Assembly: GCA_015232455.1 (NCBI GenBank)
Contig: JADFZQ010000004.1
Span: 62,001-126,000, forward strand
DNA length: 64,000 bases
Origin: Desulfamplus sp.
Lineage (GTDB): Bacteria > Desulfobacterota > Desulfobacteria > Desulfobacterales > Desulfobacteraceae
Direction of reading: 5' to 3'
In this document: one piece after another, positions 1 through 64,000 of the stretch
Numbering within the stretch: the first letter of the stretch is position 1
How the letters are laid out: every line of letters starts with the position of its first letter
Program-made: the position numbers and the translations under genes
Notes under the pieces: generated by a model
What the model was told of the DNA's origin: nothing
Seen by the model: only the letters and a program-made list of their open reading frames with translations
The model's database searches: none

Positions 1-17
1 TTTATGGAGAGCGTAAG

Positions 18-1025
18 TTGAAAAATAAAATTATTTTAGGAGATTGTTTATCTATACTTAAAACTATAGAAAACAATACGTTTGATTTAGTAATTACGTC
101 TCCTCCATACTTTCAACAGCGAGATTATGGTAATGGTAACTTAGGCATAGGTAATGAAAAAACAGAAGAAGAATATTTAGAAAATCTGATTAATATATTT
201 AGAGAGTGTGTTCGCGTTACTAATAGTGATGGAGTGATTGTTTTCAATATAGGAGATAAGTATATTAATGGTGCACTTTCTCTTATTCCTTATAAATTTG
301 CTATTCGTGCTATAGAAGATAAAAAGTCTTTTTTGGTAAACCAACTAACATGGTCAAAACTTAACCCAACTCCTCGTCAAGATCAACGTAAACTTATTCA
401 ATCTACAGAGCCATTTTTTATATTTGCCAAATCAAAAGATTACTATTTTGATTTGAATAATTATTTAAAACATTTAGACCATATTAATAAAAATATCAGA
501 AATAGCCCTTCTGACAAGTTAGGGAAAAAATACTTTGAGCTTATAAACACTTCTGATTTATCTGAAGAACAAAAGAGCAATGCTCGTAAATCTTTAAATG
601 AAGCTATTTTGTCTGTACATAAGGGAGAAATTGAAAGTTTTAGAATGAAAATAAATGGGATACATAAATTGGCATACGGTGGACAAGATGGAGGCAGAAA
701 TAATCAAATTAAAAACAATGGCTTTACTGTTATAAAAATTTCAGGAAATAAAATGAAAAAAGATATTATTGAAAGCCCTGTTGAAATTACAAGAGACAAT
801 AATCACCCTGCTGTTTACCCCATCTATATTATTCAAGAGCTTATTAAGCTGTTAAGCAAGGAAGATTATTTTATCCTTGATCCTTTTTGTGGAAGCGGAA
901 CAACCTGTATAGCGGCTAATAATTTAAAAAGAAACTATTTAGGAATTGAAATTAACCCTGAATATGTAGAATTAGCTAATGAAAGAATCAAAAAAAGCTC
1001 TTGTAATCAGGAATTTTTTATATGA
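18..1025 (+). CDS. Type II DNA methyltransferase (beta class, N4-cytosine or N6-adenine)
   Basis: This 335-residue protein should transfer a methyl group from S-adenosylmethionine to an exocyclic amino group in DNA, protecting sites from the partner nuclease encoded next. The catalytic motif SPPY lies at residues 28-31 and the SAM-binding motif DPFCGSGTT at 288-296. The order catalytic-then-SAM is that of the beta class. SPPY rather than DPPY favours N4-cytosine, which is known of the family rather than shown here. The start is a TTG with GGAG about 7 bases upstream. The gene ends in an ATGA overlap with the next gene, so the two are translationally coupled. The target sequence cannot be read from the protein. 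Confidence 0.88.
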   Translation: MKNKIILGDCLSILKTIENNTFDLVITSPPYFQQRDYGNGNLGIGNEKTEEEYLENLINIFRECVRVTNSDGVIVFNIGDKYINGALSLIPYKFAIRAIEDKKSFLVNQLTWSKLNPTPRQDQRKLIQSTEPFFIFAKSKDYYFDLNNYLKHLDHINKNIRNSPSDKLGKKYFELINTSDLSEEQKSNARKSLNEAILSVHKGEIESFRMKINGIHKLAYGGQDGGRNNQIKNNGFTVIKISGNKMKKDIIESPVEITRDNNHPAVYPIYIIQELIKLLSKEDYFILDPFCGSGTTCIAANNLKRNYLGIEINPEYVELANERIKKSSCNQEFFI

Positions 1026-2164
1026 AAGAACCATTTGAAATATTAGAAAAACACTATCAAAAAGCAATTAAGATAGCTTGCAATAAAAATTTTGATATAA
1101 TTCCTGATGAAGTAAAAGAGATTATCAACCCATTAATCCTAAAGATTGAAAGTGATAAATCTTTAGTTCAGGTTATTGTAACAAGTCTGTTGAAAAAAAT
1201 AATATCTCCTGAACAAGATATTCGTTTCCACATGGCAAAATTTCCAAACGGCTATTCAGCCAGAGGGCTTGATACTAAAGTAACTGCACCATTTTTTAAA
1301 AAATATTTTCCTAAATATGCAAATAAAGAGACAGCTTTTTTGACTAAAGCAACAAGGGCAGAAGTTATTTGGACTTTAGATGAAGGAGAAAAACTACCTT
1401 TAAGAAGTAAAAAACTAGTAAAACCTTTTTTAGAATTAATTGATAAAATTCAAAATAATACAGTTAATCTTAAAAACTGCCTAATTTATACCTTAGCAAA
1501 ATTATATTTTCTTTCCCAATCTGATCAAATAATTTTTGATAACACTATTGAACTTGCTGATTTTTCTGATGTTATCAACATAAATACTGTAATACAAATG
1601 TTGAGTAAACATTTTGATAGCCGCCTTAGCTCAAGGCTTCCTGTTATTGCAATTTTTTCAGTTTATAAACAACTATTCAAAACTGTAAAACGGTTTGACA
1701 ATAGAGTTTTACGCCCTTTAAATGTTCACACTTCTTCTGATAAGCATGGCTACGGTGATGTGGAGATATGGAATGTAAATGACACTCCTTTTGAAATGGT
1801 TGAAGTAAAACATAAAATTCCTATTGATAGAAATATGATTTTTGATCTTCTCAAAAAATCTGAAAACACTACAATTCAAAGATATTATATTCTAACTACC
1901 TATGAAAATTGTTTTATGAACTCTGATGAGGAAGAGTATATAAACAAGTTTATATTAAAAATAAAGAAAGAGAAAAAATTAGAAATTATTGCTAACGGTA
2001 TAATTTACAGTTTAAAATACTATCTACGTTTTATAGAAGATTATCATGAGTTTCTAAAAACATATACTGACGAATTGATAGCAGATGCTAAAAAATCAAC
2101 TGAAGTCAAAGAGTTTCACCTAAAAAATTGGCAGAAAATTTTGAAAAAGCATAGTAACTTATAG
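1022..2164 (+). CDS. Probable type II restriction endonuclease partner
   Basis: A 380-residue protein overlapping the methyltransferase stop codon by 4 bases, the usual arrangement of a restriction-modification pair. Around residues 245-263 there is a PD-(D/E)XK-like core, with the acidic GDVEIW segment followed by FEMVEVKHK. The E-V-K triad would bind the metal and activate water. The preceding HTSSDKHGYGD segment reminds me of SacI-type nucleases, but I cannot confirm that family. The rest is helical and unremarkable. Assignment rests on position plus the one motif, so the specificity is unknown. A non-nuclease function is possible but less likely. Confidence 0.68.
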   Translation: MKEPFEILEKHYQKAIKIACNKNFDIIPDEVKEIINPLILKIESDKSLVQVIVTSLLKKIISPEQDIRFHMAKFPNGYSARGLDTKVTAPFFKKYFPKYANKETAFLTKATRAEVIWTLDEGEKLPLRSKKLVKPFLELIDKIQNNTVNLKNCLIYTLAKLYFLSQSDQIIFDNTIELADFSDVININTVIQMLSKHFDSRLSSRLPVIAIFSVYKQLFKTVKRFDNRVLRPLNVHTSSDKHGYGDVEIWNVNDTPFEMVEVKHKIPIDRNMIFDLLKKSENTTIQRYYILTTYENCFMNSDEEEYINKFILKIKKEKKLEIIANGIIYSLKYYLRFIEDYHEFLKTYTDELIADAKKSTEVKEFHLKNWQKILKKHSNL

Positions 2165-2199
2165 CTTGAACACAATAACCTACAAAGGAGTTTAAACAA

Positions 2200-2763
2200 A
2201 TGAAAATCTTAGCATTAACAGGAAGTCCGCGAAAAGATGGTAACACAGAGACAGTTGTAAAAGCGATTATTGCTGGAGCAGAGAGCAAAGGTACAACAGT
2301 AAACTATTATGATTTAAGCAAACTAAATATTTCAGGATGCAAGGCGTGCATGTATTGCAAGACCAATGATGGTTGTGCTGTAAAAGATGATATGCTGCCG
2401 CTTCTTGAAGAGGTTTTAACTGCTGATGCGGTTATTTTAGGTTCACCCGTTTATATGTGGCAGATGACGGCACAGACTAAACTCTTTGTTGATCGCCTGT
2501 TTGCACTTTTAAATCCTGACTACACAATGAAATTTAAAGAAGGATTGCCATTAGTTCTTGTTTATACTCAAGGACAGCCAAATATTAACGCATTTTCAGG
2601 GTATTTTGATATGACTGCAAAGATGTTTGAGTTTTTGCAATTTAAAGTTGTAAATACTCTTGTGTGCGGCAACTGTAGAGATAAAAAAGATGCTGAAAAA
2701 AATGAAACTGTAATTGCAAAAGCAAAAGAGATTGGAGAGTATCTAACAACAATTAAGCGTTAA
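2200..2763 (+). CDS. Flavodoxin-fold NADPH-dependent FMN reductase / iron-sulfur flavoprotein
   Basis: A 187-residue protein of the multimeric flavodoxin / FMN reductase family. The N-terminal LALTGSPRKDGNTE (residues 4-17) is the FMN phosphate-binding loop. Cysteines at 47, 50, 53 and 59 (GCKACMYCKTNDGC) resemble the compact cluster of iron-sulfur flavoproteins, so it may carry a [4Fe-4S] centre next to FMN. It is probably a cytoplasmic electron-transfer protein of an anaerobe. A strong AAAGGAG precedes the ATG. It stands alone after the restriction-modification pair with no obvious functional link. The physiological electron donor and acceptor are unknown. Confidence 0.85.
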   Translation: MKILALTGSPRKDGNTETVVKAIIAGAESKGTTVNYYDLSKLNISGCKACMYCKTNDGCAVKDDMLPLLEEVLTADAVILGSPVYMWQMTAQTKLFVDRLFALLNPDYTMKFKEGLPLVLVYTQGQPNINAFSGYFDMTAKMFEFLQFKVVNTLVCGNCRDKKDAEKNETVIAKAKEIGEYLTTIKR

Positions 2764-2817
2764 TCTTGGATAATTCTTAACGTGCAGCGTATAAAAATCT
2801 AAAACTCAATTACTTGA

Positions 2818-2880
2818 CCTCCTGCAGAACCCATTGTTTATAGAATAAACTTAAAGTATCAATGCAAGTTTTGCAGGAAC
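2818..2880. promoter_or_regulatory. Inverted repeat upstream of ftsK-like gene
   Basis: Arms at 2820-2830 and 2868-2878 (TCCTGCAGAAC against GTTTTGCAGGA) match at 10 of 11 positions around an AT-rich centre. It lies between the FMN reductase stop and the GTG start of the translocase. It could be a protein-binding site or a weak hairpin. There is no following T-run, so it is not a typical terminator. Confidence 0.3.
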
Positions 2881-2912
2881 TCTACTAATAAAAAGCCAGA
2901 TGGTATTATATT

Positions 2913-5741
2913 GTGAAAAGTAATAATTATAATCTAAGCAACGACATATTAACCATAAAAACTAATTTTGGACATTATTCATTTAAGATAGAAGATATCG
3001 ATCTGCTTGAAAATGCGGAACGTATTGTTAAACTTATGATTAATGAGATGGATAAAGTTGATACTAAACTTCATTCACGCAAGGAGAAATCGGGGCAGTA
3101 TGCAAGGCTTCTCCTTGCCAATCTTAATATTTGTGAAAAATATATACGGCTTGAAGATAAATACATAGCTTTGGCAAAAGAGCTTAAAAATATAAAAAAT
3201 AAAATAGTAGAAGCTCCTGTTTTATCTGAGCCTGTAACTTTGAACCAATTAGAACCTACACAATTACTACAGAAAGAACCTGAGCTTATTACTAAATTTT
3301 TAGCATCAGAACTAAAACCAGAGTCCGCTAAACCACCTATTTTACATGACTCTACAGTTGTAGAAGTTAAACCAATAGAGTTAAGGTCAAAATCCGAAGA
3401 TATAATTTTACAACCACAATCCAAAGATGTGCTTTTACGACAAGAACCTGAAGATGTAATTTTGCAACCAGAATCCGAATACGTGATTTTGCAACCACAA
3501 TCCAAAGATTTGATTTTGCAACCAAAATCGGAAGATGTAATTTTGCAATCAGAATCAGATAAGATTCAAACTGAAGATACAATGCAACATCTTCCTTTAA
3601 ACTCTGATATTACAAGATATTCTTATAAGGCTAATAAACCTGCTATAGCTAATTGGAAACTAAAGCACTCGTATCTTTCTTTAAAAAGAAAAGCTATGGA
3701 AAGAATTATGCAGGCAAGAATTCAATCGCAATCAATTGGTGAGAATTTAGATAGAGTAATTGAATCAACTTCATTAGAAACTTTAGAGAGATCAGTATCA
3801 ACACCAGAAGTTGATTTACTAACAATAACTACTTCAAAACAATCGTTATTTGAACCAGAATTTGATGATATATCAAAAATTGATCATTTAAAATCAATTG
3901 AATCAGTATCCAAAGTTGAGACTTTGCAAGCAGTTGGATCATCTCAAATAGTCCAACAACCTCCTTTGGTTGCAAAGAGTGAGCCAGTAATTAAACACGA
4001 ACCAACATACACAATTAAACAGCCTGAAATTAATGACTATCAATATACTAAAATAGTTGAGCAGCCTCCTTTGGTTGAAAAGAGTGAGCCAGTAATTAAA
4101 CACGAACCAACATATACAATTAAACAGCCTGAAATTAATGACTATCAATATACTAAAATAGTCGAGCAACCTCCTTTGGTTGAAAAGAGTGAGCCAGTAA
4201 TTAAACACGAACCAACATATACAATTAAACAGCCTGAAATTAATGACTATCAATATACGAATAAAATCAATATTGCTAAACCCAAGATATACCGTAAAGG
4301 GGAATTTCAACTTCCTAACCTCTCGTTTCTTAAAAATATAAGCAGAAAGACAGAAGTAGATCACCACAGTATAAGAAGAGATGCAGAGCTTCTTGAGAAA
4401 AAACTTGGCTATTTCGGCATAAAAGGCGAGGTTATGGGGGTTTCACCCGGACCTGTTATTACAACATTTGAATACAGACCTGAACCTGGCATTAAAATTA
4501 GCAAAATCGTAAACCTTGCTGATGATCTTGCCCTTGCTCTAAGTGCTTTTAGTATCAGAATTGTTGCCCCGATCCCGGGAAAAGATGTTATGGGTATTGA
4601 GATTCCAAATATCAAAAAGAGCTTGGTGCCATTTATTGATATTGTCAGCTCAGAAGATTTTATGAATAGCAAATCAAAACTGCCCATTTGTCTTGGAAAA
4701 GATATTATTGGTAATCCCGTAGTTGTTGAGCTTGATAAGATGCCGCATCTTCTCATTGCTGGGGCAACTGGAACTGGAAAGAGTGTTGGATTAAATGCCA
4801 TGATCACGAGTATTTTGTACAAATCAACACCTGAAGAGGTAAGATTTCTCATGGTTGATCCAAAGAGGATAGAGCTTTCATTTTACAATGATATTCCTCA
4901 TCTTCTAACACCAGTAATAACTGACATGAAAAAAGCAACCATTGCCCTTCAGTGGTTAGTAAGAGAGATGGATCGCAGATATACTCTTCTTGCCAAATCT
5001 CAAGTCAGACACATTGAACAGTATAACCAAAAAATAAAAAATAATTTAATTAGCTCAGGTGATAATCCGTTAGATACTGAAGAGCCTGAACAGCTTCCAT
5101 ATATTGTGGTAATCATTGATGAGCTTGCAGACCTTATGATGACTGCATCACGCGATATTGAATTTTCTTTGACTCGGCTTGCCCAAATGGCAAGAGCTGC
5201 TGGCATTCATCTAATCCTTGCTACTCAAAGACCATCAGTAGATGTTTTGACGGGAATCATCAAAGCAAATTTTCCAACAAGAATTTCATTTCAGGTCTCT
5301 TCAAAGACAGACTCCAGAACAATTATTGATGCTAACGGTGCTGAGACCCTTCTTGGTAATGGAGATATGTTATTTGTGCCTCCCGGTACAGCAAGACTCA
5401 CACGAGTTCACGGAACATATTTATCAGAAGAAGAACTTATGGAGATAACCACGTTTTTAAAGTCTCAAGGTAAACCAGAGTATGTTCTTGATGTTATCAC
5501 AGAGACAGACGAAGAGCCTCCACAAGAGAGTATGGATGATGATTATGACGATAAATATAATGAAGCTCTTGAGTTTGTAGTAGCTACAAAACAAGCATCT
5601 ATTTCTGGGATTCAGCGGGCACTTAGGGTAGGATACAATAGAGCTGCAAGAATTATTGACATTATGGAAAAAAGAGGAATTGTTGGACCTTCAGACGGAG
5701 TAAAACCCAGAAGGGTTATTGTAGAAAATATTGAGTACTAA
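2913..5741 (+). CDS. ftsK: FtsK/SpoIIIE-family DNA translocase
   Basis: A 942-residue hexameric motor that pumps double-stranded DNA during chromosome segregation and dimer resolution at the division septum. The beta domain begins near residue 495 (KKLGYFGIKGEV). Walker A is GATGTGKS near residue 617 and Walker B is VVIIDELADLMM near 733. The C-terminal gamma winged helix (about 885-942) would read polarity sequences. Unlike classical FtsK I see no N-terminal membrane segments. In their place is a long charged, Gln/Pro/Glu-rich linker with short degenerate repeats (about 150-220) and three 35-residue repeats (about 347-450). The start is a GTG with a weak ribosome site. The gene stands alone and is followed by a terminator. 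Confidence 0.9.
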   Translation: MKSNNYNLSNDILTIKTNFGHYSFKIEDIDLLENAERIVKLMINEMDKVDTKLHSRKEKSGQYARLLLANLNICEKYIRLEDKYIALAKELKNIKNKIVEAPVLSEPVTLNQLEPTQLLQKEPELITKFLASELKPESAKPPILHDSTVVEVKPIELRSKSEDIILQPQSKDVLLRQEPEDVILQPESEYVILQPQSKDLILQPKSEDVILQSESDKIQTEDTMQHLPLNSDITRYSYKANKPAIANWKLKHSYLSLKRKAMERIMQARIQSQSIGENLDRVIESTSLETLERSVSTPEVDLLTITTSKQSLFEPEFDDISKIDHLKSIESVSKVETLQAVGSSQIVQQPPLVAKSEPVIKHEPTYTIKQPEINDYQYTKIVEQPPLVEKSEPVIKHEPTYTIKQPEINDYQYTKIVEQPPLVEKSEPVIKHEPTYTIKQPEINDYQYTNKINIAKPKIYRKGEFQLPNLSFLKNISRKTEVDHHSIRRDAELLEKKLGYFGIKGEVMGVSPGPVITTFEYRPEPGIKISKIVNLADDLALALSAFSIRIVAPIPGKDVMGIEIPNIKKSLVPFIDIVSSEDFMNSKSKLPICLGKDIIGNPVVVELDKMPHLLIAGATGTGKSVGLNAMITSILYKSTPEEVRFLMVDPKRIELSFYNDIPHLLTPVITDMKKATIALQWLVREMDRRYTLLAKSQVRHIEQYNQKIKNNLISSGDNPLDTEEPEQLPYIVVIIDELADLMMTASRDIEFSLTRLAQMARAAGIHLILATQRPSVDVLTGIIKANFPTRISFQVSSKTDSRTIIDANGAETLLGNGDMLFVPPGTARLTRVHGTYLSEEELMEITTFLKSQGKPEYVLDVITETDEEPPQESMDDDYDDKYNEALEFVVATKQASISGIQRALRVGYNRAARIIDIMEKRGIVGPSDGVKPRRVIVENIEY
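3951..4262 (+). repeat. Three tandem 105-bp repeats inside the ftsK linker
   Basis: Copies start at about 3951, 4056 and 4161. Each encodes 35 residues containing EQPPLV-KSEPVIKHEPTY. Copies two and three are almost identical at the DNA level, which suggests recent expansion by slippage or recombination. All stay in frame and change only the length of the linker. Confidence 0.92.
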
Positions 5742-5851
5742 TAAACTATTTAACAGGCTCTTATAGGTTGTTGAACATTACACAATTTGATTTACAGGCT
5801 CATATTTAAAGTCCCAAAAAAGTGTTTGTGTCAAATATAATAATGGCTGGC

Positions 5852-5892
5852 AGATGTGAAGGTATTTCGTTCTTCACATCTATAATTTTTTC
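5852..5892 (+). terminator. Rho-independent terminator of the ftsK-like gene
   Basis: Perfect 10-bp arms AGATGTGAAG (5852-5861) and CTTCACATCT (5872-5881) with a 10-base loop are followed by ATAATTTTTTCT. It lies 110 bases after the stop codon. Confidence 0.65.
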
Positions 5893-5992
5893 TAAAAGAA
5901 CTGTTCCTAATGTTATTGCGTCTGAGAATTTCTTTTAGAATGCCTCCTCTTATTTTATCAGAAGAGTAAACAATTACATGGAGAGACATTTT

Positions 5993-6298
5993 TTATTTGA
6001 TGTTAAATAATTGCTGGAAATTGGTTGTCTCAAGGATTCTTTTAACGTTTGGGTTAGGATTCACTATATCAATTACTCCATCATCTCCTCCGCAACGCTC
6101 TCTCAAAACAAGAAGCATTCCAAGACCTGATGAGTCAATGTATTCGACATCGCTAAAATCTATAATTACCTTTGAAACAGATTCAATTTTATCTTTATAA
6201 GAATCACTAAACTTCTTATATAAAGTGATGTCAAGTTTCCCTCTCACCTCAATAGTTAGTGTTTTACCATCATCTGACACTATTGCTTCAACATTCAT
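5993..6298 (-). CDS. STAS-domain anti-sigma factor antagonist (SpoIIAA/RsbV type)
   Basis: A 101-residue single STAS domain. The segment VIIDFSDVEYIDSSGLGMLL (near residue 55) carries the conserved Ser of DSSG that a partner kinase phosphorylates to switch binding. The protein would work in a partner-switching circuit with an RsbW-like ATPase and an RsbU-like phosphatase. Candidates for both occur at 46832-47713 and 45550-46842 in this window, though not adjacent. The link is inference. It lies between ftsK and the coiled-coil cluster and reads away from ftsK. Confidence 0.88.
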   Translation of the reverse strand: MNVEAIVSDDGKTLTIEVRGKLDITLYKKFSDSYKDKIESVSKVIIDFSDVEYIDSSGLGMLLVLRERCGGDDGVIDIVNPNPNVKRILETTNFQQLFNIK

Positions 6299-6402
6299 CT
6301 TATACGCTCCCTCTAAAACAGATATTTTAAATTTTTTAACAGGCTATTGCTTGTGTTCTTGTGAAGTTTGCAGCTTATATCAAACATTATAGCAAATTTT
6401 GC

Positions 6403-6870
6403 TTAAACAAACCAATCATACTCAGTATTATTGAGCAGCATATCTCGTTCACTCTTATTTAAAGCCAAAAAGTTTTCTGTAAAATCAATGAAAACATCAA
6501 AAGCTATAGTCTCGCCAGCAATATTATCAAACGAATCAGGCAAATCGGATTTTTCAGAAATTCCGTTATTTTTATAGAGATACTGATATAAAATATCTTC
6601 TCTGTTGTCCACATTATAAAATGCAAACCTTATCTTTTCTGCTATATTATCAAGCAAAAGATATTTAATATCTTTTGAGAGCTTTAACTCATCTTTTAAA
6701 GACATTATCTCAAAAGTGCTGTTTATCAGATTTAGATCATGCTCCATAAATTGAAGCATCTCATCTAATTTTTCAGGAGAACATTTAGCCATTATATTAA
6801 TGTTTTTTATCAGTTTAACGCCCTGAAATAGAACCCATGCAGCACAAGCTGCGGGGTATTTGGTTTGCAA
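6403..6870 (-). CDS. Hypothetical helical protein
   Basis: A 155-residue acidic, mostly helical protein that I do not recognise. An internal ATG at 6792 (MAKCSPEKL) gives 129 residues and is a plausible alternative start. Neither start has a strong ribosome-binding site. It is the last gene of the minus-strand coiled-coil run and has no visible membrane segment or catalytic motif. Its position suggests a magnetosome-associated accessory role, but nothing in the sequence shows it. Confidence 0.5.
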   Translation of the reverse strand: MQTKYPAACAAWVLFQGVKLIKNINIMAKCSPEKLDEMLQFMEHDLNLINSTFEIMSLKDELKLSKDIKYLLLDNIAEKIRFAFYNVDNREDILYQYLYKNNGISEKSDLPDSFDNIAGETIAFDVFIDFTENFLALNKSERDMLLNNTEYDWFV

Positions 6871-6915
6871 TAAATTTCAAGTATAAACAATAAGATAGTC
6901 GGTTTGGTAAATCAA

Positions 6916-7503
6916 TCATATTCCTTTTTTCATAAGTGCAGAGACTTCCATTCTATCTTGTGTCTCCCTAAGAATGCTATACACTTGCTTTAGAACAGAA
7001 TCGCACCCTTCTAAATTAGGCATTCTCTCTGTCTGCTCTCTTGATATAGCTTTTATTCCGCTTTTTACAATATCAAGACGCTTAACGACTCTGGATTTTT
7101 CGCTGTTAATATTGGTTAGCTCATTACGCAGATTTTTATTAAGGGTTGCACTTGATTTTTCTTCAGCTTTTAACTCCTTGACCTTTAAATGGAGTTGATC
7201 AATCTCCTTTATAAGCTCATCTTTTCTATTTTTTAGAAACTCAATATTTTTACCACACTCTTTTTTCCTCTTTTCATAGGATAGAATATGAGTATTTGCA
7301 GCAGATATGGCAATTTCTATACCTTCAATCTCACCTGAAAGAATATCAATCTCTCTTTTAAGTCTTGTATCCTCTTCATCTAAAAAGAGTTTTATTTTCT
7401 TAAGCTCTTCAATCTCTTTAAGCAGGTCCCGTCTCTCTTTGTAATCTTCATAACCAGACCCTGACTCTCTGATTAACAGTTCCTCTTCCATAATTTTTTC
7501 CAT
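6916..7503 (-). CDS. Coiled-coil protein of the mad-type cluster
   Basis: A 195-residue protein that is almost entirely coiled coil: long runs of Lys, Glu and Leu in heptads, no glycine-rich globular core and no membrane segment. The start lies 8 bases after the stop of the upstream coiled-coil gene, so the two are co-transcribed. Runs of coiled-coil genes next to mamK are typical of deltaproteobacterial magnetosome islands, where such products are thought to organise magnetosome chains. I cannot say which mad gene this is. Confidence 0.65.
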   Translation of the reverse strand: MEKIMEEELLIRESGSGYEDYKERRDLLKEIEELKKIKLFLDEEDTRLKREIDILSGEIEGIEIAISAANTHILSYEKRKKECGKNIEFLKNRKDELIKEIDQLHLKVKELKAEEKSSATLNKNLRNELTNINSEKSRVVKRLDIVKSGIKAISREQTERMPNLEGCDSVLKQVYSILRETQDRMEVSALMKKGI

Positions 7504-7511
7504 CTTAAAGT

Positions 7512-8357
7512 TTATACTGCATCAGCTCTGCTAAGGTCTGCTGACTGATAAAATGTCTTTTTTGCATGAAGTTTTGTAGCTGTCAAGGCAGAATGAAGCT
7601 CTCTGACAGCACTTCTTGATGCTTTAAGCTCATTCATCAACCTATATTTTTCATCAACAGCATCTTTGAGTTCGCTTTGCAATGACTTTATCTTCTCATC
7701 GCCTACCATAAGTTTGCCTTTTAATACACTTATCTCTCTCTGGTGCTGCTTGCTGTTTTCACTGTCTGCGTTTAATCTGGCTTCAAGAAAATTTATCTCA
7801 TTTAAAAAGTCGCTTCTCTGCTCTTCTAAGTTGCTCGCCTTCTGGTGATTTCGATCTATAACCTGTTTTAGCTTATCTATTTTTGATTTTAAATCACGAA
7901 TTTCGATTTCAGCTTTATTTCGCTCATCAACATGATAATCAATCTCAATCTGAAGTTCTCTTTTTGAAGGAAGCTCTTCTTTTATTTTGTAAAGCTCCTC
8001 TTCAAGCTCACTGTTTTTCTGGTTAAGGCTGGATATAATATCTTTGGAGTCCTTTAGGTCTTTTTCAAGGGACGAATTTATGGAAAGAACACTTCTAAGT
8101 TGTGATTCCATATTTTTCATCACCTGAAACATATCATTGATTGTCTTTTCAAGGTCAATTGAATACATTCCCTTTTTAAGAAACTCAAGCTCCTTTATTT
8201 TTGGAAATTCAAGAACAGACTGAGATTTTACAGCTCCTTTTTTCAATACATCTTTAACCTGCATGTCAATTTTTGAAATACTATCTATAACCCTGAACTG
8301 TTCTGCAAATTCAGTTTCTCTGTAATCTTCTCTATTTTTCAAATCAACTGTTGCCAT
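7512..8357 (-). CDS. Coiled-coil protein of the mad-type cluster
   Basis: I place the start at the ATG at 8357 (MATVDLKNRED), preceded by AAGAGGT. A longer frame open to 8519 would overlap the upstream gene heavily. The 281-residue product has a short N-terminal segment and then about 190 residues of heptad-rich coiled coil. It overlaps the end of the upstream gene by 14 bases, implying translational coupling. Probably a filament or scaffold component acting with MamK; function inferred from context only. Confidence 0.7.
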   Translation of the reverse strand: MATVDLKNREDYRETEFAEQFRVIDSISKIDMQVKDVLKKGAVKSQSVLEFPKIKELEFLKKGMYSIDLEKTINDMFQVMKNMESQLRSVLSINSSLEKDLKDSKDIISSLNQKNSELEEELYKIKEELPSKRELQIEIDYHVDERNKAEIEIRDLKSKIDKLKQVIDRNHQKASNLEEQRSDFLNEINFLEARLNADSENSKQHQREISVLKGKLMVGDEKIKSLQSELKDAVDEKYRLMNELKASRSAVRELHSALTATKLHAKKTFYQSADLSRADAV

Positions 8358-9015
8358 AGCGACCTCTTGATTCTCCCTTAATATTGTAATAGTGGGCTTT
8401 TGCAGATTTTTCCATACTGTGCATTCTTGTATAAAGCTCCTTAAGTGCTTTAATCGCTCCATAAATTGAATCATCAAGCCCTTCAACATTGGAGCTTTTT
8501 TCTGGAATATCACTTTCAAGCCTGCTTATTCTCTCTATCAATGCACCAGTTTCGCCTTTTATAAAACCGATGTCTTTAACAGATTTCTCCACAGCACGGA
8601 TGCTGAATTCCATTTTTGCTGTAATTTTTTCCAAAAGCTCTGAAATCTCTTGTTTTTCAGAATTGTAGAATTCAATCTCATTTGTAAGGCTGCTCTCTTC
8701 TGTAAGCAGCCTCAAAAGCTCTCTGTTCTCTCCTTCTGATGCCTGTTCAGCACGCTGTTTCTCTCTTTGCTTCTCTGTGATTCCGAATTTAAGATCATTC
8801 AGCTTTCTTGATGAGAGGTGGTTCTTGTTTTCAAGAGCTTCGATTTCAGAGTGAAGTTTATCTCTTTCACGCAGCAACTCCTCTTTGGTTAATTTTAGAA
8901 GAGTTTTATTGTCATCTGAAAGGTTTGCAATCAAAGTTGTCTTTTTGCTCTCCAACTCATTTTCAAGCTCTTCAGACGGGTATCTCTTTTTTTCAAAATC
9001 GTCTCTCTTAAACAT
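8344..9015 (-). CDS. Coiled-coil protein of the mad-type cluster
   Basis: A 223-residue coiled-coil protein beginning two bases after the stop of the HEAT-repeat gene, so probably translated by coupling. Glu, Lys and Leu dominate, with heptads from about residue 15 to 185. The C-terminal tail (KGESRGRYGNS) is basic and glycine-containing. No enzyme motif or membrane segment is visible. It is one of a consecutive set likely to form a cytoskeletal or scaffolding layer. Confidence 0.7.
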   Translation of the reverse strand: MFKRDDFEKKRYPSEELENELESKKTTLIANLSDDNKTLLKLTKEELLRERDKLHSEIEALENKNHLSSRKLNDLKFGITEKQREKQRAEQASEGENRELLRLLTEESSLTNEIEFYNSEKQEISELLEKITAKMEFSIRAVEKSVKDIGFIKGETGALIERISRLESDIPEKSSNVEGLDDSIYGAIKALKELYTRMHSMEKSAKAHYYNIKGESRGRYGNS

Positions 9016-9017
9016 GG

Positions 9018-10895
9018 CTATACACCACGATAATCCAATTCTTCATCAGTTGTTTTTTTAATATAGGAGTTATCTGAATCTATATCGCTATCATCTTTAA
9101 GAGCGTCTGTTTCATCATCATCAGAAGCAGAATCTACAAGATCAAACTGCTTAGAATCTTCAAGCGAATCTGCAATATCTTCGCTGTTCTCTTCAATTAA
9201 CATATTTTCAGAAATTTCCTCAATGCTGTTTTCAGCATCTTCTTGAGTCTCTTCTTCTTCAAGAGGATTTGCAATATCTGCAAGCTCAATGTCCTCTTCT
9301 GACTCTTGAATAGCTTTATCAAGATCATCAAAAGCCTGTTCTACTGAATCTTCCAAACTTTTTTGATATGGTGATTCTTCTTCTCCAATCTCTTTACCAC
9401 TCTTAGCCGCTCTATCTTCTTCTATTGAATCATCTAAAATATCAGGGGCTGAAGCAGCAACATCTTGTTCTGACATTAAATCTTCTTCATTGTCATCATT
9501 ATTGAGATCATCATTAAGTGCTTCCTCAATTTGAGCAGCAAGTTCGTCTTTTTCGCTTATAATATAATCGCTGTCATCTCCGTCAGGATCGCTGCTTTCT
9601 CCGATGAAGTCATCTGTATCAACGCCAATAACAGGAGATTCTATCTCTACCTCTCCTCTAATCTTGGTCATTCTTTCATCCTGCCACCACTGTTTAAGTT
9701 TCAAAACTGCATGAGCCAATTCTGTGCCGGCAGCATTAACATCAAATTCAATGTTTTCACAAGTAATTGATCTAATTGCCTCCAAAGCCTTTTCTCTTAT
9801 CTCAAGCTCTTTATCTCCAAGCACCTTAATCAAAGGCAGAACTGACGATTCATCTTTAAGATTTGCAAGAGCTGACACAGCAGCTTTTCTAACTCTTGCC
9901 TCCTCATCAACAAGACATTGAGACACAGCAGGAACAGCATCTTCTGGGTCTTTCCAGCCGATAAAAGTAAGTGCGGTTCTTCTAACCTCAGGGTGATCAT
10001 CACGAAGAGCCTCAATAAGTGCCGGCATTGAAACATCATCACCAGCAAGTTTAAAAAGACCACGCAGAGAGCCGATTCTTACCCTGTATTTCTGGGATTT
10101 TACCTCTTTCATAAAAAGAGGAACTGCTCTTGAGTCGCCAATACTTATAAGAGAATTAACGATTTCAGCAGTAAGTTCAGGATCATCATACCTTACAGCG
10201 TCCATAAGAACAGGAACAGCAGCCTCATTTCCTATTTTTCCAAGTTCAGCAGCAGCAAGATATTTTATCTCCATTTCGCTATCAAGAAGATCATGGGCAA
10301 CTTTATAGAAAATCTCCTCTTCAGAACGAGACTCAAAAACTCCTGTTTTAACTGCTGTATTAATGGCATTTTCTACAACCTTGTTTATCTGATCAACAGA
10401 GGCTTTTTCCTTAAAAACTTTCTCTTTTAGTTTGGAAAAAGCAGCCTCTTTTTTAAGCTCTTTTTTTCTTATTTTTTCGGCAATCTTCTCTTCTTTCAGT
10501 TCAACTATACGATTTTTCAGCCTTGAAATCTCTTTTTCATGCTCTTTTACATCAGAAAGAAGTTTTTTTAATGTATCTGACTCAAGGATAGTATCTCCAT
10601 CAGAACTCTTTGCACCCTCTTTGCCTATTTCAAAGTAGAGCATCTTTATCTGCTTTTCATATTCGGCAATTTTGTTTTCAAGGGAGCCTATTTCACCTGT
10701 TTTTATAAGACCAAGACCTTTTGTGAACATTCCTTTTGGAACAGGTTTGAATTCCGGCACCTTTTTAACTGCTGACCACACCTTTCCAAGACCGCTTGCA
10801 GTTGCATCATAAACCCACACTGTTGAGCTGCCGACTGCATTCAAAGCAGTTGCAAAACGGCTTTTCGGCATTCTTTCGATAATCTCTTCTTCCAT
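9018..10895 (-). CDS. HEAT-repeat protein with acidic C-terminal tail
   Basis: I choose the ATG at 10895 (MEEEIIERM) because AAGAGGAG sits 9 bases upstream; the frame stays open to 10961. The product is about 625 residues. The N-terminal third is charged and coiled. The middle, roughly residues 190-400, consists of HEAT/PBS-lyase-type repeats such as AAVPVLMDAVRYDDPELTAE and ESSVLPLIKVLGDKELEIRE. The last 200 residues are very acidic and probably disordered. HEAT arrays bind protein partners. Placed at the head of coiled-coil genes and near mamK, it may be a hub for magnetosome chain assembly. That is inference from neighbours. Confidence 0.78.
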   Translation of the reverse strand: MEEEIIERMPKSRFATALNAVGSSTVWVYDATASGLGKVWSAVKKVPEFKPVPKGMFTKGLGLIKTGEIGSLENKIAEYEKQIKMLYFEIGKEGAKSSDGDTILESDTLKKLLSDVKEHEKEISRLKNRIVELKEEKIAEKIRKKELKKEAAFSKLKEKVFKEKASVDQINKVVENAINTAVKTGVFESRSEEEIFYKVAHDLLDSEMEIKYLAAAELGKIGNEAAVPVLMDAVRYDDPELTAEIVNSLISIGDSRAVPLFMKEVKSQKYRVRIGSLRGLFKLAGDDVSMPALIEALRDDHPEVRRTALTFIGWKDPEDAVPAVSQCLVDEEARVRKAAVSALANLKDESSVLPLIKVLGDKELEIREKALEAIRSITCENIEFDVNAAGTELAHAVLKLKQWWQDERMTKIRGEVEIESPVIGVDTDDFIGESSDPDGDDSDYIISEKDELAAQIEEALNDDLNNDDNEEDLMSEQDVAASAPDILDDSIEEDRAAKSGKEIGEEESPYQKSLEDSVEQAFDDLDKAIQESEEDIELADIANPLEEEETQEDAENSIEEISENMLIEENSEDIADSLEDSKQFDLVDSASDDDETDALKDDSDIDSDNSYIKKTTDEELDYRGV

Positions 10896-11010
10896 ATTAA
10901 ACATCTCCTCTTTATAATATTTAGTAGCATAAGCGACTTTACAGCAATTATTGTTAATCAACTCCCCCTGTTTTTCCTTACCTAATTTCCTTTATTGCTG
11001 CACAAAATTA

Positions 11011-11490
11011 TTATTTCAACTCCTCAGCTCTTCTTAAAAAATTTTCGTACACATTTTTTGAATACCATCTGCCTTTTACGATCATTTCATCAAGAAGAGG
11101 CTTTATTTCTGAAATAATACCATTTTGTTTTGCTTTGAGAAGTATTGAGAGTGTTCTTATAACTTCCAGATTTGAATTTTTTGCTATTTTGTAAGCAGTA
11201 TTCTCGTCAATAATCACATAATCAGCATTTATTTCTTTTGCGAGGATTATTGTTTCTGCTTCTCCTAAATCAAGCTGATGTAACAGTAAATCCCTGTATA
11301 TAATACCCTTGATTGGTTGCACCCTTATAAAATCGAAATCAACATCATCATAACCATAGCTCTTTTTCGCTTTGGTTTCATCATACACCGCCTGACTTAT
11401 GAAGATTTCACCAAACAGCTCTTTTAATATGAAGAGTTTGTTTATTGAACTAAGTGAAATAATGGGAGTTGTGTTTGAAACGGTTATCAT
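11011..11490 (-). CDS. PIN-domain toxin, DUF3368 type
   Basis: A 159-residue PIN-fold protein. The N-terminus ITVSNTTPIISL, the central EAETIILAKE and the D-E-N region near residue 95 provide the acidic residues of the RNase active site, and the C-terminal GRWYSKNVYENFLRRA is typical of the DUF3368 group. It would cleave RNA when not bound by its antitoxin. It overlaps the antitoxin stop by 4 bases (ATGA). The module interrupts the coiled-coil gene run. Confidence 0.8.
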   Translation of the reverse strand: MITVSNTTPIISLSSINKLFILKELFGEIFISQAVYDETKAKKSYGYDDVDFDFIRVQPIKGIIYRDLLLHQLDLGEAETIILAKEINADYVIIDENTAYKIAKNSNLEVIRTLSILLKAKQNGIISEIKPLLDEMIVKGRWYSKNVYENFLRRAEELK

Positions 11491-11762
11491 TTTATTTTCA
11501 CAGCATCCTCAAATATTTCATCAATTTCTTCTTCACTATAATCGAAGATATATTCTTTCTCTTTTTGTAGTTTTTCTATAAAGTCGTTTTTTTTATATCC
11601 TGCAAGTTCCGCAGCTTTACCTAATGACAACCTTCTTTTCCGATAGAAATGCAGGGCTGACAGATACATAATCTCATTGATAAATTCATCTTTTGTCTCT
11701 TTTATTGATAACAAAATATTTTCTTTTATCGGAAAACAGATATTGATTGTTCTCTCCTGCAT
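11487..11762 (-). CDS. UPF0175-family antitoxin
   Basis: A 91-residue protein with the helix-turn-helix-like core LSLGKAAELAGYKKNDFIEK, the hallmark of UPF0175 proteins that pair with PIN/DUF3368 toxins. It should bind DNA at its own promoter and neutralise the downstream toxin. CGGAG precedes the ATG by about 8 bases. The antitoxin-first order with overlapping genes is the usual one. Confidence 0.82.
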   Translation of the reverse strand: MQERTINICFPIKENILLSIKETKDEFINEIMYLSALHFYRKRRLSLGKAAELAGYKKNDFIEKLQKEKEYIFDYSEEEIDEIFEDAVKIK

Positions 11763-11799
11763 TATTATTCTCCGTTTAAGTAAGAAGATATGCTTTCAA

Positions 11800-13023
11800 C
11801 TACACCCTTTCAACTGCCGCATCAAAAATCTCAAGCTGTTTATTGAAATCTCCATAAACAGCTTTGAGTCTGTCATTCATGGAGGTTAGGTCTGATTTTA
11901 TGCTGTTAATGGTTGAAAGCATGGAGTTGCTGACATTGTATTCAGATTTAGCCTGCCAGCTCATATTTTTTATGTGTCTTAGCTCTGCCTCAATATCGTC
12001 TATCTTGTCAACTTTACTTTTCAACTCCAAAAGTGTCTCATATCTGTTTTTCAACTGAAGATGGATATTTTGTTTTGTTTTGATAGAACCTTCAATATCC
12101 TTAATCTGAAGAGAAGCTCCATCAATATCTTCGGTAAGATTACTATTTTGGCTTATCAACTCCTCATGCTGACTCTGCATCTGTTCAAGCTCCACAGATA
12201 ATGTGGATTCATCAAGCATCGCACTATCTAAAACTCTTTTTACCTCACGTTCAAGAGATACTTTTTCAGGTCTTATCTGTTTTAATAGATTTTCTTCAAA
12301 TTCAATCTGATGCTCCATCTCCTCTGTTTTTTTTTTTACTTCAGAAATATTTGCCTCTATTTCGTTATAATAGCTTTGAATGCACTGCTCAAAGTTTACC
12401 GAAATATCGTCAACTAATTTTGTATCATAACCTTGAGGTAATATGCCGTAAAGAAGCCCTTTTGTCTCCCGCATAACTGAGATTTCACCTTCAAGGCTTG
12501 AAAGGGTTATATTGGCTTTGTTGAACGACTCATCTAATTCACCTTTCTCTTCGCTTACTTGTCTCCACTCATCTTCTAAAGGCGTCAGAGTCTGTGTAAA
12601 TTCTTGAATATCTTTTTTCTTTTGACTAATCTGGCTTTTAAGCTGAGGTAGGGCAGAGAGCATATTTTGAATATCTTTTTGCATCTTTTTAAGTTCTGAC
12701 CACTCATCTGCATTGCTGACATTACTCTTTAGCGTATCTAACAACTGAGCTTTAGATTTTTTTATCACAGAGCCGACTGAATCTATAGAAGAATCAATCT
12801 GATAAATCTCCTTTTGAATCATTGAAATCTTGTTTGTCAGAAAAGTTATCTCTTTTTCTCTGTTCTTAATCTCATAAGCAAGGAGAATTCTGGTCTTTTT
12901 GTCGCTCTGTTCAGCATTAATCTCCTCAACTGTTTTCTTTATCTTCTGTTTGTTAGAATCCAATGAGCTGCTATGGGACATGATTATTCTGCTATCTCCT
13001 GGTTTAAACATTGTCTCTGGCAA
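11800..13023 (-). CDS. Long coiled-coil protein of the mad-type cluster
   Basis: About 400 residues, nearly all coiled coil in several segments (roughly 20-150, 160-340 and 350-395), with the heptad pattern of SMC-arm-like proteins but no ATPase motif. The start is uncertain: TTG at 13023 with AGGA upstream, ATG at 13011, or ATG at 12981 with a more distant AGGAG. The first two overlap the upstream gene end. Likely a structural partner of the other coiled-coil genes in this run. Confidence 0.68.
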   Translation of the reverse strand: MPETMFKPGDSRIIMSHSSSLDSNKQKIKKTVEEINAEQSDKKTRILLAYEIKNREKEITFLTNKISMIQKEIYQIDSSIDSVGSVIKKSKAQLLDTLKSNVSNADEWSELKKMQKDIQNMLSALPQLKSQISQKKKDIQEFTQTLTPLEDEWRQVSEEKGELDESFNKANITLSSLEGEISVMRETKGLLYGILPQGYDTKLVDDISVNFEQCIQSYYNEIEANISEVKKKTEEMEHQIEFEENLLKQIRPEKVSLEREVKRVLDSAMLDESTLSVELEQMQSQHEELISQNSNLTEDIDGASLQIKDIEGSIKTKQNIHLQLKNRYETLLELKSKVDKIDDIEAELRHIKNMSWQAKSEYNVSNSMLSTINSIKSDLTSMNDRLKAVYGDFNKQLEIFDAAVERV

Positions 13024-14035
13024 ATTCTAAAATTCCTGCCTCTAACTTTTCAACTCTTTGCCAAATAACACCCTGATTCTCTTCAAGGCTGACCTTTTCA
13101 ATCATAATATCTAAAATTTGGTCAAGAGCTTTGCTTCTCTCTTGTGAAAGTGTCTGAACAGCAATTTTATGCTCATTAAGTGCAGTCAAAGCACTATCAA
13201 TTTTAATAAGGTTGTCATCTGATATTGATGAGAGCTGTTTTTGCTGGGTTTCAACCATTGAGTTGATAGAATCAAACTCTTCCTGTTTATTAAGAAGCTC
13301 GATCTGAAGTTCAGCATATTTTACACCAAGAGAGCGTTGCTCTTTTGCTATTTCTGGAATCTCTTGACGAAGTTTTTGAATCTCTTTGACATTCTCAATC
13401 TGATTTTTAAACATATCAATACTTTCAAGGGTCTGCTGTATCTCTTTTTGAATCGAAGAGAGACGATTTTTAACACCAGAACGAAGGGTGAGACTCATAA
13501 CAAATGTGTTGTTAAGCTCTTGAGCTTTTCTTTCAAACTCATCTCTTTCAATATCTGTTTCTGACAAAAACTTAGAAATTTCTGCTGATAATGTTTTTTT
13601 CTCTTTTTGAAGCTCTACAATCTTTTTTTTATTTATATTGTTAATTTTGGCACTATCTGCAAGCTCTCTTGATGCCTCTAAAATTTTATGGTTCAGCTCG
13701 TTTATTCTTGATTCCAACTTACTTTTGCTGCTGTTTAATTCAGAGAGTACAGCCTCTTTTTTCTCAACAGCACCTTTGAGAAGTGCAAGAGCATCTCCCA
13801 TCTCTCTACGTTTTTTATTCAGAATAAAGTTGTTGTTTCTGTTATCTTTAATCTGCCTGTCAACCAAAGCAACTTCGCTGTTGAGATTAGATAGTTTCTG
13901 CCGTCTATCTTTCAAAAGAGAATCTAAGCGAATAAATTTATTATACAATGTCCCATATTCGTAGGCGGTCTGTTTACGTCTCCTTTCAAGCTCGGAAACG
14001 CTCAATGACCATATATCTTCAAAGCTGTATGACAT
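13004..14035 (-). CDS. Long coiled-coil protein of the mad-type cluster
   Basis: A 343-residue coiled-coil protein starting at an ATG with AAGGAG 5 bases upstream. The N-terminus (MSYSFEDIWSLSVSELERR) is a short amphipathic segment. The rest is heptad-rich with few prolines. It lies between the HicBA module and the next coiled-coil gene. Structural role inferred from composition and from its neighbours in the mamK region. Confidence 0.7.
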   Translation of the reverse strand: MSYSFEDIWSLSVSELERRRKQTAYEYGTLYNKFIRLDSLLKDRRQKLSNLNSEVALVDRQIKDNRNNNFILNKKRREMGDALALLKGAVEKKEAVLSELNSSKSKLESRINELNHKILEASRELADSAKINNINKKKIVELQKEKKTLSAEISKFLSETDIERDEFERKAQELNNTFVMSLTLRSGVKNRLSSIQKEIQQTLESIDMFKNQIENVKEIQKLRQEIPEIAKEQRSLGVKYAELQIELLNKQEEFDSINSMVETQQKQLSSISDDNLIKIDSALTALNEHKIAVQTLSQERSKALDQILDIMIEKVSLEENQGVIWQRVEKLEAGILEFARDNV

Positions 14036-14071
14036 AATGTCTCCTTGAAAATCTTTGTAATATTTTATATG

Positions 14072-14260
14072 TCATTTAACAGGTGGTATCCCAAGGTCTT
14101 TGCATATCTTTTTGGCAAGTTGATCATCTATTTCTGTATGTCTCGGAACAGCCGATCTTTTATTCAAAGAGATATTATGCCACCATGAATGGTTACCGCC
14201 TTCTCTGAGAAGCTCACATCCATATTTACAAAGATGGCTAATCAATGAATTGCGTTTCAT
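14072..14260 (-). CDS. hicA: HicA-family toxin (mRNA interferase)
   Basis: A 62-residue HicA protein with a double-stranded-RNA-binding-like fold. The catalytic His sits in GGNHSWW (near residue 23), with the conserved RHTEI and the C-terminal KKICKDLGI helix. It would cleave mRNA when HicB is lost. It overlaps the hicB stop by 4 bases and lies downstream of it, the reverse of the classical hicAB order but common in many genomes. Confidence 0.88.
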   Translation of the reverse strand: MKRNSLISHLCKYGCELLREGGNHSWWHNISLNKRSAVPRHTEIDDQLAKKICKDLGIPPVK

Positions 14261-14469
14261 ACCGCAATGCGTCTCTCTTGAAAATCACTTCCAGCAGCGT
14301 AAATAGCCTCTTGTCTGTTAAATTCTAACGCTTCCCGTAAAGTTATTTTTAAACTTTCTACTAACTCTTCTTGTGTTGCCTCTTGGCAATTAACACCGGG
14401 AACTTCTTCGATCCAGCCAATCCACCATTTGCCAGTCTGCTTAATAATTGCGGTGTATTCGTGAGCCAT
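14257..14469 (-). CDS. hicB: HicB-family antitoxin
   Basis: I choose the ATG at 14469 (MAHEYTAIIK), preceded by AGGAT; the frame is open to 14493. The 70-residue product is the short HicB type. The RNase-H-like half has WWIGWIEEVPGVNCQEAT, and helices with the LKITLREALEF pattern follow. No separate DNA-binding domain is present, so autoregulation may need the complex. Confidence 0.85.
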   Translation of the reverse strand: MAHEYTAIIKQTGKWWIGWIEEVPGVNCQEATQEELVESLKITLREALEFNRQEAIYAAGSDFQERRIAV

Positions 14470-14526
14470 ATTTGTTATCCTGTGTCTTTGCAATATTGTT
14501 GATACACAATAACTTAGTTGATATTT

Positions 14527-15633
14527 TTAAAGCGTATTCTGCCACTGCTGCATCAATTTTTCATATTTCTGGTCAACTTTGGCTTTTTCTTTGGCAACTT
14601 TTTCCGCAACTTCTAAGGATTCACTCAATTGATTTTCCAAAGATGCTATCTGTTTTTTAAGACTTTCAAGCTGCTCTTTTGCGTTGTTTTCACTCTCCTG
14701 AACTTTGGCAAGGGCTTTTTTCTTCTCTGCCCCCTCTTTTTCAGCTACAGATAGAGCTTGATCCCGCTCTTTTTCAGCCTGTGCTAATGAAGAAAGTGCA
14801 TCTTCTTTTTGTGATTCAGCTTTTTTTAAAGCACTTAATGCCTTGTCTCTCTCCATTTTAATCTGTTCATTTAAGGTGAGAGCATCATCTTTTTCAGATT
14901 CTATTTTTTTGGCTGTTTTTAATGCCTTTTCCTTATCTTCTTCAGCTTTTTCGGCTTTTTTAAGAGCCTCTTCTCTTTCTGATTTGGCAATTTTGACAGC
15001 TTCCTCTTTTTCAGCTTGAGCTTTTCTCGCGACTTCAAGAGCTTTTTCTTTCTCATCTTCGGCTGATGCTGATTTTTTTAGGGCTTTCTCTTTTTCCTCT
15101 TCTGCTTTTTGGGCTTTGTTTAGAGCCTCATCTTTTTGTGATTCTGCAATTTTGACAGCCTCTTCCTTTTCTGTCATAGCTGTTCTGACAGCCACTTCTT
15201 TTTCTGACATAGCTCTTCTGACAGCCTCGTCCTTTTCTAACAAGGCATTTTTCACAGCTTTTTCCTTTTCTGATTCTGCTTCCTTTGCCCTTGAGATTGC
15301 CTTATTTTTTTCTGACTCTGCTTTGTCAGCGTGATTTAGAGCTGTCTCTGTATCTTTAAGAGATTTCTCAAGCTCTTTCTCAAGTCTTTCAATCTCTTGA
15401 GTCTGTTCAACTGCTCTATTTTGTATCTCTGCCATCTGGTCATTTAAAATAGATATAATAGTCTCATGCTGTCTCTTTGACTCTTTTATCAGCTTCTCAT
15501 TTATTGGCAGTTTAGCTGTTAAGTCAATTTTAAGAGATTTGACCATCTGATGGAGTTTTGCAACCATGTTTGCTTTTTCTCGGGCAACCATCTCTTCTGC
15601 TGAAATCATTACACTTGTGTTATCTTCTGACAT
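14527..15633 (-). CDS. Highly repetitive Lys/Glu/Ala coiled-coil protein
   Basis: The start is ATG 15633, or GTG 15639, behind AAAGGAG. The roughly 368-residue product is dominated from about residue 90 to 310 by degenerate repeats of about 14 residues with the core AEEEKEKALKKA, giving an unusually long, regular, highly charged helix. No membrane segment is visible. A similar repetitive domain occurs in the protein at 41960-43597, suggesting a shared partner or repeat origin. Likely an extended rod in the magnetosome cytoskeleton, inferred from context. Confidence 0.7.
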   Translation of the reverse strand: MSEDNTSVMISAEEMVAREKANMVAKLHQMVKSLKIDLTAKLPINEKLIKESKRQHETIISILNDQMAEIQNRAVEQTQEIERLEKELEKSLKDTETALNHADKAESEKNKAISRAKEAESEKEKAVKNALLEKDEAVRRAMSEKEVAVRTAMTEKEEAVKIAESQKDEALNKAQKAEEEKEKALKKSASAEDEKEKALEVARKAQAEKEEAVKIAKSEREEALKKAEKAEEDKEKALKTAKKIESEKDDALTLNEQIKMERDKALSALKKAESQKEDALSSLAQAEKERDQALSVAEKEGAEKKKALAKVQESENNAKEQLESLKKQIASLENQLSESLEVAEKVAKEKAKVDQKYEKLMQQWQNTL

Positions 15634-15656
15634 GTTCACATCACTCCTTTAAAAAT

Positions 15657-16019
15657 TTAAGCACACTGTTCTTTCATTGATTTTTTTGGATAGAGTCTTT
15701 CTTCTCTTTCATAGATGCTTGCATTGATATTATCCTCTATGATTCCAAGCTCTGTGAATAGTTTTGACAACTTATCATCATCAAATATTTCAAGCTCAGG
15801 AGACCTTTGTTTTATTTCAGCAACCCTTTCGCCAATCTCTCTTTGAAGTTTGACTTTTTTGTGTTTAAGCTCATGGATATTGTAGGTAAGTGTGATGCCT
15901 TTGGTTGAAGTTAATGCAGCTTTCCAGAATTTATCCAAAGCATTAACCACAATATCTCCAAGATGATTCATTGTATATCTTACACCTTTTTCAGTTTTCT
16001 CATTATTTTCAGATTCCAT
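15657..16019 (-). CDS. Small helical magnetosome-cluster protein
   Basis: A 120-residue protein behind a strong GGAGG. Residues 18-45 (NHLGDIVVNALDKFWKAAL) look amphipathic and may touch a membrane. The rest is a short coiled coil, and a lone Cys stands near the end (KEQCA). It lies directly between mamK and the repetitive coiled-coil gene in the same operon, so it may link the filament to other scaffolds. No recognised family. Confidence 0.6.
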   Translation of the reverse strand: MESENNEKTEKGVRYTMNHLGDIVVNALDKFWKAALTSTKGITLTYNIHELKHKKVKLQREIGERVAEIKQRSPELEIFDDDKLSKLFTELGIIEDNINASIYEREERLYPKKSMKEQCA

Positions 16020-16111
16020 CTTAAAACCTCCTTTTTTCCGGCATTTGCTTTTTTATGTTCAAATAATCTTAAACAACAGATTTTATAGCTTTTAGAAAGT
16101 TTCAAATATAA

Positions 16112-17170
16112 TCAACTTCTTTTTTTCAATTGGTCCCAATACTCTTCTGGCATATCCTTGCAAAGCATTAAAGCACCGCTTGCACCAGCATACAATGGCT
16201 CTTCAACTTTGCTTACCTTGCCGTAGCCAAGAGTTTTTTTCATATATTTTTCTATTTCTCTTTGAAGACCTACAATCTGACTGCCTCCGCCTGCAAGGAT
16301 AACATTTTGTTTAAGACCGTCCTGAAATTCAGGGTCAAAGGTTGCTACAAGTTTTCTGATCCCTTCAACAATTTCAGGGACAATTGAACGACATGCTGCC
16401 TTTATTTCATCAGTAACATCACACTGTGTAGGCTTGCCATTGACAGGAAGTTCAATAAATACGCTTTCACTTTGAGAAGAGAGTATTGCATTCTCCTCCT
16501 TAAACCTTTTAACCATATTGAGTGTCAGATTTGCGTCAGCGTATTTCTTCTTTATAAGCTCAAGAAATATCCTATCAATATGATCTCCTGCCTTAAATGT
16601 TGTTATCTGGTCATCTTGTGTTGGGATTGTGCCGCACATTCTGCAAAGATCAGTTGTGCCAGCCCCTATATCAATTATCAGTGCATTGGAGTAAAGATTT
16701 AGTCCATAAGCAACTGTAAAAGGCTCAGATGCAATAAGCACATCGTCAAGAATATTGTCTGCAATATCAAGAAGGTCTTTTTTATTGTTTTGGGTTGCAA
16801 GAGCTGGGGCGCCAATAACGCCTCTGAGAAGCACTTTATCAGGCTCTTCCTTTGTAACTTGAGATATTAACTGCCGTAAAAGCTCTCTGGCAACGCTTTT
16901 TGCCTTATTATATTCCTCTATATTTTTTTCAGGAGAATCAGAGTGAAGAAGAACGCCTCTGTCAAAAGGACGATAAAGATTTAGTGCAAGTCTATTTTTT
17001 AAAGCATCATCTCCAAAGATAATCTCTTTTCCCAGCATCTTCTGTGAGACAGCATCTTTAGGATAGCCAACATAGCTTGACATAAAGGTTCTTATTCCAT
17101 TATCACAGGCAATAACGCTTCTTGATGTTCCAAGGTCAATGCCGATATTAAGTATTTTCTGCCCACCCAT
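16112..17170 (-). CDS. mamK: Actin-like magnetosome filament protein MamK
   Basis: A 352-residue actin/MreB/ParM-fold ATPase that polymerises into filaments aligning magnetosomes in chains. The phosphate-1 loop is DLGTSRS (residues 12-18), phosphate-2 is IIDIGAGTTDL (near 170) and the adenosine motif is ILAGGGSQI (near 294). It resembles alphaproteobacterial MamK well beyond these motifs (VGYPKD, SEPFTVAYGL, PVNGKPTQCDVT), which separates it from MreB and ParM. It sits in a run with coiled-coil genes, consistent with co-assembly. The start has GGGGAG upstream at slightly long spacing. Confidence 0.9.
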   Translation of the reverse strand: MGGQKILNIGIDLGTSRSVIACDNGIRTFMSSYVGYPKDAVSQKMLGKEIIFGDDALKNRLALNLYRPFDRGVLLHSDSPEKNIEEYNKAKSVARELLRQLISQVTKEEPDKVLLRGVIGAPALATQNNKKDLLDIADNILDDVLIASEPFTVAYGLNLYSNALIIDIGAGTTDLCRMCGTIPTQDDQITTFKAGDHIDRIFLELIKKKYADANLTLNMVKRFKEENAILSSQSESVFIELPVNGKPTQCDVTDEIKAACRSIVPEIVEGIRKLVATFDPEFQDGLKQNVILAGGGSQIVGLQREIEKYMKKTLGYGKVSKVEEPLYAGASGALMLCKDMPEEYWDQLKKRS

Positions 17171-17214
17171 TTTTTATAAAATCTCCCCTGTGCTTATAAA
17201 TCTGCCCTTGCTGT

Positions 17215-17736
17215 TTAAGAATCTCTTAAGGCTTTGTTTTCATTGACAAGAGCCTGCAAGAATGCACTTTTTTGTTCGGTCAGTCTTTTTTGCTGTTTTA
17301 CGATATTTTGCTTCTCAACCGTATTACCTGCTGAGAAAACTCTCAAGCCATTTTTTTCAAGAGCTTCAAGTTGCTGCTCAATATGGGAGATTTTATCTTC
17401 CAAAGCTCTTATTTTTTCGTTATGCAGAGTTGTTTCGCTTACAATACTGTCTTTAAAAGCCGTCTCTTGAACAAGTTTATCATGTTCCCAAGCATGTCTG
17501 TCTATTGCTTTAAGCTCTTTTTCTTGAAGAGATTTTGCCCGTTTATCTTTAAAATATACAAATGGTTTTGCAACAGTGTTTATTACAGGTGTGGTTATCT
17601 TTTTAACGCCAGCAATAACTGCACACCCTCCACGCTTTGCTGCATAACCGCTGCGTTTTACATAGCTTAATGAAAGCCTTCCAGCATATTCAAATGTTGC
17701 TGCACTGTATTTTCCTGCTGTTGATATGCCTGTCAT
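17215..17736 (-). CDS. Magnetosome-cluster protein with Gly/Ala N-terminus and coiled coil
   Basis: A 173-residue protein. The first 65 residues are rich in Gly, Ala and aromatic residues with weakly hydrophobic stretches (GGCAVIAGVKKITTPVINTV). From about 70 on it is coiled coil. The ribosome-binding site AAGGTGG is good. It is the first gene of the minus-strand mamK operon. The N-terminus may bind membrane or another magnetosome protein while the coil recruits the filament; this is inference. Confidence 0.62.
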   Translation of the reverse strand: MTGISTAGKYSAATFEYAGRLSLSYVKRSGYAAKRGGCAVIAGVKKITTPVINTVAKPFVYFKDKRAKSLQEKELKAIDRHAWEHDKLVQETAFKDSIVSETTLHNEKIRALEDKISHIEQQLEALEKNGLRVFSAGNTVEKQNIVKQQKRLTEQKSAFLQALVNENKALRDS

Positions 17737-18054
17737 TTTATATCCACCTTTTTAAGCAAAAGAAGACTTTATTCATAATTGATTTAAAAAAAATTGAGAT
17801 AACACAAAAAGAACATTATATTTAAAACATTTTTTTTTCAATAACAGAATATCAAATTAATAATATGAGTTATAACTCATTTGACTGTGTTATAATCCAC
17901 TTAAAAAAATTCCCTTGACCAGATAATGGCACTGCTATAAAGTCTGCGTCTAAATTAATAGTTAAATATGTAAAATTTATGGTTGTATCGGTGAGTTCAG
18001 AGCTGATAACACAAGCAATATTTTTTCAATCAAGTCAGACAGGTAAAATGTCTC
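17737..18054. promoter_or_regulatory. Divergent promoter region between the mamK operon and the ferredoxin gene
   Basis: This 318-bp AT-rich region holds a perfect 16-bp palindrome ATGAGTTATAACTCAT (17865-17880). Just after it is an extended -10 motif TGT-TATAAT (17888-17896) reading plus. A second candidate plus promoter is TTGACC (17915-17920) with TATAAA (17936-17941), spacer 15. The palindrome is placed to control both directions. Promoters are by eye only. Confidence 0.45.
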
Positions 18055-18459
18055 ATGGCTTATAAAATAAATGATAACTGTATTGGCTGCGGTAATTGTG
18101 CCAAAAAATGCCCTGAAAATGCTATTGAGGGTCAGGTTAAAGTTCGTTTTGAAATTGATGAATTTATCTGCTCAGAGTGCGGCAACTGCTTTGATACATG
18201 CAAAATGGGAGCAGTTACCGATCCATTTGGTAATACATCACCCAAAAAGAGCAAAAAACAGAGTGAATCAAAATCAAGAATTGACCCTGAAACCTGTGCT
18301 GGATGCAAAAACTGTTACTTAAACTGCCCTATGGACGCTATAACCATAGTAAAAAAAGGCTTTTTTGGAGGCACTTACTGCCGTATAAATATTGATCGAT
18401 GTTCAGGTTGCGGCACATGCACTAAAAACTGTATAACTGGTGCTGCGATTGTTGAGTGA
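18055..18459 (+). CDS. Polyferredoxin with four [4Fe-4S] motifs
   Basis: A 134-residue soluble ferredoxin made of two bicluster modules. Cysteine motifs are at 9-19 (CIGCGNCAKKC), 39-49 (CSECGNCFDTC), 81-91 (CAGCKNCYLNC) and 116-126 (CSGCGTCTKNC), joined by a Lys/Ser-rich linker at 61-75. It could hold up to four [4Fe-4S] clusters and carry electrons at low potential. Magnetosome islands of deltaproteobacteria commonly include ferredoxins, presumably for iron redox control. It is the only plus-strand gene in the island core and is divergent from the mamK operon. AGGT lies 10 bases before the ATG. Confidence 0.88.
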   Translation: MAYKINDNCIGCGNCAKKCPENAIEGQVKVRFEIDEFICSECGNCFDTCKMGAVTDPFGNTSPKKSKKQSESKSRIDPETCAGCKNCYLNCPMDAITIVKKGFFGGTYCRINIDRCSGCGTCTKNCITGAAIVE

Positions 18460-18511
18460 TTTATCGGTAAATCAAGCATACATCAATTTGTCTCAAATTT
18501 CTCAATCCTGC

Positions 18512-18769
18512 TCATTTATCACTCAAAAACACCCTATAATGATACCCGCATGATGGACAGTAATTTATCATCTCTTTTGCAGTGTATTGATACACTCCAA
18601 GAAGAATAAAAGGCACTCCAAGTATAGGTCCGCCTATAAAAAGAGTGAATGTTGCTCCAAGAGCTATGAAAGTAGCAGGCCACTTACCTGTATGTTTTTT
18701 AACTGTTACTAAATCCATTTTATCACCGCATTGGCGGCATTCTATAAATTTCTTTGTTGTAACCGTCAT
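18512..18769 (-). CDS. Small zinc-ribbon membrane protein
   Basis: An 85-residue protein with CRQCG near the N-terminus and CPSCGYHY near the C-terminus, a split zinc ribbon on both sides of two hydrophobic segments (about 30-50 and 48-64). It starts one base before the end of the upstream gene, at the 3' end of a three-gene minus-strand operon. Probably a small integral membrane protein with a cytoplasmic metal site. No family name recognised. Confidence 0.65.
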   Translation of the reverse strand: MTVTTKKFIECRQCGDKMDLVTVKKHTGKWPATFIALGATFTLFIGGPILGVPFILLGVYQYTAKEMINYCPSCGYHYRVFLSDK

Positions 18770-19129
18770 TTATACAACCTCTTTGCTCTTCTTTTTCTTG
18801 ATACTATTAAGTCCCCAGCTAAGTCCAGCAGCACCGCCAACAACTCCTGCAATCTTAGTAATTACACCTGTAACCACTACTTCTGCCGCACTTGCAGCAA
18901 CTGCTATTGCAGCAACACCACCAAGAAGCCCGATGCCGCCCCCGATAAGAACTTTGCTGCCAACCTGCATAACATCGGTAAAACCTACTCTATTGCCATC
19001 TTCCCATATATTCTCGTCATACTCATAATCATCGTAGGAGTAACCTTTAGGACGCATCTTTTTTAGGTTCTCTTTTTTTGTGTATATCTCTCTTTTTCTA
19101 TCTTCGTAAGTTTTGAAATGTTCAGCCAT
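18770..19129 (-). CDS. Gly/Ala-rich two-TM membrane protein
   Basis: A 119-residue protein with a charged N-terminal half (residues 1-50, including a Tyr/Asp/Glu stretch) and two Gly/Ala/Val-rich membrane segments (about 62-84 and 87-106), ending in a Lys cluster. The glycine-rich hairpin resembles in composition the MamC/Mms13-type crystal-shaping proteins, but I see no clear sequence match. It overlaps the upstream gene by 8 bases. Confidence 0.6.
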   Translation of the reverse strand: MAEHFKTYEDRKREIYTKKENLKKMRPKGYSYDDYEYDENIWEDGNRVGFTDVMQVGSKVLIGGGIGLLGGVAAIAVAASAAEVVVTGVITKIAGVVGGAAGLSWGLNSIKKKKSKEVV

Positions 19130-19577
19130 TTAAGTCGCCTCCTGTTACAGGCAAAGGAAAGTAAAAGTGCCTTCTTTTTTTATTACTCTTTTTCTTGTGA
19201 TCTTTTTTTATTGAACTATCATATTCTGTTTTTGTCTTTCTAAAAATATTGATTCCAGCTCCAGCAACTCCTCCTCCTGCACATCCTCCAATCTTTACTG
19301 CTGCCACATGTCCAAAAAGAGCCTTCAAAGCTACAGAAGGTATTACAGCCATACTGCCGCAAACAGCAACTAAACCAACCCCTGCTCCTACTGCTGCTGT
19401 TTTTCCATATTGTAATATCGAAGATTCTCTATAATGAGAACAATCTATGTTATTTTGGCGGTTATGGTCTGAAATATTATCATGGTGTGATTTTGCCATA
19501 TTCCTGATATGTAATTTGCATAGCTCAGGGCTATACCCTTTTAGCTCACATGTGTCGCATTTTGATTTTACATTCAT
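19122..19577 (-). CDS. Cys/His-containing Gly-rich membrane protein
   Basis: A 151-residue protein with an N-terminal CDTCELKGYSPELCKLHIRN motif (Cys 7, 10 and 20, then His) that could bind a metal or cluster, and a second Cys/His pair near residue 46. Two glycine/alanine-rich hydrophobic segments (about 60-85 and 90-110) follow, then a His/Lys-rich tail. The downstream neighbour shares the glycine-rich hairpin. AGGAGG precedes the ATG. Likely a magnetosome membrane protein, by context. Confidence 0.6.
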   Translation of the reverse strand: MNVKSKCDTCELKGYSPELCKLHIRNMAKSHHDNISDHNRQNNIDCSHYRESSILQYGKTAAVGAGVGLVAVCGSMAVIPSVALKALFGHVAAVKIGGCAGGGVAGAGINIFRKTKTEYDSSIKKDHKKKSNKKRRHFYFPLPVTGGDLNG

Positions 19578-19694
19578 AAAAAAATACCTCCTACTCTCTT
19601 TAATTCAACTGCTGTAATACAAAATAAAAAATGAAGATGTTTTATACGTTGAAATATCAACATAACCTAAGGAATGGGAATTTAATAGCACAAT

Positions 19695-19726
19695 TAGTAG
19701 AGAACAACGATCGTTGTTCTCTACTA
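19695..19726. repeat. 32-bp perfect palindrome in intergenic DNA
   Basis: Two 16-bp arms meet with no spacer, the left arm being TAGTAGAGAACAACGA. It lies between the stop of the PDZ-permease gene (19770) and the start of the Cys/His membrane gene (19577). No T-run follows on either strand, so a classical terminator is unlikely. It could be an operator, a cruciform or a processing site. Confidence 0.9.
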
Positions 19727-19769
19727 TATGACATTGGAGTATAATTTTGGCATTATTAAATTTTGATTC

Positions 19770-21767
19770 CTAAGGCATATTAAGCCAAAAAATATAAAAA
19801 CTTGAAACAGTAAGGAAAATAATTGCCATTGGGATACCTATTCCTGCAAACTGATGGAAAGTAAACCTTATCCTCTGGCTAATATCAACCTTGTATTTAA
19901 GATTAAAATTTTCAACAAGGGTTGTTGCAACAGGACCAGCAGTTGCTCCTGTCAAAGTTGCAGATGACCCTGCTAACACGCCAAGAGAGAGCGACCACCA
20001 TATAATATGATCAGCAGGCATAATGCCAATTCCCGCAACAACAGGGAAAAAGAGAGCTGTGGTCGGTCCCGCACTTAAAAAAGCTGTAATAAAAGCAGCT
20101 ATCCACATGAGTATCAGGCAGCATAGCCAAGGTTTTCCCATTGATATTTTTGTTATAAACTGTGTAACATACTGAAGAAGACCAGATGCCTCAAGTCCAC
20201 CTACAATTATAAAAAGACCTGTGAAGAATAGAACATCATTAAAAGATATTTGATTTAGCAAAGCATTTTTATTCATGCCTGAAAACAGGAAAACTGAAAG
20301 CCCTCCAGCCAGTGCAATTGCAGAAGGGTTTAGACAAAAAATATCTGATAGACTAAAGAGCATCAGCATGTGGACAAGTATAAACAACGCTCTTTTAATC
20401 GTTCTCTTCTCTTTTAAAGTCAATTTCGGCATGGTTAATCTGTTAGTGTGAGAATGCAATCCATACATTAAAATATTACGACTGCTATTTTCATTTATAT
20501 CATCTATATCTGAAAACTCATCATCATAGCCATTATCTACATCTTTTTTTCTATCTTTTTCCTTTAGCTTCTTATCGATATTATAAAAATAATCTAACCT
20601 ATATCTTAAATAGAACAACATAATTCCAAAAAGTATCATACATATCGGCATCATAAATAAAATGAATTGGTTGAAACCAACTCCAGCCTCTGAAGCTATC
20701 AGCATATTTGGAAAATCGCCAATCATTGTTGATGCTCCGCCAATATTTGAAGATATTATCTCTCCAATTACTATTGGTCTTGGATCAAAACCTGTTCTTG
20801 CTGCTAAATTGAGCGTCATTGGAATCATAACCAATATTGTTGTCAGATTATTAACAAGAAGAGAGAAAATATAGGTTATAATACAAAAAACGATCAAAAT
20901 TTTTACTCTGTCATTGCCAGAAAATAGATATATCCGATATGCCACATAATCAAAAAATCCAGCCTGATCTAATGTGGTTGAGATGATATACATTCCAAGC
21001 AGAAGAGCTATTGTATTAAACTTGATGGAAAAAAAAGCATCAACAGGATAATAGACTCCAAGAAATGAACCAACAGCAACAACAAAACAAGCACAGACCA
21101 GAACAGCGTGCATTCTTATTTCAATATTTCTGTATATAAAAATAAATAAGATAACAGTAAATTTAAGAAATAGCAGCATGGCAAGAAAATGGATACCACT
21201 TGACATGGATTTACTCTTTAAAGCCTTGTCTCTTGGATTAACAGTGGTTAAATGAAGATGAATATCTTTTTTCTGGTTATTCCTTAAAACTGTTATAATT
21301 AGAGTATCTCCACTCGTTTTACTGCTTAGAATCTGTGCAGCCATATCAGGAGAGGAAATCAGCTTTCCATCAAGCCCAACTATAATATCTCCAGTTTTAA
21401 GACCCGAACGCTCTGCTGGAGAATTTTGCATAATGCGGCCAACTACAAGATAAGAGCTGACGCCCAGAACAGTTTCCGTTACTGCTGGGTTAGCAGAGTA
21501 TCCGCTGCCTGAATATGAGAGAAGAAACTCAGCACCAATTTTTCCAATGTTTGGTTGTTCTCCGTAAATCTTTCTCTCAAGATTATCTCCCCAGAATGAC
21601 CACCCAATCAGAAAAAGAATGAACAAAATAAATAAAACAACTTTCCAAGAGTTTCTTGTTAGGCTGTTTTTGCCCTTTGGTAATTCGTTCCGTTCAGCTA
21701 TAAATTCCCTACTTATAGGCTTTACGCGACCGTTTTTTGCTCGACTGTTTATGACAATCAAGGGCAT
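19770..21767 (-). CDS. PDZ-domain fused to NhaD/ArsB-type ion permease (MamN-like)
   Basis: A 665-residue fusion. One membrane segment lies at about 43-62. A PDZ domain (about 95-190) has the ligand-loop region YLVVGRIMQNSPAERSGLKT and GDIIVGLDGK. After about residue 200 come roughly 11 transmembrane helices of the ion-transporter superfamily, with a charged loop at about 400-440. MamN in alphaproteobacteria belongs to the same permease group and is thought to export protons released in mineral formation; the PDZ addition is unusual. It follows mamM in the operon. GGAG lies 12 bases before the ATG. Confidence 0.75.
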   Translation of the reverse strand: MPLIVINSRAKNGRVKPISREFIAERNELPKGKNSLTRNSWKVVLFILFILFLIGWSFWGDNLERKIYGEQPNIGKIGAEFLLSYSGSGYSANPAVTETVLGVSSYLVVGRIMQNSPAERSGLKTGDIIVGLDGKLISSPDMAAQILSSKTSGDTLIITVLRNNQKKDIHLHLTTVNPRDKALKSKSMSSGIHFLAMLLFLKFTVILFIFIYRNIEIRMHAVLVCACFVVAVGSFLGVYYPVDAFFSIKFNTIALLLGMYIISTTLDQAGFFDYVAYRIYLFSGNDRVKILIVFCIITYIFSLLVNNLTTILVMIPMTLNLAARTGFDPRPIVIGEIISSNIGGASTMIGDFPNMLIASEAGVGFNQFILFMMPICMILFGIMLFYLRYRLDYFYNIDKKLKEKDRKKDVDNGYDDEFSDIDDINENSSRNILMYGLHSHTNRLTMPKLTLKEKRTIKRALFILVHMLMLFSLSDIFCLNPSAIALAGGLSVFLFSGMNKNALLNQISFNDVLFFTGLFIIVGGLEASGLLQYVTQFITKISMGKPWLCCLILMWIAAFITAFLSAGPTTALFFPVVAGIGIMPADHIIWWSLSLGVLAGSSATLTGATAGPVATTLVENFNLKYKVDISQRIRFTFHQFAGIGIPMAIIFLTVSSFYIFWLNMP

Positions 21768-21855
21768 TTATTTAATATTCTCCAATTGTGTATCTATATT
21801 TTTTAACAATGCAATAGATCCTATGTTAAAGCAAAAAACAGTCTTACTTTTATAT

Positions 21856-22746
21856 TTACTCTTCAAGTGGTTTAAAGTGAACCATTGCACGTTCAAGGTC
21901 TCTTACCTGCTGGAGAAGAATAACTCTCACTCTACCAGCAATATCTTCCCCCTGCTTAATTGTGCATTCAGAATCTACAAATATATCAACTTCAGCCCAA
22001 ATCTTTTGCCCAATGTGTCTTGTCTTTAGCTCTGCTACCCCTTTAACTCCATCTATTTTTGAAACAATCTCTGTTATCTCATCACCATAAAGGTGGTTTA
22101 CAGATGAGTCCATAAGCGATTTTATTGATTCTATAAGGATACTGACACTTACCTTGATGATTATAGCCACAACAACAATTGCACAAATAGGATCAAGATG
22201 GTGAAAGCCAAGTTTTGAGCCTATAACGCCAACTATAACTGCTACTGAAGAGAAGGCATCAGCCCTGTTTGCCCAAGCGTTTGCCATCATAGTCTGGCTT
22301 TTCAGGCGTGTCCCAACACATCTCATATAACGAAAGAGCATCTCATTTGCCAAGACAGATATAACTCCTGAAAGCAACGCAGATAGGTGTGGTGGAGCAG
22401 TTGGCTCTTGCATAAGATGATCAATAGAGGCAGAAATCAGCATAACTGCTGCTGCAATTATAAACAGAGATGTAAATCCAGCAGCAATAAACTCAATCTT
22501 TCCAAATCCAAATGGGAATCTTTCGTTTTTGGTCTTTTTTGTAAGTTTTTGGCTTACTGTGATAGCAAAAGCAGTAATGATATTTGATGTAGAGTGAAGA
22601 CCATCAGCAAGGCAAGCCTTGCTGCCGCTTGTAACTCCAACTACCAACTTCATAACAACAAGGATAAGATTAGTTACAATGCCTATAATTGCAACTCTTT
22701 CTCCACATTTTTCACATTTTGCACGATCAATTGGTATATTTGTCAT
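21856..22746 (-). CDS. mamM: Cation diffusion facilitator, MamM type
   Basis: A 296-residue CDF transporter that would load ferrous iron into magnetosomes. Six membrane helices are followed by a cytoplasmic dimerisation domain. Cys 11 and Cys 14 lie at the N-terminus; Asp 48 and His 51 in helix 2 and the NRADAFSS motif in helix 5 mark the metal path. The C-terminal [18 protein letters not shown] resembles MamM, whereas the middle also resembles MamB. I call it MamM because the other CDF here (32669-33667) is a clearer MamB. MamB and MamM are known to form heterodimers. Confidence 0.72.
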
Positions 22747-22781
22747 ACAATATTCTCATTTTAGAATTACAGGTTTTATAA

Positions 22782-23099
22782 CTAAAGCTCTTCATCATGC
22801 TCAAAGTCGTCATCAGCCAACATCTCTTTTCTGTTATTGCTTGCCCTTTTGGGACTGTTTCTTACGCTGTTTTTGCGTTTAAGCAGATGTTGAAGCTGGC
22901 GTTTGAGTCTATCTTCTGTTGCTATTGCTGAAAAATGGCGAATAAGATAGCCGATAACTCCTGAAATGGTGATGACAAATATCAACCGCATATTTACAGG
23001 TTTGCCCGCAATAAAGGATACAGGCACATGTTCAAAATTCTCTATGGAGAAAAGCACAACAAGTATAGTAACAATTATGGTCATAATTGTTTTAAACAT
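22782..23099 (-). CDS. LapA/DUF1049-like small membrane protein (MamL-like)
   Basis: A 105-residue protein with two membrane helices (about 3-21 and 38-58) joined by the ENFEHVPVSFIAGKPVNMRL loop, then a strongly basic amphipathic tail and an acidic C-terminus. The layout is that of LapA/DUF1049 proteins. MamL of alphaproteobacteria is also a two-helix peptide with a basic tail needed for membrane bending, so an analogous role is possible. It lies immediately upstream of mamM. Confidence 0.6.
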   Translation of the reverse strand: MFKTIMTIIVTILVVLFSIENFEHVPVSFIAGKPVNMRLIFVITISGVIGYLIRHFSAIATEDRLKRQLQHLLKRKNSVRNSPKRASNNRKEMLADDDFEHDEEL

Positions 23100-23164
23100 T
23101 TTTCACCACCATATAAATATTTATTGATAAATATTATTTTTCCATCTTTTTTATTATTTAATCA

Positions 23165-23197
23165 GCCCCACCCGTCCCCATCCACTTGGGGAGGGGC
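23165..23197. other. GC-rich compound hairpin in AT-rich intergenic DNA
   Basis: Outer arms GCCCC (23165-23169) and GGGGC (23193-23197) enclose inner arms CCCC (23176-23179) and GGGG (23188-23191) with an 8-base loop. Neither side has a clear T-run. It may be an RNA stability or attenuation element between two genes of the operon. Its base composition is unlike its surroundings. Confidence 0.5.
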
Positions 23198-23250
23198 AGA
23201 ATAATTATCTGGAAAGCTATAGTTCTTAATTGAATACGCCATTTCCTGCA

Positions 23251-23263
23251 TGACCAACGGTCA
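23251..23263 (-). promoter_or_regulatory. SECIS-like hairpin downstream of UGA 23281-23279
   Basis: On the minus strand a TGACC / GGTCA stem closes a GTT loop. Twenty bases separate the UGA from the loop. A short loop starting with G at 16-37 bases is the known bacterial selenocysteine insertion pattern. It lies past the TAA that ends the read-through form. Confidence 0.55.
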
Positions 23264-23269
23264 AGTTAT

Positions 23270-23644
23270 TTATGGCGGTCAACCAAATGCTGCAAGGATA
23301 TTATAAGAGCCTCGATTTGGCAGAGGTTTCCATACAGTAGAGTTATTCTGAACAGGTGCATTAAATGCTGCTGGGTGATAAAGAAGAGGTTGTGTCCCCA
23401 TTCCCGGCTTCCACTCCTGAATATTAAACAACTGGCTGAACTTTGCTGCAACGTATGCCTGCGGGCTATCAGGTTTCTCTTTTTCACGATTATATACAAT
23501 CATGAGTATAATAACTACGCAAAGAAACACTGTGCCGATTATAGCCCACATTGAAGGTTCACCCATCTCTTGTTCAGGCTTGTTTTTCTTAGATTTTGGC
23601 TGAATTATCTCATCTATATCGTCAAATATTTCATCATCTATCAT
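23270..23644 (-). CDS. Predicted selenoprotein, single-TM magnetosome-cluster protein
   Basis: I place the start at the ATG at 23644 (MIDDEIFDD) with GGAG upstream, overlapping the NapH-like gene by 11 bases; a longer frame to 23749 has less support. The conventional product is 121 residues. It has an acidic/basic N-terminus, one membrane helix (about 33-52), then a soluble domain ending NILAAFG at a UGA (23281-23279). Reading the UGA as selenocysteine adds U-Pro-Pro before TAA at 23272-23270. The same LAA-x-G-UGA-Pro-Pro context occurs twice in the gene at 24577-25176, each with a hairpin at the same distance. Function unknown; a redox or metal-binding C-terminal Sec is inferred. Confidence 0.65.
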
Positions 23645-24494
23645 TTTTATAATAACTCCATTTTCTATCCAATGGAAACGGTGTGCATACCTTGACATGA
23701 TTGCATCTTGTGCATTCAAGGCAGCGGATACACTCTCCTGAATTTCCATCTATGGAAACATTTATATCAACAGGACAAATATCTTGACAGATATTGCAGC
23801 CATCACACCCGTTACCCACTTCAAGCCGAACCATACTGTATTTGTTAAACAGAGCAAGAATAGCCCCCATTGGACAGGCAACTCTGCAAAAAGGTCTTTT
23901 TGTTAAAACAAAAAATATCAGAAACACGATCATAACAGTTAAAGAGACAAAAAACATAATCCCTATACCAGTTGGAAAGACATGCTGCCCAGTTTGTGGA
24001 TTTATAGGATTCCACAATGCCCACGGAATTCCAGCCATAAGAGTGCCAGCAGGACAAACTTTTGAAAATACAGTTTCTGCTGTTAAGTAGGGAAGAATTA
24101 TAACCATCACCAACAGCACTGCATATTTAAAATATTTGAAGTATCTTGGTATTTTAAGTTTAGGTGAAGGGATTTTGTAGATAATATCTTGAATAAACCC
24201 AAACGGACAGAGCCATCCACAAGCCATTCTGCCTACACTGAGTCCCACAAGAGCAATAAATCCGATAAGATAATAAGGAATCACACGAATGGTCATAAAA
24301 TGCTGCAACGTCCCAATAGGGCATGAAAAGATTGCTGAAGGACATGCGTAACAGTTTAAAAAAGGGACACATACACCTTTAAGCGGACCTGTGGCTATAT
24401 TCTTTGTGCCTAATACACTCACATAGCTGTTTGAGAGTATTGTGCTTGCAAGCTGCATCAGTTGTCTGGTTTTAGAAAGAATCATATCAAACAC
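23634..24494 (-). CDS. NapH/NosR-type membrane polyferredoxin
   Basis: A 286-residue membrane protein with about five helices. It has the CxxxCP-type motifs of the family (CYACPSAIFSCPIG near 48, GWLCPFGF near 92, CRVACPMGA near 200) and two [4Fe-4S] motifs near the end (CDGCNICQDICP, CIRCLECTRC). NapH-like proteins pass electrons from quinol across the membrane to periplasmic partners. Here it could feed magnetochrome proteins or a selenoprotein that sets the Fe(II)/Fe(III) balance. It starts at GTG 24494 or ATG 24485 and lies between the two predicted selenoprotein genes. Confidence 0.82.
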   Translation of the reverse strand: MFDMILSKTRQLMQLASTILSNSYVSVLGTKNIATGPLKGVCVPFLNCYACPSAIFSCPIGTLQHFMTIRVIPYYLIGFIALVGLSVGRMACGWLCPFGFIQDIIYKIPSPKLKIPRYFKYFKYAVLLVMVIILPYLTAETVFSKVCPAGTLMAGIPWALWNPINPQTGQHVFPTGIGIMFFVSLTVMIVFLIFFVLTKRPFCRVACPMGAILALFNKYSMVRLEVGNGCDGCNICQDICPVDINVSIDGNSGECIRCLECTRCNHVKVCTPFPLDRKWSYYKNDR

Positions 24495-24576
24495 TCTTCC
24501 TTAAATAATTGCTCTCATAAAAATTAAAATGCTAAGCTGCCCTGATATAAGTTCTTAAAAATAAAGTAAGATTGGG

Positions 24577-25176
24577 TTAAAAAAACGTTCTATTGTTTCC
24601 TGCCATGCCTCCAGCTTGGCCTCCGGGAGGCGGTCAGCCACCGGCTGCAAGAGCTAAACTACTATTTGCCCCTGTGCTGTGAAACTGCATAATCTGGTCT
24701 CCTAAAGGACAAACAGGCGAACCAGTAGCGTTAAACTGTGGAAGTCCAACAGCTCCATGAACAGGACATACATACTGCCCTGAGATGCTGTTGGTTTGTG
24801 CAGATATACCATTTGAGAACGGTTGGGACTGAACAACCTGCTGCTGATAAGGCTGCATCTGCTGTTGGTAGGGCTGCACTTGCATTTGCTGATAAGGCTG
24901 TATTTGCTGCTGAAATTGCATTGGTTGTTGATATGGCATAACTGTTGCTGCATCTACCACTCCTCCTGCTCCTGCCTGACCTCCGGTCTGGCCTGTTGGG
25001 GGCGGTCAACCAACTGCTGCAAGCATCAAATCTGATGCAATCTGAACATTTTTATTCCACGAATCAAATCCAAAAATCAGCCAGTAGAGCATAGTGGTTA
25101 AAAGTGCAACCACCATAACCAAACCCGCAAACCATGCAAATTTCTTAAAATTAATATCCAAATAATCTTCAAGCAT
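24577..25176 (-). CDS. Predicted double-selenocysteine magnetosome-cluster protein
   Basis: The ATG at 25176 (GGAG upstream) opens a 56-residue reading frame with one membrane helix (about 12-36) ending LMLAAVG at UGA 25008-25006. The same frame runs on without another stop through PPPTGQTGGQAG, a Gln/Pro/Tyr-rich repeat region and a CPVHG...CPLGDQ segment. It ends LALAAGG at a second UGA (24636-24634), then PPPGGQAGGMAG and TAA at 24579-24577. Reading both UGAs as selenocysteine gives one 199-residue protein. Each UGA is followed by a hairpin with a GGA loop after exactly 21 bases. The conservative alternative is two genes, 25006-25176 and 24634-24960 (GTG start). Function unknown. Confidence 0.62.
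24602..24620 (-). promoter_or_regulatory. SECIS-like hairpin downstream of UGA 24636-24634
   Basis: On the minus strand GCCA pairs with TGGC, then an A-A mismatch, then GCT pairs with GGC (one wobble), closing a GGA loop at 24612-24610. The loop starts 22 bases after the UGA. The hairpin lies in the coding tail. Confidence 0.58.
24974..24992 (-). promoter_or_regulatory. SECIS-like hairpin downstream of UGA 25008-25006
   Basis: On the minus strand GCC pairs with GGC, then an A-A mismatch, then GACC pairs with GGTC, closing a GGA loop at 24984-24982. The loop starts 22 bases after the UGA, as for the second UGA. Stem, mismatch and loop share the same architecture although the stem sequences differ. 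Confidence 0.62.
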
Positions 25177-25255
25177 TTGAGATGTCTCCTTTTTATTAAG
25201 AACAGAGTAAAACGACTATATTCCTTTGGGGTAAAGTGTTAAGCCATCTTTTACT

Positions 25256-25441
25256 TCACTTAGTTTTGGTGAATTCAAAATTCTCTGATTGACCATTACC
25301 CTTTAGTTTATAGCTTACAGGTATTCGTTTTTTTTGTGTTTCTTTATAGAATTGGATTAAACATTTAGGATCATAGTTAAATTTTTGAGAAATTTCTTTT
25401 CTGACCTTCCTTATCTCATTAATTGTTTCAATTTCTTTCAT
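25256..25441 (-). CDS. Putative antitoxin partner of a PIN-domain toxin
   Basis: A 61-residue basic protein overlapping the end of the PIN gene by 14 bases. The N-terminal helix (ETINEIRKVRKEISQKFNYD) and the length fit the small antitoxin-like partners found next to PIN toxins, and the segment LIQFYKETQKK would wrap the toxin. Assigned by size, overlap and position; no DNA-binding fold is obvious. Confidence 0.62.
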   Translation of the reverse strand: MKEIETINEIRKVRKEISQKFNYDPKCLIQFYKETQKKRIPVSYKLKGNGQSENFEFTKTK

Positions 25442-25913
25442 TGAAGTCCTCCATTATTTCAAGTGGTGTAATAACTTCTGGGGTATGAATTCTTAGTTTT
25501 TCATTTATTTTTCTCATGTGCTTTTTTTTATTCGCATTTGCAAGATGGTTACAGTTCCAAGTTAAAAGATAATCAACCTTGTAAAAGGAAGCAATAGCAA
25601 GATGTAGTGCATCGCCAAGCTCATCTTTTGGCATCAAATAATTTGCTATATAAATCTCAACAATATCTTGAATTTCATCGTTTATCTCAAGTAGAGGAAT
25701 ATCTTTTATAAGTTCTATCTTTTCTTCTTTTTTAGGATAATCTCCAGACTCTAATTCATTAAAAACAGCTTCAGAAGTATAGCATACAAATCCTTTTTTG
25801 CTATTTTCCCACCATAACCTTGTCCAATTTCTCATAGCCACAGACTCTGCTTCAATTCGTGTCTCATGGTAAAATGAAGGTATTGATGTTTCAATATAAA
25901 CTGATGATTTCAT
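25428..25913 (-). CDS. PIN-domain toxin-like RNase
   Basis: A 161-residue PIN-fold protein beginning VYIETSIPSF, with the first active-site acid, then ELESGDYP, and DELGDALHLAIASF around residues 97-110 with further acids, then DYLLTWNCNHLAN. It would be a VapC-like ribonuclease. It is inserted inside the magnetosome operon between the MamE-type gene and the predicted selenoprotein. Toxin-first order is less usual than in VapBC. Confidence 0.78.
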   Translation of the reverse strand: MKSSVYIETSIPSFYHETRIEAESVAMRNWTRLWWENSKKGFVCYTSEAVFNELESGDYPKKEEKIELIKDIPLLEINDEIQDIVEIYIANYLMPKDELGDALHLAIASFYKVDYLLTWNCNHLANANKKKHMRKINEKLRIHTPEVITPLEIMEDFNERN

Positions 25914-25958
25914 TTATTATTATACCTTAAAGGGTTACCCTAACCCAATACATGACGT

Positions 25959-26069
25959 TCAAAGGGTGGCTCCATTTTGCCATGTCTCAACAAATTCCCC
26001 TGTAACAGCTCCAAAAACAAGCATTGCCAAAAACAGGGCGGCAATAACCATTTTAAGTGAAATCTCCAT
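25959..26069 (-). CDS. Tiny single-TM peptide of the magnetosome operon
   Basis: A 36-residue reading frame: MEISLKMVIAALFLAMLVFG forms one membrane helix and a short hydrophilic tail (EFVETWQNGATL) follows. GGGAT lies upstream. It fits between the pseudoprotease gene (stop 26092) and the PIN gene. Small one-helix proteins are common in magnetosome clusters, but this one is unrecognised and could be non-coding. Confidence 0.5.
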   Translation of the reverse strand: MEISLKMVIAALFLAMLVFGAVTGEFVETWQNGATL

Positions 26070-26091
26070 TGTCAATTATCCCTTTAAAAAA

Positions 26092-27054
26092 CTATATATT
26101 GCTGTTGATAAAATTCACAATATCGTTAATCGGAATGGCAAAACCAATGCCCGCATACTGATTGTCAGGCATAAAAGTTGCCATGTTTATTCCAATAACT
26201 TCCCCCTTAATATTAACAAGGGGACCGCCATCATTGCCCTGATTTATAGCCGCATCTGTCTGGATCATATCAGGGTATCTTACACCGTTAATACTTAGAT
26301 TTCTGTTGTGGCTGCTCACAATCCCCATTGTTACTGTTTGAGAGAATCCAAATGGACTGCCGATTGCAAAAACAATATCACCAACCTCAACAAGATTGGA
26401 ATTTCCAAGCACAACCGCAGGAAATACGCCCTGTGATCTCAATTTTAAAACCACAAGATCAGTTGCCTTATCCACAGCAATAACATCAGCCTGATAACTC
26501 TGCTCTTTTCCTGAAAAGAGCTTTACATTGACCACTGTATCTGTGCCTACAGTCTGAAATGTGGTCAAAATATATCCTCGTGGATCAATAATCACCCCAG
26601 AACCCTCTGAACGTGAACCAGATTTAAAAGATGGAATATAAGAGAGTCCGCCATTATATGCTGGTGTTTGGGCTGCATTACTCTGCTGGGAAGCTCTTGG
26701 ACGAGAGACTCCAACAACTGATGGTTTAATCATGGAGACTACATGGCTGATTCCCTCCTGAACCATAAGAGCTGTTATTGGTGCAGAGCTGCTGTTTCCT
26801 GAAGATGTCATGGATTGCATTTGATTGCCTGTGCCATTCATAGAATTAGGAGAATTCATTAAAGCACCATTGTTGATCATAGGAGATGCTCCTGTATTCT
26901 GATTCAGCAAAGCAGGATTCAGATTTTGATTTCCTCCAACTGATCGATTCAACATAAAGTCAGCATTTGTCCATACAGCTCCAATAACAAGGATAGCGAT
27001 AACAGCCGTTACCCATATCATGTTGTTTATCTTAAAATTTCTATTTTTCTTCAT
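26092..27054 (-). CDS. MamE/MamO-type trypsin-fold protein with degenerate active site
   Basis: A 320-residue membrane-anchored HtrA/DegP-fold protein. A helix lies at about 12-31, a low-complexity Asn/Ser/Met linker follows and the protease fold starts near 125. In place of the catalytic His the motif reads YILTTFQTV, and in place of GNSGG it reads NQGNDGGP. His and Ser are therefore replaced by Gln and Asp while the DLVVLK Asp stays. It cannot be an active serine protease as read. MamO of alphaproteobacteria is a known pseudoprotease that promotes crystal nucleation, so a similar scaffolding or metal-binding role is likely. No PDZ or TauE domain is attached. Confidence 0.8.
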   Translation of the reverse strand: MKKNRNFKINNMIWVTAVIAILVIGAVWTNADFMLNRSVGGNQNLNPALLNQNTGASPMINNGALMNSPNSMNGTGNQMQSMTSSGNSSSAPITALMVQEGISHVVSMIKPSVVGVSRPRASQQSNAAQTPAYNGGLSYIPSFKSGSRSEGSGVIIDPRGYILTTFQTVGTDTVVNVKLFSGKEQSYQADVIAVDKATDLVVLKLRSQGVFPAVVLGNSNLVEVGDIVFAIGSPFGFSQTVTMGIVSSHNRNLSINGVRYPDMIQTDAAINQGNDGGPLVNIKGEVIGINMATFMPDNQYAGIGFAIPINDIVNFINSNI

Positions 27055-27075
27055 GGCTTTTAGATCACCTTCAAA

Positions 27076-29109
27076 TTAAAAAACCCTTAAAATCATCCAT
27101 ACCCCAACTACACTTAGAACAAATGCAAATATAAACCTGAGAAGATGGCTTTGTGTGCCGCTGGATATTCTTGAACCAATCTGGGCACCCACAACAGTTA
27201 TTGCAGAGAGAGTTATTGCAAGCCTAATGTCAAAGTTTCCAGCAAGGCTATGACCTAAAAAGCCTGATAAGGCGGTAAGAGGAACCATCAAAGATGCAGT
27301 TGCAATTGCAATTTTCATTGGAATATTTAACATTAAAACCATAATTGGTATCTTTATCCAACTTGCTGCAAGACCAAGTAAACCACCAAAAAAACCTGTG
27401 ATAAGAGTAACTGGAATAGTGAAGCCAAGGTCAATGTTTACACTACGTCCTTTAAAATCATGCTGCCATTTAAAAGGGCTTATTGATATACGTCTTCCAC
27501 TGCTTCCATCTCTGTTTTTTATATAAGAATCCTTCATCATTGTATAACTTGCAATAAACAAGGTGCATGAAAACATTATTGAAAGTGCATCAACATTAAA
27601 GTGGTGGGCAACCATACCACCTATAAATGCCCCAACCATAGTTGGTGGTTCAAGCACCAATGCAAGCCTTAAATCAACAAGACCTGATTTGGAAAAAGTG
27701 TAGAGTGCTGATATTTGTGATAAAGTTATCATCATTAAACTTGTTGAAGCTGCTGTATAAAAATCAATGCCGCATGATAATAAAAGTGGAACATATACAA
27801 AACCGCCGCCAAGTCCTAACATTGAAAAGATAATTGAAGCAACAAAGGTCATAAGCCCCAATTTAAGAATAATAGTGGTAAACAGAACTGAAAATGTTTC
27901 ATTAAGAGTTGAAAAAGCAGCTTTTGGCACATCAGCTAATTGATTAACAGATTGATTGATGGAGTTGTTAAAAGATTGATTCATCAAGCCGCCGCCAGCT
28001 ATCGGAACAAGAGGCGATACCAGAGGCGTATCTACAACAGCGATTGGAACTGTTGATGCCACAGGCACAGGTCCCTGTGTAACAGGATCGTTTGTGAGAA
28101 TATGGCAGACATCACAAGAGCCGACAGGCGGGTGAGGCATAGGGGTTTTCATGCTTACCACCATCTTTTGGGTTATGGTGTGGCATGTTGTGCAGTCTGA
28201 AAATTTTTGATGAATTGCATCATTTGGCATTTTTTTATTCAGATTTACAGGCTCTTTAGGCTGAGTCGGCTGCGGATTGGCTGTAGTCTGTGTTGTTGCT
28301 GCTGCTGTGATTATCGCCCCTGTTACTCTTGAGAAAAAATGTTTGGTTCTGTTTATGGGAATTGCAAACCCAATACCCCTGTAAGTTCCCTCTGGTGCAT
28401 ATATTGCTGTTCCAACTCCAACAACTCTTCCATAAATATCAATTACAGGTCCACCGCTGTTGCCTTCGTTTATAACAGCATCTGTCTGAATCATATCCTT
28501 GTATGTAACACCATCAATAACCATCTCCCTGTGAAGATCGCTGACAATACCCATAGTTACTGTGTGGCTGAATCCAAACGGACTTCCAATACATACTACA
28601 TAATTACCACTCTTGAGCGACTCTGAATTTCCAAGCTCTGCTGCTGGAAAATTTTGGGGTGCTGAAAGAACTTGAGCAGCTTGCAAACTCTGATTGGTCT
28701 CTATTTTTAAAAGAGCAAGATCAAGACCGTGATCCTCATCAACTATTTTTGCAGGAAATATATTATTGTTAGAACGCCACAACGATATTTCAATATTTTG
28801 AGAATCGTTTACAACGTGGCGGTTTGTTAAAATATATCCTCTGCTGTCAACAATAAATCCTGAACCAATACTCTCAAACCAGACAAAATCATTCTGACCT
28901 CCTCCTGATGCCTGCTGTTTTTTCTGTGCCTTTACGCTTACAACAGATGGACGCACCTTTGACACAGCCTGACTTATGCTCTCCTGGAGATTGAGAAGCA
29001 TTGCATCGCCTGTGCCTGTGTAAGCCCAACTCTTTCTCAGGCTGCCCTCAAGCATCTGTGCAAAAATGGCTGAAATTATTGTTAGTGTTATGATTATCAG
29101 TTTTTTCAT
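27076..29109 (-). CDS. mamEO: MamEO-type fusion: HtrA protease, magnetochrome and TauE permease
   Basis: A 677-residue fusion. A signal/anchor helix lies at 1-20. A serine protease domain (about 35-275) has an intact triad: TNRHVV, DLALLK and GNSGGP. Two magnetochrome CXXCH sites follow (CTTCH near 311, CDVCH near 337), which should bind c-type haem in the magnetosome lumen. The last 270 residues form a TauE/SafE-type membrane domain with about eight helices (GLGGGFVYVPLLL). MamE is the protease and MamO the TauE carrier in other species, so this gene combines both. It likely regulates and perhaps oxidises iron during mineral growth. The ribosome site is weak. Confidence 0.8.
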   Translation of the reverse strand: MKKLIIITLTIISAIFAQMLEGSLRKSWAYTGTGDAMLLNLQESISQAVSKVRPSVVSVKAQKKQQASGGGQNDFVWFESIGSGFIVDSRGYILTNRHVVNDSQNIEISLWRSNNNIFPAKIVDEDHGLDLALLKIETNQSLQAAQVLSAPQNFPAAELGNSESLKSGNYVVCIGSPFGFSHTVTMGIVSDLHREMVIDGVTYKDMIQTDAVINEGNSGGPVIDIYGRVVGVGTAIYAPEGTYRGIGFAIPINRTKHFFSRVTGAIITAAATTQTTANPQPTQPKEPVNLNKKMPNDAIHQKFSDCTTCHTITQKMVVSMKTPMPHPPVGSCDVCHILTNDPVTQGPVPVASTVPIAVVDTPLVSPLVPIAGGGLMNQSFNNSINQSVNQLADVPKAAFSTLNETFSVLFTTIILKLGLMTFVASIIFSMLGLGGGFVYVPLLLSCGIDFYTAASTSLMMITLSQISALYTFSKSGLVDLRLALVLEPPTMVGAFIGGMVAHHFNVDALSIMFSCTLFIASYTMMKDSYIKNRDGSSGRRISISPFKWQHDFKGRSVNIDLGFTIPVTLITGFFGGLLGLAASWIKIPIMVLMLNIPMKIAIATASLMVPLTALSGFLGHSLAGNFDIRLAITLSAITVVGAQIGSRISSGTQSHLLRFIFAFVLSVVGVWMILRVF

Positions 29110-29121
29110 TATTTAGCTTCT

Positions 29122-30987
29122 TTATAAACCTTTCACTGGTGTTAGTGATCCTGACTGATATGAGTCAATTGCCCTGTTTGGAGTTCCAACCACACCAGCG
29201 TAAATGGTTACTCCTTTTGCTGAAAGCTCTGATGCTGCCTGCTGGGAAATATCACTGCAAACAAGAGCTGACAGGTTGTTGCTGCTGAATGTATCAGCTA
29301 TATTCCCAATATTTGAAGGATCAATTACTGCAAATGAATTACTGCTCAAATCAACCATAATCAGATATGGATTCTGAAATCTGTTTCCATAGACAGTGCT
29401 GTTCAAATCTGGATTTGATGCAAAGATTCCAAAACGCTGAGGCACTGATTTTGTGTTTGGCTGCTGTTGAACTCCCTGTTGTGTCAGAGGCTGCTGAATC
29501 GGACATGGCTGAATAGTCTGCTGGTTTTGTGTCTGCACAGATGGACAAGGCTGAATAGTCTGCTGAGGCTGTGCAACCTGCTGTGTCATTGCAACCTGTT
29601 TTATCTTGTTATCAAGCGGTTGGTTAATCTTTGTCCCCTGCTGTGTAAAACCAGGAGGCGGAACACTTATAAAAAGATGCTTGTTCCCTCTGATAACATC
29701 AACAACCGCACTGGTCTGTTTTTGGGTAGCTGTCTCAAAATTTTTCATATCAGGAGTGGGCTGACCGTTCACAGCAACAATGACATCGCCAGTTGTAAAT
29801 CCAAGCATAGTTGCAGGCGGACTTTCAACATCATTAACCAATATTCCTTGTGTTCCAGCAGGCAGTCCAAGGTCTGCTGCTCCATTGCCTGTCAACTCAC
29901 CAACATCCATGCCAATCCATGTCCCTTCAATTGCAATATCAGCCGGACCAAGAAAAGGGGTCTTTGCAGGTGTTGGAGTCTGTTCTCCAAGCAGAAGAGG
30001 AAGTGTTATTTGTGAGCCTTTTCTCAACACCGTAAGCTGTATCTGATTGCCGGGCTGGCTTTTTAAAATCAAGGATTGAAATTGATTAACGTCTCTTATT
30101 CTGGTGTCGTTAAATCTTCTTATAACATCACCAGTTTGAAGACCTGCTGTAATTGCTGGAGAGTTTGCACTCACATGGCTTACAATAACGCCTCTTGTAT
30201 CAGGAAGGGAAAATTGAAGCTGCATAACAGCATCAATATCTTGAATATCAGCCCCCATCCATATTTTAGAAGCTGCGGGTGGCGGCTCAAAAGGATTTTT
30301 AGGGCTGGTTTGTTGTGTTGAACCATTTTGTTGGGCTTGACCATTATTTTGCTGCACACCGATCTGTTGAGTTTGGCTATTATTTGGAGCTGAAACTGCT
30401 GTATTGGGAAGATTTGGGGCATTTTCAAGTTTTATATGAAATGATTTTTTCTTCCCATTCCTGTTTATAACAATCTTAATAACACTTCCTGCTTTTTTTG
30501 TTTTTAAGATTTCCCCAATCTGTTGGTGGGTTGCGGCATTTTTACCATCAAATTTTAATATAACATCACCAATCTTTACTCCTGCTTTTTCTGCAGGTGA
30601 AGCTATAGTAACGCTCTTCACATAAACGCCAACTCCAGCCTTTAGATTCAACTCCTGTGATAAAGCTGCTGGAACATCGGCTAACCCCATTCCAATATAT
30701 GGCGAACCCTGCACTATCTGGTTAATGAGTTGAATCTGACCATTGCCGACTCCTGCTGGAAAGGTCGGCTTATTAATGAGCTGAATCTGACCACTTCCAA
30801 TCCCTGCTGGAAAAGTTGGATTATTGATAAGCTGAGTCTGGTTTGCAGCAGTGTTTAACTCTGGTCTTTCAGGTGTCTCTCCTCCCATAGTTGTATCCAT
30901 AGTGCCTACCCACCCATACATGACTGCAAGTATCACTATAAATACAAGCACTGATATTGGAGCAAGAATAGTTAATGCCTTATTCAT
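29122..30987 (-). CDS. Triple-PDZ protein with C-terminal NifX-like domain
   Basis: A 621-residue protein. An N-terminal helix (about 4-26) anchors it. Three PDZ domains follow (about 98-200, 240-345 and 352-450), each with the GDVI core. A Gln-rich linker (about 460-510) leads to a C-terminal domain (about 515-615) that looks like the dinitrogenase iron-molybdenum cofactor family (NifX/NifB tail): PYLIMVDLSSNSFAVID, the SALVCSDIS turn and ASELSAKGVTIYAG. It lies between mamEO and the MamP-like gene. It resembles a MamE without protease and cytochrome parts; a partner-binding hub is the likely role. Three 18-residue repeats (QLINKPTFPAGVG) occur before PDZ 1. Confidence 0.75.
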   Translation of the reverse strand: MNKALTILAPISVLVFIVILAVMYGWVGTMDTTMGGETPERPELNTAANQTQLINNPTFPAGIGSGQIQLINKPTFPAGVGNGQIQLINQIVQGSPYIGMGLADVPAALSQELNLKAGVGVYVKSVTIASPAEKAGVKIGDVILKFDGKNAATHQQIGEILKTKKAGSVIKIVINRNGKKKSFHIKLENAPNLPNTAVSAPNNSQTQQIGVQQNNGQAQQNGSTQQTSPKNPFEPPPAASKIWMGADIQDIDAVMQLQFSLPDTRGVIVSHVSANSPAITAGLQTGDVIRRFNDTRIRDVNQFQSLILKSQPGNQIQLTVLRKGSQITLPLLLGEQTPTPAKTPFLGPADIAIEGTWIGMDVGELTGNGAADLGLPAGTQGILVNDVESPPATMLGFTTGDVIVAVNGQPTPDMKNFETATQKQTSAVVDVIRGNKHLFISVPPPGFTQQGTKINQPLDNKIKQVAMTQQVAQPQQTIQPCPSVQTQNQQTIQPCPIQQPLTQQGVQQQPNTKSVPQRFGIFASNPDLNSTVYGNRFQNPYLIMVDLSSNSFAVIDPSNIGNIADTFSSNNLSALVCSDISQQAASELSAKGVTIYAGVVGTPNRAIDSYQSGSLTPVKGL

Positions 30988-31017
30988 AAGCCTAAAGTCC
31001 TTTAATCTCTTTATTTA

Positions 31018-32592
31018 TCAGTATAATACTTGAGGTTGAACACTTCCGTTAGCTCCCCCTGAATATGGATATGGGGAGGGATTTATAATCTGTGTTGATG
31101 GCATTGCTGCTGGCTGCATAGTTGAAGATGGTGCAATGTTTAAAGGTATTAAATATCCAGACATATAAGAGTTTAAGATATTTTGAACAGAACCTGTAAG
31201 ACCCGGATAGACATTCACCATCAAAACATGAAACGCATTAAGAGCATCTTGGGTAAAACTTCCTGCAATCACATTGCTTACATGCAGATCAACCATGTAT
31301 TGTGCGGTCTCAACCCCTTGACCAAACAGATCGTTTACATTTGGGTTTGTTGACACACTGTAACTATTTTGTGCTGGATCAAAGACCACAAAATATGGGC
31401 TGTTTTCAAATTGAGCTGAAATCTGATAAACAATTCCAGGTCCTGTTGATGCTACAGCAACTTTGCCGAAATTCAGGTTCGCCACAACCCGGGCTTGTTG
31501 TCCCTGCCCCTGTTGAGTTTGTCCTTGCTGCTGTGCCTGAAGAGCCTGCGTTACTGCCTGCTGGGTCTTTGGAACTCCAAGCTGTTCGGCTAAAGTCTCC
31601 ACCTGATTCTGGGTCATTGGAGCTGCCTGAACACCGCCGCCTTGCATCTGCTGACCACCTTGCTGAATTTGCTGCTGTCCTTGACCGGCAGCTTGCTGAT
31701 GCAAACCCTGCTGCTGTCCAACACCACCCTGTTTGGCTTGCTGTGCTTGAAGAGCCTGTGTAACAGCCTGCTCTGTCTTTGGGACTCCAAGCTGTTCGGC
31801 TAAAGTCTCCACCTGATTCTGGGTCATCGGGGCTGTAGCCGCTGCTGCCATTGCTCCATTTGAATTAATAGACGGAAGTTTAAGAAAAACGCTTCTCTGT
31901 TTTTTACCTGTGTAAATGGTCATCTTAATTTCACTGCCGGCTTTTGCAGCACTCAAAGCCCTGTCGAAATCGTTTAGTGTCTCCTGACGGACTTTATCAA
32001 TTCTTATTATTTCATCACCTTTTTTAAGACCTGCCGCACTTGCAGCAGAATTTGGGGCAACTTCTGTGATAAGAAGTCCATCTTCATTTGCAAGTCCCAT
32101 GCTTTTCATCATTGCTGCTGTTACAGGCTGTAATGCAAGACCAAGAGTTTTTGGGGAAAACTGATTAAAAGCTGCCGGCTGATTTGGATTATTTGCATTA
32201 CCACCGTTATTGTTTGCTGCTCCATTTGCAGGAGGCTGAAATCCATCTGTAACTTTATGACACAATAGGCAGTTACCCCAATAATCATGCAGCATTTTAT
32301 CGTTTATTGATATGGGAGGACCCGCCATTACTTGAGAAACCGGCTTGCCGGCATCTGTAGTTATATGACATTTATTGCAGTTACCCCAGTAAGGGTGCAG
32401 CATCTTATCATTAACCTTTATCGGAGGTCCCATAGGCTGGACTGCTGCTGCCATTCTGAAATCTCTCATGTGCGGAGTTCTTGTGCAGTGGTATCCTGTC
32501 CACCCAAGTACAATCACTAAAAGAACTGTAATGCCGACAATTGCCATTTTGAACTGGCTCATGCAAAATTCATATTCAATATTGTTTTTCAT
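31018..32592 (-). CDS. mamP: MamP-like protein: two magnetochromes, PDZ and NifX-like domain
   Basis: A 524-residue protein. The membrane anchor lies at about 15-33. Two magnetochrome motifs follow, HPYWGNCNKCH and HDYWGNCLLCH, in near-identical tandem contexts. A PDZ domain lies at about 150-235, then a Gln-rich region with a duplicated 32-residue block, and last a NifX-like domain (about 365-480). PDZ plus two magnetochromes defines MamP, an iron oxidase that balances Fe(II) and Fe(III). Here the haem sites precede the PDZ, the opposite of the alphaproteobacterial order. ATGs further in (residues 11 and 16) are alternative starts. Confidence 0.72.
   Translation of the reverse strand: MKNNIEYEFCMSQFKMAIVGITVLLVIVLGWTGYHCTRTPHMRDFRMAAAVQPMGPPIKVNDKMLHPYWGNCNKCHITTDAGKPVSQVMAGPPISINDKMLHDYWGNCLLCHKVTDGFQPPANGAANNNGGNANNPNQPAAFNQFSPKTLGLALQPVTAAMMKSMGLANEDGLLITEVAPNSAASAAGLKKGDEIIRIDKVRQETLNDFDRALSAAKAGSEIKMTIYTGKKQRSVFLKLPSINSNGAMAAAATAPMTQNQVETLAEQLGVPKTEQAVTQALQAQQAKQGGVGQQQGLHQQAAGQGQQQIQQGGQQMQGGGVQAAPMTQNQVETLAEQLGVPKTQQAVTQALQAQQQGQTQQGQGQQARVVANLNFGKVAVASTGPGIVYQISAQFENSPYFVVFDPAQNSYSVSTNPNVNDLFGQGVETAQYMVDLHVSNVIAGSFTQDALNAFHVLMVNVYPGLTGSVQNILNSYMSGYLIPLNIAPSSTMQPAAMPSTQIINPSPYPYSGGANGSVQPQVLY
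31535..31836 (-). repeat. Duplicated 32-residue block in the MamP-like protein
   Basis: Two copies of a segment containing APMTQNQVETLAEQLGVPKT, roughly at 31540-31625 and 31755-31835, are separated by a Gln/Gly-rich spacer. They differ at only one or two residues. This is an internal duplication with unknown effect. Confidence 0.85.
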
Positions 32593-32668
32593 CTTTTCAA
32601 CCCTGTTTCAATCTGTTTCAACCTAAATCTAAGTCAGCCTGCTTTCTATTGCCGCGAGTGTCTCTACA

Positions 32669-33667
32669 CTATTTTGCAAAAAGCCTCACTTTTACTGTTG
32701 ATTTTCTATCTACAATTGCAGTTACAATATTGTAAGCCTCTCTTTTTACAGCCTCTCCAATTTTCACAGATATATCCGGCATAACATAAAGGTTTACCTC
32801 AAACTCAAGTATTGGTCCAAGTTCTCTTGCAACAACCTTTTTTATACCAGCGATATTTTCCATCTTTTGAAGAGATTTATTAATATCTTCAATGTAATCC
32901 TCATCATAGGATTTATCCATAAGGTTAAGAACAGCATCTTTTACCTGCTCAATACAGATTTTAAGAATAATCACTCCAACTATCACAGCAGCAAGGGGAT
33001 CCATCCAGTGAAAACCAAGTTTTGCTCCTATTATTCCAATTAACACAGCAACAGAAGAGTAAACATCAGATCGTGATTCCCACGCTTTTGCCTGCATTGA
33101 GGGGCTATTTATATGTTTTCCCGCACAGATACTCTGGCGGAACATAAGCTCATTAATAATAATAGAGAAAATTGCTCCCCATGCTGCTGATAAACAGGGA
33201 TTTACAATCCTGCCCTCTACAATTGTCCATACTCCGTTGTATATTATGAAAGAACCGATACACAGCAGGAATAGGTATATACATATTGATACTATATATT
33301 CTGCTTTTCCATAACCATAAGGGTATTGTGCGTCAGTCTGCTTATCTGATATTCTTAGTCCTATAATCATTATAATTGTAGCAAGAAGGTCGGCACTTGA
33401 GTGTATTGCATCTGCAATCAATCCCTTGCTTCTGCCAGCCACACCCATATATCCCTTAATACATATCATCAATATATTTCCGATAATATTTACAACTCCA
33501 ACCCGCTGGGCACATTTTTGGCAGGATGCACCAGAACAACCGCCGCCTTTATCAGCGTTTGCAGCCCTGTTCTCCTCTTCAAGTTTTGTTGCCCCCCTGT
33601 AAAGAAAGGCTGCAAATATTATAATCGCTGCAATAAGCACTACTGCAAAGAATTTAAGCATCATCAT
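32669..33667 (-). CDS. mamB: Cation diffusion facilitator MamB
   Basis: A 332-residue CDF transporter for magnetosome iron loading. An extra N-terminal helix (about 1-22) and a Cys-rich stretch (CSGASCQKC) precede the six-helix domain. The matches to MamB are good: YPYGYGKAEY, NELMFRQSICAG, NSPSMQAKAWESRSD and AVLIGIIGAKLGF. The C-terminal domain is the usual dimerisation fold. The start is within MMM with GGAAGA upstream. It lies downstream of mamQ and a small membrane gene and upstream of the MamP-like gene. The extra helix is unusual relative to alphaproteobacterial MamB. Confidence 0.82.
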   Translation of the reverse strand: MMMLKFFAVVLIAAIIIFAAFLYRGATKLEEENRAANADKGGGCSGASCQKCAQRVGVVNIIGNILMICIKGYMGVAGRSKGLIADAIHSSADLLATIIMIIGLRISDKQTDAQYPYGYGKAEYIVSICIYLFLLCIGSFIIYNGVWTIVEGRIVNPCLSAAWGAIFSIIINELMFRQSICAGKHINSPSMQAKAWESRSDVYSSVAVLIGIIGAKLGFHWMDPLAAVIVGVIILKICIEQVKDAVLNLMDKSYDEDYIEDINKSLQKMENIAGIKKVVARELGPILEFEVNLYVMPDISVKIGEAVKREAYNIVTAIVDRKSTVKVRLFAK

Positions 33668-33739
33668 ATTGGGAATCTTCCATATCTGAAAATAATAATA
33701 GTGTTCGTGGTATCAGATAACATCTCTGGGGTATAAATA

Positions 33740-34240
33740 TCAGAAAACATAATGACCTTTAAGCATTGCAAAAATCATAATAAAAAAGATGGTCTGCTGT
33801 GTGTGCAAGAGATAAATTCCTTTTTTAACCTTACCCGGCTGAAACTTGAACCACATCAGAAATCCTCCAAATGTCAGCCAACCCATCATAAAAAGAGCTG
33901 CAAGAAGCCAGTCATTTGACCACATTGATACATAACAATGGATACAAGCTACAATAAAAGAAAATGTATTCAGCCAGATATGCCAGACCAAAAGGCTGTT
34001 AAACTCTGACTGGACATTTTTTATGGCATATTTCAATCTAATCCTTTTTGCTGGAAAATAGACATTTGCGGCTAAAAATAGAACCATGCAAAGATTGCCT
34101 GAACCTGTAGCAAGATTATAGTCTGAATGGACAGCATAGAGTATTCCGATAATCACCAGAACACTGACAAAAATAATCCTTGATTTAATCGGACCTCTGC
34201 CAAAAAGTGCTATGTCATATTGTTTTATTTTGTTGTCCAA
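33740..34240 (-). CDS. Four-TM membrane protein with possible haem-ligand histidines
   Basis: A 166-residue integral membrane protein with about four to five helices. The start is a TTG (MDNKIKQYD) with GGAG 10 bases before it. Helix-embedded histidines (WHIWLNTFSFIVACIHC near 88-104 and LLHTQQTIFF near 144) are spaced like b-type haem ligands of ferric-reductase-like or cytochrome b domains. This suggests an electron-transfer role beside mamB and mamQ, but I cannot name a family. The positive-inside loops are consistent with a membrane enzyme. Confidence 0.55.
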   Translation of the reverse strand: MDNKIKQYDIALFGRGPIKSRIIFVSVLVIIGILYAVHSDYNLATGSGNLCMVLFLAANVYFPAKRIRLKYAIKNVQSEFNSLLVWHIWLNTFSFIVACIHCYVSMWSNDWLLAALFMMGWLTFGGFLMWFKFQPGKVKKGIYLLHTQQTIFFIMIFAMLKGHYVF

Positions 34241-34327
34241 AACTTTTTGACTCCATCGTGCCTTAATACGTTTTTTTAAGCAAAACCACTTTAAGTTTTA
34301 AATTTATCATTTTGCAGTTAAGTCTAA

Positions 34328-35164
34328 TCAATAACTTATCGGAACAAGGCTTTTTGCCTCGTCTGTTGACTGAAAATAGAATTTTTCAGGAAAATTGAAC
34401 AGATATGCAAATAGATTGCCCGGAAAAAGTGCTGTAATTGTTGTGTATTTATTAACCTGATCATTGTATTTAAGCCTTTCTGATGCAAGGTCTTTTTCAA
34501 CTTCAATCAATGCTGTCATAAGGTTGTTAAATGTTGTTGACAGCTTTAGATCAGGATACTGTTCTGCAACTGCCATAAGTTTACCTAAAGGATTGAGCGT
34601 TCCTAAAGGGTTCAATGTCTCTATGGAATTGACGCCCCCTTTTTCTGGTGTTTCTGGAAGAGATTTATTTAAAGATTGCGTCTGATTAGAAGTGCTGCTT
34701 GAAGAGTTGGCAGATTTTATATCTGGGGAGGTAATAAGTTTCTTAAGAGCTTCAGCTTTTTTCTCATCACCAGATACTAATGTCCTCAAAGCTACAATGC
34801 CTGTCATCACATCACGTTCATATTTTGAGTAATCAAGAACAGCCTTTGCAAGATTTATTGAAATATCATTGCGTCTTTGCATAAGGGCTTCAACCTTGCT
34901 TGCCCCTGTTTCAACATTCTGCTGACATATCATAATTGAGTTATAGTAATATATGGTTCCAATAGCCAGCACAACAGTCAAAACAACGGCAGTAATGTGT
35001 ATCCATTTGTTCCTCAAAAAATCAAACAAGGGGGCTAATCTTGAAATATACTCTTGAAAAGAGGATTCATACAAAGACGGCTGAGGCAGTTCATAGGCAT
35101 CAAGGTTGTATCGTCTTCCGTAGGCATTTTTGATTATCCGTGTCATTGTTGTTTTTGTTGACAT
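34328..35164 (-). CDS. mamQ: MamQ, LemA-family magnetosome membrane protein
   Basis: A 278-residue LemA-fold protein. One helix (about 55-74) sits before the LemA coiled domain, recognised by NVETGASKVEALMQRRNDI, YPDLKLSTTFNNLMTAL and VEKDLASERLKYND. MamQ is required for magnetosome membrane formation in other magnetotactic bacteria. A Ser/Asn/Pro-rich insert (about 148-190) breaks the domain. It follows the tandem MamI-like gene in the operon, with a long palindrome in its leader. Confidence 0.85.
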   Translation of the reverse strand: MSTKTTMTRIIKNAYGRRYNLDAYELPQPSLYESSFQEYISRLAPLFDFLRNKWIHITAVVLTVVLAIGTIYYYNSIMICQQNVETGASKVEALMQRRNDISINLAKAVLDYSKYERDVMTGIVALRTLVSGDEKKAEALKKLITSPDIKSANSSSSTSNQTQSLNKSLPETPEKGGVNSIETLNPLGTLNPLGKLMAVAEQYPDLKLSTTFNNLMTALIEVEKDLASERLKYNDQVNKYTTITALFPGNLFAYLFNFPEKFYFQSTDEAKSLVPISY

Positions 35165-35211
35165 TGTCTATATACCTATCTCTGTTCTTATTAATATAAT
35201 TTTACGTGTCA

Positions 35212-35270
35212 GATTTGACAATTTTCTGAAAGTTGTCAAATCTTGATCAAAATCAAAAAAATCAAGATTT
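35212..35270. repeat. Imperfect long palindrome, related to 45434-45464
   Basis: Arms 35212-35225 and 35229-35242 (GATTTGACAATTTT against AAAGTTGTCAAATC) have one wobble. A second hairpin overlaps it, AAATCTTGA (35238-35246) with TCAAGATTT (35262-35270). The element lies between the tandem MamI-like gene and mamQ. The same palindrome family occurs in another intergenic region of this window. Confidence 0.85.
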
Positions 35271-35293
35271 TCAAAATAGAAATCAGGTGAAGT

Positions 35294-35629
35294 CTATTTC
35301 AGTTTCATAATGCCATAGACAAGCGATACAGAGCCTGCACAGACAAGAAAAATAGGAAAAAAGCCGTAAAAAAAGTCAAGAACTGCATAGTATTCATCAT
35401 AAAGCCCGTAAAAACCAACTGCAAGCAGCAGACCAGCAAGAATGGAATTGATTGTTCTGTAAGCCTTTTTTCCCAACAAAGCACTTGCCAATGCAACAAA
35501 GCCGAGAATAATTGTAATTGGCTGAATCGCCCCCTTAATAAATTCAACAACCATGGCACTGTTCATGTATGCCAAAAACAGACCCAAAGCAAAAATAGTC
35601 AATCCTGCAATAATATGAGCCTTTCTCAT
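35294..35629 (-). CDS. Tandem MamI-like membrane protein
   Basis: A 111-residue protein with four hydrophobic helices in two similar halves. Residues 6-50 and 60-108 each show a small-residue helix, a short loop and a GxxxPI helix. The second half carries GLYDEYYAVLDF and PIFLVCAG, which match the small MamI peptide encoded at 37671-37844 closely. This looks like a duplication of the MamI fold. MamI acts in magnetosome membrane formation in other species. GAGGAG lies before the ATG. Confidence 0.7.
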   Translation of the reverse strand: MRKAHIIAGLTIFALGLFLAYMNSAMVVEFIKGAIQPITIILGFVALASALLGKKAYRTINSILAGLLLAVGFYGLYDEYYAVLDFFYGFFPIFLVCAGSVSLVYGIMKLK

Positions 35630-35665
35630 CTTTAATATCTGCTCCTCTCTTAAAGTTTTATATTT

Positions 35666-36766
35666 TTATCTTGGTGCACCCTTATCAACCCACATTATAA
35701 TCAGCTTGGCATCAGGTCCTGCAAATCTGTGCATTGGACCGCCTCTTTGCACTAACGATCTCAACAAACCATTATCAACGTAAATCTTTACATTTTCATA
35801 GGTGGTAAGATTACGGAATTTGTCTGAATGGCATCCAAGGCAGTCCCTTGCCAATACATATTGGATTGTATTGGTATAAGTTATCTTATCCAAAGGAACA
35901 TCAGGGACAAACATCTGATTTGAAGGACAGCCTGTAGGTTGATTCATTGTTGAGAAAAAACCTGCTGGTGCAGCCCCCTGCTTTTCAGGAGAGCCACTGT
36001 TTATCCAATCTAAAATTGTTCCCATGTCATTTCCTGCAAAGCGGCTCATGCTGCCTTGAACCATTGCAGCAAGCATTCCGCTGTCTGCATACATTTTCAA
36101 ATTATCGTAATCCATTAAATTACGAGATGGTCCAGAGTGGCATCTTGCACAATCTTTATTAATAATATCCTTTATTGTGGGGTCATAATAGACCTTTGCA
36201 TTCGCAGCAAGAGTCATTGGATTATTACTAATCTGGTTTCCAGTCGGATTAATCCCTGTATGGTTTCTAATTGAATTACCCGTCATCTGATTTTGAATGC
36301 CATTGATGTGGTTGCCGCCAGACTGGAATCTGACCATTGTTCCGCCAGCAGGCTTTTCAGGCGAACCGTTATTAATCCAGTCAAGTATGGTTGATGCGTC
36401 ATTACCTGCAAACTGACCCATTGGACCCTGAACCATTGCAGCAAGCATTCCGCTGTCTGCATACATTTTGAGGTTATCGTAATCCATTAAATTACGAGAT
36501 GGTCCAGAGTGGCATCTGCTGCAATCTTGAATAATTATGTTCTTTATTGTTGGATCATAATAAACAGAATTATTTGCAGCATTAACAATGGTTTTGTTTG
36601 AAAATAAACAGACAAATACCATAACAGAGAGCCAGAGCCATTTAATATAATTAATATTGATATGGTGGCTTCTGTTGTTTAGCTCAGATTTGGCAGCCTC
36701 TTCACTTTGAGTTGACATCTCACAGCTTTCTGAGAAGAACGATTGATTAATATGACTCTTCGTCAT
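35666..36766 (-). CDS. Triheme c-type cytochrome with three repeated domains
   Basis: A membrane-anchored cytochrome of about 366 residues. The helix is near residue 40-62. Three units of about 90-120 residues each start with a haem site (CSRCH, CARCH, CLGCH) and continue with DYDNLKMYADSG or the related TYENVKIYVDNG. They end in a conserved Phe-Ala-Gly-Pro/Asn-Asp block and a GSPEK- or GAPR-like end. The start is uncertain: ATG 36766 with GAGGA, overlapping mamA by 20 bases, or ATG 36718. It lies directly downstream of mamA. It likely shuttles electrons in the magnetosome lumen, which is inference from location and haem sites. Confidence 0.78.
   Translation of the reverse strand: MTKSHINQSFFSESCEMSTQSEEAAKSELNNRSHHININYIKWLWLSVMVFVCLFSNKTIVNAANNSVYYDPTIKNIIIQDCSRCHSGPSRNLMDYDNLKMYADSGMLAAMVQGPMGQFAGNDASTILDWINNGSPEKPAGGTMVRFQSGGNHINGIQNQMTGNSIRNHTGINPTGNQISNNPMTLAANAKVYYDPTIKDIINKDCARCHSGPSRNLMDYDNLKMYADSGMLAAMVQGSMSRFAGNDMGTILDWINSGSPEKQGAAPAGFFSTMNQPTGCPSNQMFVPDVPLDKITYTNTIQYVLARDCLGCHSDKFRNLTTYENVKIYVDNGLLRSLVQRGGPMHRFAGPDAKLIIMWVDKGAPR
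36059..36517 (-). repeat. Near-identical 87-bp direct repeats in the cytochrome gene
   Basis: Positions 36059-36145 and 36431-36517 match at about 84 of 87 bases, 372 bases apart. They encode the second and first cytochrome units. The near identity at silent sites implies a recent duplication or gene conversion. Confidence 0.85.
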
Positions 36767-37667
36767 CTTCCTCTTCCATCTCACGTTCAAGTTCCATAAC
36801 CTTTGTAAAGGATTTAGCAGCAGTTTTGTGGTCATCTTTGCTAACATTTAGAAAACCAAGATGTTGATGGTATTTTATCTCATCTGGATCAAGCTCTATT
36901 GCTTTTTCTAAAGCCTCAATAGCTTTGTCAATCTCTCCAAGTCCCTCCTGGGCAACTGCGTAGAGATAGAAAAATTTTGGATTATCTCCATCAATTGCAA
37001 GAGCTTTTTCAAGTTCATCTGCTGCTGGCTTGAACTCCTTGAGTTTAAGCATTATTGAACTTCTGCGGTGAATCGCCCCTAAATGTTGTGGATCAAGATT
37101 AAGAACCTTTGAAAATACACCCATTGCACTTTTTCTGTTACCTGATGCAGCAAGAGCAATTCCAAGCTGGTAAAGAGGCTCTGTATTGGTCGGGTCAACT
37201 TTACTCCACTCTTTAAGGTAGCTCAGAGCCTTGTCGTATAACCCTTTGTTTATGTAGTGTTTGCTTATGTTGCTGTAAAGTTTTGCCTTATCTTTTGGGG
37301 TGAGATCAAAAAACTGGTTGTAGAAATCAAGCACCTTGTGGAGTATCCGGCCACAGTAAAGAAGAAACGAATGCCAGTAAAATACTGATGAATACTGACC
37401 ATCTGTGTCGGATGCCGATGCTTCCTCTCTTGATGTTTTCTTAGCTGCCCTGCCGTCTGATACTTTCACTTTCTGTTTTCCTTTTGCCTTGATTTCTGAT
37501 TCATGGTCTTCAATCTTCTCTTCCTGTGCTTTTGCCTTCAGCTTTTTCTCTTTTGCAACAGGCTCTTGTTCCTTAACCTTAGTCTCTTTTTCTTTTGTTT
37601 TTGTCTCCTGATAGTTTATCTCAACTTCAGGTTCTTTCTCGTTACCTTTCTCTTCATTCCTACCCAT
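36747..37667 (-). CDS. mamA: MamA, TPR-repeat magnetosome scaffold protein
   Basis: A 306-residue protein. The first 100 residues are Lys/Glu-rich and charged. From about 125 on there are five to six TPR motifs (for example YDKALSYLKEWSKVDPTNTE, IDKAIEALEKAIELDPDEIK). MamA coats the cytosolic face of magnetosomes and recruits partners through TPR surfaces. The charged N-terminal extension is longer than in alphaproteobacterial MamA. It starts 3 bases after the small mamI-type gene and its end overlaps the cytochrome start. Confidence 0.82.
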   Translation of the reverse strand: MGRNEEKGNEKEPEVEINYQETKTKEKETKVKEQEPVAKEKKLKAKAQEEKIEDHESEIKAKGKQKVKVSDGRAAKKTSREEASASDTDGQYSSVFYWHSFLLYCGRILHKVLDFYNQFFDLTPKDKAKLYSNISKHYINKGLYDKALSYLKEWSKVDPTNTEPLYQLGIALAASGNRKSAMGVFSKVLNLDPQHLGAIHRRSSIMLKLKEFKPAADELEKALAIDGDNPKFFYLYAVAQEGLGEIDKAIEALEKAIELDPDEIKYHQHLGFLNVSKDDHKTAAKSFTKVMELEREMEEEDDEESY

Positions 37668-37670
37668 TTT

Positions 37671-37844
37671 TCAAATTCTCCCATTTTTTGGCGGAATGAA
37701 TCCAGCCAATGTTGCCACCAAACCCAATAACATTAAGAATATCGGTAATCCCCCTTTTATTATGTCAGCAACATAATAATATTCGTCATAGAGACCCCAG
37801 ATACCCACTGCAATTAAAAATAATCCGAAAATTATATGGAGCAT
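37671..37844 (-). CDS. mamI: Small MamI-like magnetosome membrane protein
   Basis: A 57-residue frame, easily missed because of its size. GGGGGAAAT precedes the ATG. Residues 2-17 form helix one (IIFGLFLIAVGIWGLYDEYY) and 27-48 helix two (GLPIFLMLLGLVATLAG). The two-helix pattern with a central YDEYY and GGLPIFL matches MamI and also half of the 111-residue gene at 35294. The stop lies 3 bases before mamA, so the genes are coupled. First gene of the core operon. Confidence 0.78.
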   Translation of the reverse strand: MLHIIFGLFLIAVGIWGLYDEYYYVADIIKGGLPIFLMLLGLVATLAGFIPPKNGRI

Positions 37845-37956
37845 ATTTCCCCCTTAAACCCTAATTGAACATAAGTAGAGACACACAGCAGTGTTTCTCT
37901 AAAATTTAAGATTTGATTGAAAATCCTGAGCATAAACTTAAAAATTACAAATATAA

Positions 37957-38517
37957 CTATTCTGAAATATTAACCTCAATTGAATGTAATGAGTAGTGAG
38001 TGAGTGAGTGAGTGAGTGAGTGAGCAAAAGATACCTGATTCTCTTTTTTAATACTAACTGGCAAAACAACTCTTTTTTCAAGTTCACACCCTTGAGATTC
38101 ACGCTCTTGTTTTGATAATGTTTTCCTAACTGCTAAACATTTTGGCGATTTTAAATTTTTGAAAATATTAATTTTATCAATTATTTGAGCTATATTTAAC
38201 TCATCTGCAAAGACCACCACTCCTTTTTTGATATTTCCCTCAAACTTTTGGTATTCAAAGATATTTCTCTCAGAAATTATAACAATATGAATATTTGGAT
38301 AGTGAATTATTAAATATTTTACAAATGGATATACACTTTTACCAGCAATGCGGCTGTTTGTAATTACTAAATCTGGTTCTTCCTCTACTATCTTGCTGCA
38401 TGCCTCTGTAAAATTTGAAGACTCGCTAATTTTTAACCCAGCAACCTTTTTGCTAAATATACTCTTAAATGTATTTCTTAAATTCAGATTGTTTTCTAAA
38501 AGTAGAAGGTTAACCAT
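37957..38517 (-). CDS. Degenerate receiver-domain protein with repeat-encoded C-terminus
   Basis: I choose ATG 38517 (MVNLLLLEN), 8 bases after GGAGG. The 186-residue product has the fold pattern of a response-regulator receiver, but the acidic pocket reads LLENN and the phospho-acceptor position in PDLVITNSR is Asn, so it is likely not phosphorylated. The C-terminal part after about 115 is Lys/Leu-rich. Near the end the frame crosses seven TGAG/CTCA units encoding SLTHSLTH. It reads away from the two-component pair. Role unknown; it may be a phase-variable adaptor. Confidence 0.6.
   Translation of the reverse strand: MVNLLLLENNLNLRNTFKSIFSKKVAGLKISESSNFTEACSKIVEEEPDLVITNSRIAGKSVYPFVKYLIIHYPNIHIVIISERNIFEYQKFEGNIKKGVVVFADELNIAQIIDKINIFKNLKSPKCLAVRKTLSKQERESQGCELEKRVVLPVSIKKENQVSFAHSLTHSLTHYSLHSIEVNISE
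37997..38024. repeat. Tetranucleotide microsatellite (TGAG)7
   Basis: Seven perfect TGAG units on the plus strand lie inside the last 25 codons of the pseudo-receiver gene. Gain or loss of a unit shifts the reading frame, so the C-terminus is a slippage-switchable tail. Confidence 0.93.
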
Positions 38518-38567
38518 AGTAAGAGCCTCCATAGTTGATAAAGTTGATAGTTTTTAACAATCATCAA

Positions 38568-38704
38568 ATCGGCAATGGTAATTTTCAAAATTGGAATTTG
38601 CCGATATTTATATAGCTATAGATTTACTAAACAAAAAGATAATGATAAATAGGGCAAACTATGTATTTTTATAATAACAACTATGTATTTTTTTATGGGG
38701 TGTA
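38568..38704 (+). promoter_or_regulatory. Promoter region with direct repeats of a NarL-type regulator gene
   Basis: An inverted repeat ATCGGCAA (38568-38575) / TTGCCGAT (38598-38605) surrounds AATTTTCAAAATT. Downstream, the 14-base direct repeat AACTATGTATTTTT occurs at 38657-38670 and 38679-38692, 22 bases apart (two helical turns), just before the ATG. It fits tandem regulator binding sites for autoregulation. Confidence 0.5.
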
Positions 38705-39409
38705 ATGGTTATCAAAAAGAAAACTCAGATAGTCTTAGTTGAAGATCACGAGATAGTAAGACAAGGTTTTAGAGCATTGCTAAGTTCAGTGCCAGATATG
38801 GAGATTATCGGCGAAGCTGACAATGGGATTCAGGCTGTAAGATGTATTGCTGAACTAAAACCTGATCTTGTATTTCTTGATCTCTCACTTCCAAAGAGAA
38901 ATGGGATATGTGTTATTGAAGAGATAAGAAAAAGCAACCCGTTCACCAAATTCATTATTCTTACAGCTCACAATACAGACGAGCATGTCCATGCCTGTTT
39001 TCATGCTGGGGCAAGCGGATTTGTTTCAAAATCTGCTTGTTTTAACGAGATAGAGATGGCAATAAAAAGCGTTTTGAATGGAAAAACCTTCATAAGCCCA
39101 GAGGTTTCATCAAAGGTAATTGACGGTTATCTTGATGGGAAAAGAAAAGAGTGCAACTCAACAAGGTTAAGCACTCTTACAAAACGTGAGAAGGAAGTTT
39201 TAATACTTATTGCTGAGGGGCATAAAAACAAAGAGATCGCAGATACGCTGTTTATCAGTTTAAAAACTGTTGAGAGACACAGAGCCAATCTTATGAAAAA
39301 ACTTGATATTCACAACTCCTCTGCCCTGACATCCTATGCAATCCAAAACAAACTCATTGCACCTGACAACCTTACTCCATTGATTTATTCAGATGACGAT
39401 GACGTTTAA
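38705..39409 (+). CDS. NarL/FixJ-type response regulator
   Basis: A 234-residue regulator. The receiver domain (about 8-122) has Asp 59 in VFLDLSLP and the acidic pocket VEDH. The LuxR-type helix-turn-helix (about 163-222) has LTKREKEVLILIAEG and NKEIADTLFISLKTVERHR. It converges with the histidine kinase on the other strand; their ends overlap by 4 bases (39406-39409). The kinase of the HisKA_3 group is the expected partner. It may control the neighbouring Clp/zinc/membrane module or the magnetosome genes; no target is shown. Confidence 0.92.
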   Translation: MVIKKKTQIVLVEDHEIVRQGFRALLSSVPDMEIIGEADNGIQAVRCIAELKPDLVFLDLSLPKRNGICVIEEIRKSNPFTKFIILTAHNTDEHVHACFHAGASGFVSKSACFNEIEMAIKSVLNGKTFISPEVSSKVIDGYLDGKRKECNSTRLSTLTKREKEVLILIAEGHKNKEIADTLFISLKTVERHRANLMKKLDIHNSSALTSYAIQNKLIAPDNLTPLIYSDDDDV

Positions 39410-40308
39410 GATAAGTTGTCGATTGACCAAAAAGCCCTGATAGTAGTTCCAACATCAGGCAGAGATTCAATTTCCAATGTCCCACCAGAAAGTCTGCACC
39501 GCTCTTTCATGCTTAAAAGACCAAATTTAGAACGGTTATCTTCCTTTTCTTCTCTTGATGATTTTATGCTGCATAGCGAATAAAAGTCATTAGTGTTACA
39601 GGGGGGGGTAAAACCTTTGCCATCATCTGAAACAGCAAATATGATTCCATTGCCTCTATTGCTAATATTTTTAAGAGGTAATTCTTCCAAATAACCATAA
39701 GAGAGTGGTCTATCTTCGATATTTTTAGTATCGCAAATCTTTTGAAGGGTTATTGTAATATTTTTACAGCCGCTGTGCTTTATGCTGTTGTTCATTGCTT
39801 CTTGCAAAATTCTAAAAATAACAATCTTTATCTCATCTTGAATCTGATTTTCTTGAACATCTATATTTTGAGTTACAAATACCCATGGGTAAATCTTTTC
39901 AAACTCTCTTGAATACCAAGAAATTGTTGCAACAATACCAAGATCAGCCAGAACAGGAGGCCAGAGGGCTGCTGTAAGATCACGGGTCTCTTTTATGGTA
40001 TCTTGAATTATAGATACAACATTTTCAAGCTGGATTCTGCTCTCCCTGTTTCCCCAACGGGTCATGGTCATAACTACATTTTCAACTGAAAATTTTATTG
40101 CTGTAAGAGATTTTCCAAGAACATCATGGAGTTCAAGAGCCATACGTTTTCTCTCTTCTTCTTGTGCAGCAATGATTCGTGAAGATACGTTGTTGTGATC
40201 TTTTTTGCATATTTCTAATGCTTTTTCTGACTGCTCAACTCTTTTGGTAAGTTGTTCAATCTGCTCTCTTAATCTATGATTTTCGGCAATCTGTTTTTCA
40301 AGCTCCAA
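39406..40308 (-). CDS. Cytoplasmic HisKA_3 sensor histidine kinase (NarX/DegS type)
   Basis: A 300-residue kinase without a membrane segment. A coiled coil fills the first 40 residues. The H-box ERKRMALELHDVLG has His 61. HATPase motifs follow (NSIKHSG near 150, DDGKGF, GLLSMKERCRLSGGTL). It should phosphorylate the NarL-type regulator on the opposite strand. The low-complexity loop between the ATPase motifs is longer than usual. It lies downstream of the Clp-like gene in the same direction. Confidence 0.88.
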   Translation of the reverse strand: MELEKQIAENHRLREQIEQLTKRVEQSEKALEICKKDHNNVSSRIIAAQEEERKRMALELHDVLGKSLTAIKFSVENVVMTMTRWGNRESRIQLENVVSIIQDTIKETRDLTAALWPPVLADLGIVATISWYSREFEKIYPWVFVTQNIDVQENQIQDEIKIVIFRILQEAMNNSIKHSGCKNITITLQKICDTKNIEDRPLSYGYLEELPLKNISNRGNGIIFAVSDDGKGFTPPCNTNDFYSLCSIKSSREEKEDNRSKFGLLSMKERCRLSGGTLEIESLPDVGTTIRAFWSIDNLS

Positions 40309-40344
40309 TTTATATAAATCCTCGTTTTCTATAATACTATTTGC

Positions 40345-41973
40345 TCAAAGTCTCTCAATTTCAAGTTTTATATCTTCCTTTGTAACTTTAAATCTATTTT
40401 GCATATTACAGTAAGCTGCCGCCCCATCAATAAGAGATATAGCTTTACCCGGCAGATATTCTCCTTTAAGGTATGTTCCACTCAATTTTACCGCTGCAAT
40501 TAACGCACCATCATCAATGGATACGCCATGATGACTCTCAAAACTTGAAGCGACCCCTCTTAATATCTCTATTGCCTCTTCTGTTGAAGGCTCATTCACA
40601 ACGATCTTTTTAAATCTTCTTGAGAATGCTGTATCTTTTGAAAGAAATCTCTCGCCCTCAAATGTTGTTGCCCCAATGCAGGGAAACTCTCCCCTTGCAA
40701 GCAGAGGCTTTAAAAACTCGCCAGCACCCATTGAACCTTCAGTTGAACCAGCATCAAGAAGAGTATGAATCTCATCAATAAATATGATGATGCGATCCTT
40801 TTGATTTAAAACTTCGTCCATAAGACCCTGAAGCCTTATCTCAAGGTCGCCTCTATATTTTGTCCCTGCAATAAGGCTGTTAAGGGACAAAGAGTAGAGC
40901 TTTTTTTTATCTAATTTAGAAGATACATCTCCTTTTAGAATTGCCATTGCCAACCCCTCAACAACAGCACTCTTTCCAACTCCCGGATACCCTACTAATA
41001 GAGGATTATTGATCTCCATCTGAGTTAATACCTGTATTAAACGCTCAATTGTTGCTTCAGCTCCAATAAGAGGTTTTGCTGTTTTAATATATCTTGCATC
41101 TGTAAGAAGCTGTCCATATCTTTCAAGGTAACCCACAGCCTTTCTTGGCTGTTTGGGTGATCTTGAAAAAAAAAGAGAAAGTTCAGGCGGCATATCATAA
41201 GATGCTGGAACAAAGAGATAAACTTCATCTTCTCTGCTTTCAAGACTCCTGTTCAGCTCTTTTATAAGGGAACGGATTTCACCAACAGCAGGATTTACAA
41301 TATCTCTTTCACCGATATAATGGTGAAAATCCTCTAAAATATAGGCTATACGCCCCTGTGGTTTTCCTATTATAAACTTTAAAATCTCTTTTGGATTTGA
41401 TGTTGACGATATATTGGCATCAGAAAAAAGTGGATATTGCTTTGAAAGATTATTCAAAACAAGACCTCTTGCCTTACTCCAAAGAAGAGGAATCTTACCT
41501 TTTGTTATAAGTTCAGCAACAAGCTCTTCCATCTCTTCCATAGGATCATTGTATTTGACAAGAGAGATAGGCGTTGATGCTGATGAGACTATCTTTTTGT
41601 TTGATGATTTATAATCTTGATCGTTTAATGACCTATGATCTTGCTCTGACTCTTTAGAAGACATCTGATATTTATGATCTTGAAATGAAGATTTAGAAGA
41701 TGCCTGATATTTGTGATCCTGAGATAGAGTTTTAGAAGATAACTCATAAGAGTCAGAAGATAGAGAGAACTTACCCGAACCATTAATCAATATCTCGCTT
41801 GCAAGTTTGTACAACTTACTTCTTTCAATATTAATGTTTTTGTAGTGTTCTTCTGAAACTCTAATTATCTTCTGAACAATAAGGGGTGTAACAGGATTAT
41901 TTCCAGCCCGTTTTCTTAAATCCAGAATATCTTGTTTTGAAAAAATAAGAGAATTATCTTTAAAATAATCCAT
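40345..41973 (-). CDS. Clp/ClpB-type AAA+ ATPase with a single ATPase domain
   Basis: A 542-residue AAA+ protein. The ATPase domain (about 290-540) resembles the D1 domain of ClpA/ClpB: Walker A GYPGVGKS near 328, Walker B IIIFIDEIHTLL near 391, the pore-loop region KYRGDLE and the AFSRRF arginine finger. The second ATPase domain of Clp is missing. The N-terminal half holds degenerate repeats (QDHKYQ, SSK; about 75-125) and a helical region. The start overlaps the end of the zinc/coiled-coil gene by 14 bases. It may unfold or remodel the partner complexes encoded upstream. Confidence 0.8.
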   Translation of the reverse strand: MDYFKDNSLIFSKQDILDLRKRAGNNPVTPLIVQKIIRVSEEHYKNINIERSKLYKLASEILINGSGKFSLSSDSYELSSKTLSQDHKYQASSKSSFQDHKYQMSSKESEQDHRSLNDQDYKSSNKKIVSSASTPISLVKYNDPMEEMEELVAELITKGKIPLLWSKARGLVLNNLSKQYPLFSDANISSTSNPKEILKFIIGKPQGRIAYILEDFHHYIGERDIVNPAVGEIRSLIKELNRSLESREDEVYLFVPASYDMPPELSLFFSRSPKQPRKAVGYLERYGQLLTDARYIKTAKPLIGAEATIERLIQVLTQMEINNPLLVGYPGVGKSAVVEGLAMAILKGDVSSKLDKKKLYSLSLNSLIAGTKYRGDLEIRLQGLMDEVLNQKDRIIIFIDEIHTLLDAGSTEGSMGAGEFLKPLLARGEFPCIGATTFEGERFLSKDTAFSRRFKKIVVNEPSTEEAIEILRGVASSFESHHGVSIDDGALIAAVKLSGTYLKGEYLPGKAISLIDGAAAYCNMQNRFKVTKEDIKLEIERL

Positions 41974-43597
41974 AAGCTACCTTAAGAGCGTCTCGTTTTT
42001 CCTCTTCTGCCTTTTTAAGAGCTGTTAACGCTTTTTCCATCTTGTATTCTGCATCCATAACTTTGCCTAAAGCAACTCTTGCAACTGTCTCAGCCTCTTT
42101 TTTTTCAGATTCAGCTTTTGTTACGGCTGAAAGAGCATTGTCAGCCACCTGTTTAGCTGCTTTTAATTGAGAAGTTAGACGCTCATTCTCTTTCAAAGCT
42201 GCCTCTTTAGCTTCAAGGGCTAAATCAATGGCTCTTTGTTTTTCAAATTTCTCTTTTTCAGCTAAATCAATAGCAGCGTTCATTCTCTCCAAAGCAATCT
42301 GTTTTTCTTGCAAAGCTACCTGTTTTTCTTGTTTTGCCTTTTGAGCAATCAAAATTGAGGTTCTCTTCTCCTCAATTGCCATAAGTGCCTCATCAAGAGC
42401 TTTTTGCTTACCTTCTTCTGCTCTTTTAACCGCATATTCTGCTCTATTTTCTGCTTTATCTTTTGCCCTTACAGCACTATCAAGTCTTGATAATAATTCT
42501 TGGTTTTTAGCTTTTAATAGTTCAATTTCAGCTTTAAGTTTTGCTATCTCTTTGAGAACCTCATCTTTTGCCTTTTCTTCATTTTTGAGCCTGTTGAGTG
42601 CAATCTCTGATACAGCAGTAGTTTTTTTAATCAAAGCCTGATATTTCTTGACCTTTTCTACAGCCTTATCTTTCTCTATATTTGCAGATTTTACCATTTC
42701 AATGACAGAATCTTTTACTGCCTGTTTTTCTAACTCTTTATCAGCATTGGCTTTTTCAAGAAGTTCTATTGCCTGTTTTAACTCATTTTCTGCTTTCAGC
42801 TTTTCAGCATTTGCAATTTTTACCATTTCAAATGCTGCTGTTTTTTCCTCATCAGCTTTTTGGGCAAGAGTCATGGCATTTTCCATGAAAAGGTCTGTCT
42901 TATCTCCGTGAGTCAACTCCTTTAATCGTTGCAGCCCCTTTGTTGTCAGCATGACATAACATTTATCACCAGAGAATTGGGAAGAAGATTTTGATGAGCC
43001 AGAGCCGGCTATTCGAGCTATATCAGTTGAGGCAGTTGAATTAATTGTGCTTTCACTTGAATTAATCGCACTTTCATCTGAATTAATTATTGGCTCAGAT
43101 GTTTTAAATTCAAGAAGCTCCTCTTTATTTAGAAAAGTAATCAAAGAGACAAGTTCATAAGAAGAGAGGCAGTGAAAGAGTGGATAATCTGTCTGGATTT
43201 TAATATCAGTAAACTGTCCGGGAGATTTGGTTTTTCTCTCAATAATTAGAAGAAAATTCTCAATTTTACGTAGTGGTGCAAGAGGCTGGTATGTTGCGAT
43301 TAGTTTGTTAATGGATTCAACCGTAAGTTTTTCATCTGAAATATTATTTGTATTTGAATCACTATCTTTGATTTTAACTTTCTCTCTTTCAAATTGCTGC
43401 CTTAAACAGATAGTTATGATAGATTTATCCTTTGCAGAGATAAACCCATCTGTAGATATATAATTTGCAGCCTCACCAGAAAGAGCAACAGTTCCGCAAC
43501 AAGGGCAGTTGTAGCGGCAACCATTATTCTCACTATCACCAGACTGTGCAGGCGAATCATTGACACTGTTTCTGCATATTAGGCATCTATCTTTCAC
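41960..43597 (-). CDS. Zinc-ribbon protein with long repetitive coiled coil
   Basis: A 545-residue protein. The N-terminus has a zinc ribbon (CLICRNS, then CPCCGTVALSG). The N-terminal third is globular. From about 230 to 540 it is a continuous coiled coil with Lys/Glu/Ala-rich repeats (AEEEKRDALKVA at the end), similar to the protein at 14527. It overlaps both neighbours, so it is part of a three-gene operon with the Clp-like ATPase and the membrane protein. The zinc ribbon plus coil could recruit the ATPase to a membrane complex. Confidence 0.72.
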   Translation of the reverse strand: MKDRCLICRNSVNDSPAQSGDSENNGCRYNCPCCGTVALSGEAANYISTDGFISAKDKSIITICLRQQFEREKVKIKDSDSNTNNISDEKLTVESINKLIATYQPLAPLRKIENFLLIIERKTKSPGQFTDIKIQTDYPLFHCLSSYELVSLITFLNKEELLEFKTSEPIINSDESAINSSESTINSTASTDIARIAGSGSSKSSSQFSGDKCYVMLTTKGLQRLKELTHGDKTDLFMENAMTLAQKADEEKTAAFEMVKIANAEKLKAENELKQAIELLEKANADKELEKQAVKDSVIEMVKSANIEKDKAVEKVKKYQALIKKTTAVSEIALNRLKNEEKAKDEVLKEIAKLKAEIELLKAKNQELLSRLDSAVRAKDKAENRAEYAVKRAEEGKQKALDEALMAIEEKRTSILIAQKAKQEKQVALQEKQIALERMNAAIDLAEKEKFEKQRAIDLALEAKEAALKENERLTSQLKAAKQVADNALSAVTKAESEKKEAETVARVALGKVMDAEYKMEKALTALKKAEEEKRDALKVAYGLF

Positions 43598-45228
43598 TTT
43601 ACTTTCCGCTCGCTGTTATTCAAACTTGAGTGTTTATGGTTAAGTTTTTCCTGTTCATGACTCTGATTACGAGCTATTACACTCCTCAACAGTTCCAGTC
43701 TGGAGGAAATTTCTTGAATCTCCTTTTCAACCTGTTCAAGAGTTAGCTCTCCATTTTTTATATTATCTGTTTTATCTGGCACATATTCAAGCTCTCCATT
43801 ACTTCTGTCATCTGCAATTACTGGCGTTTCAGCAGCAGAATCCAATGATTTTTCAGAGTATTTTGTTTCCAAAGCTGATTCTATTTTTGATACTAATTCA
43901 AGAAGATGTTCTGATTTGACACGTAACGCATCAAGATTCTGCTCAAGATAGAGTTGTGAATTAACAATATTAGTATCAACATTAGTATTGGTATTGGTAT
44001 AAACATCAGTATTCGCACTATCCAAATTTTTATCTGAAGAGTCATGGGTTGAAAGTTTAGATACAGGTAATTCTTGAGGTTGAATGTGAGATTGGGGGAT
44101 TGAGACAGATTTGGATGTCATTGAGACAGATTCGGTTGTCCCTAACTGAAGGTCTCTATTTTCAGCCATTGTTGGTTCAGGTATAACTGAATCAGCAGAT
44201 TTAACTGATACTAAATTAGATGATTCAGTATTGTCTAATTCAAACAACCCCATTGAGATGATATGCGGTGCAATATACGAAATAATGTTTGGCTGGTTTG
44301 TCCTGTTTAATAAGGAGAATCCTATAACTGATGCGATGCCTAAGTAAAGAGCAATGCAGATGTAAGCATAGGAGTTTCTCTCTTTCCCTGAAAGATTTTT
44401 GAGCTGAAGAAAGATATAGATAACAATTCCTAATGGAAGAAGAAACTGGAAGAACAGATAGGCTGGTCTGAGAAAAAAAGGCCAGTTGAAGAAAATCTTT
44501 AGCTCAAGTATTGCCTGTATAACTGTCAGATCATTTCTGATACCAGCAATAAAAGGAAAACAGCAGAAAAGAGTCAACAGGAAAACAGGAATAACGGTAA
44601 ACTGTTTTCCTCCAAGAAAAAACCAAGATGTATAGATCATTATTGCTGAGGTGATAAAAAATATAAACAGAATCCTGAAATAAGGTACTCCAAGAACAAG
44701 GAAATGTTGATCCAAAGGGGGTGAATTAAAATAAAAAATCAATAATATAGGTAATCCCATTCCCATAAGCATAATAGTTGCAATTGCAAACATTATGGAG
44801 TGCGGGGTTAGTCCAACAGATACTACAGATTCCTCATCAATAGGAGGCGGGCTAAAGGCGACCATCTTTCTCTTATGGATATTTTTATTACCAGCTTTTC
44901 TGTCCCTGTATTTGTTTTCCTTAAAAAGTTCAACATCACCAACATTAAAATCATCATCATTTTGCTTATCATCGTAGTCTCTAATATACTCGTTAAAAGG
45001 CTCATCGTTAAAATCCTCCTTCTCCTCAGAAGAAGAAGAAGAAGAAGATGATGATGAAAAAGATGAAAAAGATGATGAATCTGTCTGGAAATTACCACCT
45101 GTTATCTTTCTGTTAAGAGTAAAATCATCGTCAAATATATCATCTTCAAAGATTGATGATTCTCCATTATCATCGTTATCCTCTGAAGATTCTCTTTTTT
45201 TGAGAAAAAAGTTTTTGTTCTTTTTCAT
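43594..45228 (-). CDS. Multi-spanning membrane protein with acidic Ser-rich N-terminus
   Basis: A 544-residue membrane protein. The first 140 residues are acidic and contain a run of Ser (residues 54-68) and Asp/Glu, likely disordered. Seven or so helices follow (about 150-345). The C-terminal 200 residues form a hydrophilic domain ending in a coiled coil (about 495-540). It overlaps the zinc/coiled-coil gene by 4 bases. It may anchor the ATPase-coil complex at the membrane. No known family. Confidence 0.62.
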   Translation of the reverse strand: MKKNKNFFLKKRESSEDNDDNGESSIFEDDIFDDDFTLNRKITGGNFQTDSSSFSSFSSSSSSSSSSEEKEDFNDEPFNEYIRDYDDKQNDDDFNVGDVELFKENKYRDRKAGNKNIHKRKMVAFSPPPIDEESVVSVGLTPHSIMFAIATIMLMGMGLPILLIFYFNSPPLDQHFLVLGVPYFRILFIFFITSAIMIYTSWFFLGGKQFTVIPVFLLTLFCCFPFIAGIRNDLTVIQAILELKIFFNWPFFLRPAYLFFQFLLPLGIVIYIFLQLKNLSGKERNSYAYICIALYLGIASVIGFSLLNRTNQPNIISYIAPHIISMGLFELDNTESSNLVSVKSADSVIPEPTMAENRDLQLGTTESVSMTSKSVSIPQSHIQPQELPVSKLSTHDSSDKNLDSANTDVYTNTNTNVDTNIVNSQLYLEQNLDALRVKSEHLLELVSKIESALETKYSEKSLDSAAETPVIADDRSNGELEYVPDKTDNIKNGELTLEQVEKEIQEISSRLELLRSVIARNQSHEQEKLNHKHSSLNNSERKVK

Positions 45229-45549
45229 TATTGAGATTTAAGCCTTTATAATTTTAATGTAACATATCACAGCAAACCCAAACGAATTATATATATTCTA
45301 TATAGTCAAACTGTGGAAAAACTGTCAACTTAATTAGTTAATTATGAACTACTTTCGGCATTAAGAAAGACCTTGAAACAGACTATAAAAATCTTGTATT
45401 CTCAATTAAATCGTGTTTGTAAGCAAAGCCATAGATTTGACAACTTTTTAAAAGTTGTCAAATCTTTAAATAAGCATAAAACTTCAATTTATAACCGTTT
45501 ACAGTATAGATTAAAAACATAATAGATTTATAGGAGCTATATTCCGCCC
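45229..45549. promoter_or_regulatory. Divergent intergenic region with a 31-bp palindrome
   Basis: This 321-bp AT-rich region separates the membrane protein gene (minus) from the phosphatase gene (plus). It contains one strong feature, the palindrome at 45434-45464. I see no convincing -35/-10 pair and no RNA gene. Confidence 0.4.
45434..45464. repeat. 31-bp palindrome with 1-base centre, related to 35212-35242
   Basis: Arms GATTTGACAACTTTT (45434-45448) and its perfect complement (45450-45464) flank a single T. The same palindrome with slight changes occurs upstream of mamQ. No T-run follows on the plus strand. Confidence 0.9.
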
Positions 45550-46842
45550 ATGAAAGCACTTATTGTTGATGATGATATGTCAAACCGTCTATTGTTCAAG
45601 ATGTTACTTGAGCAAGATGGCTGCATTGTATATACCGCACAAAACGGAGTTGAAGGGGTTGAGATGTTTAAAAGTATCAATCCCGATATCGTCCTAATGG
45701 ATGTTATGATGCCATTAATGGACGGATATGAAGCTACAAGAGCAATTAAAGCTCATGCTGGTGAACATTTTGTCCCAGTAATTATATTGACAGCACTAAA
45801 CGATCCTGAAGATATTGCTAAAGCCATTGAGTGTGGAGCAGATGATTTTATAAGCAAACCAGTTAACAGCATGATTCTAAGAGCTAAGATGGCTGCTATG
45901 GAGAGATTAAGACGATTATACAGCAACCTAAACCTCCAAAAAATAGAGCTTGAACGCACTAATACAGAGCTTGAATTGCTCAATAACAAAATGCGTCAAG
46001 AACAGGATGCTGCTGGAAATCTTTTCCAAAAGGTTCTTAAAACAAATGAACAGAAATGCACAAACGTTAAACAAATTCTCCTTCCAATGGAAACTTTTTG
46101 TGGGGACATCGTCTTTTCAAGATCAAAGAGTTCTGGCAGGCAGTATCTTCTTGTTGGAGATTTTGCAGGTCATGGGTTACTTGCTGCAATTGGAACTCTT
46201 CCTGTTTCAGAGGTCTTTAACAATATGGCAGATACCGAACAGCCAGTATGTAGTTTTGTTTTTCAGATAAATAAAAGATTAAAAGAGCTGCTTCCCCCTT
46301 CTGTTTTTTTGTGTGCCTCTATTTTGGAGATAAATCTTTCTGAACAACTAATGACCGTATGGAGCGGAGGTATGCCTGATATTTTTGTTGTTGGGAAAAA
46401 TGGAGGGATAAAAAATAGGATAAAATCAAGCAATCTGCCTCTGGGAGTCCTTAAAAATGAGAGACTCAAGTGTGAAACAGAAAAATTACAGTTTGAACCT
46501 GATGATTGTATCTATATCTTTTCAGATGGTGTTGCAGAGACATTTAATGAGCAACATGAGATGTATGGGCAAGAGCGTTTAGAAGAGCATTTCAGAGAAG
46601 TTCATCTTGAATCTTATAATAGTAGTGAAATAAACAAAGGCAGCTTGGTAGATAGAAAAGAGAGCTTATTAGATAGTTATGATAAAAAATACGATCCAGA
46701 GACAATACTTGATAAAATCAAAAAGAGCCTTGATGATTTCCGCGGCAGCTTAACTCAAAGGGACGATATTACAATAGTGCAGATAAGGTGTGGAGTTGAT
46801 TCTGCTTCTGTCTGCTATTTTGACTCAAATTCTACTTTTTAA
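45550..46842 (+). CDS. Receiver-PP2C (RsbU-like) serine phosphatase
   Basis: A 430-residue protein. The receiver (about 1-118) has Asp 51 in IVLMDVMMP. A coiled linker (about 120-160) leads to a PPM/SpoIIE phosphatase domain with GDFAGHG, FSDGVAE and QRDDIT motifs, the metal-binding Asp residues. It should dephosphorylate a STAS antagonist when phosphorylated. A STAS protein occurs at 5993-6298 in this window, but pairing is inference. It converges with the receiver-ATPase gene, overlapping by 11 bases. Confidence 0.88.
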   Translation: MKALIVDDDMSNRLLFKMLLEQDGCIVYTAQNGVEGVEMFKSINPDIVLMDVMMPLMDGYEATRAIKAHAGEHFVPVIILTALNDPEDIAKAIECGADDFISKPVNSMILRAKMAAMERLRRLYSNLNLQKIELERTNTELELLNNKMRQEQDAAGNLFQKVLKTNEQKCTNVKQILLPMETFCGDIVFSRSKSSGRQYLLVGDFAGHGLLAAIGTLPVSEVFNNMADTEQPVCSFVFQINKRLKELLPPSVFLCASILEINLSEQLMTVWSGGMPDIFVVGKNGGIKNRIKSSNLPLGVLKNERLKCETEKLQFEPDDCIYIFSDGVAETFNEQHEMYGQERLEEHFREVHLESYNSSEINKGSLVDRKESLLDSYDKKYDPETILDKIKKSLDDFRGSLTQRDDITIVQIRCGVDSASVCYFDSNSTF

Positions 46843-47713
46843 GATATTTCACCATCTCAATAGCATTTCCTTTGCTGTTCCATGATACTTTGTCCATAAA
46901 AGAGCTAATAAGAAAAAGACCCCGCCCTGATGATAGGAATTTTGAAGGATCATTGGTTTTAGGTAGGTTAATGTAATCAAATCCCTTACCATTATCTATA
47001 ATTTCCCACTTCATTTGCATATCAATAACAGTAAAAGATACTTTAACAAGCTTTTCACAATATTCAGGTATAGATTCACGCTCTTCTAAAATCTCTTGAA
47101 ACTCCTGCCATGATCTATTTTTAAGTTCTGAAGAAATATCAAGATTGCCATGAACAACAGAATTGTTAAGAGCCTCTGTCAGCGAAGTTGTAATATCAGC
47201 ACTATTAATTCCATATAGTTGGCAATACGGCTTTGCAACTATTTGAAGAAATCCAACAACACCAGAAATAAGTCCTGTTTTACTCGGCATTGTGGTGTGG
47301 AAATCGGTATTGATAAAGGGGAGTGTCTGCTCAATAGATTGTTTAATATTAAGCATAGACTCTATCCTATATAGAGCTGAAGAGAGTTCTTTTAAACTGT
47401 ATGGCTTTCTTAAAAAATCTGTTGCACCTTGTTTTAGTGCCTTTATAACGGTCTCTATTTCACTAAAACCAGTCATAACTATAAAGGGAATATCATATTT
47501 ATGCTGCCTAATTTTCTTCAAAAGTTCAAGACCATCCATCACAGGCATCATAACATCACTTATGATAATATCAAAGGCAGCAGGCTCTTTTAAGAAATAC
47601 TCTAATGCTATCCCACCATTTTCAGCGGTTACAGAACTATGACCACAACTTCTTAACTGCTTTGATACCAACTCAACAACGCTGATATTATCGTCAACAA
47701 CTAAAATATTCAT
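46832..47713 (-). CDS. Receiver protein with HATPase (anti-sigma kinase-like) domain
   Basis: A 293-residue protein. The receiver (about 1-120) has Asp 53 in IIISDVMMP. The C-terminal HATPase_c domain (about 160-290) has EALNNSVVHGN and the DNGKGFDYI motif, as in RsbW-type kinases. It would phosphorylate an antagonist or bind a sigma factor under receiver control. With the neighbouring phosphatase and the STAS protein it could form a partner-switching circuit. The 3' ends of the two genes overlap. Confidence 0.85.
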   Translation of the reverse strand: MNILVVDDNISVVELVSKQLRSCGHSSVTAENGGIALEYFLKEPAAFDIIISDVMMPVMDGLELLKKIRQHKYDIPFIVMTGFSEIETVIKALKQGATDFLRKPYSLKELSSALYRIESMLNIKQSIEQTLPFINTDFHTTMPSKTGLISGVVGFLQIVAKPYCQLYGINSADITTSLTEALNNSVVHGNLDISSELKNRSWQEFQEILEERESIPEYCEKLVKVSFTVIDMQMKWEIIDNGKGFDYINLPKTNDPSKFLSSGRGLFLISSFMDKVSWNSKGNAIEMVKYLKK

Positions 47714-47719
47714 ATTAAT

Positions 47720-48286
47720 TTACTCTTCTGGTTTAAATATCTTTTTTATTGATTCCATATCTTTTATTTTAGATGGTATTAAATCAAGTTTTCGTTTTGT
47801 AAGCATTTTAATGCCAACGTCCATATCAGAAAAGAAATCCATTGTTTTAACTTTATACCTGAGCATAATCTCAAGTTTATGGGTTCTTCCATATCGCTGA
47901 ATTGAATTTAGAACCTCTGTATGGAATTTCAAAGTTGAAGGTTGTGCAACCTTTATATTCTTTTCAAGAGCAATTTGACGCAAAGCGTCCATTATAGCAG
48001 ACATATCAATTGACATGGGGCATACGCTTGAGCAGGTATTGCAGCCAACGCATATCCATATAGTTGATGATTTTAAAGCCTGCTCATATAAGTGCAACTG
48101 TAAAAGCCTTATAATCCCATGAGGAGCATAATCCATTGCCTGAAAAAATGGACAACCTGAAGCACAACATCTGCAATGATAGCAGTTATTGTAATTGACA
48201 TTAGAACGTGTAATTACATCATAGCCAATATCTTTATAATCAATATCTAAAGGCAATTGCAAATTTTTTTCTCTATTTTTATCCAT
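47720..48286 (-). CDS. HdrC-like iron-sulfur protein
   Basis: A 188-residue protein with two [4Fe-4S] motifs: Cys 35, 38, 41 and 45 (CYHCRCCASGCP) and CVGCNTCSSVCP near 77-88, in the pattern of heterodisulfide reductase subunit C. The rest is helical. It stands 7 bases upstream of the receiver-ATPase gene and no HdrA or HdrB gene is nearby. It could carry electrons from a membrane donor to an unknown partner. An additional Cys at position 40 is unusual. Confidence 0.8.
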   Translation of the reverse strand: MDKNREKNLQLPLDIDYKDIGYDVITRSNVNYNNCYHCRCCASGCPFFQAMDYAPHGIIRLLQLHLYEQALKSSTIWICVGCNTCSSVCPMSIDMSAIMDALRQIALEKNIKVAQPSTLKFHTEVLNSIQRYGRTHKLEIMLRYKVKTMDFFSDMDVGIKMLTKRKLDLIPSKIKDMESIKKIFKPEE

Positions 48287-48298
48287 ATTTTTTATCCA

Positions 48299-50155
48299 TT
48301 ACTGCTTAAATATTGAAATAACAAGCATAAACCCAATAAAACTTGCACAAACTAACCCTACAACGCCAAGTAGCGAAAGCCCAAGAATCAGCGGTGGCAC
48401 AGCAAAGCAGAGAAGTAGCGAAGATGCAAGAACAAGTGATGCAATAATTATAGCAATTGCTATTCTGTTATTTGCCTGATGGTTAGCAGAGAGAATCTTC
48501 TCAAGACGCTGAATATCAAAGCCAATAGTTAATTTGCCCTTTCTAAGCTGGCGGATAATAGTAAGAGACTCTCTTGGCAGACTTTGAAGAAGCTTTATAG
48601 ATTCAGAAGTAACGCGACTCATATCATCAGATATTCTTGCTGGAGAAAAACGTGCCATCTTTGCTTTTTTGATATACGGAGCTGCATGACTTATCATATT
48701 AAATTCAGGATCAATCATATTAGCCACACCCTCTACAGCAGTAAACGCCTTGAGCATCAAAAAGGTTTCGGGCAAAATTCTAAGCCTGTGATTTAAGGCA
48801 ATTTGAACAATATCTTGAAGCATCTTACCGATATTTATCTCTTTTAACATACTGCCTGCAAAGTAGTGTCCTGTAAATCCTGCAATATCTCTTTCTAATG
48901 CTCGTAAATCTGGCTCTTCATCATATTCAGTTAATTCAAGCAAAAGGCGGCTTACCTGTGATATATTTTGCATGGCTGTGCTTGCGATTATATCAATAAA
49001 AACCTCACGAGAATATTGATCCACAAAACCCATAATACCAAAATCAACGGGGCAGAGAACATTATCAGGAAGAACAAAGATATTGCCCGGATGTAGATCT
49101 GCGTGAAAAAAACCATACTCAAGCACCTGAGTGAGAATAAAATCAGCCCCCCGTTTTGTTAAAAGTTTTCTGTCATACCCTTTAGCATCAAGAGTTTCGA
49201 TCTCTGAAATTTTTATCCCATCAACATACTCCATTGTCAATATTGAACAAGTTGTATGTTCAAGATAGACCTTTGGGATATAAATGCCATGAATAGTTTT
49301 AGAACCGTAGTTAGAGCTATTATGGCTACTTGTAGTGTTAGTATTATCAGCGTTATGGGAAGTATTAATAGTTCTATTGTTAGATGGAAACTGCCTTTGA
49401 ACTCTTATTATATTTGACGCTTCAAGAGTGTAGTCAAGCTCTCTTTCAAGTGTTGCTGCAAATTCTTGAACAATCTTAACTGGCTTGAAAAAAGAGAGAT
49501 CCTCAATATGCCGCTCCATTAGTGTTGCAAGATGTAAGAGAATCTCTAAATCAACTGCGATTAGCTTTTTTATACCAGGTCTTTGAATCTTAACCGCAAC
49601 TTTTTCGCCAGTTTTTAAAATAGCTCGATGAACCTGACCAATTGAAGCAGATGCAAATGGAGTCTCTTCAATAGATTCAAATGGATTATCAATTTTACCT
49701 GCCAATTGGGCAATAAAATTTACGCTATTTTGACCTACTTTTTCTGATACACTACCTAAACTCCAGCTGCCTCTTGACTTAAATTCTGATGAAATTATTG
49801 ATTTTACTTCTGAGAAGCTAAACGCTGGAACATTATCTTGGAGTTTTTCAAGTTCGTGGATAAAAGGAAGAGGAATAAGATCAGGTCTTGTGGATAGAAT
49901 CTGCCCAAATTTGATAAAGGTAGGTCCAAGCTCTTCAAAAATAAGTCTCACCCTTTCCTGTGGAGTGAGTTTTTCAACTTTTTCCCGTTTTTTTCTCGAA
50001 ATCATCTGAAGACCAACCTCAAGATATTGGTCGATCTTCAGAATATCGATAATATTATCAAATCCGTATTTGAATAAAATTGTAAGTATTTGGCGGTAGC
50101 GATTTACATGTCTATATGTTCTTCCGATAATGCCGATACTTCTAAAATTTAGCAT
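48299..50155 (-). CDS. UbiB/ABC1-family atypical kinase
   Basis: A 618-residue protein of the ABC1/ADCK/UbiB family. The family KxGQ motif is in FIKFGQILSTRPD (near 95), the nucleotide loop PFASASIGQVHRA near 165, the catalytic loop HADLHPGNIF near 355 and CPVDFGIMG near 370. Two C-terminal membrane helices (about 555-612) anchor it. An insert of Asn/Ser/Thr (about 255-285) is unusual. In quinone biosynthesis UbiB is a chaperone-like kinase; here the neighbours suggest lipid metabolism. It overlaps the hydrolase gene by 7 bases. Confidence 0.88.
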   Translation of the reverse strand: MLNFRSIGIIGRTYRHVNRYRQILTILFKYGFDNIIDILKIDQYLEVGLQMISRKKREKVEKLTPQERVRLIFEELGPTFIKFGQILSTRPDLIPLPFIHELEKLQDNVPAFSFSEVKSIISSEFKSRGSWSLGSVSEKVGQNSVNFIAQLAGKIDNPFESIEETPFASASIGQVHRAILKTGEKVAVKIQRPGIKKLIAVDLEILLHLATLMERHIEDLSFFKPVKIVQEFAATLERELDYTLEASNIIRVQRQFPSNNRTINTSHNADNTNTTSSHNSSNYGSKTIHGIYIPKVYLEHTTCSILTMEYVDGIKISEIETLDAKGYDRKLLTKRGADFILTQVLEYGFFHADLHPGNIFVLPDNVLCPVDFGIMGFVDQYSREVFIDIIASTAMQNISQVSRLLLELTEYDEEPDLRALERDIAGFTGHYFAGSMLKEINIGKMLQDIVQIALNHRLRILPETFLMLKAFTAVEGVANMIDPEFNMISHAAPYIKKAKMARFSPARISDDMSRVTSESIKLLQSLPRESLTIIRQLRKGKLTIGFDIQRLEKILSANHQANNRIAIAIIIASLVLASSLLLCFAVPPLILGLSLLGVVGLVCASFIGFMLVISIFKQ

Positions 50156-52227
50156 GATTTCAATAAGCTGTTAGAATCACATGGTGCCGGCATAAGCCCT
50201 TCAGGTAACTGGTGGCTATCTGTATCTAACTCATTTTGATCTTCATTTTCTCCTGAATTAGATTTAAAATCAAAGTGATGGCTTAACGTGCTAAAGTAGT
50301 CGTGCTTAATTTTATCTCGTTCAACTTGATCAATATTATTAGCTTCATTATCATCAGATAGGTACTGGAAGTTGTCAGATGGTGGAAATTGGAAAGTATC
50401 TAATGGTTTTTGAGTATTTTGTAATCCAATGCTATTGGACGAGTGGATCAAGTTAGTACTCAATAGTGTGGGCAGACTATTACTTGGTGATTCAAACATA
50501 CTGTTGTCGCACGATTTAAGTAAACTATCTTGATATGTCCAATCTCCCCAAATGGTTTCAATAATCTGTTCATAAAGAGGATAGATAAGCTCATTTGCAG
50601 CTTTACCATAAAGCAGATCAATATGGTTTGCACCCTCAATTATAAAATCGATCAACTGGCTTTTCTCATCAGTAATTTCAACCTTGTTAAGATCATCTAC
50701 ACTTTCAATTCTATAAACTTTTTTCACTTTATGAGGATAAAATTCTGAGTATTTCATGTTATCAACAGGAGCAAGCGGATCCTTGCTTCCCCAAAAATGA
50801 AAAAGAGGAATATCAGCAGGAAAAAATTGAAAGCAGTCTGAATAGTTAAGATTACTGTTATCCATTCTCTTAAATCCTGTGCCATCATATATTGATCGCA
50901 AAAGTTGAAATCCAATACCAAGAGGAATCGATTCTGTAGCAGTTTTAAGATAACGCTCAATAAAAAACTTGTCGTCTTTATGGTTTTCAGATGAAATCAA
51001 AAAATTGATTTGACCTATGTTGTGGTTATATATAGCACGGGTAATATCCTTGAGAATTGGGAAATCCGTAACTACTCTTGAAACTTCCTGAATCGGAATG
51101 TGAGATAAATTAAAAATTCGGGTCAAATGGTTAAGCCAGAGGCTTGCAGGAAACAACACGTGTGATGTTTTGTTGAAAAATTTCGGAGAACCAAGTGATA
51201 TTATCCCCTTAATCATATTCATGTTGTTTTTAGCATCAGCTTTTGAAGGCAGAACCTTATTTAGAACTTTTTTCTCCTCTTTAGATAAAAACCTTAATTT
51301 ATCATAGTTAAGGCGTAAAGCCCAGTTAAGCACCATACTTTCAGATACCATTCCACCCATACTATGCCCCATCAAAATAGATGGTTTACCACAGCTCCTT
51401 GAATAGGTGAACTTCAAGACAGCAGGCAGATCATAGTCAATCAATGTATCTACAGTGTAATAAGGATCAAAACGTCCCGTGTTTATCCCCATTCCACGAG
51501 GGTCAAACAGATAGACCCACATACCAGCATCAGCAAGATCCATTGACATTGAATAGCGGTTATTTAAGTGAAAACATCTGCTGTTGTTGGCAAAGCCCGG
51601 CACAAGTATTACAGACGGTCTATTATCACCAGCAGTAACATCTTCCATGCTTACAAATCGCTGAAAACGAATCTCTTTACCTTCATCTGTAAAATCACGA
51701 TAAAAAACGGTTGCGTAATCTCCACGCCCATTATTTTCACGCTCATTTATTTCAGTTTCAAAGTAGATAGGCTGTTTATCCTGTTTTAAGGATTCTCTTA
51801 AAATAAACCTACGGTTTGCCTCATCTAAGATTGGCTGAATAAAGACAGGGTCAATGTTAAAATGCTTTAATGCAAGATGAGTGAGGGTTCTTGAATTTAG
51901 CAAGATTACATTTTCAGTTAATTTGATTTTACCTCTTTCAAGCTCTTGGGCAATAGCAGCTTTGATCTCATCTCGCGGTATTGTTGTTTTTGCTGCATGT
52001 TTAAAAATATGGTATAAAATAAGGGCGAGCTTGCCCACAGCGTGAATTCTAACTTCACGCTGATTATGGATAAGCTCGCGAGACACTGGTAATCCAAGAC
52101 TCAACTGCCCTTTATAAATTTTACTGTAAGTGTTATAGCCCGCATTTATAACTCTTGCAGGTATATCATTTATAAGCATTCTGGCAGCAGACTCTTTGAG
52201 CTTTATAGCATTTTCAATTATCTTCAT
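50149..52227 (-). CDS. Large alpha/beta hydrolase with disordered C-terminus
   Basis: I take ATG 52227 (MKIIENAIK), which overlaps the end of the upstream reductase gene by 14 bases; a TTG at 52251 is the alternative. The product is about 692 residues. The hydrolase core (about 180-570) has LVPGFANNSR, the FDPRGMG strand and the nucleophile elbow GHSMGG near 290, with a candidate His in EGANHIDL near 560. The N-terminal 170 residues are helical and the C-terminal 120 are Ser/Asn/Asp-rich. In this lipid-storage context it may be an esterase or lipase for wax esters or triacylglycerol. Confidence 0.78.
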   Translation of the reverse strand: MKIIENAIKLKESAARMLINDIPARVINAGYNTYSKIYKGQLSLGLPVSRELIHNQREVRIHAVGKLALILYHIFKHAAKTTIPRDEIKAAIAQELERGKIKLTENVILLNSRTLTHLALKHFNIDPVFIQPILDEANRRFILRESLKQDKQPIYFETEINERENNGRGDYATVFYRDFTDEGKEIRFQRFVSMEDVTAGDNRPSVILVPGFANNSRCFHLNNRYSMSMDLADAGMWVYLFDPRGMGINTGRFDPYYTVDTLIDYDLPAVLKFTYSRSCGKPSILMGHSMGGMVSESMVLNWALRLNYDKLRFLSKEEKKVLNKVLPSKADAKNNMNMIKGIISLGSPKFFNKTSHVLFPASLWLNHLTRIFNLSHIPIQEVSRVVTDFPILKDITRAIYNHNIGQINFLISSENHKDDKFFIERYLKTATESIPLGIGFQLLRSIYDGTGFKRMDNSNLNYSDCFQFFPADIPLFHFWGSKDPLAPVDNMKYSEFYPHKVKKVYRIESVDDLNKVEITDEKSQLIDFIIEGANHIDLLYGKAANELIYPLYEQIIETIWGDWTYQDSLLKSCDNSMFESPSNSLPTLLSTNLIHSSNSIGLQNTQKPLDTFQFPPSDNFQYLSDDNEANNIDQVERDKIKHDYFSTLSHHFDFKSNSGENEDQNELDTDSHQLPEGLMPAPCDSNSLLKSC

Positions 52228-54295
52228 TTTTCTTAGTTTTTTTAAGAGCAAAATCTTTTACCCTTGCAATATCATCTTTAGTTAAAACACCATTCACGCC
52301 AGATATAGCTGAAAGCTGCATTCCATGTTTAAGACCAAGTTTATAAATCTCTTTTACCTTTTTCCACTCAGTATTGCTACCTGTGGTGAAATCTTCAAAA
52401 CGTCCTTCAAGGGCAAGAATTATTGTCTCAGCAAGCCCTGCATATACAGCCTTTGGAGGTAAGCCTATATCTTTCATCTCAATGTTGTCCCCGGGAAGAA
52501 GAATCTCACCACCTGTTATTATAAGCACATCTTGACGTTTTGAAGCCTCTTCTTTGGAAAAAATCATTGGGCGTGTGATGTCGGTGATTACACAGCCCGA
52601 TTTTACCCTCATAATATCAAGAGGTTTTTCAGCACTTGAACTTGCAGCAACAATAACGTCCATCTTATCAATATTGGTGTCAGCCATTGTTGATACATTA
52701 ACAATAACTTCTGGGTTCTCTTTTTGAATAGTCTCCTGAATTGCTAAGAGCTTTGCCATGTTACGGCTCACAAGATAGACCTCTTCAAATGCTGTAGCAA
52801 GAAGTCTTGCACAAATTGAGCCAACATCACCAGTTGCCCCAATAACCATTGTCTTTGCCCTAAGTATCTTGTTGTGCTTAAGCTTCACAAGTCCCATCTG
52901 GCGGACTGCCTCAGCAGATGCCCAAAGAGCAGTTGATGCTGTGTAACTATTACCTGTTGTAACAGGTAGTGCTGCATATTTACCAATATCAATACTTGTC
53001 CCTTCAAGTGTTTTGGGTAACATACTTATACCCATAACTTGAGCACCTAACGATTTTGCTTTTTCTGCTGCTTGAAGTATCTTTTTTGTTGTAAACTCAG
53101 GGCTTTTAGATTGCATCTGCTCTGGAGTCTCTCCAAGTGCAATAAGCCAACCTTCAGCCTCAACACCAGCAGGAGATTTTATTCCAGTTACTTTAGAGTA
53201 GATAAATGGGGGAGAGAAAGCTATCACTTTTTCAATTACATTCATTGTTTGCGGCACAATTTCTGTAATTACCTCAAAAGGTTTAAATTTTTTAAAATCT
53301 TCTTGTGAAAGTGGGTGAATAAGATAAGCAAACCTATTTATACGCCTCTCTTCATCTTGAGGATATATTATCCTTGGCTCTAAATGTTGTTCGCTTATAA
53401 CTTCAAGCAGATCATCTTTAAGTCCAGAGGTTTTAGGAATATTCAGAGCTGAAACCATAAGAGCTTCTTGAACAGATACACCAACCACTCTGTCAATTAC
53501 CTTTGGCGTGGTGTCAATGAGCATTGCAACACCTTTTGATTTCAATATCTCAATTCTATCCTCGTAAGCAGTTGTGGTTATTACAACTTTATCTTTAAGC
53601 TCTCCTTCATCAAAATAGTTCACATACTCATGGAAATCATTGTAAGGAATTACAATAACAGTGGAATTTTTAATTGCACGTTGAAGAACATAAGAGGTTA
53701 CTTTCTTAATTTGTTTTTGCTCAGAGAGCAGATCCTTTCCCTTTGAAAGAATTCCAGGAACAAAACTCAAAGGGCGGTGGATACGAAGTGCATAATTATT
53801 TAGCGATTCTATAGAATTTAATATCTTAGGGATACCGTTCTCAAAAACAGGATCAGCAAAACTTAAATTTTCAGTATATTCACTCATAACATTAACAATT
53901 TTTTCACTTGCCATACCAGAGCAGAAAAGAACCCTTGCATTTGTAAAAAAGTTATTGCCGAGCTGAAATTGAGCATGACGGATACACCACTCATGGCTGA
54001 CCCTTCTTAAAGTCTCTCCAGTTGTTACAGGTGTTGTAAGCGTATTTGCAACTTTAAGAAGCCTTTTAATATCTTTATTAATAATGGTTCTTGAACCTTG
54101 TCCATAAAGATATTTTATTGCACTCAATGAGATTACATCTGCTTTTTTATTCCACATTAAAAGCAAATCTTCTGCTTTTTTTAAATCTCCGTCAGTTCCA
54201 AACCGCTTAATTGTAAATTGCTGCCCCAAAAACTCTGTCTCTATAGTGTAGTTATCGCTTGCTGGTCCAAGACTTATATTTGTAATGTGTTTCAA
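52214..54295 (-). CDS. Acyl-reductase-like Rossmann protein (AAR-type C-domain), copy 2
   Basis: A 693-residue protein. The C-terminal domain (about 390-685) has an NAD(P)-binding loop in VIGATGDVGSICARLL and resembles cyanobacterial acyl-ACP reductase: GNSYTAS, VITDITRP and AETIILALEGRF. The N-terminal 350 residues form a second domain found also in the neighbour at 54341 but not in cyanobacterial AAR. It probably makes fatty aldehydes for wax-ester synthesis; activity is inferred. The two copies are about 60 percent alike by eye. Ends overlap the hydrolase gene. Confidence 0.72.
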   Translation of the reverse strand: MKHITNISLGPASDNYTIETEFLGQQFTIKRFGTDGDLKKAEDLLLMWNKKADVISLSAIKYLYGQGSRTIINKDIKRLLKVANTLTTPVTTGETLRRVSHEWCIRHAQFQLGNNFFTNARVLFCSGMASEKIVNVMSEYTENLSFADPVFENGIPKILNSIESLNNYALRIHRPLSFVPGILSKGKDLLSEQKQIKKVTSYVLQRAIKNSTVIVIPYNDFHEYVNYFDEGELKDKVVITTTAYEDRIEILKSKGVAMLIDTTPKVIDRVVGVSVQEALMVSALNIPKTSGLKDDLLEVISEQHLEPRIIYPQDEERRINRFAYLIHPLSQEDFKKFKPFEVITEIVPQTMNVIEKVIAFSPPFIYSKVTGIKSPAGVEAEGWLIALGETPEQMQSKSPEFTTKKILQAAEKAKSLGAQVMGISMLPKTLEGTSIDIGKYAALPVTTGNSYTASTALWASAEAVRQMGLVKLKHNKILRAKTMVIGATGDVGSICARLLATAFEEVYLVSRNMAKLLAIQETIQKENPEVIVNVSTMADTNIDKMDVIVAASSSAEKPLDIMRVKSGCVITDITRPMIFSKEEASKRQDVLIITGGEILLPGDNIEMKDIGLPPKAVYAGLAETIILALEGRFEDFTTGSNTEWKKVKEIYKLGLKHGMQLSAISGVNGVLTKDDIARVKDFALKKTKKNEDN

Positions 54296-54340
54296 AGTTG
54301 AACTCCCCCTGATATATTGATATGAAAATTATGATTCATG

Positions 54341-56803
54341 TTAAATAGTCTCTTCAACTCTCTTCTCATTAGTTGAGTCTCCACTATCAGTAATTTCAGC
54401 CTCATTGTCATCAGTTGCAGTTTCACTGATATTTCCAGAACCATCTAAATCATCTTCAGCAACTTTGGTAATATTATCTTCATTATCTTCAACCTTTTCA
54501 GCTGCATCATCAGCAGTATTAACAGACTTAACTGTGCCGTCAGTAGCTTCTACACTGTCATTAGCCGTAGTCATACTATTAGTATCAGTATCTTCAATCT
54601 CAGATATTGTTGGAGTTGAATCATCTGATAAAGTTGGTTCGCCTTTGTCTGATAATGGCTCATCTATAAAGCTGCCGTCTTTAGTGTCAGTGTATGATGC
54701 TGCTTTTTTCTTTGCTCCATCAGAGCCAACTGCCACTCCATCAGGCGACCAAGTTTTTCTTGCCTCAAGAGCAAGCTCTTTTACCCTTAAAATATCTTCA
54801 TCAGTAAAAACACCATTAACACCAGAAATAGCGGCAAGTTTCATACCATGTTTTAAACCAAGTTTATAAATCTCTTTTACCTTTTCCCACTCAATATCGC
54901 GTCCGACAGTAAAAACTTCATAACGCCCCTCAAGAGCAAGAACAATAGTCTCAGCAAGACATGCATAAACAATTTTTGGCGGAAGACCTATATTCTTCAT
55001 CTCAGGGTTACCGGGAAGCTCAATTTCACCAGATTCAATTACAAGAACATCAGGACGCTTTGCCACCTCTTTAGGAGGTAAATCCAAGGGACGTGCAACA
55101 TCAGTAATTACGCAGCCAGGTTTTACCTTTGTGATATCAAGAATCTTCTTTCCAGCCCCAGATGTTGCTGTTACAAGAACATCCATATCATGGAGATATT
55201 TATCAGGATTGGTGGTGATCTTTATTTTAACATCAGGTGTCTCATCTAATATTGATTGCTGAAGAGCCATAAGTTTTGCTGTGTTTCTTCCACCAAGATA
55301 GACCTCATCAAATGCTTTTGCCAAAAGTCTTGAACAGACCGAACCAATAGCACCAGATGCCCCAAGCACCATTGTCTTTGCTTTGATCTTTTTTCCTTTC
55401 TCAACCTCAATAAGACCCATACGGCGAACAGCATCAGCAGCAGCCCACAAAGCACCAGAAGCACTGTAACTGTTACCTGTGGTAATTGGAAGCTCTGCTT
55501 TTTTGGCAACTGTAACTCCAGCATCTCCAACAACCTTGGTGAATGCACCAAGCCCCATTATCTGGGCACCAAGACGTTTTGCCATTCTGGCAGCCTGAAG
55601 AAGGCGTTTGTAGGTAAATTCAGGGTCATGTGCAAGCATCTGCTTTGGTGTGCCGCCAATGGTAATAAGCCACCCCTCTGTTTCAGCACCTGTGGGAGAT
55701 TTGACGCCTGTTACACGAGAATATATCCAAGGCGGGGCGTAAGCCACAACCTTTTCAACAGCATCAAGAAATGCTGGTGGAGCAAATCCTGAAATTGTAT
55801 CAACAAGTTTATCTTTTTTAAGAAACTCTTTTGAAAGCGGATGAATAACAAATGCAAATCTGTTTACTCTCTTCTCTTTTCCAGATGGATAGACAATACG
55901 TGGATCCATTTTTTGGGTGCTTATTATTTCAAGCAGATCATCATCTCTTATTTGATTACGTTTTTTGCCAAGAGATGCAATAATAAGAGCCTCAAGCACA
56001 TTAGGACCTACTACTCTTTCCAGTATTTTGGGCGTTGTATCAATGATGACATTTACGCCTCTCTCCTTAAAAAATGCCACCTTTTCATCTGTAACTGTTG
56101 ATGTGATAATAGTTTTTCCACCAAGTTCTTCAAGTGTTGCCTTGCCAATGTAGTTATCAAAATCATAAGATGGAATAACAATAACATCAGCTTTTTGTAA
56201 AGCTCTTCGCATTATATAGTCATTCCATGCTCTTGTAGGAATAACTGAAGTTGCAAGTTTTTTGCTTGGAACCCATTGCAAAATTTCATGGCTTCCTTGA
56301 GCATACTTTTCAAGACCAGTAAATGAGTTAATAAATTTTGAGATACCATTTTCTAAAACAGGGTCAGCAAATGTTAGGTTATCTGTATATTCAGACATAA
56401 CTTTAGCAATTCTATAGCTTGTCATGCCTGACATGAAAAAGACCCTTGCATTTTTAAAGTAGTTTGGGAATTTGTGGTTTACAAATCTTAAACACCACTC
56501 CATTGAGACATTTCTTAGCGAAAGTCCTGTTGTAACTGGGGTGGTTATCTTTTCTCCAAGTTCATTTAGTTTATCATAATGCTTTCTTTTAAGGTATCGA
56601 GGTCCCATACCATAGGGAAATTTAACACCGCCAATACCAATGGCATCAGCTTCCTTATCCCACTGTAAAAGCAGATTTGCGGCTTTATCCATATCCCCAT
56701 TGACACCAAAGCTTTTGATGTTGAACTCCTGCCCAAGAAATTCGGTCTCAAATTCATAATCATCTTTACTTGATCCAAGATTGATACTGACGATCTGTTT
56801 CAA
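54341..56803 (-). CDS. Acyl-reductase-like Rossmann protein (AAR-type C-domain), copy 1
   Basis: An 820-residue paralogue of the downstream gene. The same N-terminal domain (about 1-340), the Rossmann domain with VLGASGAIGSVCSRLL, the catalytic region GNSYSAS and AETIVLALEGRY are all present. It carries an extra Asp/Glu/Ser/Thr-rich tail of about 120 residues (700-820), probably disordered. The two copies read in the same direction with 45 bases between them, a tandem duplication. With the WS/DGAT gene and the alcohol dehydrogenase nearby, wax-ester formation from acyl-ACP or acyl-CoA is the likely pathway. Confidence 0.74.
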   Translation of the reverse strand: MKQIVSINLGSSKDDYEFETEFLGQEFNIKSFGVNGDMDKAANLLLQWDKEADAIGIGGVKFPYGMGPRYLKRKHYDKLNELGEKITTPVTTGLSLRNVSMEWCLRFVNHKFPNYFKNARVFFMSGMTSYRIAKVMSEYTDNLTFADPVLENGISKFINSFTGLEKYAQGSHEILQWVPSKKLATSVIPTRAWNDYIMRRALQKADVIVIPSYDFDNYIGKATLEELGGKTIITSTVTDEKVAFFKERGVNVIIDTTPKILERVVGPNVLEALIIASLGKKRNQIRDDDLLEIISTQKMDPRIVYPSGKEKRVNRFAFVIHPLSKEFLKKDKLVDTISGFAPPAFLDAVEKVVAYAPPWIYSRVTGVKSPTGAETEGWLITIGGTPKQMLAHDPEFTYKRLLQAARMAKRLGAQIMGLGAFTKVVGDAGVTVAKKAELPITTGNSYSASGALWAAADAVRRMGLIEVEKGKKIKAKTMVLGASGAIGSVCSRLLAKAFDEVYLGGRNTAKLMALQQSILDETPDVKIKITTNPDKYLHDMDVLVTATSGAGKKILDITKVKPGCVITDVARPLDLPPKEVAKRPDVLVIESGEIELPGNPEMKNIGLPPKIVYACLAETIVLALEGRYEVFTVGRDIEWEKVKEIYKLGLKHGMKLAAISGVNGVFTDEDILRVKELALEARKTWSPDGVAVGSDGAKKKAASYTDTKDGSFIDEPLSDKGEPTLSDDSTPTISEIEDTDTNSMTTANDSVEATDGTVKSVNTADDAAEKVEDNEDNITKVAEDDLDGSGNISETATDDNEAEITDSGDSTNEKRVEETI

Positions 56804-56968
56804 TATATCCTCCCCATGTTTTTATAAAATCTCATGTTTAAAAATTTTTTATCTTTGTATTAGCCTCACCTCTAGCACGCAATTACCCCAAATAATAAAC
56901 GATTTATTCTATTATTTTTTTGGGATTGATACGATTTACTCTACAGATTTTAGTTTTGGCTATTTTAA

Positions 56969-57247
56969 TTACCTTATTCCAATTGCGTTTACAGGGCATA
57001 TCTCCATAGCCTCTTTGCACAGATTTATCTCAGACTCGCTTACTGGCTGACTGTAAACATATTCATAGCCTTCATCATGGTTAGTTGCAAAATGAGACGG
57101 TGCAATCTCTGCACATACAGAGCAACCGATACATCTTATATCCACATAAAACATGCCTGACACATTCTCTGTAATAATAGCATAATAAGATAACCCATTA
57201 CTTCTATTTTCTACACCATCGCTTGGTTTGTTGCCTGTAAGGCTCAT
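56969..57247 (-). CDS. Single-cluster ferredoxin
   Basis: A 92-residue protein; its start overlaps the stop of the wax ester synthase gene by one base (TAATG). After a 30-residue hydrophilic leader the cluster motif CIGCSVCAEIAP and the distant ICPVNAIGI cysteine give one [4Fe-4S] site as in short ferredoxins. It could donate electrons to the reductases downstream. Position in the operon supports this, but no partner is shown. Confidence 0.82.
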   Translation of the reverse strand: MSLTGNKPSDGVENRSNGLSYYAIITENVSGMFYVDIRCIGCSVCAEIAPSHFATNHDEGYEYVYSQPVSESEINLCKEAMEICPVNAIGIR

Positions 57248-58971
57248 TAACTTGCAAGCTCCCTCATAATCTGAGCAACATCATTCAAAAGCGTATCTTG
57301 TTCCTTATACTCTTGATGCAGATGACAATACTTGGAGTTCTCTGCCGCCGTTTTTAAGCACTGTTTTCCAGTTTTTGTAACAGCCTGACATTGAGTAGGT
57401 TCATCATTAGCTTTTGTGGCATCTATATCGCTGCTATCATTAGAAGAGTCTGTCTGTAACGACTCTGAATCGTTCTCTTGCGAATCAACCGTTTTTGCAA
57501 GAAGTCTTGCCTCTTCATATCTATCATTTATAACCAAAGGCTCATCATAAATTTTTCCAGATTGCACAAGTTCAATAAGCTCATTGAACTCTTGTTCAAA
57601 CCCTTCAAGCATTGTTTCAGGGTCTGGCATCAATTTATCATCACATGCGATCCCTATAGTAACATTACCATTATAACTCATAATGCTTACACCTAAACCA
57701 ATCATACCTGATCTTGGTACCCAAAACATAAAATTTGAGATTCTCTTTCCTGCAAAATAAAGTGGTTCTCGAGGACCTGGAACATTAGTTAGAACTCCTG
57801 ATGCCTTATCTCCAAAGACTTGTGCAGCTTTTTGTGCAAGTGTTGCTGGAAGTACACCAATAGTGCTTAAAAGTCCAAAATTGATATATGGATCAGGAGA
57901 GATTTTGAGTTGATCCATACGCCTTTTAACCTCTTTTAACCTCAATACTGGGTCTTCAAGATAGATTGGAAGTCTTAAAAAAACTAAACTAAATTTGTTG
58001 CCAAGCTCAAATTCAGTGCCTGGTTTTCTTACATTAACAGGTACTGCAACGTGAAGATCAAGTTTATTTACAGGCGTATTTCTGGTTTTTAAATATCTAC
58101 GCATTGCTCCAGTTACAGTGGCAACAAGAACATCGTTAAGAGTAGTGGTGCTAATGGCTTTACCAACTTTCTTGATCTTATCTAAAGGTATAGGATTCGT
58201 CCAGATCATACGTTTCTGAACTCCAAGTCTGCCTTTAAATGCAGTTTTTGGATCAGCAGGCATAATAGTGTGTTTTGACAACACTTTAGCAACATCTGAT
58301 GAGATGGTTGCCGATAATATCCCCCAATCCTTTAGAGAGCTTGGGTTAGTAACGACCTTTTCCAACTCTCTTATCACAGTTTTACCAAGTTTCTGACCAG
58401 TATTTATCATATCTTTGGCACTGTCCATCATGGAGTTAAATACAAAAAGAGGTGCAAAATCAGAAGGTCTTTTTGAAGGTTGCGGTTTAGTATCAGGCCA
58501 AGGAGCATTGGGATCACTGTCTGCAGTTGATAAAAGAACATGAACCAAAGCAATTCCATCAGCCATACAATGGTGAATTCTAAAAAATAAAGCACAACCT
58601 TTACCGTAGTTTTCAATAAGATGAATATCCCAAAGAGGTTTGTTATAATCAAGGGATTTGGTTTGCAAAGCACTTATAACTTCTTGTAGATCAGCTTTTT
58701 CACCAGATGCGGGTAGCCCAATACGGTGGATATGGGAGCGAAGATCAAAATTTCTATCTGTAACCCATTTTCCAGCACCAATACCTGAAAGCGGTTTTTC
58801 AACCTTTTTCTTAAATCTTGGAAAGCAGGCAAGACGTGTGTCTATTGTGGCATAGAGTCTGTTGTAATCAAGAGGCTCTTCAAATTCCATTACTGCGGTT
58901 ATTACCATTAGATTAACGGGGTCATCCATGCAGAGCCAGAAATTGTCAGCATTTGTCATGGTTTCGGGCAT
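57247..58971 (-). CDS. Wax ester synthase / diacylglycerol acyltransferase (WS/DGAT)
   Basis: A 574-residue protein. The acyltransferase motif HHCMADGIALVH (near residue 132) is the WS/DGAT active site; it joins an acyl-CoA to a fatty alcohol or diacylglycerol. The C-terminal part of the core has NVPGPREPLYFAG and LGVSIMSYNG. Beyond about 500 is an unusual tail with a small Cys/His motif: CQAVTKTGKQCLKTA, then YCHLHQ, like short zinc-binding domains. It is in an operon with a ferredoxin and two reductase-like genes. Confidence 0.88.
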   Translation of the reverse strand: MPETMTNADNFWLCMDDPVNLMVITAVMEFEEPLDYNRLYATIDTRLACFPRFKKKVEKPLSGIGAGKWVTDRNFDLRSHIHRIGLPASGEKADLQEVISALQTKSLDYNKPLWDIHLIENYGKGCALFFRIHHCMADGIALVHVLLSTADSDPNAPWPDTKPQPSKRPSDFAPLFVFNSMMDSAKDMINTGQKLGKTVIRELEKVVTNPSSLKDWGILSATISSDVAKVLSKHTIMPADPKTAFKGRLGVQKRMIWTNPIPLDKIKKVGKAISTTTLNDVLVATVTGAMRRYLKTRNTPVNKLDLHVAVPVNVRKPGTEFELGNKFSLVFLRLPIYLEDPVLRLKEVKRRMDQLKISPDPYINFGLLSTIGVLPATLAQKAAQVFGDKASGVLTNVPGPREPLYFAGKRISNFMFWVPRSGMIGLGVSIMSYNGNVTIGIACDDKLMPDPETMLEGFEQEFNELIELVQSGKIYDEPLVINDRYEEARLLAKTVDSQENDSESLQTDSSNDSSDIDATKANDEPTQCQAVTKTGKQCLKTAAENSKYCHLHQEYKEQDTLLNDVAQIMRELAS

Positions 58972-59286
58972 ACTTTTCCTCCTGATAAGATGTTAAATTG
59001 TGTTAGGAATTACATTTGGATATAATTTAGATGAAATCAAAATGAAATTTATATAAAATTTCCGTAAACTACCAATTGTATATAAAAGATTGACGCACTG
59101 TTCAAGCATTAAAAAAATAAAAAAAAATAAATTTTTCTCTTGACATTCATAACGCAGTGCATCATATTACGTTCAAATGACACAGTGCGTTATGAACTAT
59201 AATCTGTTATAAAAAATAATCATAGATAGAGCAACAATTTTTTATTTATTTAAATAATATTTTCTTAAAAAACAGGAGAGTTAAAA
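58972..59286 (+). promoter_or_regulatory. Promoter and operator region of the phasin gene
   Basis: TTGACA (59140-59145) and CATATT (59163-59168) are 17 bases apart and form a good promoter. An inverted repeat TTCATAACGCA (59146-59156) / TGCGTTATGAA (59186-59196) starts right after the -35 and covers the start region, so a bound repressor would block polymerase. The PhaR-like proteins downstream are candidates. The rest of this 315-bp region shows nothing else. Confidence 0.6.
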
Positions 59287-60057
59287 ATGGACGAAATTAA
59301 TGCAACAACAAATACGACTGCAGAGAATTACAATACAACTTCGGAGAATACAACTATGGTCAATGAATCTATTAACACTACATCAGATGATAATACAACT
59401 TCAAATTACGACTCGACAAAATGTGAGTCAAAATATTACACACTCAAAGCTGTTCAAGAGACACGCGAGTCAATTAAAAAACGTTTAAATGTTTATAATG
59501 AGAAATATGTCAAAAAAACAGTTGCTGTTAGCCGTGAATTTATAAAAGAGTTAAACGAAGACCCTTTGAAGAAAATTGACGCAATTATTGACAACGGCAC
59601 AAAAGCCGCAAAATCTCTTAAAGATGACTCCATTAAAAAGTATGACGAGCTTAGAGATAAGACAAAAGAATTAAAGGATAAGACAAAAGAGCTTAGAGAT
59701 AAACTTAAAAATAGCCCTCTTAAAGCTATGGAAGAGATTGTAAAAGATGTGAAAAATGACGCGACCAAAAAATTTGAAGGATATAAGGAAGAATACAAAA
59801 AAAATAGAAAAAACGTTATTGAAAAAATAGAAAAAGATGCTGAAACTGCAAAACAAGATATTATTGATGCCAGCAAGAAAGTGCTTGATAAAATAGAGCT
59901 TAAAAGAGTTATTGAAGAGAAACTTACAAGCACTGTTGAGAAATTTCCATCAATGCTTAACCTTCCGAGCAAAAAAGAGGTTGAAGATTTAATAAAAGGT
60001 ATTGACAGCGTTAATAGAAAAGTTGATTCTCTCTCAAAACAGCCCCTTGCAGCGTAA
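59287..60057 (+). CDS. Phasin-like granule-associated protein
   Basis: A 256-residue protein. After a Thr/Asn-rich start (about 1-50) comes a Lys/Glu-rich amphipathic helical region (60-215). The end has LNLPSKKEVEDLIKGIDSV, the phasin-family motif seen also in the two PhaR-like genes that follow. Phasins coat storage granules and control their size. A disordered N-terminus and 21 percent Lys fit. AACAGGAG lies before the ATG. It begins the plus-strand storage cluster. Confidence 0.75.
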   Translation: MDEINATTNTTAENYNTTSENTTMVNESINTTSDDNTTSNYDSTKCESKYYTLKAVQETRESIKKRLNVYNEKYVKKTVAVSREFIKELNEDPLKKIDAIIDNGTKAAKSLKDDSIKKYDELRDKTKELKDKTKELRDKLKNSPLKAMEEIVKDVKNDATKKFEGYKEEYKKNRKNVIEKIEKDAETAKQDIIDASKKVLDKIELKRVIEEKLTSTVEKFPSMLNLPSKKEVEDLIKGIDSVNRKVDSLSKQPLAA

Positions 60058-60144
60058 TTAATTAGCAACGTAAAAAAATTTAACTGCTGCATTAAATTAA
60101 ACATAGCAATTAATTTCTAATAAAGCACTGAATATTTGGTTATA

Positions 60145-60198
60145 GCATTGGAAGTTATGTAGTTAATAACCTCCAATGCATTAACTATTTTATTTCTA
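60145..60198 (+). terminator. Hairpin after the phasin gene
   Basis: Arms GCATTGGA (60145-60152) and TCCAATGC (60172-60179) plus inner GTTAT/ATAAC are followed by ATTAACTATTTTATTTCT. It could act as a partial terminator or stabilise the phasin message. Confidence 0.45.
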
Positions 60199-60209
60199 AG
60201 GAATCAACT

Positions 60210-60998
60210 ATGATTGACATAAAAAAATATTCTAACGGCAGATTTTTTGATGCTGTTAATAGAAAGTTTATAAAAGCTGACCGTATTAAAGAGTTGATTA
60301 AAAAAGGGGAGCAGATTAAAGTTACTTTAACCACAACAGGAGAGGAGATTACCGAGTCTATTATTTCCCAATATTCAGGAAAGCTCAAAGGTAAAACTAT
60401 AGGGTCAATAATATCAGATTCTGATACAAACACATCTTCAGAGACCACAGATTTTGACAAAAAACTCTCAGGTAAAAAAGATGTTGAATCAGAGTCATGG
60501 AAAATAGAACGGTTTTTAAATACAGATGCCATGAAAAATTGGGTATCTGATGTTATTGATAAGCGTATTAATAAAATTCTTGAGATAATAAATCTTCCTA
60601 CAAGAGATCAGATTGCTGAACTTAATGCTAATATAAAGGTTATTAGCATTAAGATTGATGCTTTGCAAACTTCTGCCTCTGCCGCACAACCATCACAACT
60701 CTCTTCAGATTCAACCATTAATCAAGAGTTATCAGCAAAAACCCAAAAATTATCTCAAGAAGTTTCAGCACTATCTGCTCAAAATCAATCAACATTACCT
60801 ATTCAAAATCAAGAGGTATCTTCTCCTTCCCAAAGCCAAGAGTTATTTAAGGAGTTTTCAGAGCCTGTCTTAGAGCCACCACCCCCTAGAAAAAATCCTT
60901 TTGAAGAGTTTGCTGAAAAAATAAATCCTGTCTCACAAAAAACTACAATAAAAGCAGTTAGAAATGTAAAAAAACAGACAAGAAAAAAGCCTAACTAA
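60210..60998 (+). CDS. PhaR-like polyhydroxyalkanoate regulator, long form
   Basis: A 262-residue protein. The N-terminal 60 residues have the PhaR DNA-binding pattern (IKKYSNGRFFDAVNRKFI). The central part ends at VIDKRINKILEIINLPTRDQ, the phasin-like coil. A long Gln/Ser/Pro tail (150-262) ends in a basic cluster. It binds DNA and granules in known PhaR systems and represses phasin genes until storage starts. A paralogue follows, so two regulators may share one operator. Confidence 0.7.
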   Translation: MIDIKKYSNGRFFDAVNRKFIKADRIKELIKKGEQIKVTLTTTGEEITESIISQYSGKLKGKTIGSIISDSDTNTSSETTDFDKKLSGKKDVESESWKIERFLNTDAMKNWVSDVIDKRINKILEIINLPTRDQIAELNANIKVISIKIDALQTSASAAQPSQLSSDSTINQELSAKTQKLSQEVSALSAQNQSTLPIQNQEVSSPSQSQELFKEFSEPVLEPPPPRKNPFEEFAEKINPVSQKTTIKAVRNVKKQTRKKPN

Positions 60999-61094
60999 AG
61001 CAATTATAATTGATAGAATAAGGTCTCTTAAATTTATATGTTATTGAGAAAATAATTTTGTAGAAAAAGGGCAGCAAAACATTCGGAGAAAAAG

Positions 61095-61667
61095 ATGCAC
61101 CTGATAAAAAAATATGCAAACCGTAAGCTCTACGATACGACAGAGAAGAAATATGTTACAATGAAGCATATCTCTGGAATGATTAAAGCAGGAAAAGATG
61201 TCTCTATTATTGATAACGAAACTGGCGAAGATTTAACATCGTCAATTGTATCCAGCCTAATGGGTAAAGATTCTGGTGAAGCTGACGAATCCCTATCTTC
61301 AAGCCTTCTTATTCAGCTTTTTCGCAAAGGCAGCGGTGCCATTACAGATTATGCTAAGAAATACTTCTCAATCTGGCAGAATGCCTTTACCCTTGCAGAA
61401 GATGAGCTTGATAATATGCTCAAAAGTCTTGTTAAGAATAACGAAATTTCCAAAACTGAGGGTAGCCGTTTAAAACTGGAGATAATGGGTTTTACATCTT
61501 CGCTCAAAAGTTGGATTTCAGAAATGGTTGATAAGCGTATTAATGAAGTTTTAAGCGTTATGAATCTTGCTACAAGAGATCAGTTTGCAAACCTGACAGA
61601 GAGAATTAATTATCTTGAAAAGAAGATTGAAGAACTTGAAGCTGAAAAACAGCAGAGCAACAAGTAA
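61095..61667 (+). CDS. PhaR-like polyhydroxyalkanoate regulator, short form
   Basis: A 190-residue protein with the DNA-binding domain IKKYANRKLYDTTEKKYVTM (about 4-23) and a C-terminal coiled segment with DKRINEVLSVMNLATRDQ. This is the classical PhaR/PHB-accumulation regulator layout. The segment of about 70-125 is helical and might bind polymer or lipid granules. It probably controls the phasin promoter upstream. Its best partners are the adjacent paralogue and the phasin. Confidence 0.85.
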   Translation: MHLIKKYANRKLYDTTEKKYVTMKHISGMIKAGKDVSIIDNETGEDLTSSIVSSLMGKDSGEADESLSSSLLIQLFRKGSGAITDYAKKYFSIWQNAFTLAEDELDNMLKSLVKNNEISKTEGSRLKLEIMGFTSSLKSWISEMVDKRINEVLSVMNLATRDQFANLTERINYLEKKIEELEAEKQQSNK

Positions 61668-61714
61668 GAAAAAAAAGCGTAATTATACATAAAGAAATAA
61701 TAAAAGAGAATCTA

Positions 61715-62410
61715 ATGGAAACACAAACATCCTATAATAATACTAATGCTACTGCCAACATCCATAATATTAATCATGCCGTTGACGGTGATATTTTCCT
61801 GACTCTCAAACGATCACTTCAAAAGTTTCAGTCAAATCGTTTGAACAGCACATATCAAGATATAAAAAGCAATCCAGAATATGATCTAATGGGCGATTTT
61901 TTCTTTAATAGACTCTATGCTCCTGAAGATTTCAGCTTTAGAGATGAGGGAATAAAAAAGCTACACCGTGCATTAGATGGAAAAGTATATTCTGGAATGG
62001 TCTCAGCAGTCTCAAAAGTTATTGAACTCCACGAATTAAGCGATTCTCTTGATAACCTAATGGTTCACAAGATGATCGATGGAGATATTGGAACTGATAT
62101 GAATATGGATCAATATCAGGAGATTTACAGAAGTCTTGATAATTATGATCAGCGAATATATCAGATAAATTTAAGCACAGAAGTTACACGAACATTTCAT
62201 AGATTAAGCCAAAAGTGGATCGTAGCAGTTTCCCTTAATACTGTTAAAAGTGCTGCATACCTTTTTAAAATAAAGCCTGTTGTTGATTTTATTTATCAAG
62301 GATACACAGCGTTCAGGCAGATAAAAAATATTGATTACTTTGTTAATACAATCCATGACCGTGAAATTGCTTGGCATAATGAAATTTGGAATGGTGGAAC
62401 ATTAAATTGA
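61715..62410 (+). CDS. Hypothetical protein of the lipid-storage cluster
   Basis: A 231-residue protein I do not recognise. The N-terminal 20 residues are Asn/Thr-rich and the rest is mostly helical, with a distinctive GDFFFNRLYAPEDFSFRDEG segment near residue 65. No membrane helix. Located between a PhaR-like gene and a patatin, it is probably linked to granule or lipid metabolism, by position only. Confidence 0.6.
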   Translation: METQTSYNNTNATANIHNINHAVDGDIFLTLKRSLQKFQSNRLNSTYQDIKSNPEYDLMGDFFFNRLYAPEDFSFRDEGIKKLHRALDGKVYSGMVSAVSKVIELHELSDSLDNLMVHKMIDGDIGTDMNMDQYQEIYRSLDNYDQRIYQINLSTEVTRTFHRLSQKWIVAVSLNTVKSAAYLFKIKPVVDFIYQGYTAFRQIKNIDYFVNTIHDREIAWHNEIWNGGTLN

Positions 62411-62472
62411 TTGATAAAATTTTTTGATTAAAGATAAAATATAACAAATCAATCTAAAAAAGGCTTACTATT

Positions 62473-62506
62473 ATGAAAAGAGCTTTGATATGAAAAGAGC
62501 ATTGAT
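62473..62506 (+). repeat. 17-bp duplication of the patatin start region
   Basis: ATGAAAAGAGCTTTGAT (62473-62489) and ATGAAAAGAGCATTGAT (62490-62506) differ by one base. The first ATG has AAGG 10 bases upstream and stops at TGA 62491-62493, inside the second ATG. This would couple translation of the patatin to a short leader. Confidence 0.8.
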
Positions 62507-63434
62507 CTTGTCTGGAGGCGGTTCAAGAGGTTCATTTCAGGTTGGGGTATGGAAATATCTTCAAGAAAAAAAGTGGTATCCTGATATGATCTGCGGCACT
62601 TCAATTGGTGCTATTAATGCAGTTGCAATAGGCTCTGGTCTAACTGTTGAAGAGATGGCAAATATTTGGACGACATCTGTCTCAAATAGAAAAAAAATAT
62701 ATAAGCTACAGATTCTTAATTTTATAGCAAACGCTCTATTTAGAGGACGTTGGGTTCCACTTATGGATACAACGCCCCTAAAAAATATGATCCAATCCAA
62801 TATTGATTTTAGCAGACTCAAAAAAAGCACAACTGAAATCATAATATCTGCTGTAAATCTTCACACAGCAATACCTGAATTTTTTAATCAAAATGAAATA
62901 ACCATTAACCATATTATGGCATCAAGTGCTATGCCAATTATCTTTCCACCTCATAAGATTAATGGAATCCCCTATTGGGACGGAGGAATCATGGCAAATA
63001 TACCTCTTTTACCAGCTCTATCAAGAGAGATGGATGAGATTATTGTTGTGCTGCTTTCGCCTTTTGGACACGATTTTCATCTGCCTGAACCCAAAAAATT
63101 ATTTGATGCAGGAGAACATTTGCTGGAGCAATCTCTTGTCTCTTCTTACCAAAACACGCTTATGGGGCAAGATATTAAAAGCATAAAAGATCAGCTCTCT
63201 GCATCTTCTTATTTAAGAAGAAAAAGCCAAATAGAAGACTTCACAAAAAGAGAATCTGATAACATTAGTAATGTTAATAATAACAAAAGAAAAACAACAC
63301 CTCGGATAATAACAATTGCCCCTTTAAAAATGCTTGGTATTCCATCTTTGTTAAACTTTACTCTAGAGCAAGCAAATAGACTCATAGCTCAGGGGTATAA
63401 TAATGCCCATCAAAAATTGAATAATATTTTATAA
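62490..63434 (+). CDS. Patatin-like phospholipase / lipid acyl hydrolase
   Basis: A 314-residue patatin. The oxyanion hole is GGGSRGSFQVG (near 9-19), the nucleophile motif GTSIG (near 36-40) and the catalytic Asp is in DGGIMANIP (near 165). It would hydrolyse acyl esters, releasing fatty acids from membrane lipid or stored wax. A 17-base duplication of the start region lies just upstream (62473-62489); its ATG opens a 6-codon reading frame that overlaps the real start by one base. Confidence 0.88.
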   Translation: MKRALILSGGGSRGSFQVGVWKYLQEKKWYPDMICGTSIGAINAVAIGSGLTVEEMANIWTTSVSNRKKIYKLQILNFIANALFRGRWVPLMDTTPLKNMIQSNIDFSRLKKSTTEIIISAVNLHTAIPEFFNQNEITINHIMASSAMPIIFPPHKINGIPYWDGGIMANIPLLPALSREMDEIIVVLLSPFGHDFHLPEPKKLFDAGEHLLEQSLVSSYQNTLMGQDIKSIKDQLSASSYLRRKSQIEDFTKRESDNISNVNNNKRKTTPRIITIAPLKMLGIPSLLNFTLEQANRLIAQGYNNAHQKLNNIL

Positions 63435-63486
63435 CCATATATAACCAAATTAACCCCCCAAATATATAAATTTAAGGAGAACCCTT

Positions 63487-64000
63487 ATGCTTCCTGAGTA
63501 TTTTGAATTTTCACTTCCAACAAAGTTAGTTTATGGTGCTGGGATTGTCGGTAATATTGAAAAAGCAGTTGCTAAATTTGGTAAGAAAAGAGCATTGCTT
63601 GTAACTGATGCTATTCTTGCTGAGGCGGGACCCGTAGAAAAAGTTAAGAATGGGTTTAAAAACACTGGAATTGAGATTGTATCTATGTTTGACAATGTTC
63701 CGCCAAATTCAACACTAAAAACTGTTCAAGATTGTGCGGCTCAAGGTGTTGCAGATAACTGCGATATGGTTATTGCGGTTGGTGGTGGTAGCGTCATTGA
63801 CACGGCAAAAGTTGCAAACCTTGTTATGAAAAAAGGTGGCAAGGTTCAAGACCACATGGGTGCATATCTTCTTGATAGCAATGAATCTCTTTTCCCATCA
63901 ATTATTATTCCTACTACTGCTGGAACAGGTTCAGAGGTTACTAAGGTTGCTGTTATCGCTGACCCTGACAATGATGTTAAACTTCCATTTGCTGAAGAGC
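63487..64000 (+). CDS. Iron-containing alcohol dehydrogenase (partial, runs off the window)
   Basis: The ATG at 63487 has AAGGAG upstream. The first 171 residues are visible. They show the family N-terminus (FSLPTKLVYGAGIV), the NAD-binding GGGSVIDTAK (near 98-107) and TTAGTGSEVT (near 139-148), one of the family's conserved metal/substrate motifs. It would interconvert aldehydes and alcohols, supplying fatty alcohol for the wax ester synthase. The rest of the gene lies beyond the window end. Confidence 0.9.
   Translation, partial: MLPEYFEFSLPTKLVYGAGIVGNIEKAVAKFGKKRALLVTDAILAEAGPVEKVKNGFKNTGIEIVSMFDNVPPNSTLKTVQDCAAQGVADNCDMVIAVGGGSVIDTAKVANLVMKKGGKVQDHMGAYLLDSNESLFPSIIIPTTAGTGSEVTKVAVIADPDNDVKLPFAEE

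Follow-up and report, generated by a model that had tools for sequence, protein, structure and literature searches.

Genes and in-frame UGA codons at the locus

The window, i.e. the whole stretch of 64,000 nucleotides of Desulfamplus sp. DNA that was analyzed, carries on its reverse strand a row of magnetosome-type genes, three of which contain in-frame UGA codons. These three are named here after the selenocysteine (Sec) reading that we favor. The features are:

23251–23263, minus strand: hairpin of UGA 3, TGACC-GTT-GGTCA, 20 nt past UGA 3 and 3' of the TAA stop (untranslated); taken singly p 0.114 against shuffles
23270–23749, minus strand: third Sec gene, after the NapH-like gene, with the end ...ILAAFG-UGA-CCG-CCA-TAA; start uncertain
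23279–23281, minus strand: UGA 3, AAFG-UGA-Pro-Pro at the end of the third gene
23634–24494, minus strand: NapH-like 4Fe-4S membrane protein, labeled Mad6; TIGR02163 63.8 bits (below the cut-off of 213), Fer4_5 above cut-off
24577–25176, minus strand: double-Sec gene, 199 residues if read through; long N-terminal helix (transmembrane), Gln-rich linker, small CPxHG..CPLG knuckle and Gly/Pro-rich Sec tail
24602–24620, minus strand: bSECIS-like hairpin of UGA 2, GCCAAGCT-GGA-GGCATGGC, with an A-A mismatch and 21 nt spacing
24634–24636, minus strand: UGA 2 (putative Sec181), context LAAGG-U-PPPGGQAGG; tail UGA present in 17/17 copies found
24974–24992, minus strand: bSECIS-like hairpin of UGA 1, GCCAGACC-GGA-GGTCAGGC, with an A-A mismatch and 21 nt spacing
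25006–25008, minus strand: UGA 1 (putative Sec57), context LAAVG-U-PPPTGQTGG; confined to Desulfamplus-type homologues
25932–25946, minus strand: bSECIS-like hairpin of the mini gene, GGGTTA-GGG-TAACCC, spanning its TAA stop; the 45-nt fold reaches only -6.6 kcal/mol
25935–26069, minus strand: mini UxxC gene, 44 residues with one hydrophobic stretch and the end ...FVETWQNGATL-U-TSCIGLG-TAA; distant relative of the CD1871A family CXXC proteins
25959–25961, minus strand: UGA 4 (putative Sec37 of the mini protein) in a UxxC motif; UGA in 16/16 double-Sec genomes
26092–27054, minus strand: HtrA-type protease resembling MamE/MamO, immediately 5' of the mini gene; NCBIfam MamE 185.9 and MamO 86.9 bits (cut-offs of 800, both missed), Trypsin_2
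27076–29109, minus strand: MamE-like protease with a weak magnetochrome match (16.8 bits, below cut-off) and a C-terminal TauE/SafE sulfite-exporter domain (PF01925, 146 bits)

An actin-like (MreB_Mbl) gene was found in the neighborhood by profile. Several genes of the window are what we take to be MamK, MamB, MamM, MamP, MamL and Mad6, these labels being our own and resting in part on place and family.

The frame of the double-Sec gene starts with ATG at 25176, 5' of which lies AAGGAGA resembling a ribosome binding site, and runs to TAA at 24579–24577 with UGA at 25008–25006 and 24636–24634 as its sole interruptions. A sequence-only reading of this region had claimed the frame with its coordinates, both UGAs and 199 residues, the contexts LAAVG-UGA-PPPTGQTGG and LAAGG-UGA-PPPGGQAGG, and two hairpins with an A-A mismatch and a GGA loop; all of this held, the first base of the loop lying 22 nt past the UGA in each case. 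Its inference that the two apparent small genes are one 199-residue selenoprotein is supported by computation, with no peptide and no selenium label. Two more such UGA sites in the operon, at 25961–25959 and 23281–23279, went unnoticed in that reading, and its claim was too narrow: no fewer than three of the operon's genes have the appearance of selenoprotein genes.

Taken singly the hairpins of UGA 1 and UGA 2 are modest in comparison to 200 dinucleotide shuffles (p 0.040 and 0.045), and the 45 nt from UGA 2 fold most stably in another pairing, not the GGA hairpin. We consider the observation to stand above chance because UGAs and frame are conserved in relatives, not on the basis of single-hairpin statistics.

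Conservation of the gene cluster

The order of MamO-like, mini, double-Sec and NapH/Mad6-like gene is found in 13 of 14 relatives, our own genome and G464 not being counted. The exception is G193, with the double-Sec gene in front of MamB and the mini gene at a contig end. Where the stretch reaches far enough the flanks also keep their order, with MamB, the gene at 31018, MamP and MamE upstream and the third gene, MamL, MamM and MamK downstream. Exceptions are the lack of a separate second MamE-like protease in G132, G156 and G393, of MamK within the 40 kb taken from G061, and of the third gene in G193. The double-Sec gene thus holds a conserved place among magnetosome-type genes. This supports the earlier assignment to a magnetosome operon, the localization of the protein itself at the magnetosome being unproven.

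Selenocysteine machinery and use of UGA

The genome that contains the window on contig 44 (4.35 Mb, 98.5% complete) carries a tRNA-Sec with anticodon TCA (74.4 bits, cut-off 47), selB (369 bits, cut-off 242) and selA (594 bits, cut-off 268). Absence of selB or selC had been named as an observation that would refute a double selenoprotein; with tRNA-Sec, selB and selA present this reading is not refuted. Only scores over cut-off were counted, because the tRNA-Sec and selB models match 14/14 control genomes at E 0.001. The sample comprised 16 genomes, 14 of them with the double-Sec gene (L015 and L016 lie outside it). Among these 14, tRNA-Sec exceeded the cut-off in 12, selA in 12 and selB in all 14. 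No tRNA-Sec over cut-off was found in G329 and G338 and no selA in G393 and G464, all four genomes being 62–89% complete.

In G393 ARAGORN reported two tRNA-Sec genes of 74 and 58 bits, the lower-scoring of which is next to a second selB, and in G464, where selA was likewise not found, a 58-bit tRNA-Sec lies beside a partial selB (L124 2395–2487, L125 3317–3414, L126 1559–1651). These oddities could possibly stem from contamination, from bins that are incomplete or from an additional Sec system.

UGA is not reassigned and serves as an ordinary stop elsewhere in the window: among the 20 window ORFs examined TGA ends nine, including the MamK-like and NapH-like genes. The sole tRNA-Trp seen has the anticodon CCA, although no full tRNA census was made. 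Rfam yielded no match and ARAGORN no gene on the window. A blind scan of the window for conserved in-frame UGAs returned many matches. Judged by eye, these reflect either genes read in another frame or the normal ends of genes, and on this assessment 25961 and 24636 alone are conspicuous outside the genus. Across the own genome the pattern A-x-G-UGA-(n)C(n)CC occurs at nine places, three of them in this operon, and a reversed control pattern at two. At the six places outside the operon no more than 32 codons are open before the UGA.

The double-Sec gene in related genomes

We searched for the double-Sec gene in 389 genomes of the order (14 matches, two discarded as chance), 395 of the phylum (five matches) and 389 of the class (13 matches). 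These sets overlap, and a protein search of genome contigs added four loci (L013–L016). L016 and G769 were counted as one genome on account of equal coordinates. In total we found 17 copies in 16 genomes of eight families, every copy with one to three UGAs, which amounts to 32 UGAs. Two UGAs are present in the own gene, G192, G338, G329, G035, L015, G132, G085 and G156, three in G193, G068 and G061, and one in G039, L016, G393 and both copies of G464. In the six Desulfamplus genes UGA 1 is one of the two. L016 lacks the first UGA through a deletion that keeps the frame intact.

The 32 sites passed a filter demanding G or A before the UGA and xP, AT or AV after it. Most are followed by x-P, giving a GGU-xPP-like tail, with ATA (G061), ATP (G132) and AVP (G035) as exceptions. 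This tail recurs in tandem with UGA every time in G068 (GGGUVPPTTGPGG..GGGUVPPTMGPGG..GGGULPPTMGPGG), G193 and G061. A TGA following the last tail motif (G035 MNPF-TGA, G039 LVQ-TGA, G193 GAAP-TGA) was taken as an ordinary stop and is not among the 32. The matches in G072 (E 0.0036 and 0.0061) and G165 (E 0.0090) were those discarded as chance, their own frames being unread. The second copy in G464 (L052, on contig C28) has one tail repeat with Arg, GMGRLPPGG, where others have UGA.

Both UGAs are kept in the five relatives that could be aligned over the full gene (G192, G338, G329, L015 and G035). In comparison to G192, G338, G329 and L015, pN lies between 0.00 and 0.13 and pS between 0.15 and 0.50 in each of the three segments bounded by the UGAs, the short segment after UGA 2 contributing 2–8 changes per comparison. 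For G035 both values are high (0.41 and 0.62 after UGA 2) and the sequences are too diverged to tell. Purifying selection before, between and after the UGAs is thereby shown for four of five relatives. Homologues ending at the UGA would have spoken against a single protein; conservation continues past it in the same frame, and this check did not refute the reading either. A sequencing error as source of the UGAs was ruled out because the same UGAs recur in separate assemblies.

The alternative that the UGAs are real stops separating two or three unrelated small genes, or marking a decaying gene, can draw on the use of UGA as a stop elsewhere in the window, on a GTG at 24960 that could open a second frame and on a conserved ATG in the 18-codon piece after UGA 2. 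Against it stand the conserved frame past the UGAs with pN below pS and the tail codon, which is UGA in all 17 copies from 16 genomes with no Cys codon, UAA or UAG found at the motif, and which reappears as UGA in each of the tandem tails. We regard real stops as very unlikely. Cys homologues, another check proposed earlier, were not found in the double-Sec family, so that this gene itself lacks the most telling kind of evidence; an exchange between Cys and Sec is seen in the neighboring UxxC gene.

Cysteine and UGA alternate in the mini gene

The mini gene matches 37 of 38 positions of the model for CD1871A family CXXC motif proteins (NF040920) and shares its C/U-x-x-C-I-G end. The score of 19 bits (E 0.00093) does not reach the curated cut-off of 32, and the versions from magnetosome clusters differ from the family in having UGA at the first Cys. 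Matches at E ≤ 0.1 were obtained from 98 of 395 phylum genomes, many of them weak. Loci were taken for the best 30 only, 25 of which are more distant; 24 of these gave the motif (L064 showed none and was left out). The position of the UGA is occupied by Cys (TGT or TGC, in CLSCIGIG and similar ends) in 20 of the 24 and by TGA in the other four. With UGA in 16 genomes as opposed to Cys in these 20 distant homologues, the mini gene displays the kind of Cys/Sec exchange that a selenoprotein should show. The four distant homologues with UGA for Cys (L065, L069, L073 and L080) also have hairpins with GGG-type loops and are further likely selenoproteins in a CD1871A-like group.

A NapH-like Cys signature, identified by pattern and not by profile, lies within 1.5 kb downstream in 22 of the 24 distant homologues. 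For this reason the mini gene and the NapH-like protein seem to be a long-standing pair that the double-Sec gene joined later. Between the mini and double-Sec genes of the window a PIN-like toxin/antitoxin-like gene pair was recognized by eye (25913–25256, minus strand); it looks inserted, as only about 110–170 nt separate the two genes in L013 and L014.

A third gene with a probable Sec tail

The third gene probably starts near 23644, because the 5' part of the frame overlaps the NapH-like gene. Its Sec tail was read in 6/6 Desulfamplus genomes and in 0/7 homologues from other families; no match to the gene was obtained in G193, G464, G362 and G372. The versions of L015 (AAGG-U-PPPVGQAGGMAGQRNLFF) and G035 (AAGG-U-VPPTGSAGGRTGNSGIFF) end in a complete tail that resembles the one of the double-Sec protein. 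Where the tail is short (own, G338, G192 and G329), the hairpin lies wholly past the stop codon, so that it cannot have been kept for protein reasons. The Sec tail of the third gene was likely gained as a module.

The third gene of G061 (L094/L053) encodes a knuckle, CPTHG..CPIC, that resembles the one in the double-Sec protein, and its product is matched by the double-Sec profile at E 3e-6. Knuckle and profile match tie the third and double-Sec proteins together, suggesting shared modules.

Hairpins at UGA sites

According to a 2026 review (PMC13188914) a bSECIS element has a loop of 3–9 nt, a stem of 4–16 bp, G in the first two loop positions and a spacing of 16–37 nt, with an energy limit of -7.5 kcal/mol. 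Our scan used a script that imposed these shape rules, allowed one mismatch and accepted -3 kcal/mol or better. A fitting hairpin was found at 55/55 distinct UGA sites with a spacing of 16–24 nt, as opposed to 4/20 Cys sites and 1/20 ORF ends of the window (p 2e-11 and 3.5e-6 for UGA sites against controls). These p-values are overstated because many of the 55 sites come from related genomes and are not independent; four stem from distant mini homologues, and the mini site of G193 was not scored. The 20 ORF-end controls were chosen by the analyst. Double-Sec sites look richer in G+C than these ORF ends, which makes the comparison of UGA and Cys sites within one gene family the fairer one. Considered one by one against shuffles, 27/58 UGA sites reach p 0.05 (double-Sec 13/32, third gene 3/6, mini gene 11/20) in comparison to 1/20 Cys sites.

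The stem bases vary while pairing is kept, from GC-rich stems to an AT-rich stem in G061 that overlaps the stop codon. Among 28 distinct hairpins each of the inner three pairs takes five base-pair types, and arms mixed between sites pair at 58%; the 100% of the true arms is given by construction. Counted alone the own hairpins have energies of -8.3, -7.2, -4.1 and -5.1 kcal/mol, and many hairpins miss the limit of -7.5 kcal/mol. The own 45-nt folds reach -12.6, -13.0, -13.4 and -6.6 kcal/mol, the last value belonging to the mini site and failing the limit, and the fold at UGA 2 being a pairing other than the GGA hairpin.

Readthrough of UGA as Trp, Gly or Cys, by a suppressor or a reassigned code, would also conserve the frame, and Gly would fit the Gly-rich motif. 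This explanation is opposed by UGA being a normal stop elsewhere, by the CCA anticodon of the one tRNA-Trp seen and by the tRNA-Sec and selB carried by these genomes. It is further opposed by the alternation of UGA with Cys codons in the mini gene and by the hairpin that accompanies UGA and is mostly absent with Cys. Insertion of another residue is therefore very unlikely. We conclude that the UGAs of the operon are very likely decoded as selenocysteine, on computational evidence and without protein, RNA or selenium data.

Predicted proteins and a possible redox role

SelB and tRNA-Sec would decode each of the four UGAs with the aid of the hairpin, whose loop follows a spacer of 18–21 nt. If the four UGAs are Sec codons, the operon therefore makes a double-Sec membrane protein, a 44-residue UxxC membrane protein and, in Desulfamplus, a third Sec-tailed protein.

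No Pfam, NCBIfam, PHROG or PDB-sequence match was found for the own double-Sec protein (E limits 0.1, 0.1 and 0.01) or for a profile of ten sequences. AlphaFold2, supplied with ten sequences, gave a model with a mean pLDDT of 56.5, including a helix at residues 10–55. Residues 131–170 with the Cys knuckles have a mean pLDDT of 70–79, and the segments that hold the UGAs (56–91 and 169–199) stay below 50. Foldseek against the PDB returned nothing significant for this model; the best hit was superoxide reductase at E 2.1, with desulforedoxin and zinc-finger pieces ranking lower.

The position of the UGAs would also be compatible with selenium-sensitive switches, in which selenium yields the full protein, lack of selenium leaves a truncated membrane stub without Sec tail, and the switch is the function. 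UGA 1 directly follows the N-terminal helix, so that a stop there leaves a bare anchor, and UGA 2 and UGA 3 lie near the C terminus, where a stop costs only the tail. Such an argument is unspecific, as it holds for any selenoprotein gene, and homologues outside Desulfamplus lack UGA 1; we consider switching as the function very unlikely.

Lys residues precede the hydrophobic helices, and from this charge pattern we infer that both Sec ends likely face the lumen enclosed by the magnetosome membrane. A protein with a membrane anchor, a Cys knuckle and a flexible Sec tail, and with a UxxC membrane peptide and an Fe-S protein as neighbors, suggests electron or thiol/selenol transfer across this membrane. 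In the proposed mechanism the Sec proteins and Mad6 would form a selenol/thiol electron relay at the magnetosome membrane, the flexible Gly/Pro tail would act as a mobile redox arm, and the relay would set the redox state of iron or sulfur inside the vesicle. Mad6 of Desulfovibrio magneticus RS-1 consists mostly of a NapH domain, and a mad6 mutant had a limited magnetic response, redox functions having been suggested (Rahn-Lee et al., PMC4287615). The paper lists DMR_41030 (mamL), DMR_41040 (a mamI homologue), DMR_41050 (mad6) and DMR_41070 (mamO); judged from this numbering alone, DMR_41060 would occupy the double-Sec position and DMR_41040 the position of the third gene. The Mad6/NapH-type Fe-S protein is a direct neighbor of the double-Sec gene, and NapH-like frames also follow the distant homologues of the mini gene; it would be a partner of the double-Sec protein and does not belong to the same family. 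A redox relay with Mad6 is inferred from neighbors and motifs only, and we see slightly more reason to doubt it than to accept it. Taken as a whole, four Sec codons, selenoproteins and a redox role are likely the best explanation, for which protein evidence is lacking.

Relation to known selenoproteins and significance

The sites share with bacterial bSECIS selenoproteins (PMC13188914) the in-frame UGA, the G in the first two loop positions, the spacing of 16–37 nt and the presence of SelA, SelB and tRNA-Sec in the genome. They differ in that several hairpins miss -7.5 kcal/mol and in the repeated Sec of a disordered Gly/Pro tail, which is absent from the review's table of 119 selenoprotein families, as are both the double-Sec and the mini family. 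According to the same review only a small subset of selenoproteins contains two or three Sec. Its main text contains neither "magnet" nor "CD1871A". A flexible C-terminal segment also carries the Sec of selenoprotein P, where there are several, and of thioredoxin reductase. These proteins belong to other organisms and have a GCUG motif as opposed to GGUxPP here; no sequence comparison was made. No report of a magnetosome selenoprotein was found in the literature searched (titles and starts of abstracts), and papers outside it could differ; PMC12805115 refers to selenocysteine only in tRNA counts that include Sec. As far as this literature goes, the double-Sec protein is an apparently new family with up to three Sec on a flexible tail.

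A bolder reading is that the GGU-xPP tail is a transferable selenium cassette, copied between magnetosome proteins in Desulfamplus, that makes contact with the mineral as it grows. Selenolates repeated along a disordered arm in the lumen would bind iron (or Fe-S) at the surface of the crystal or reduce it there. We hold this reading to be unlikely; if it were true, magnetosome formation in Desulfobacterota would depend directly on selenium.

If the Sec reading is correct, standard stop-codon reading cuts short or misses two or three selenoproteins in the magnetosome clusters of Desulfobacterota. One of them would represent a family with tandem repeats and as many as three Sec in a single protein. 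Selenium would then join the redox control of biomineralization, the chemistry of which is open. A requirement for a matching SelB would be a possible reason for failure of the cluster in hosts without it, and selenium supply would become a testable variable when culturing these bacteria.
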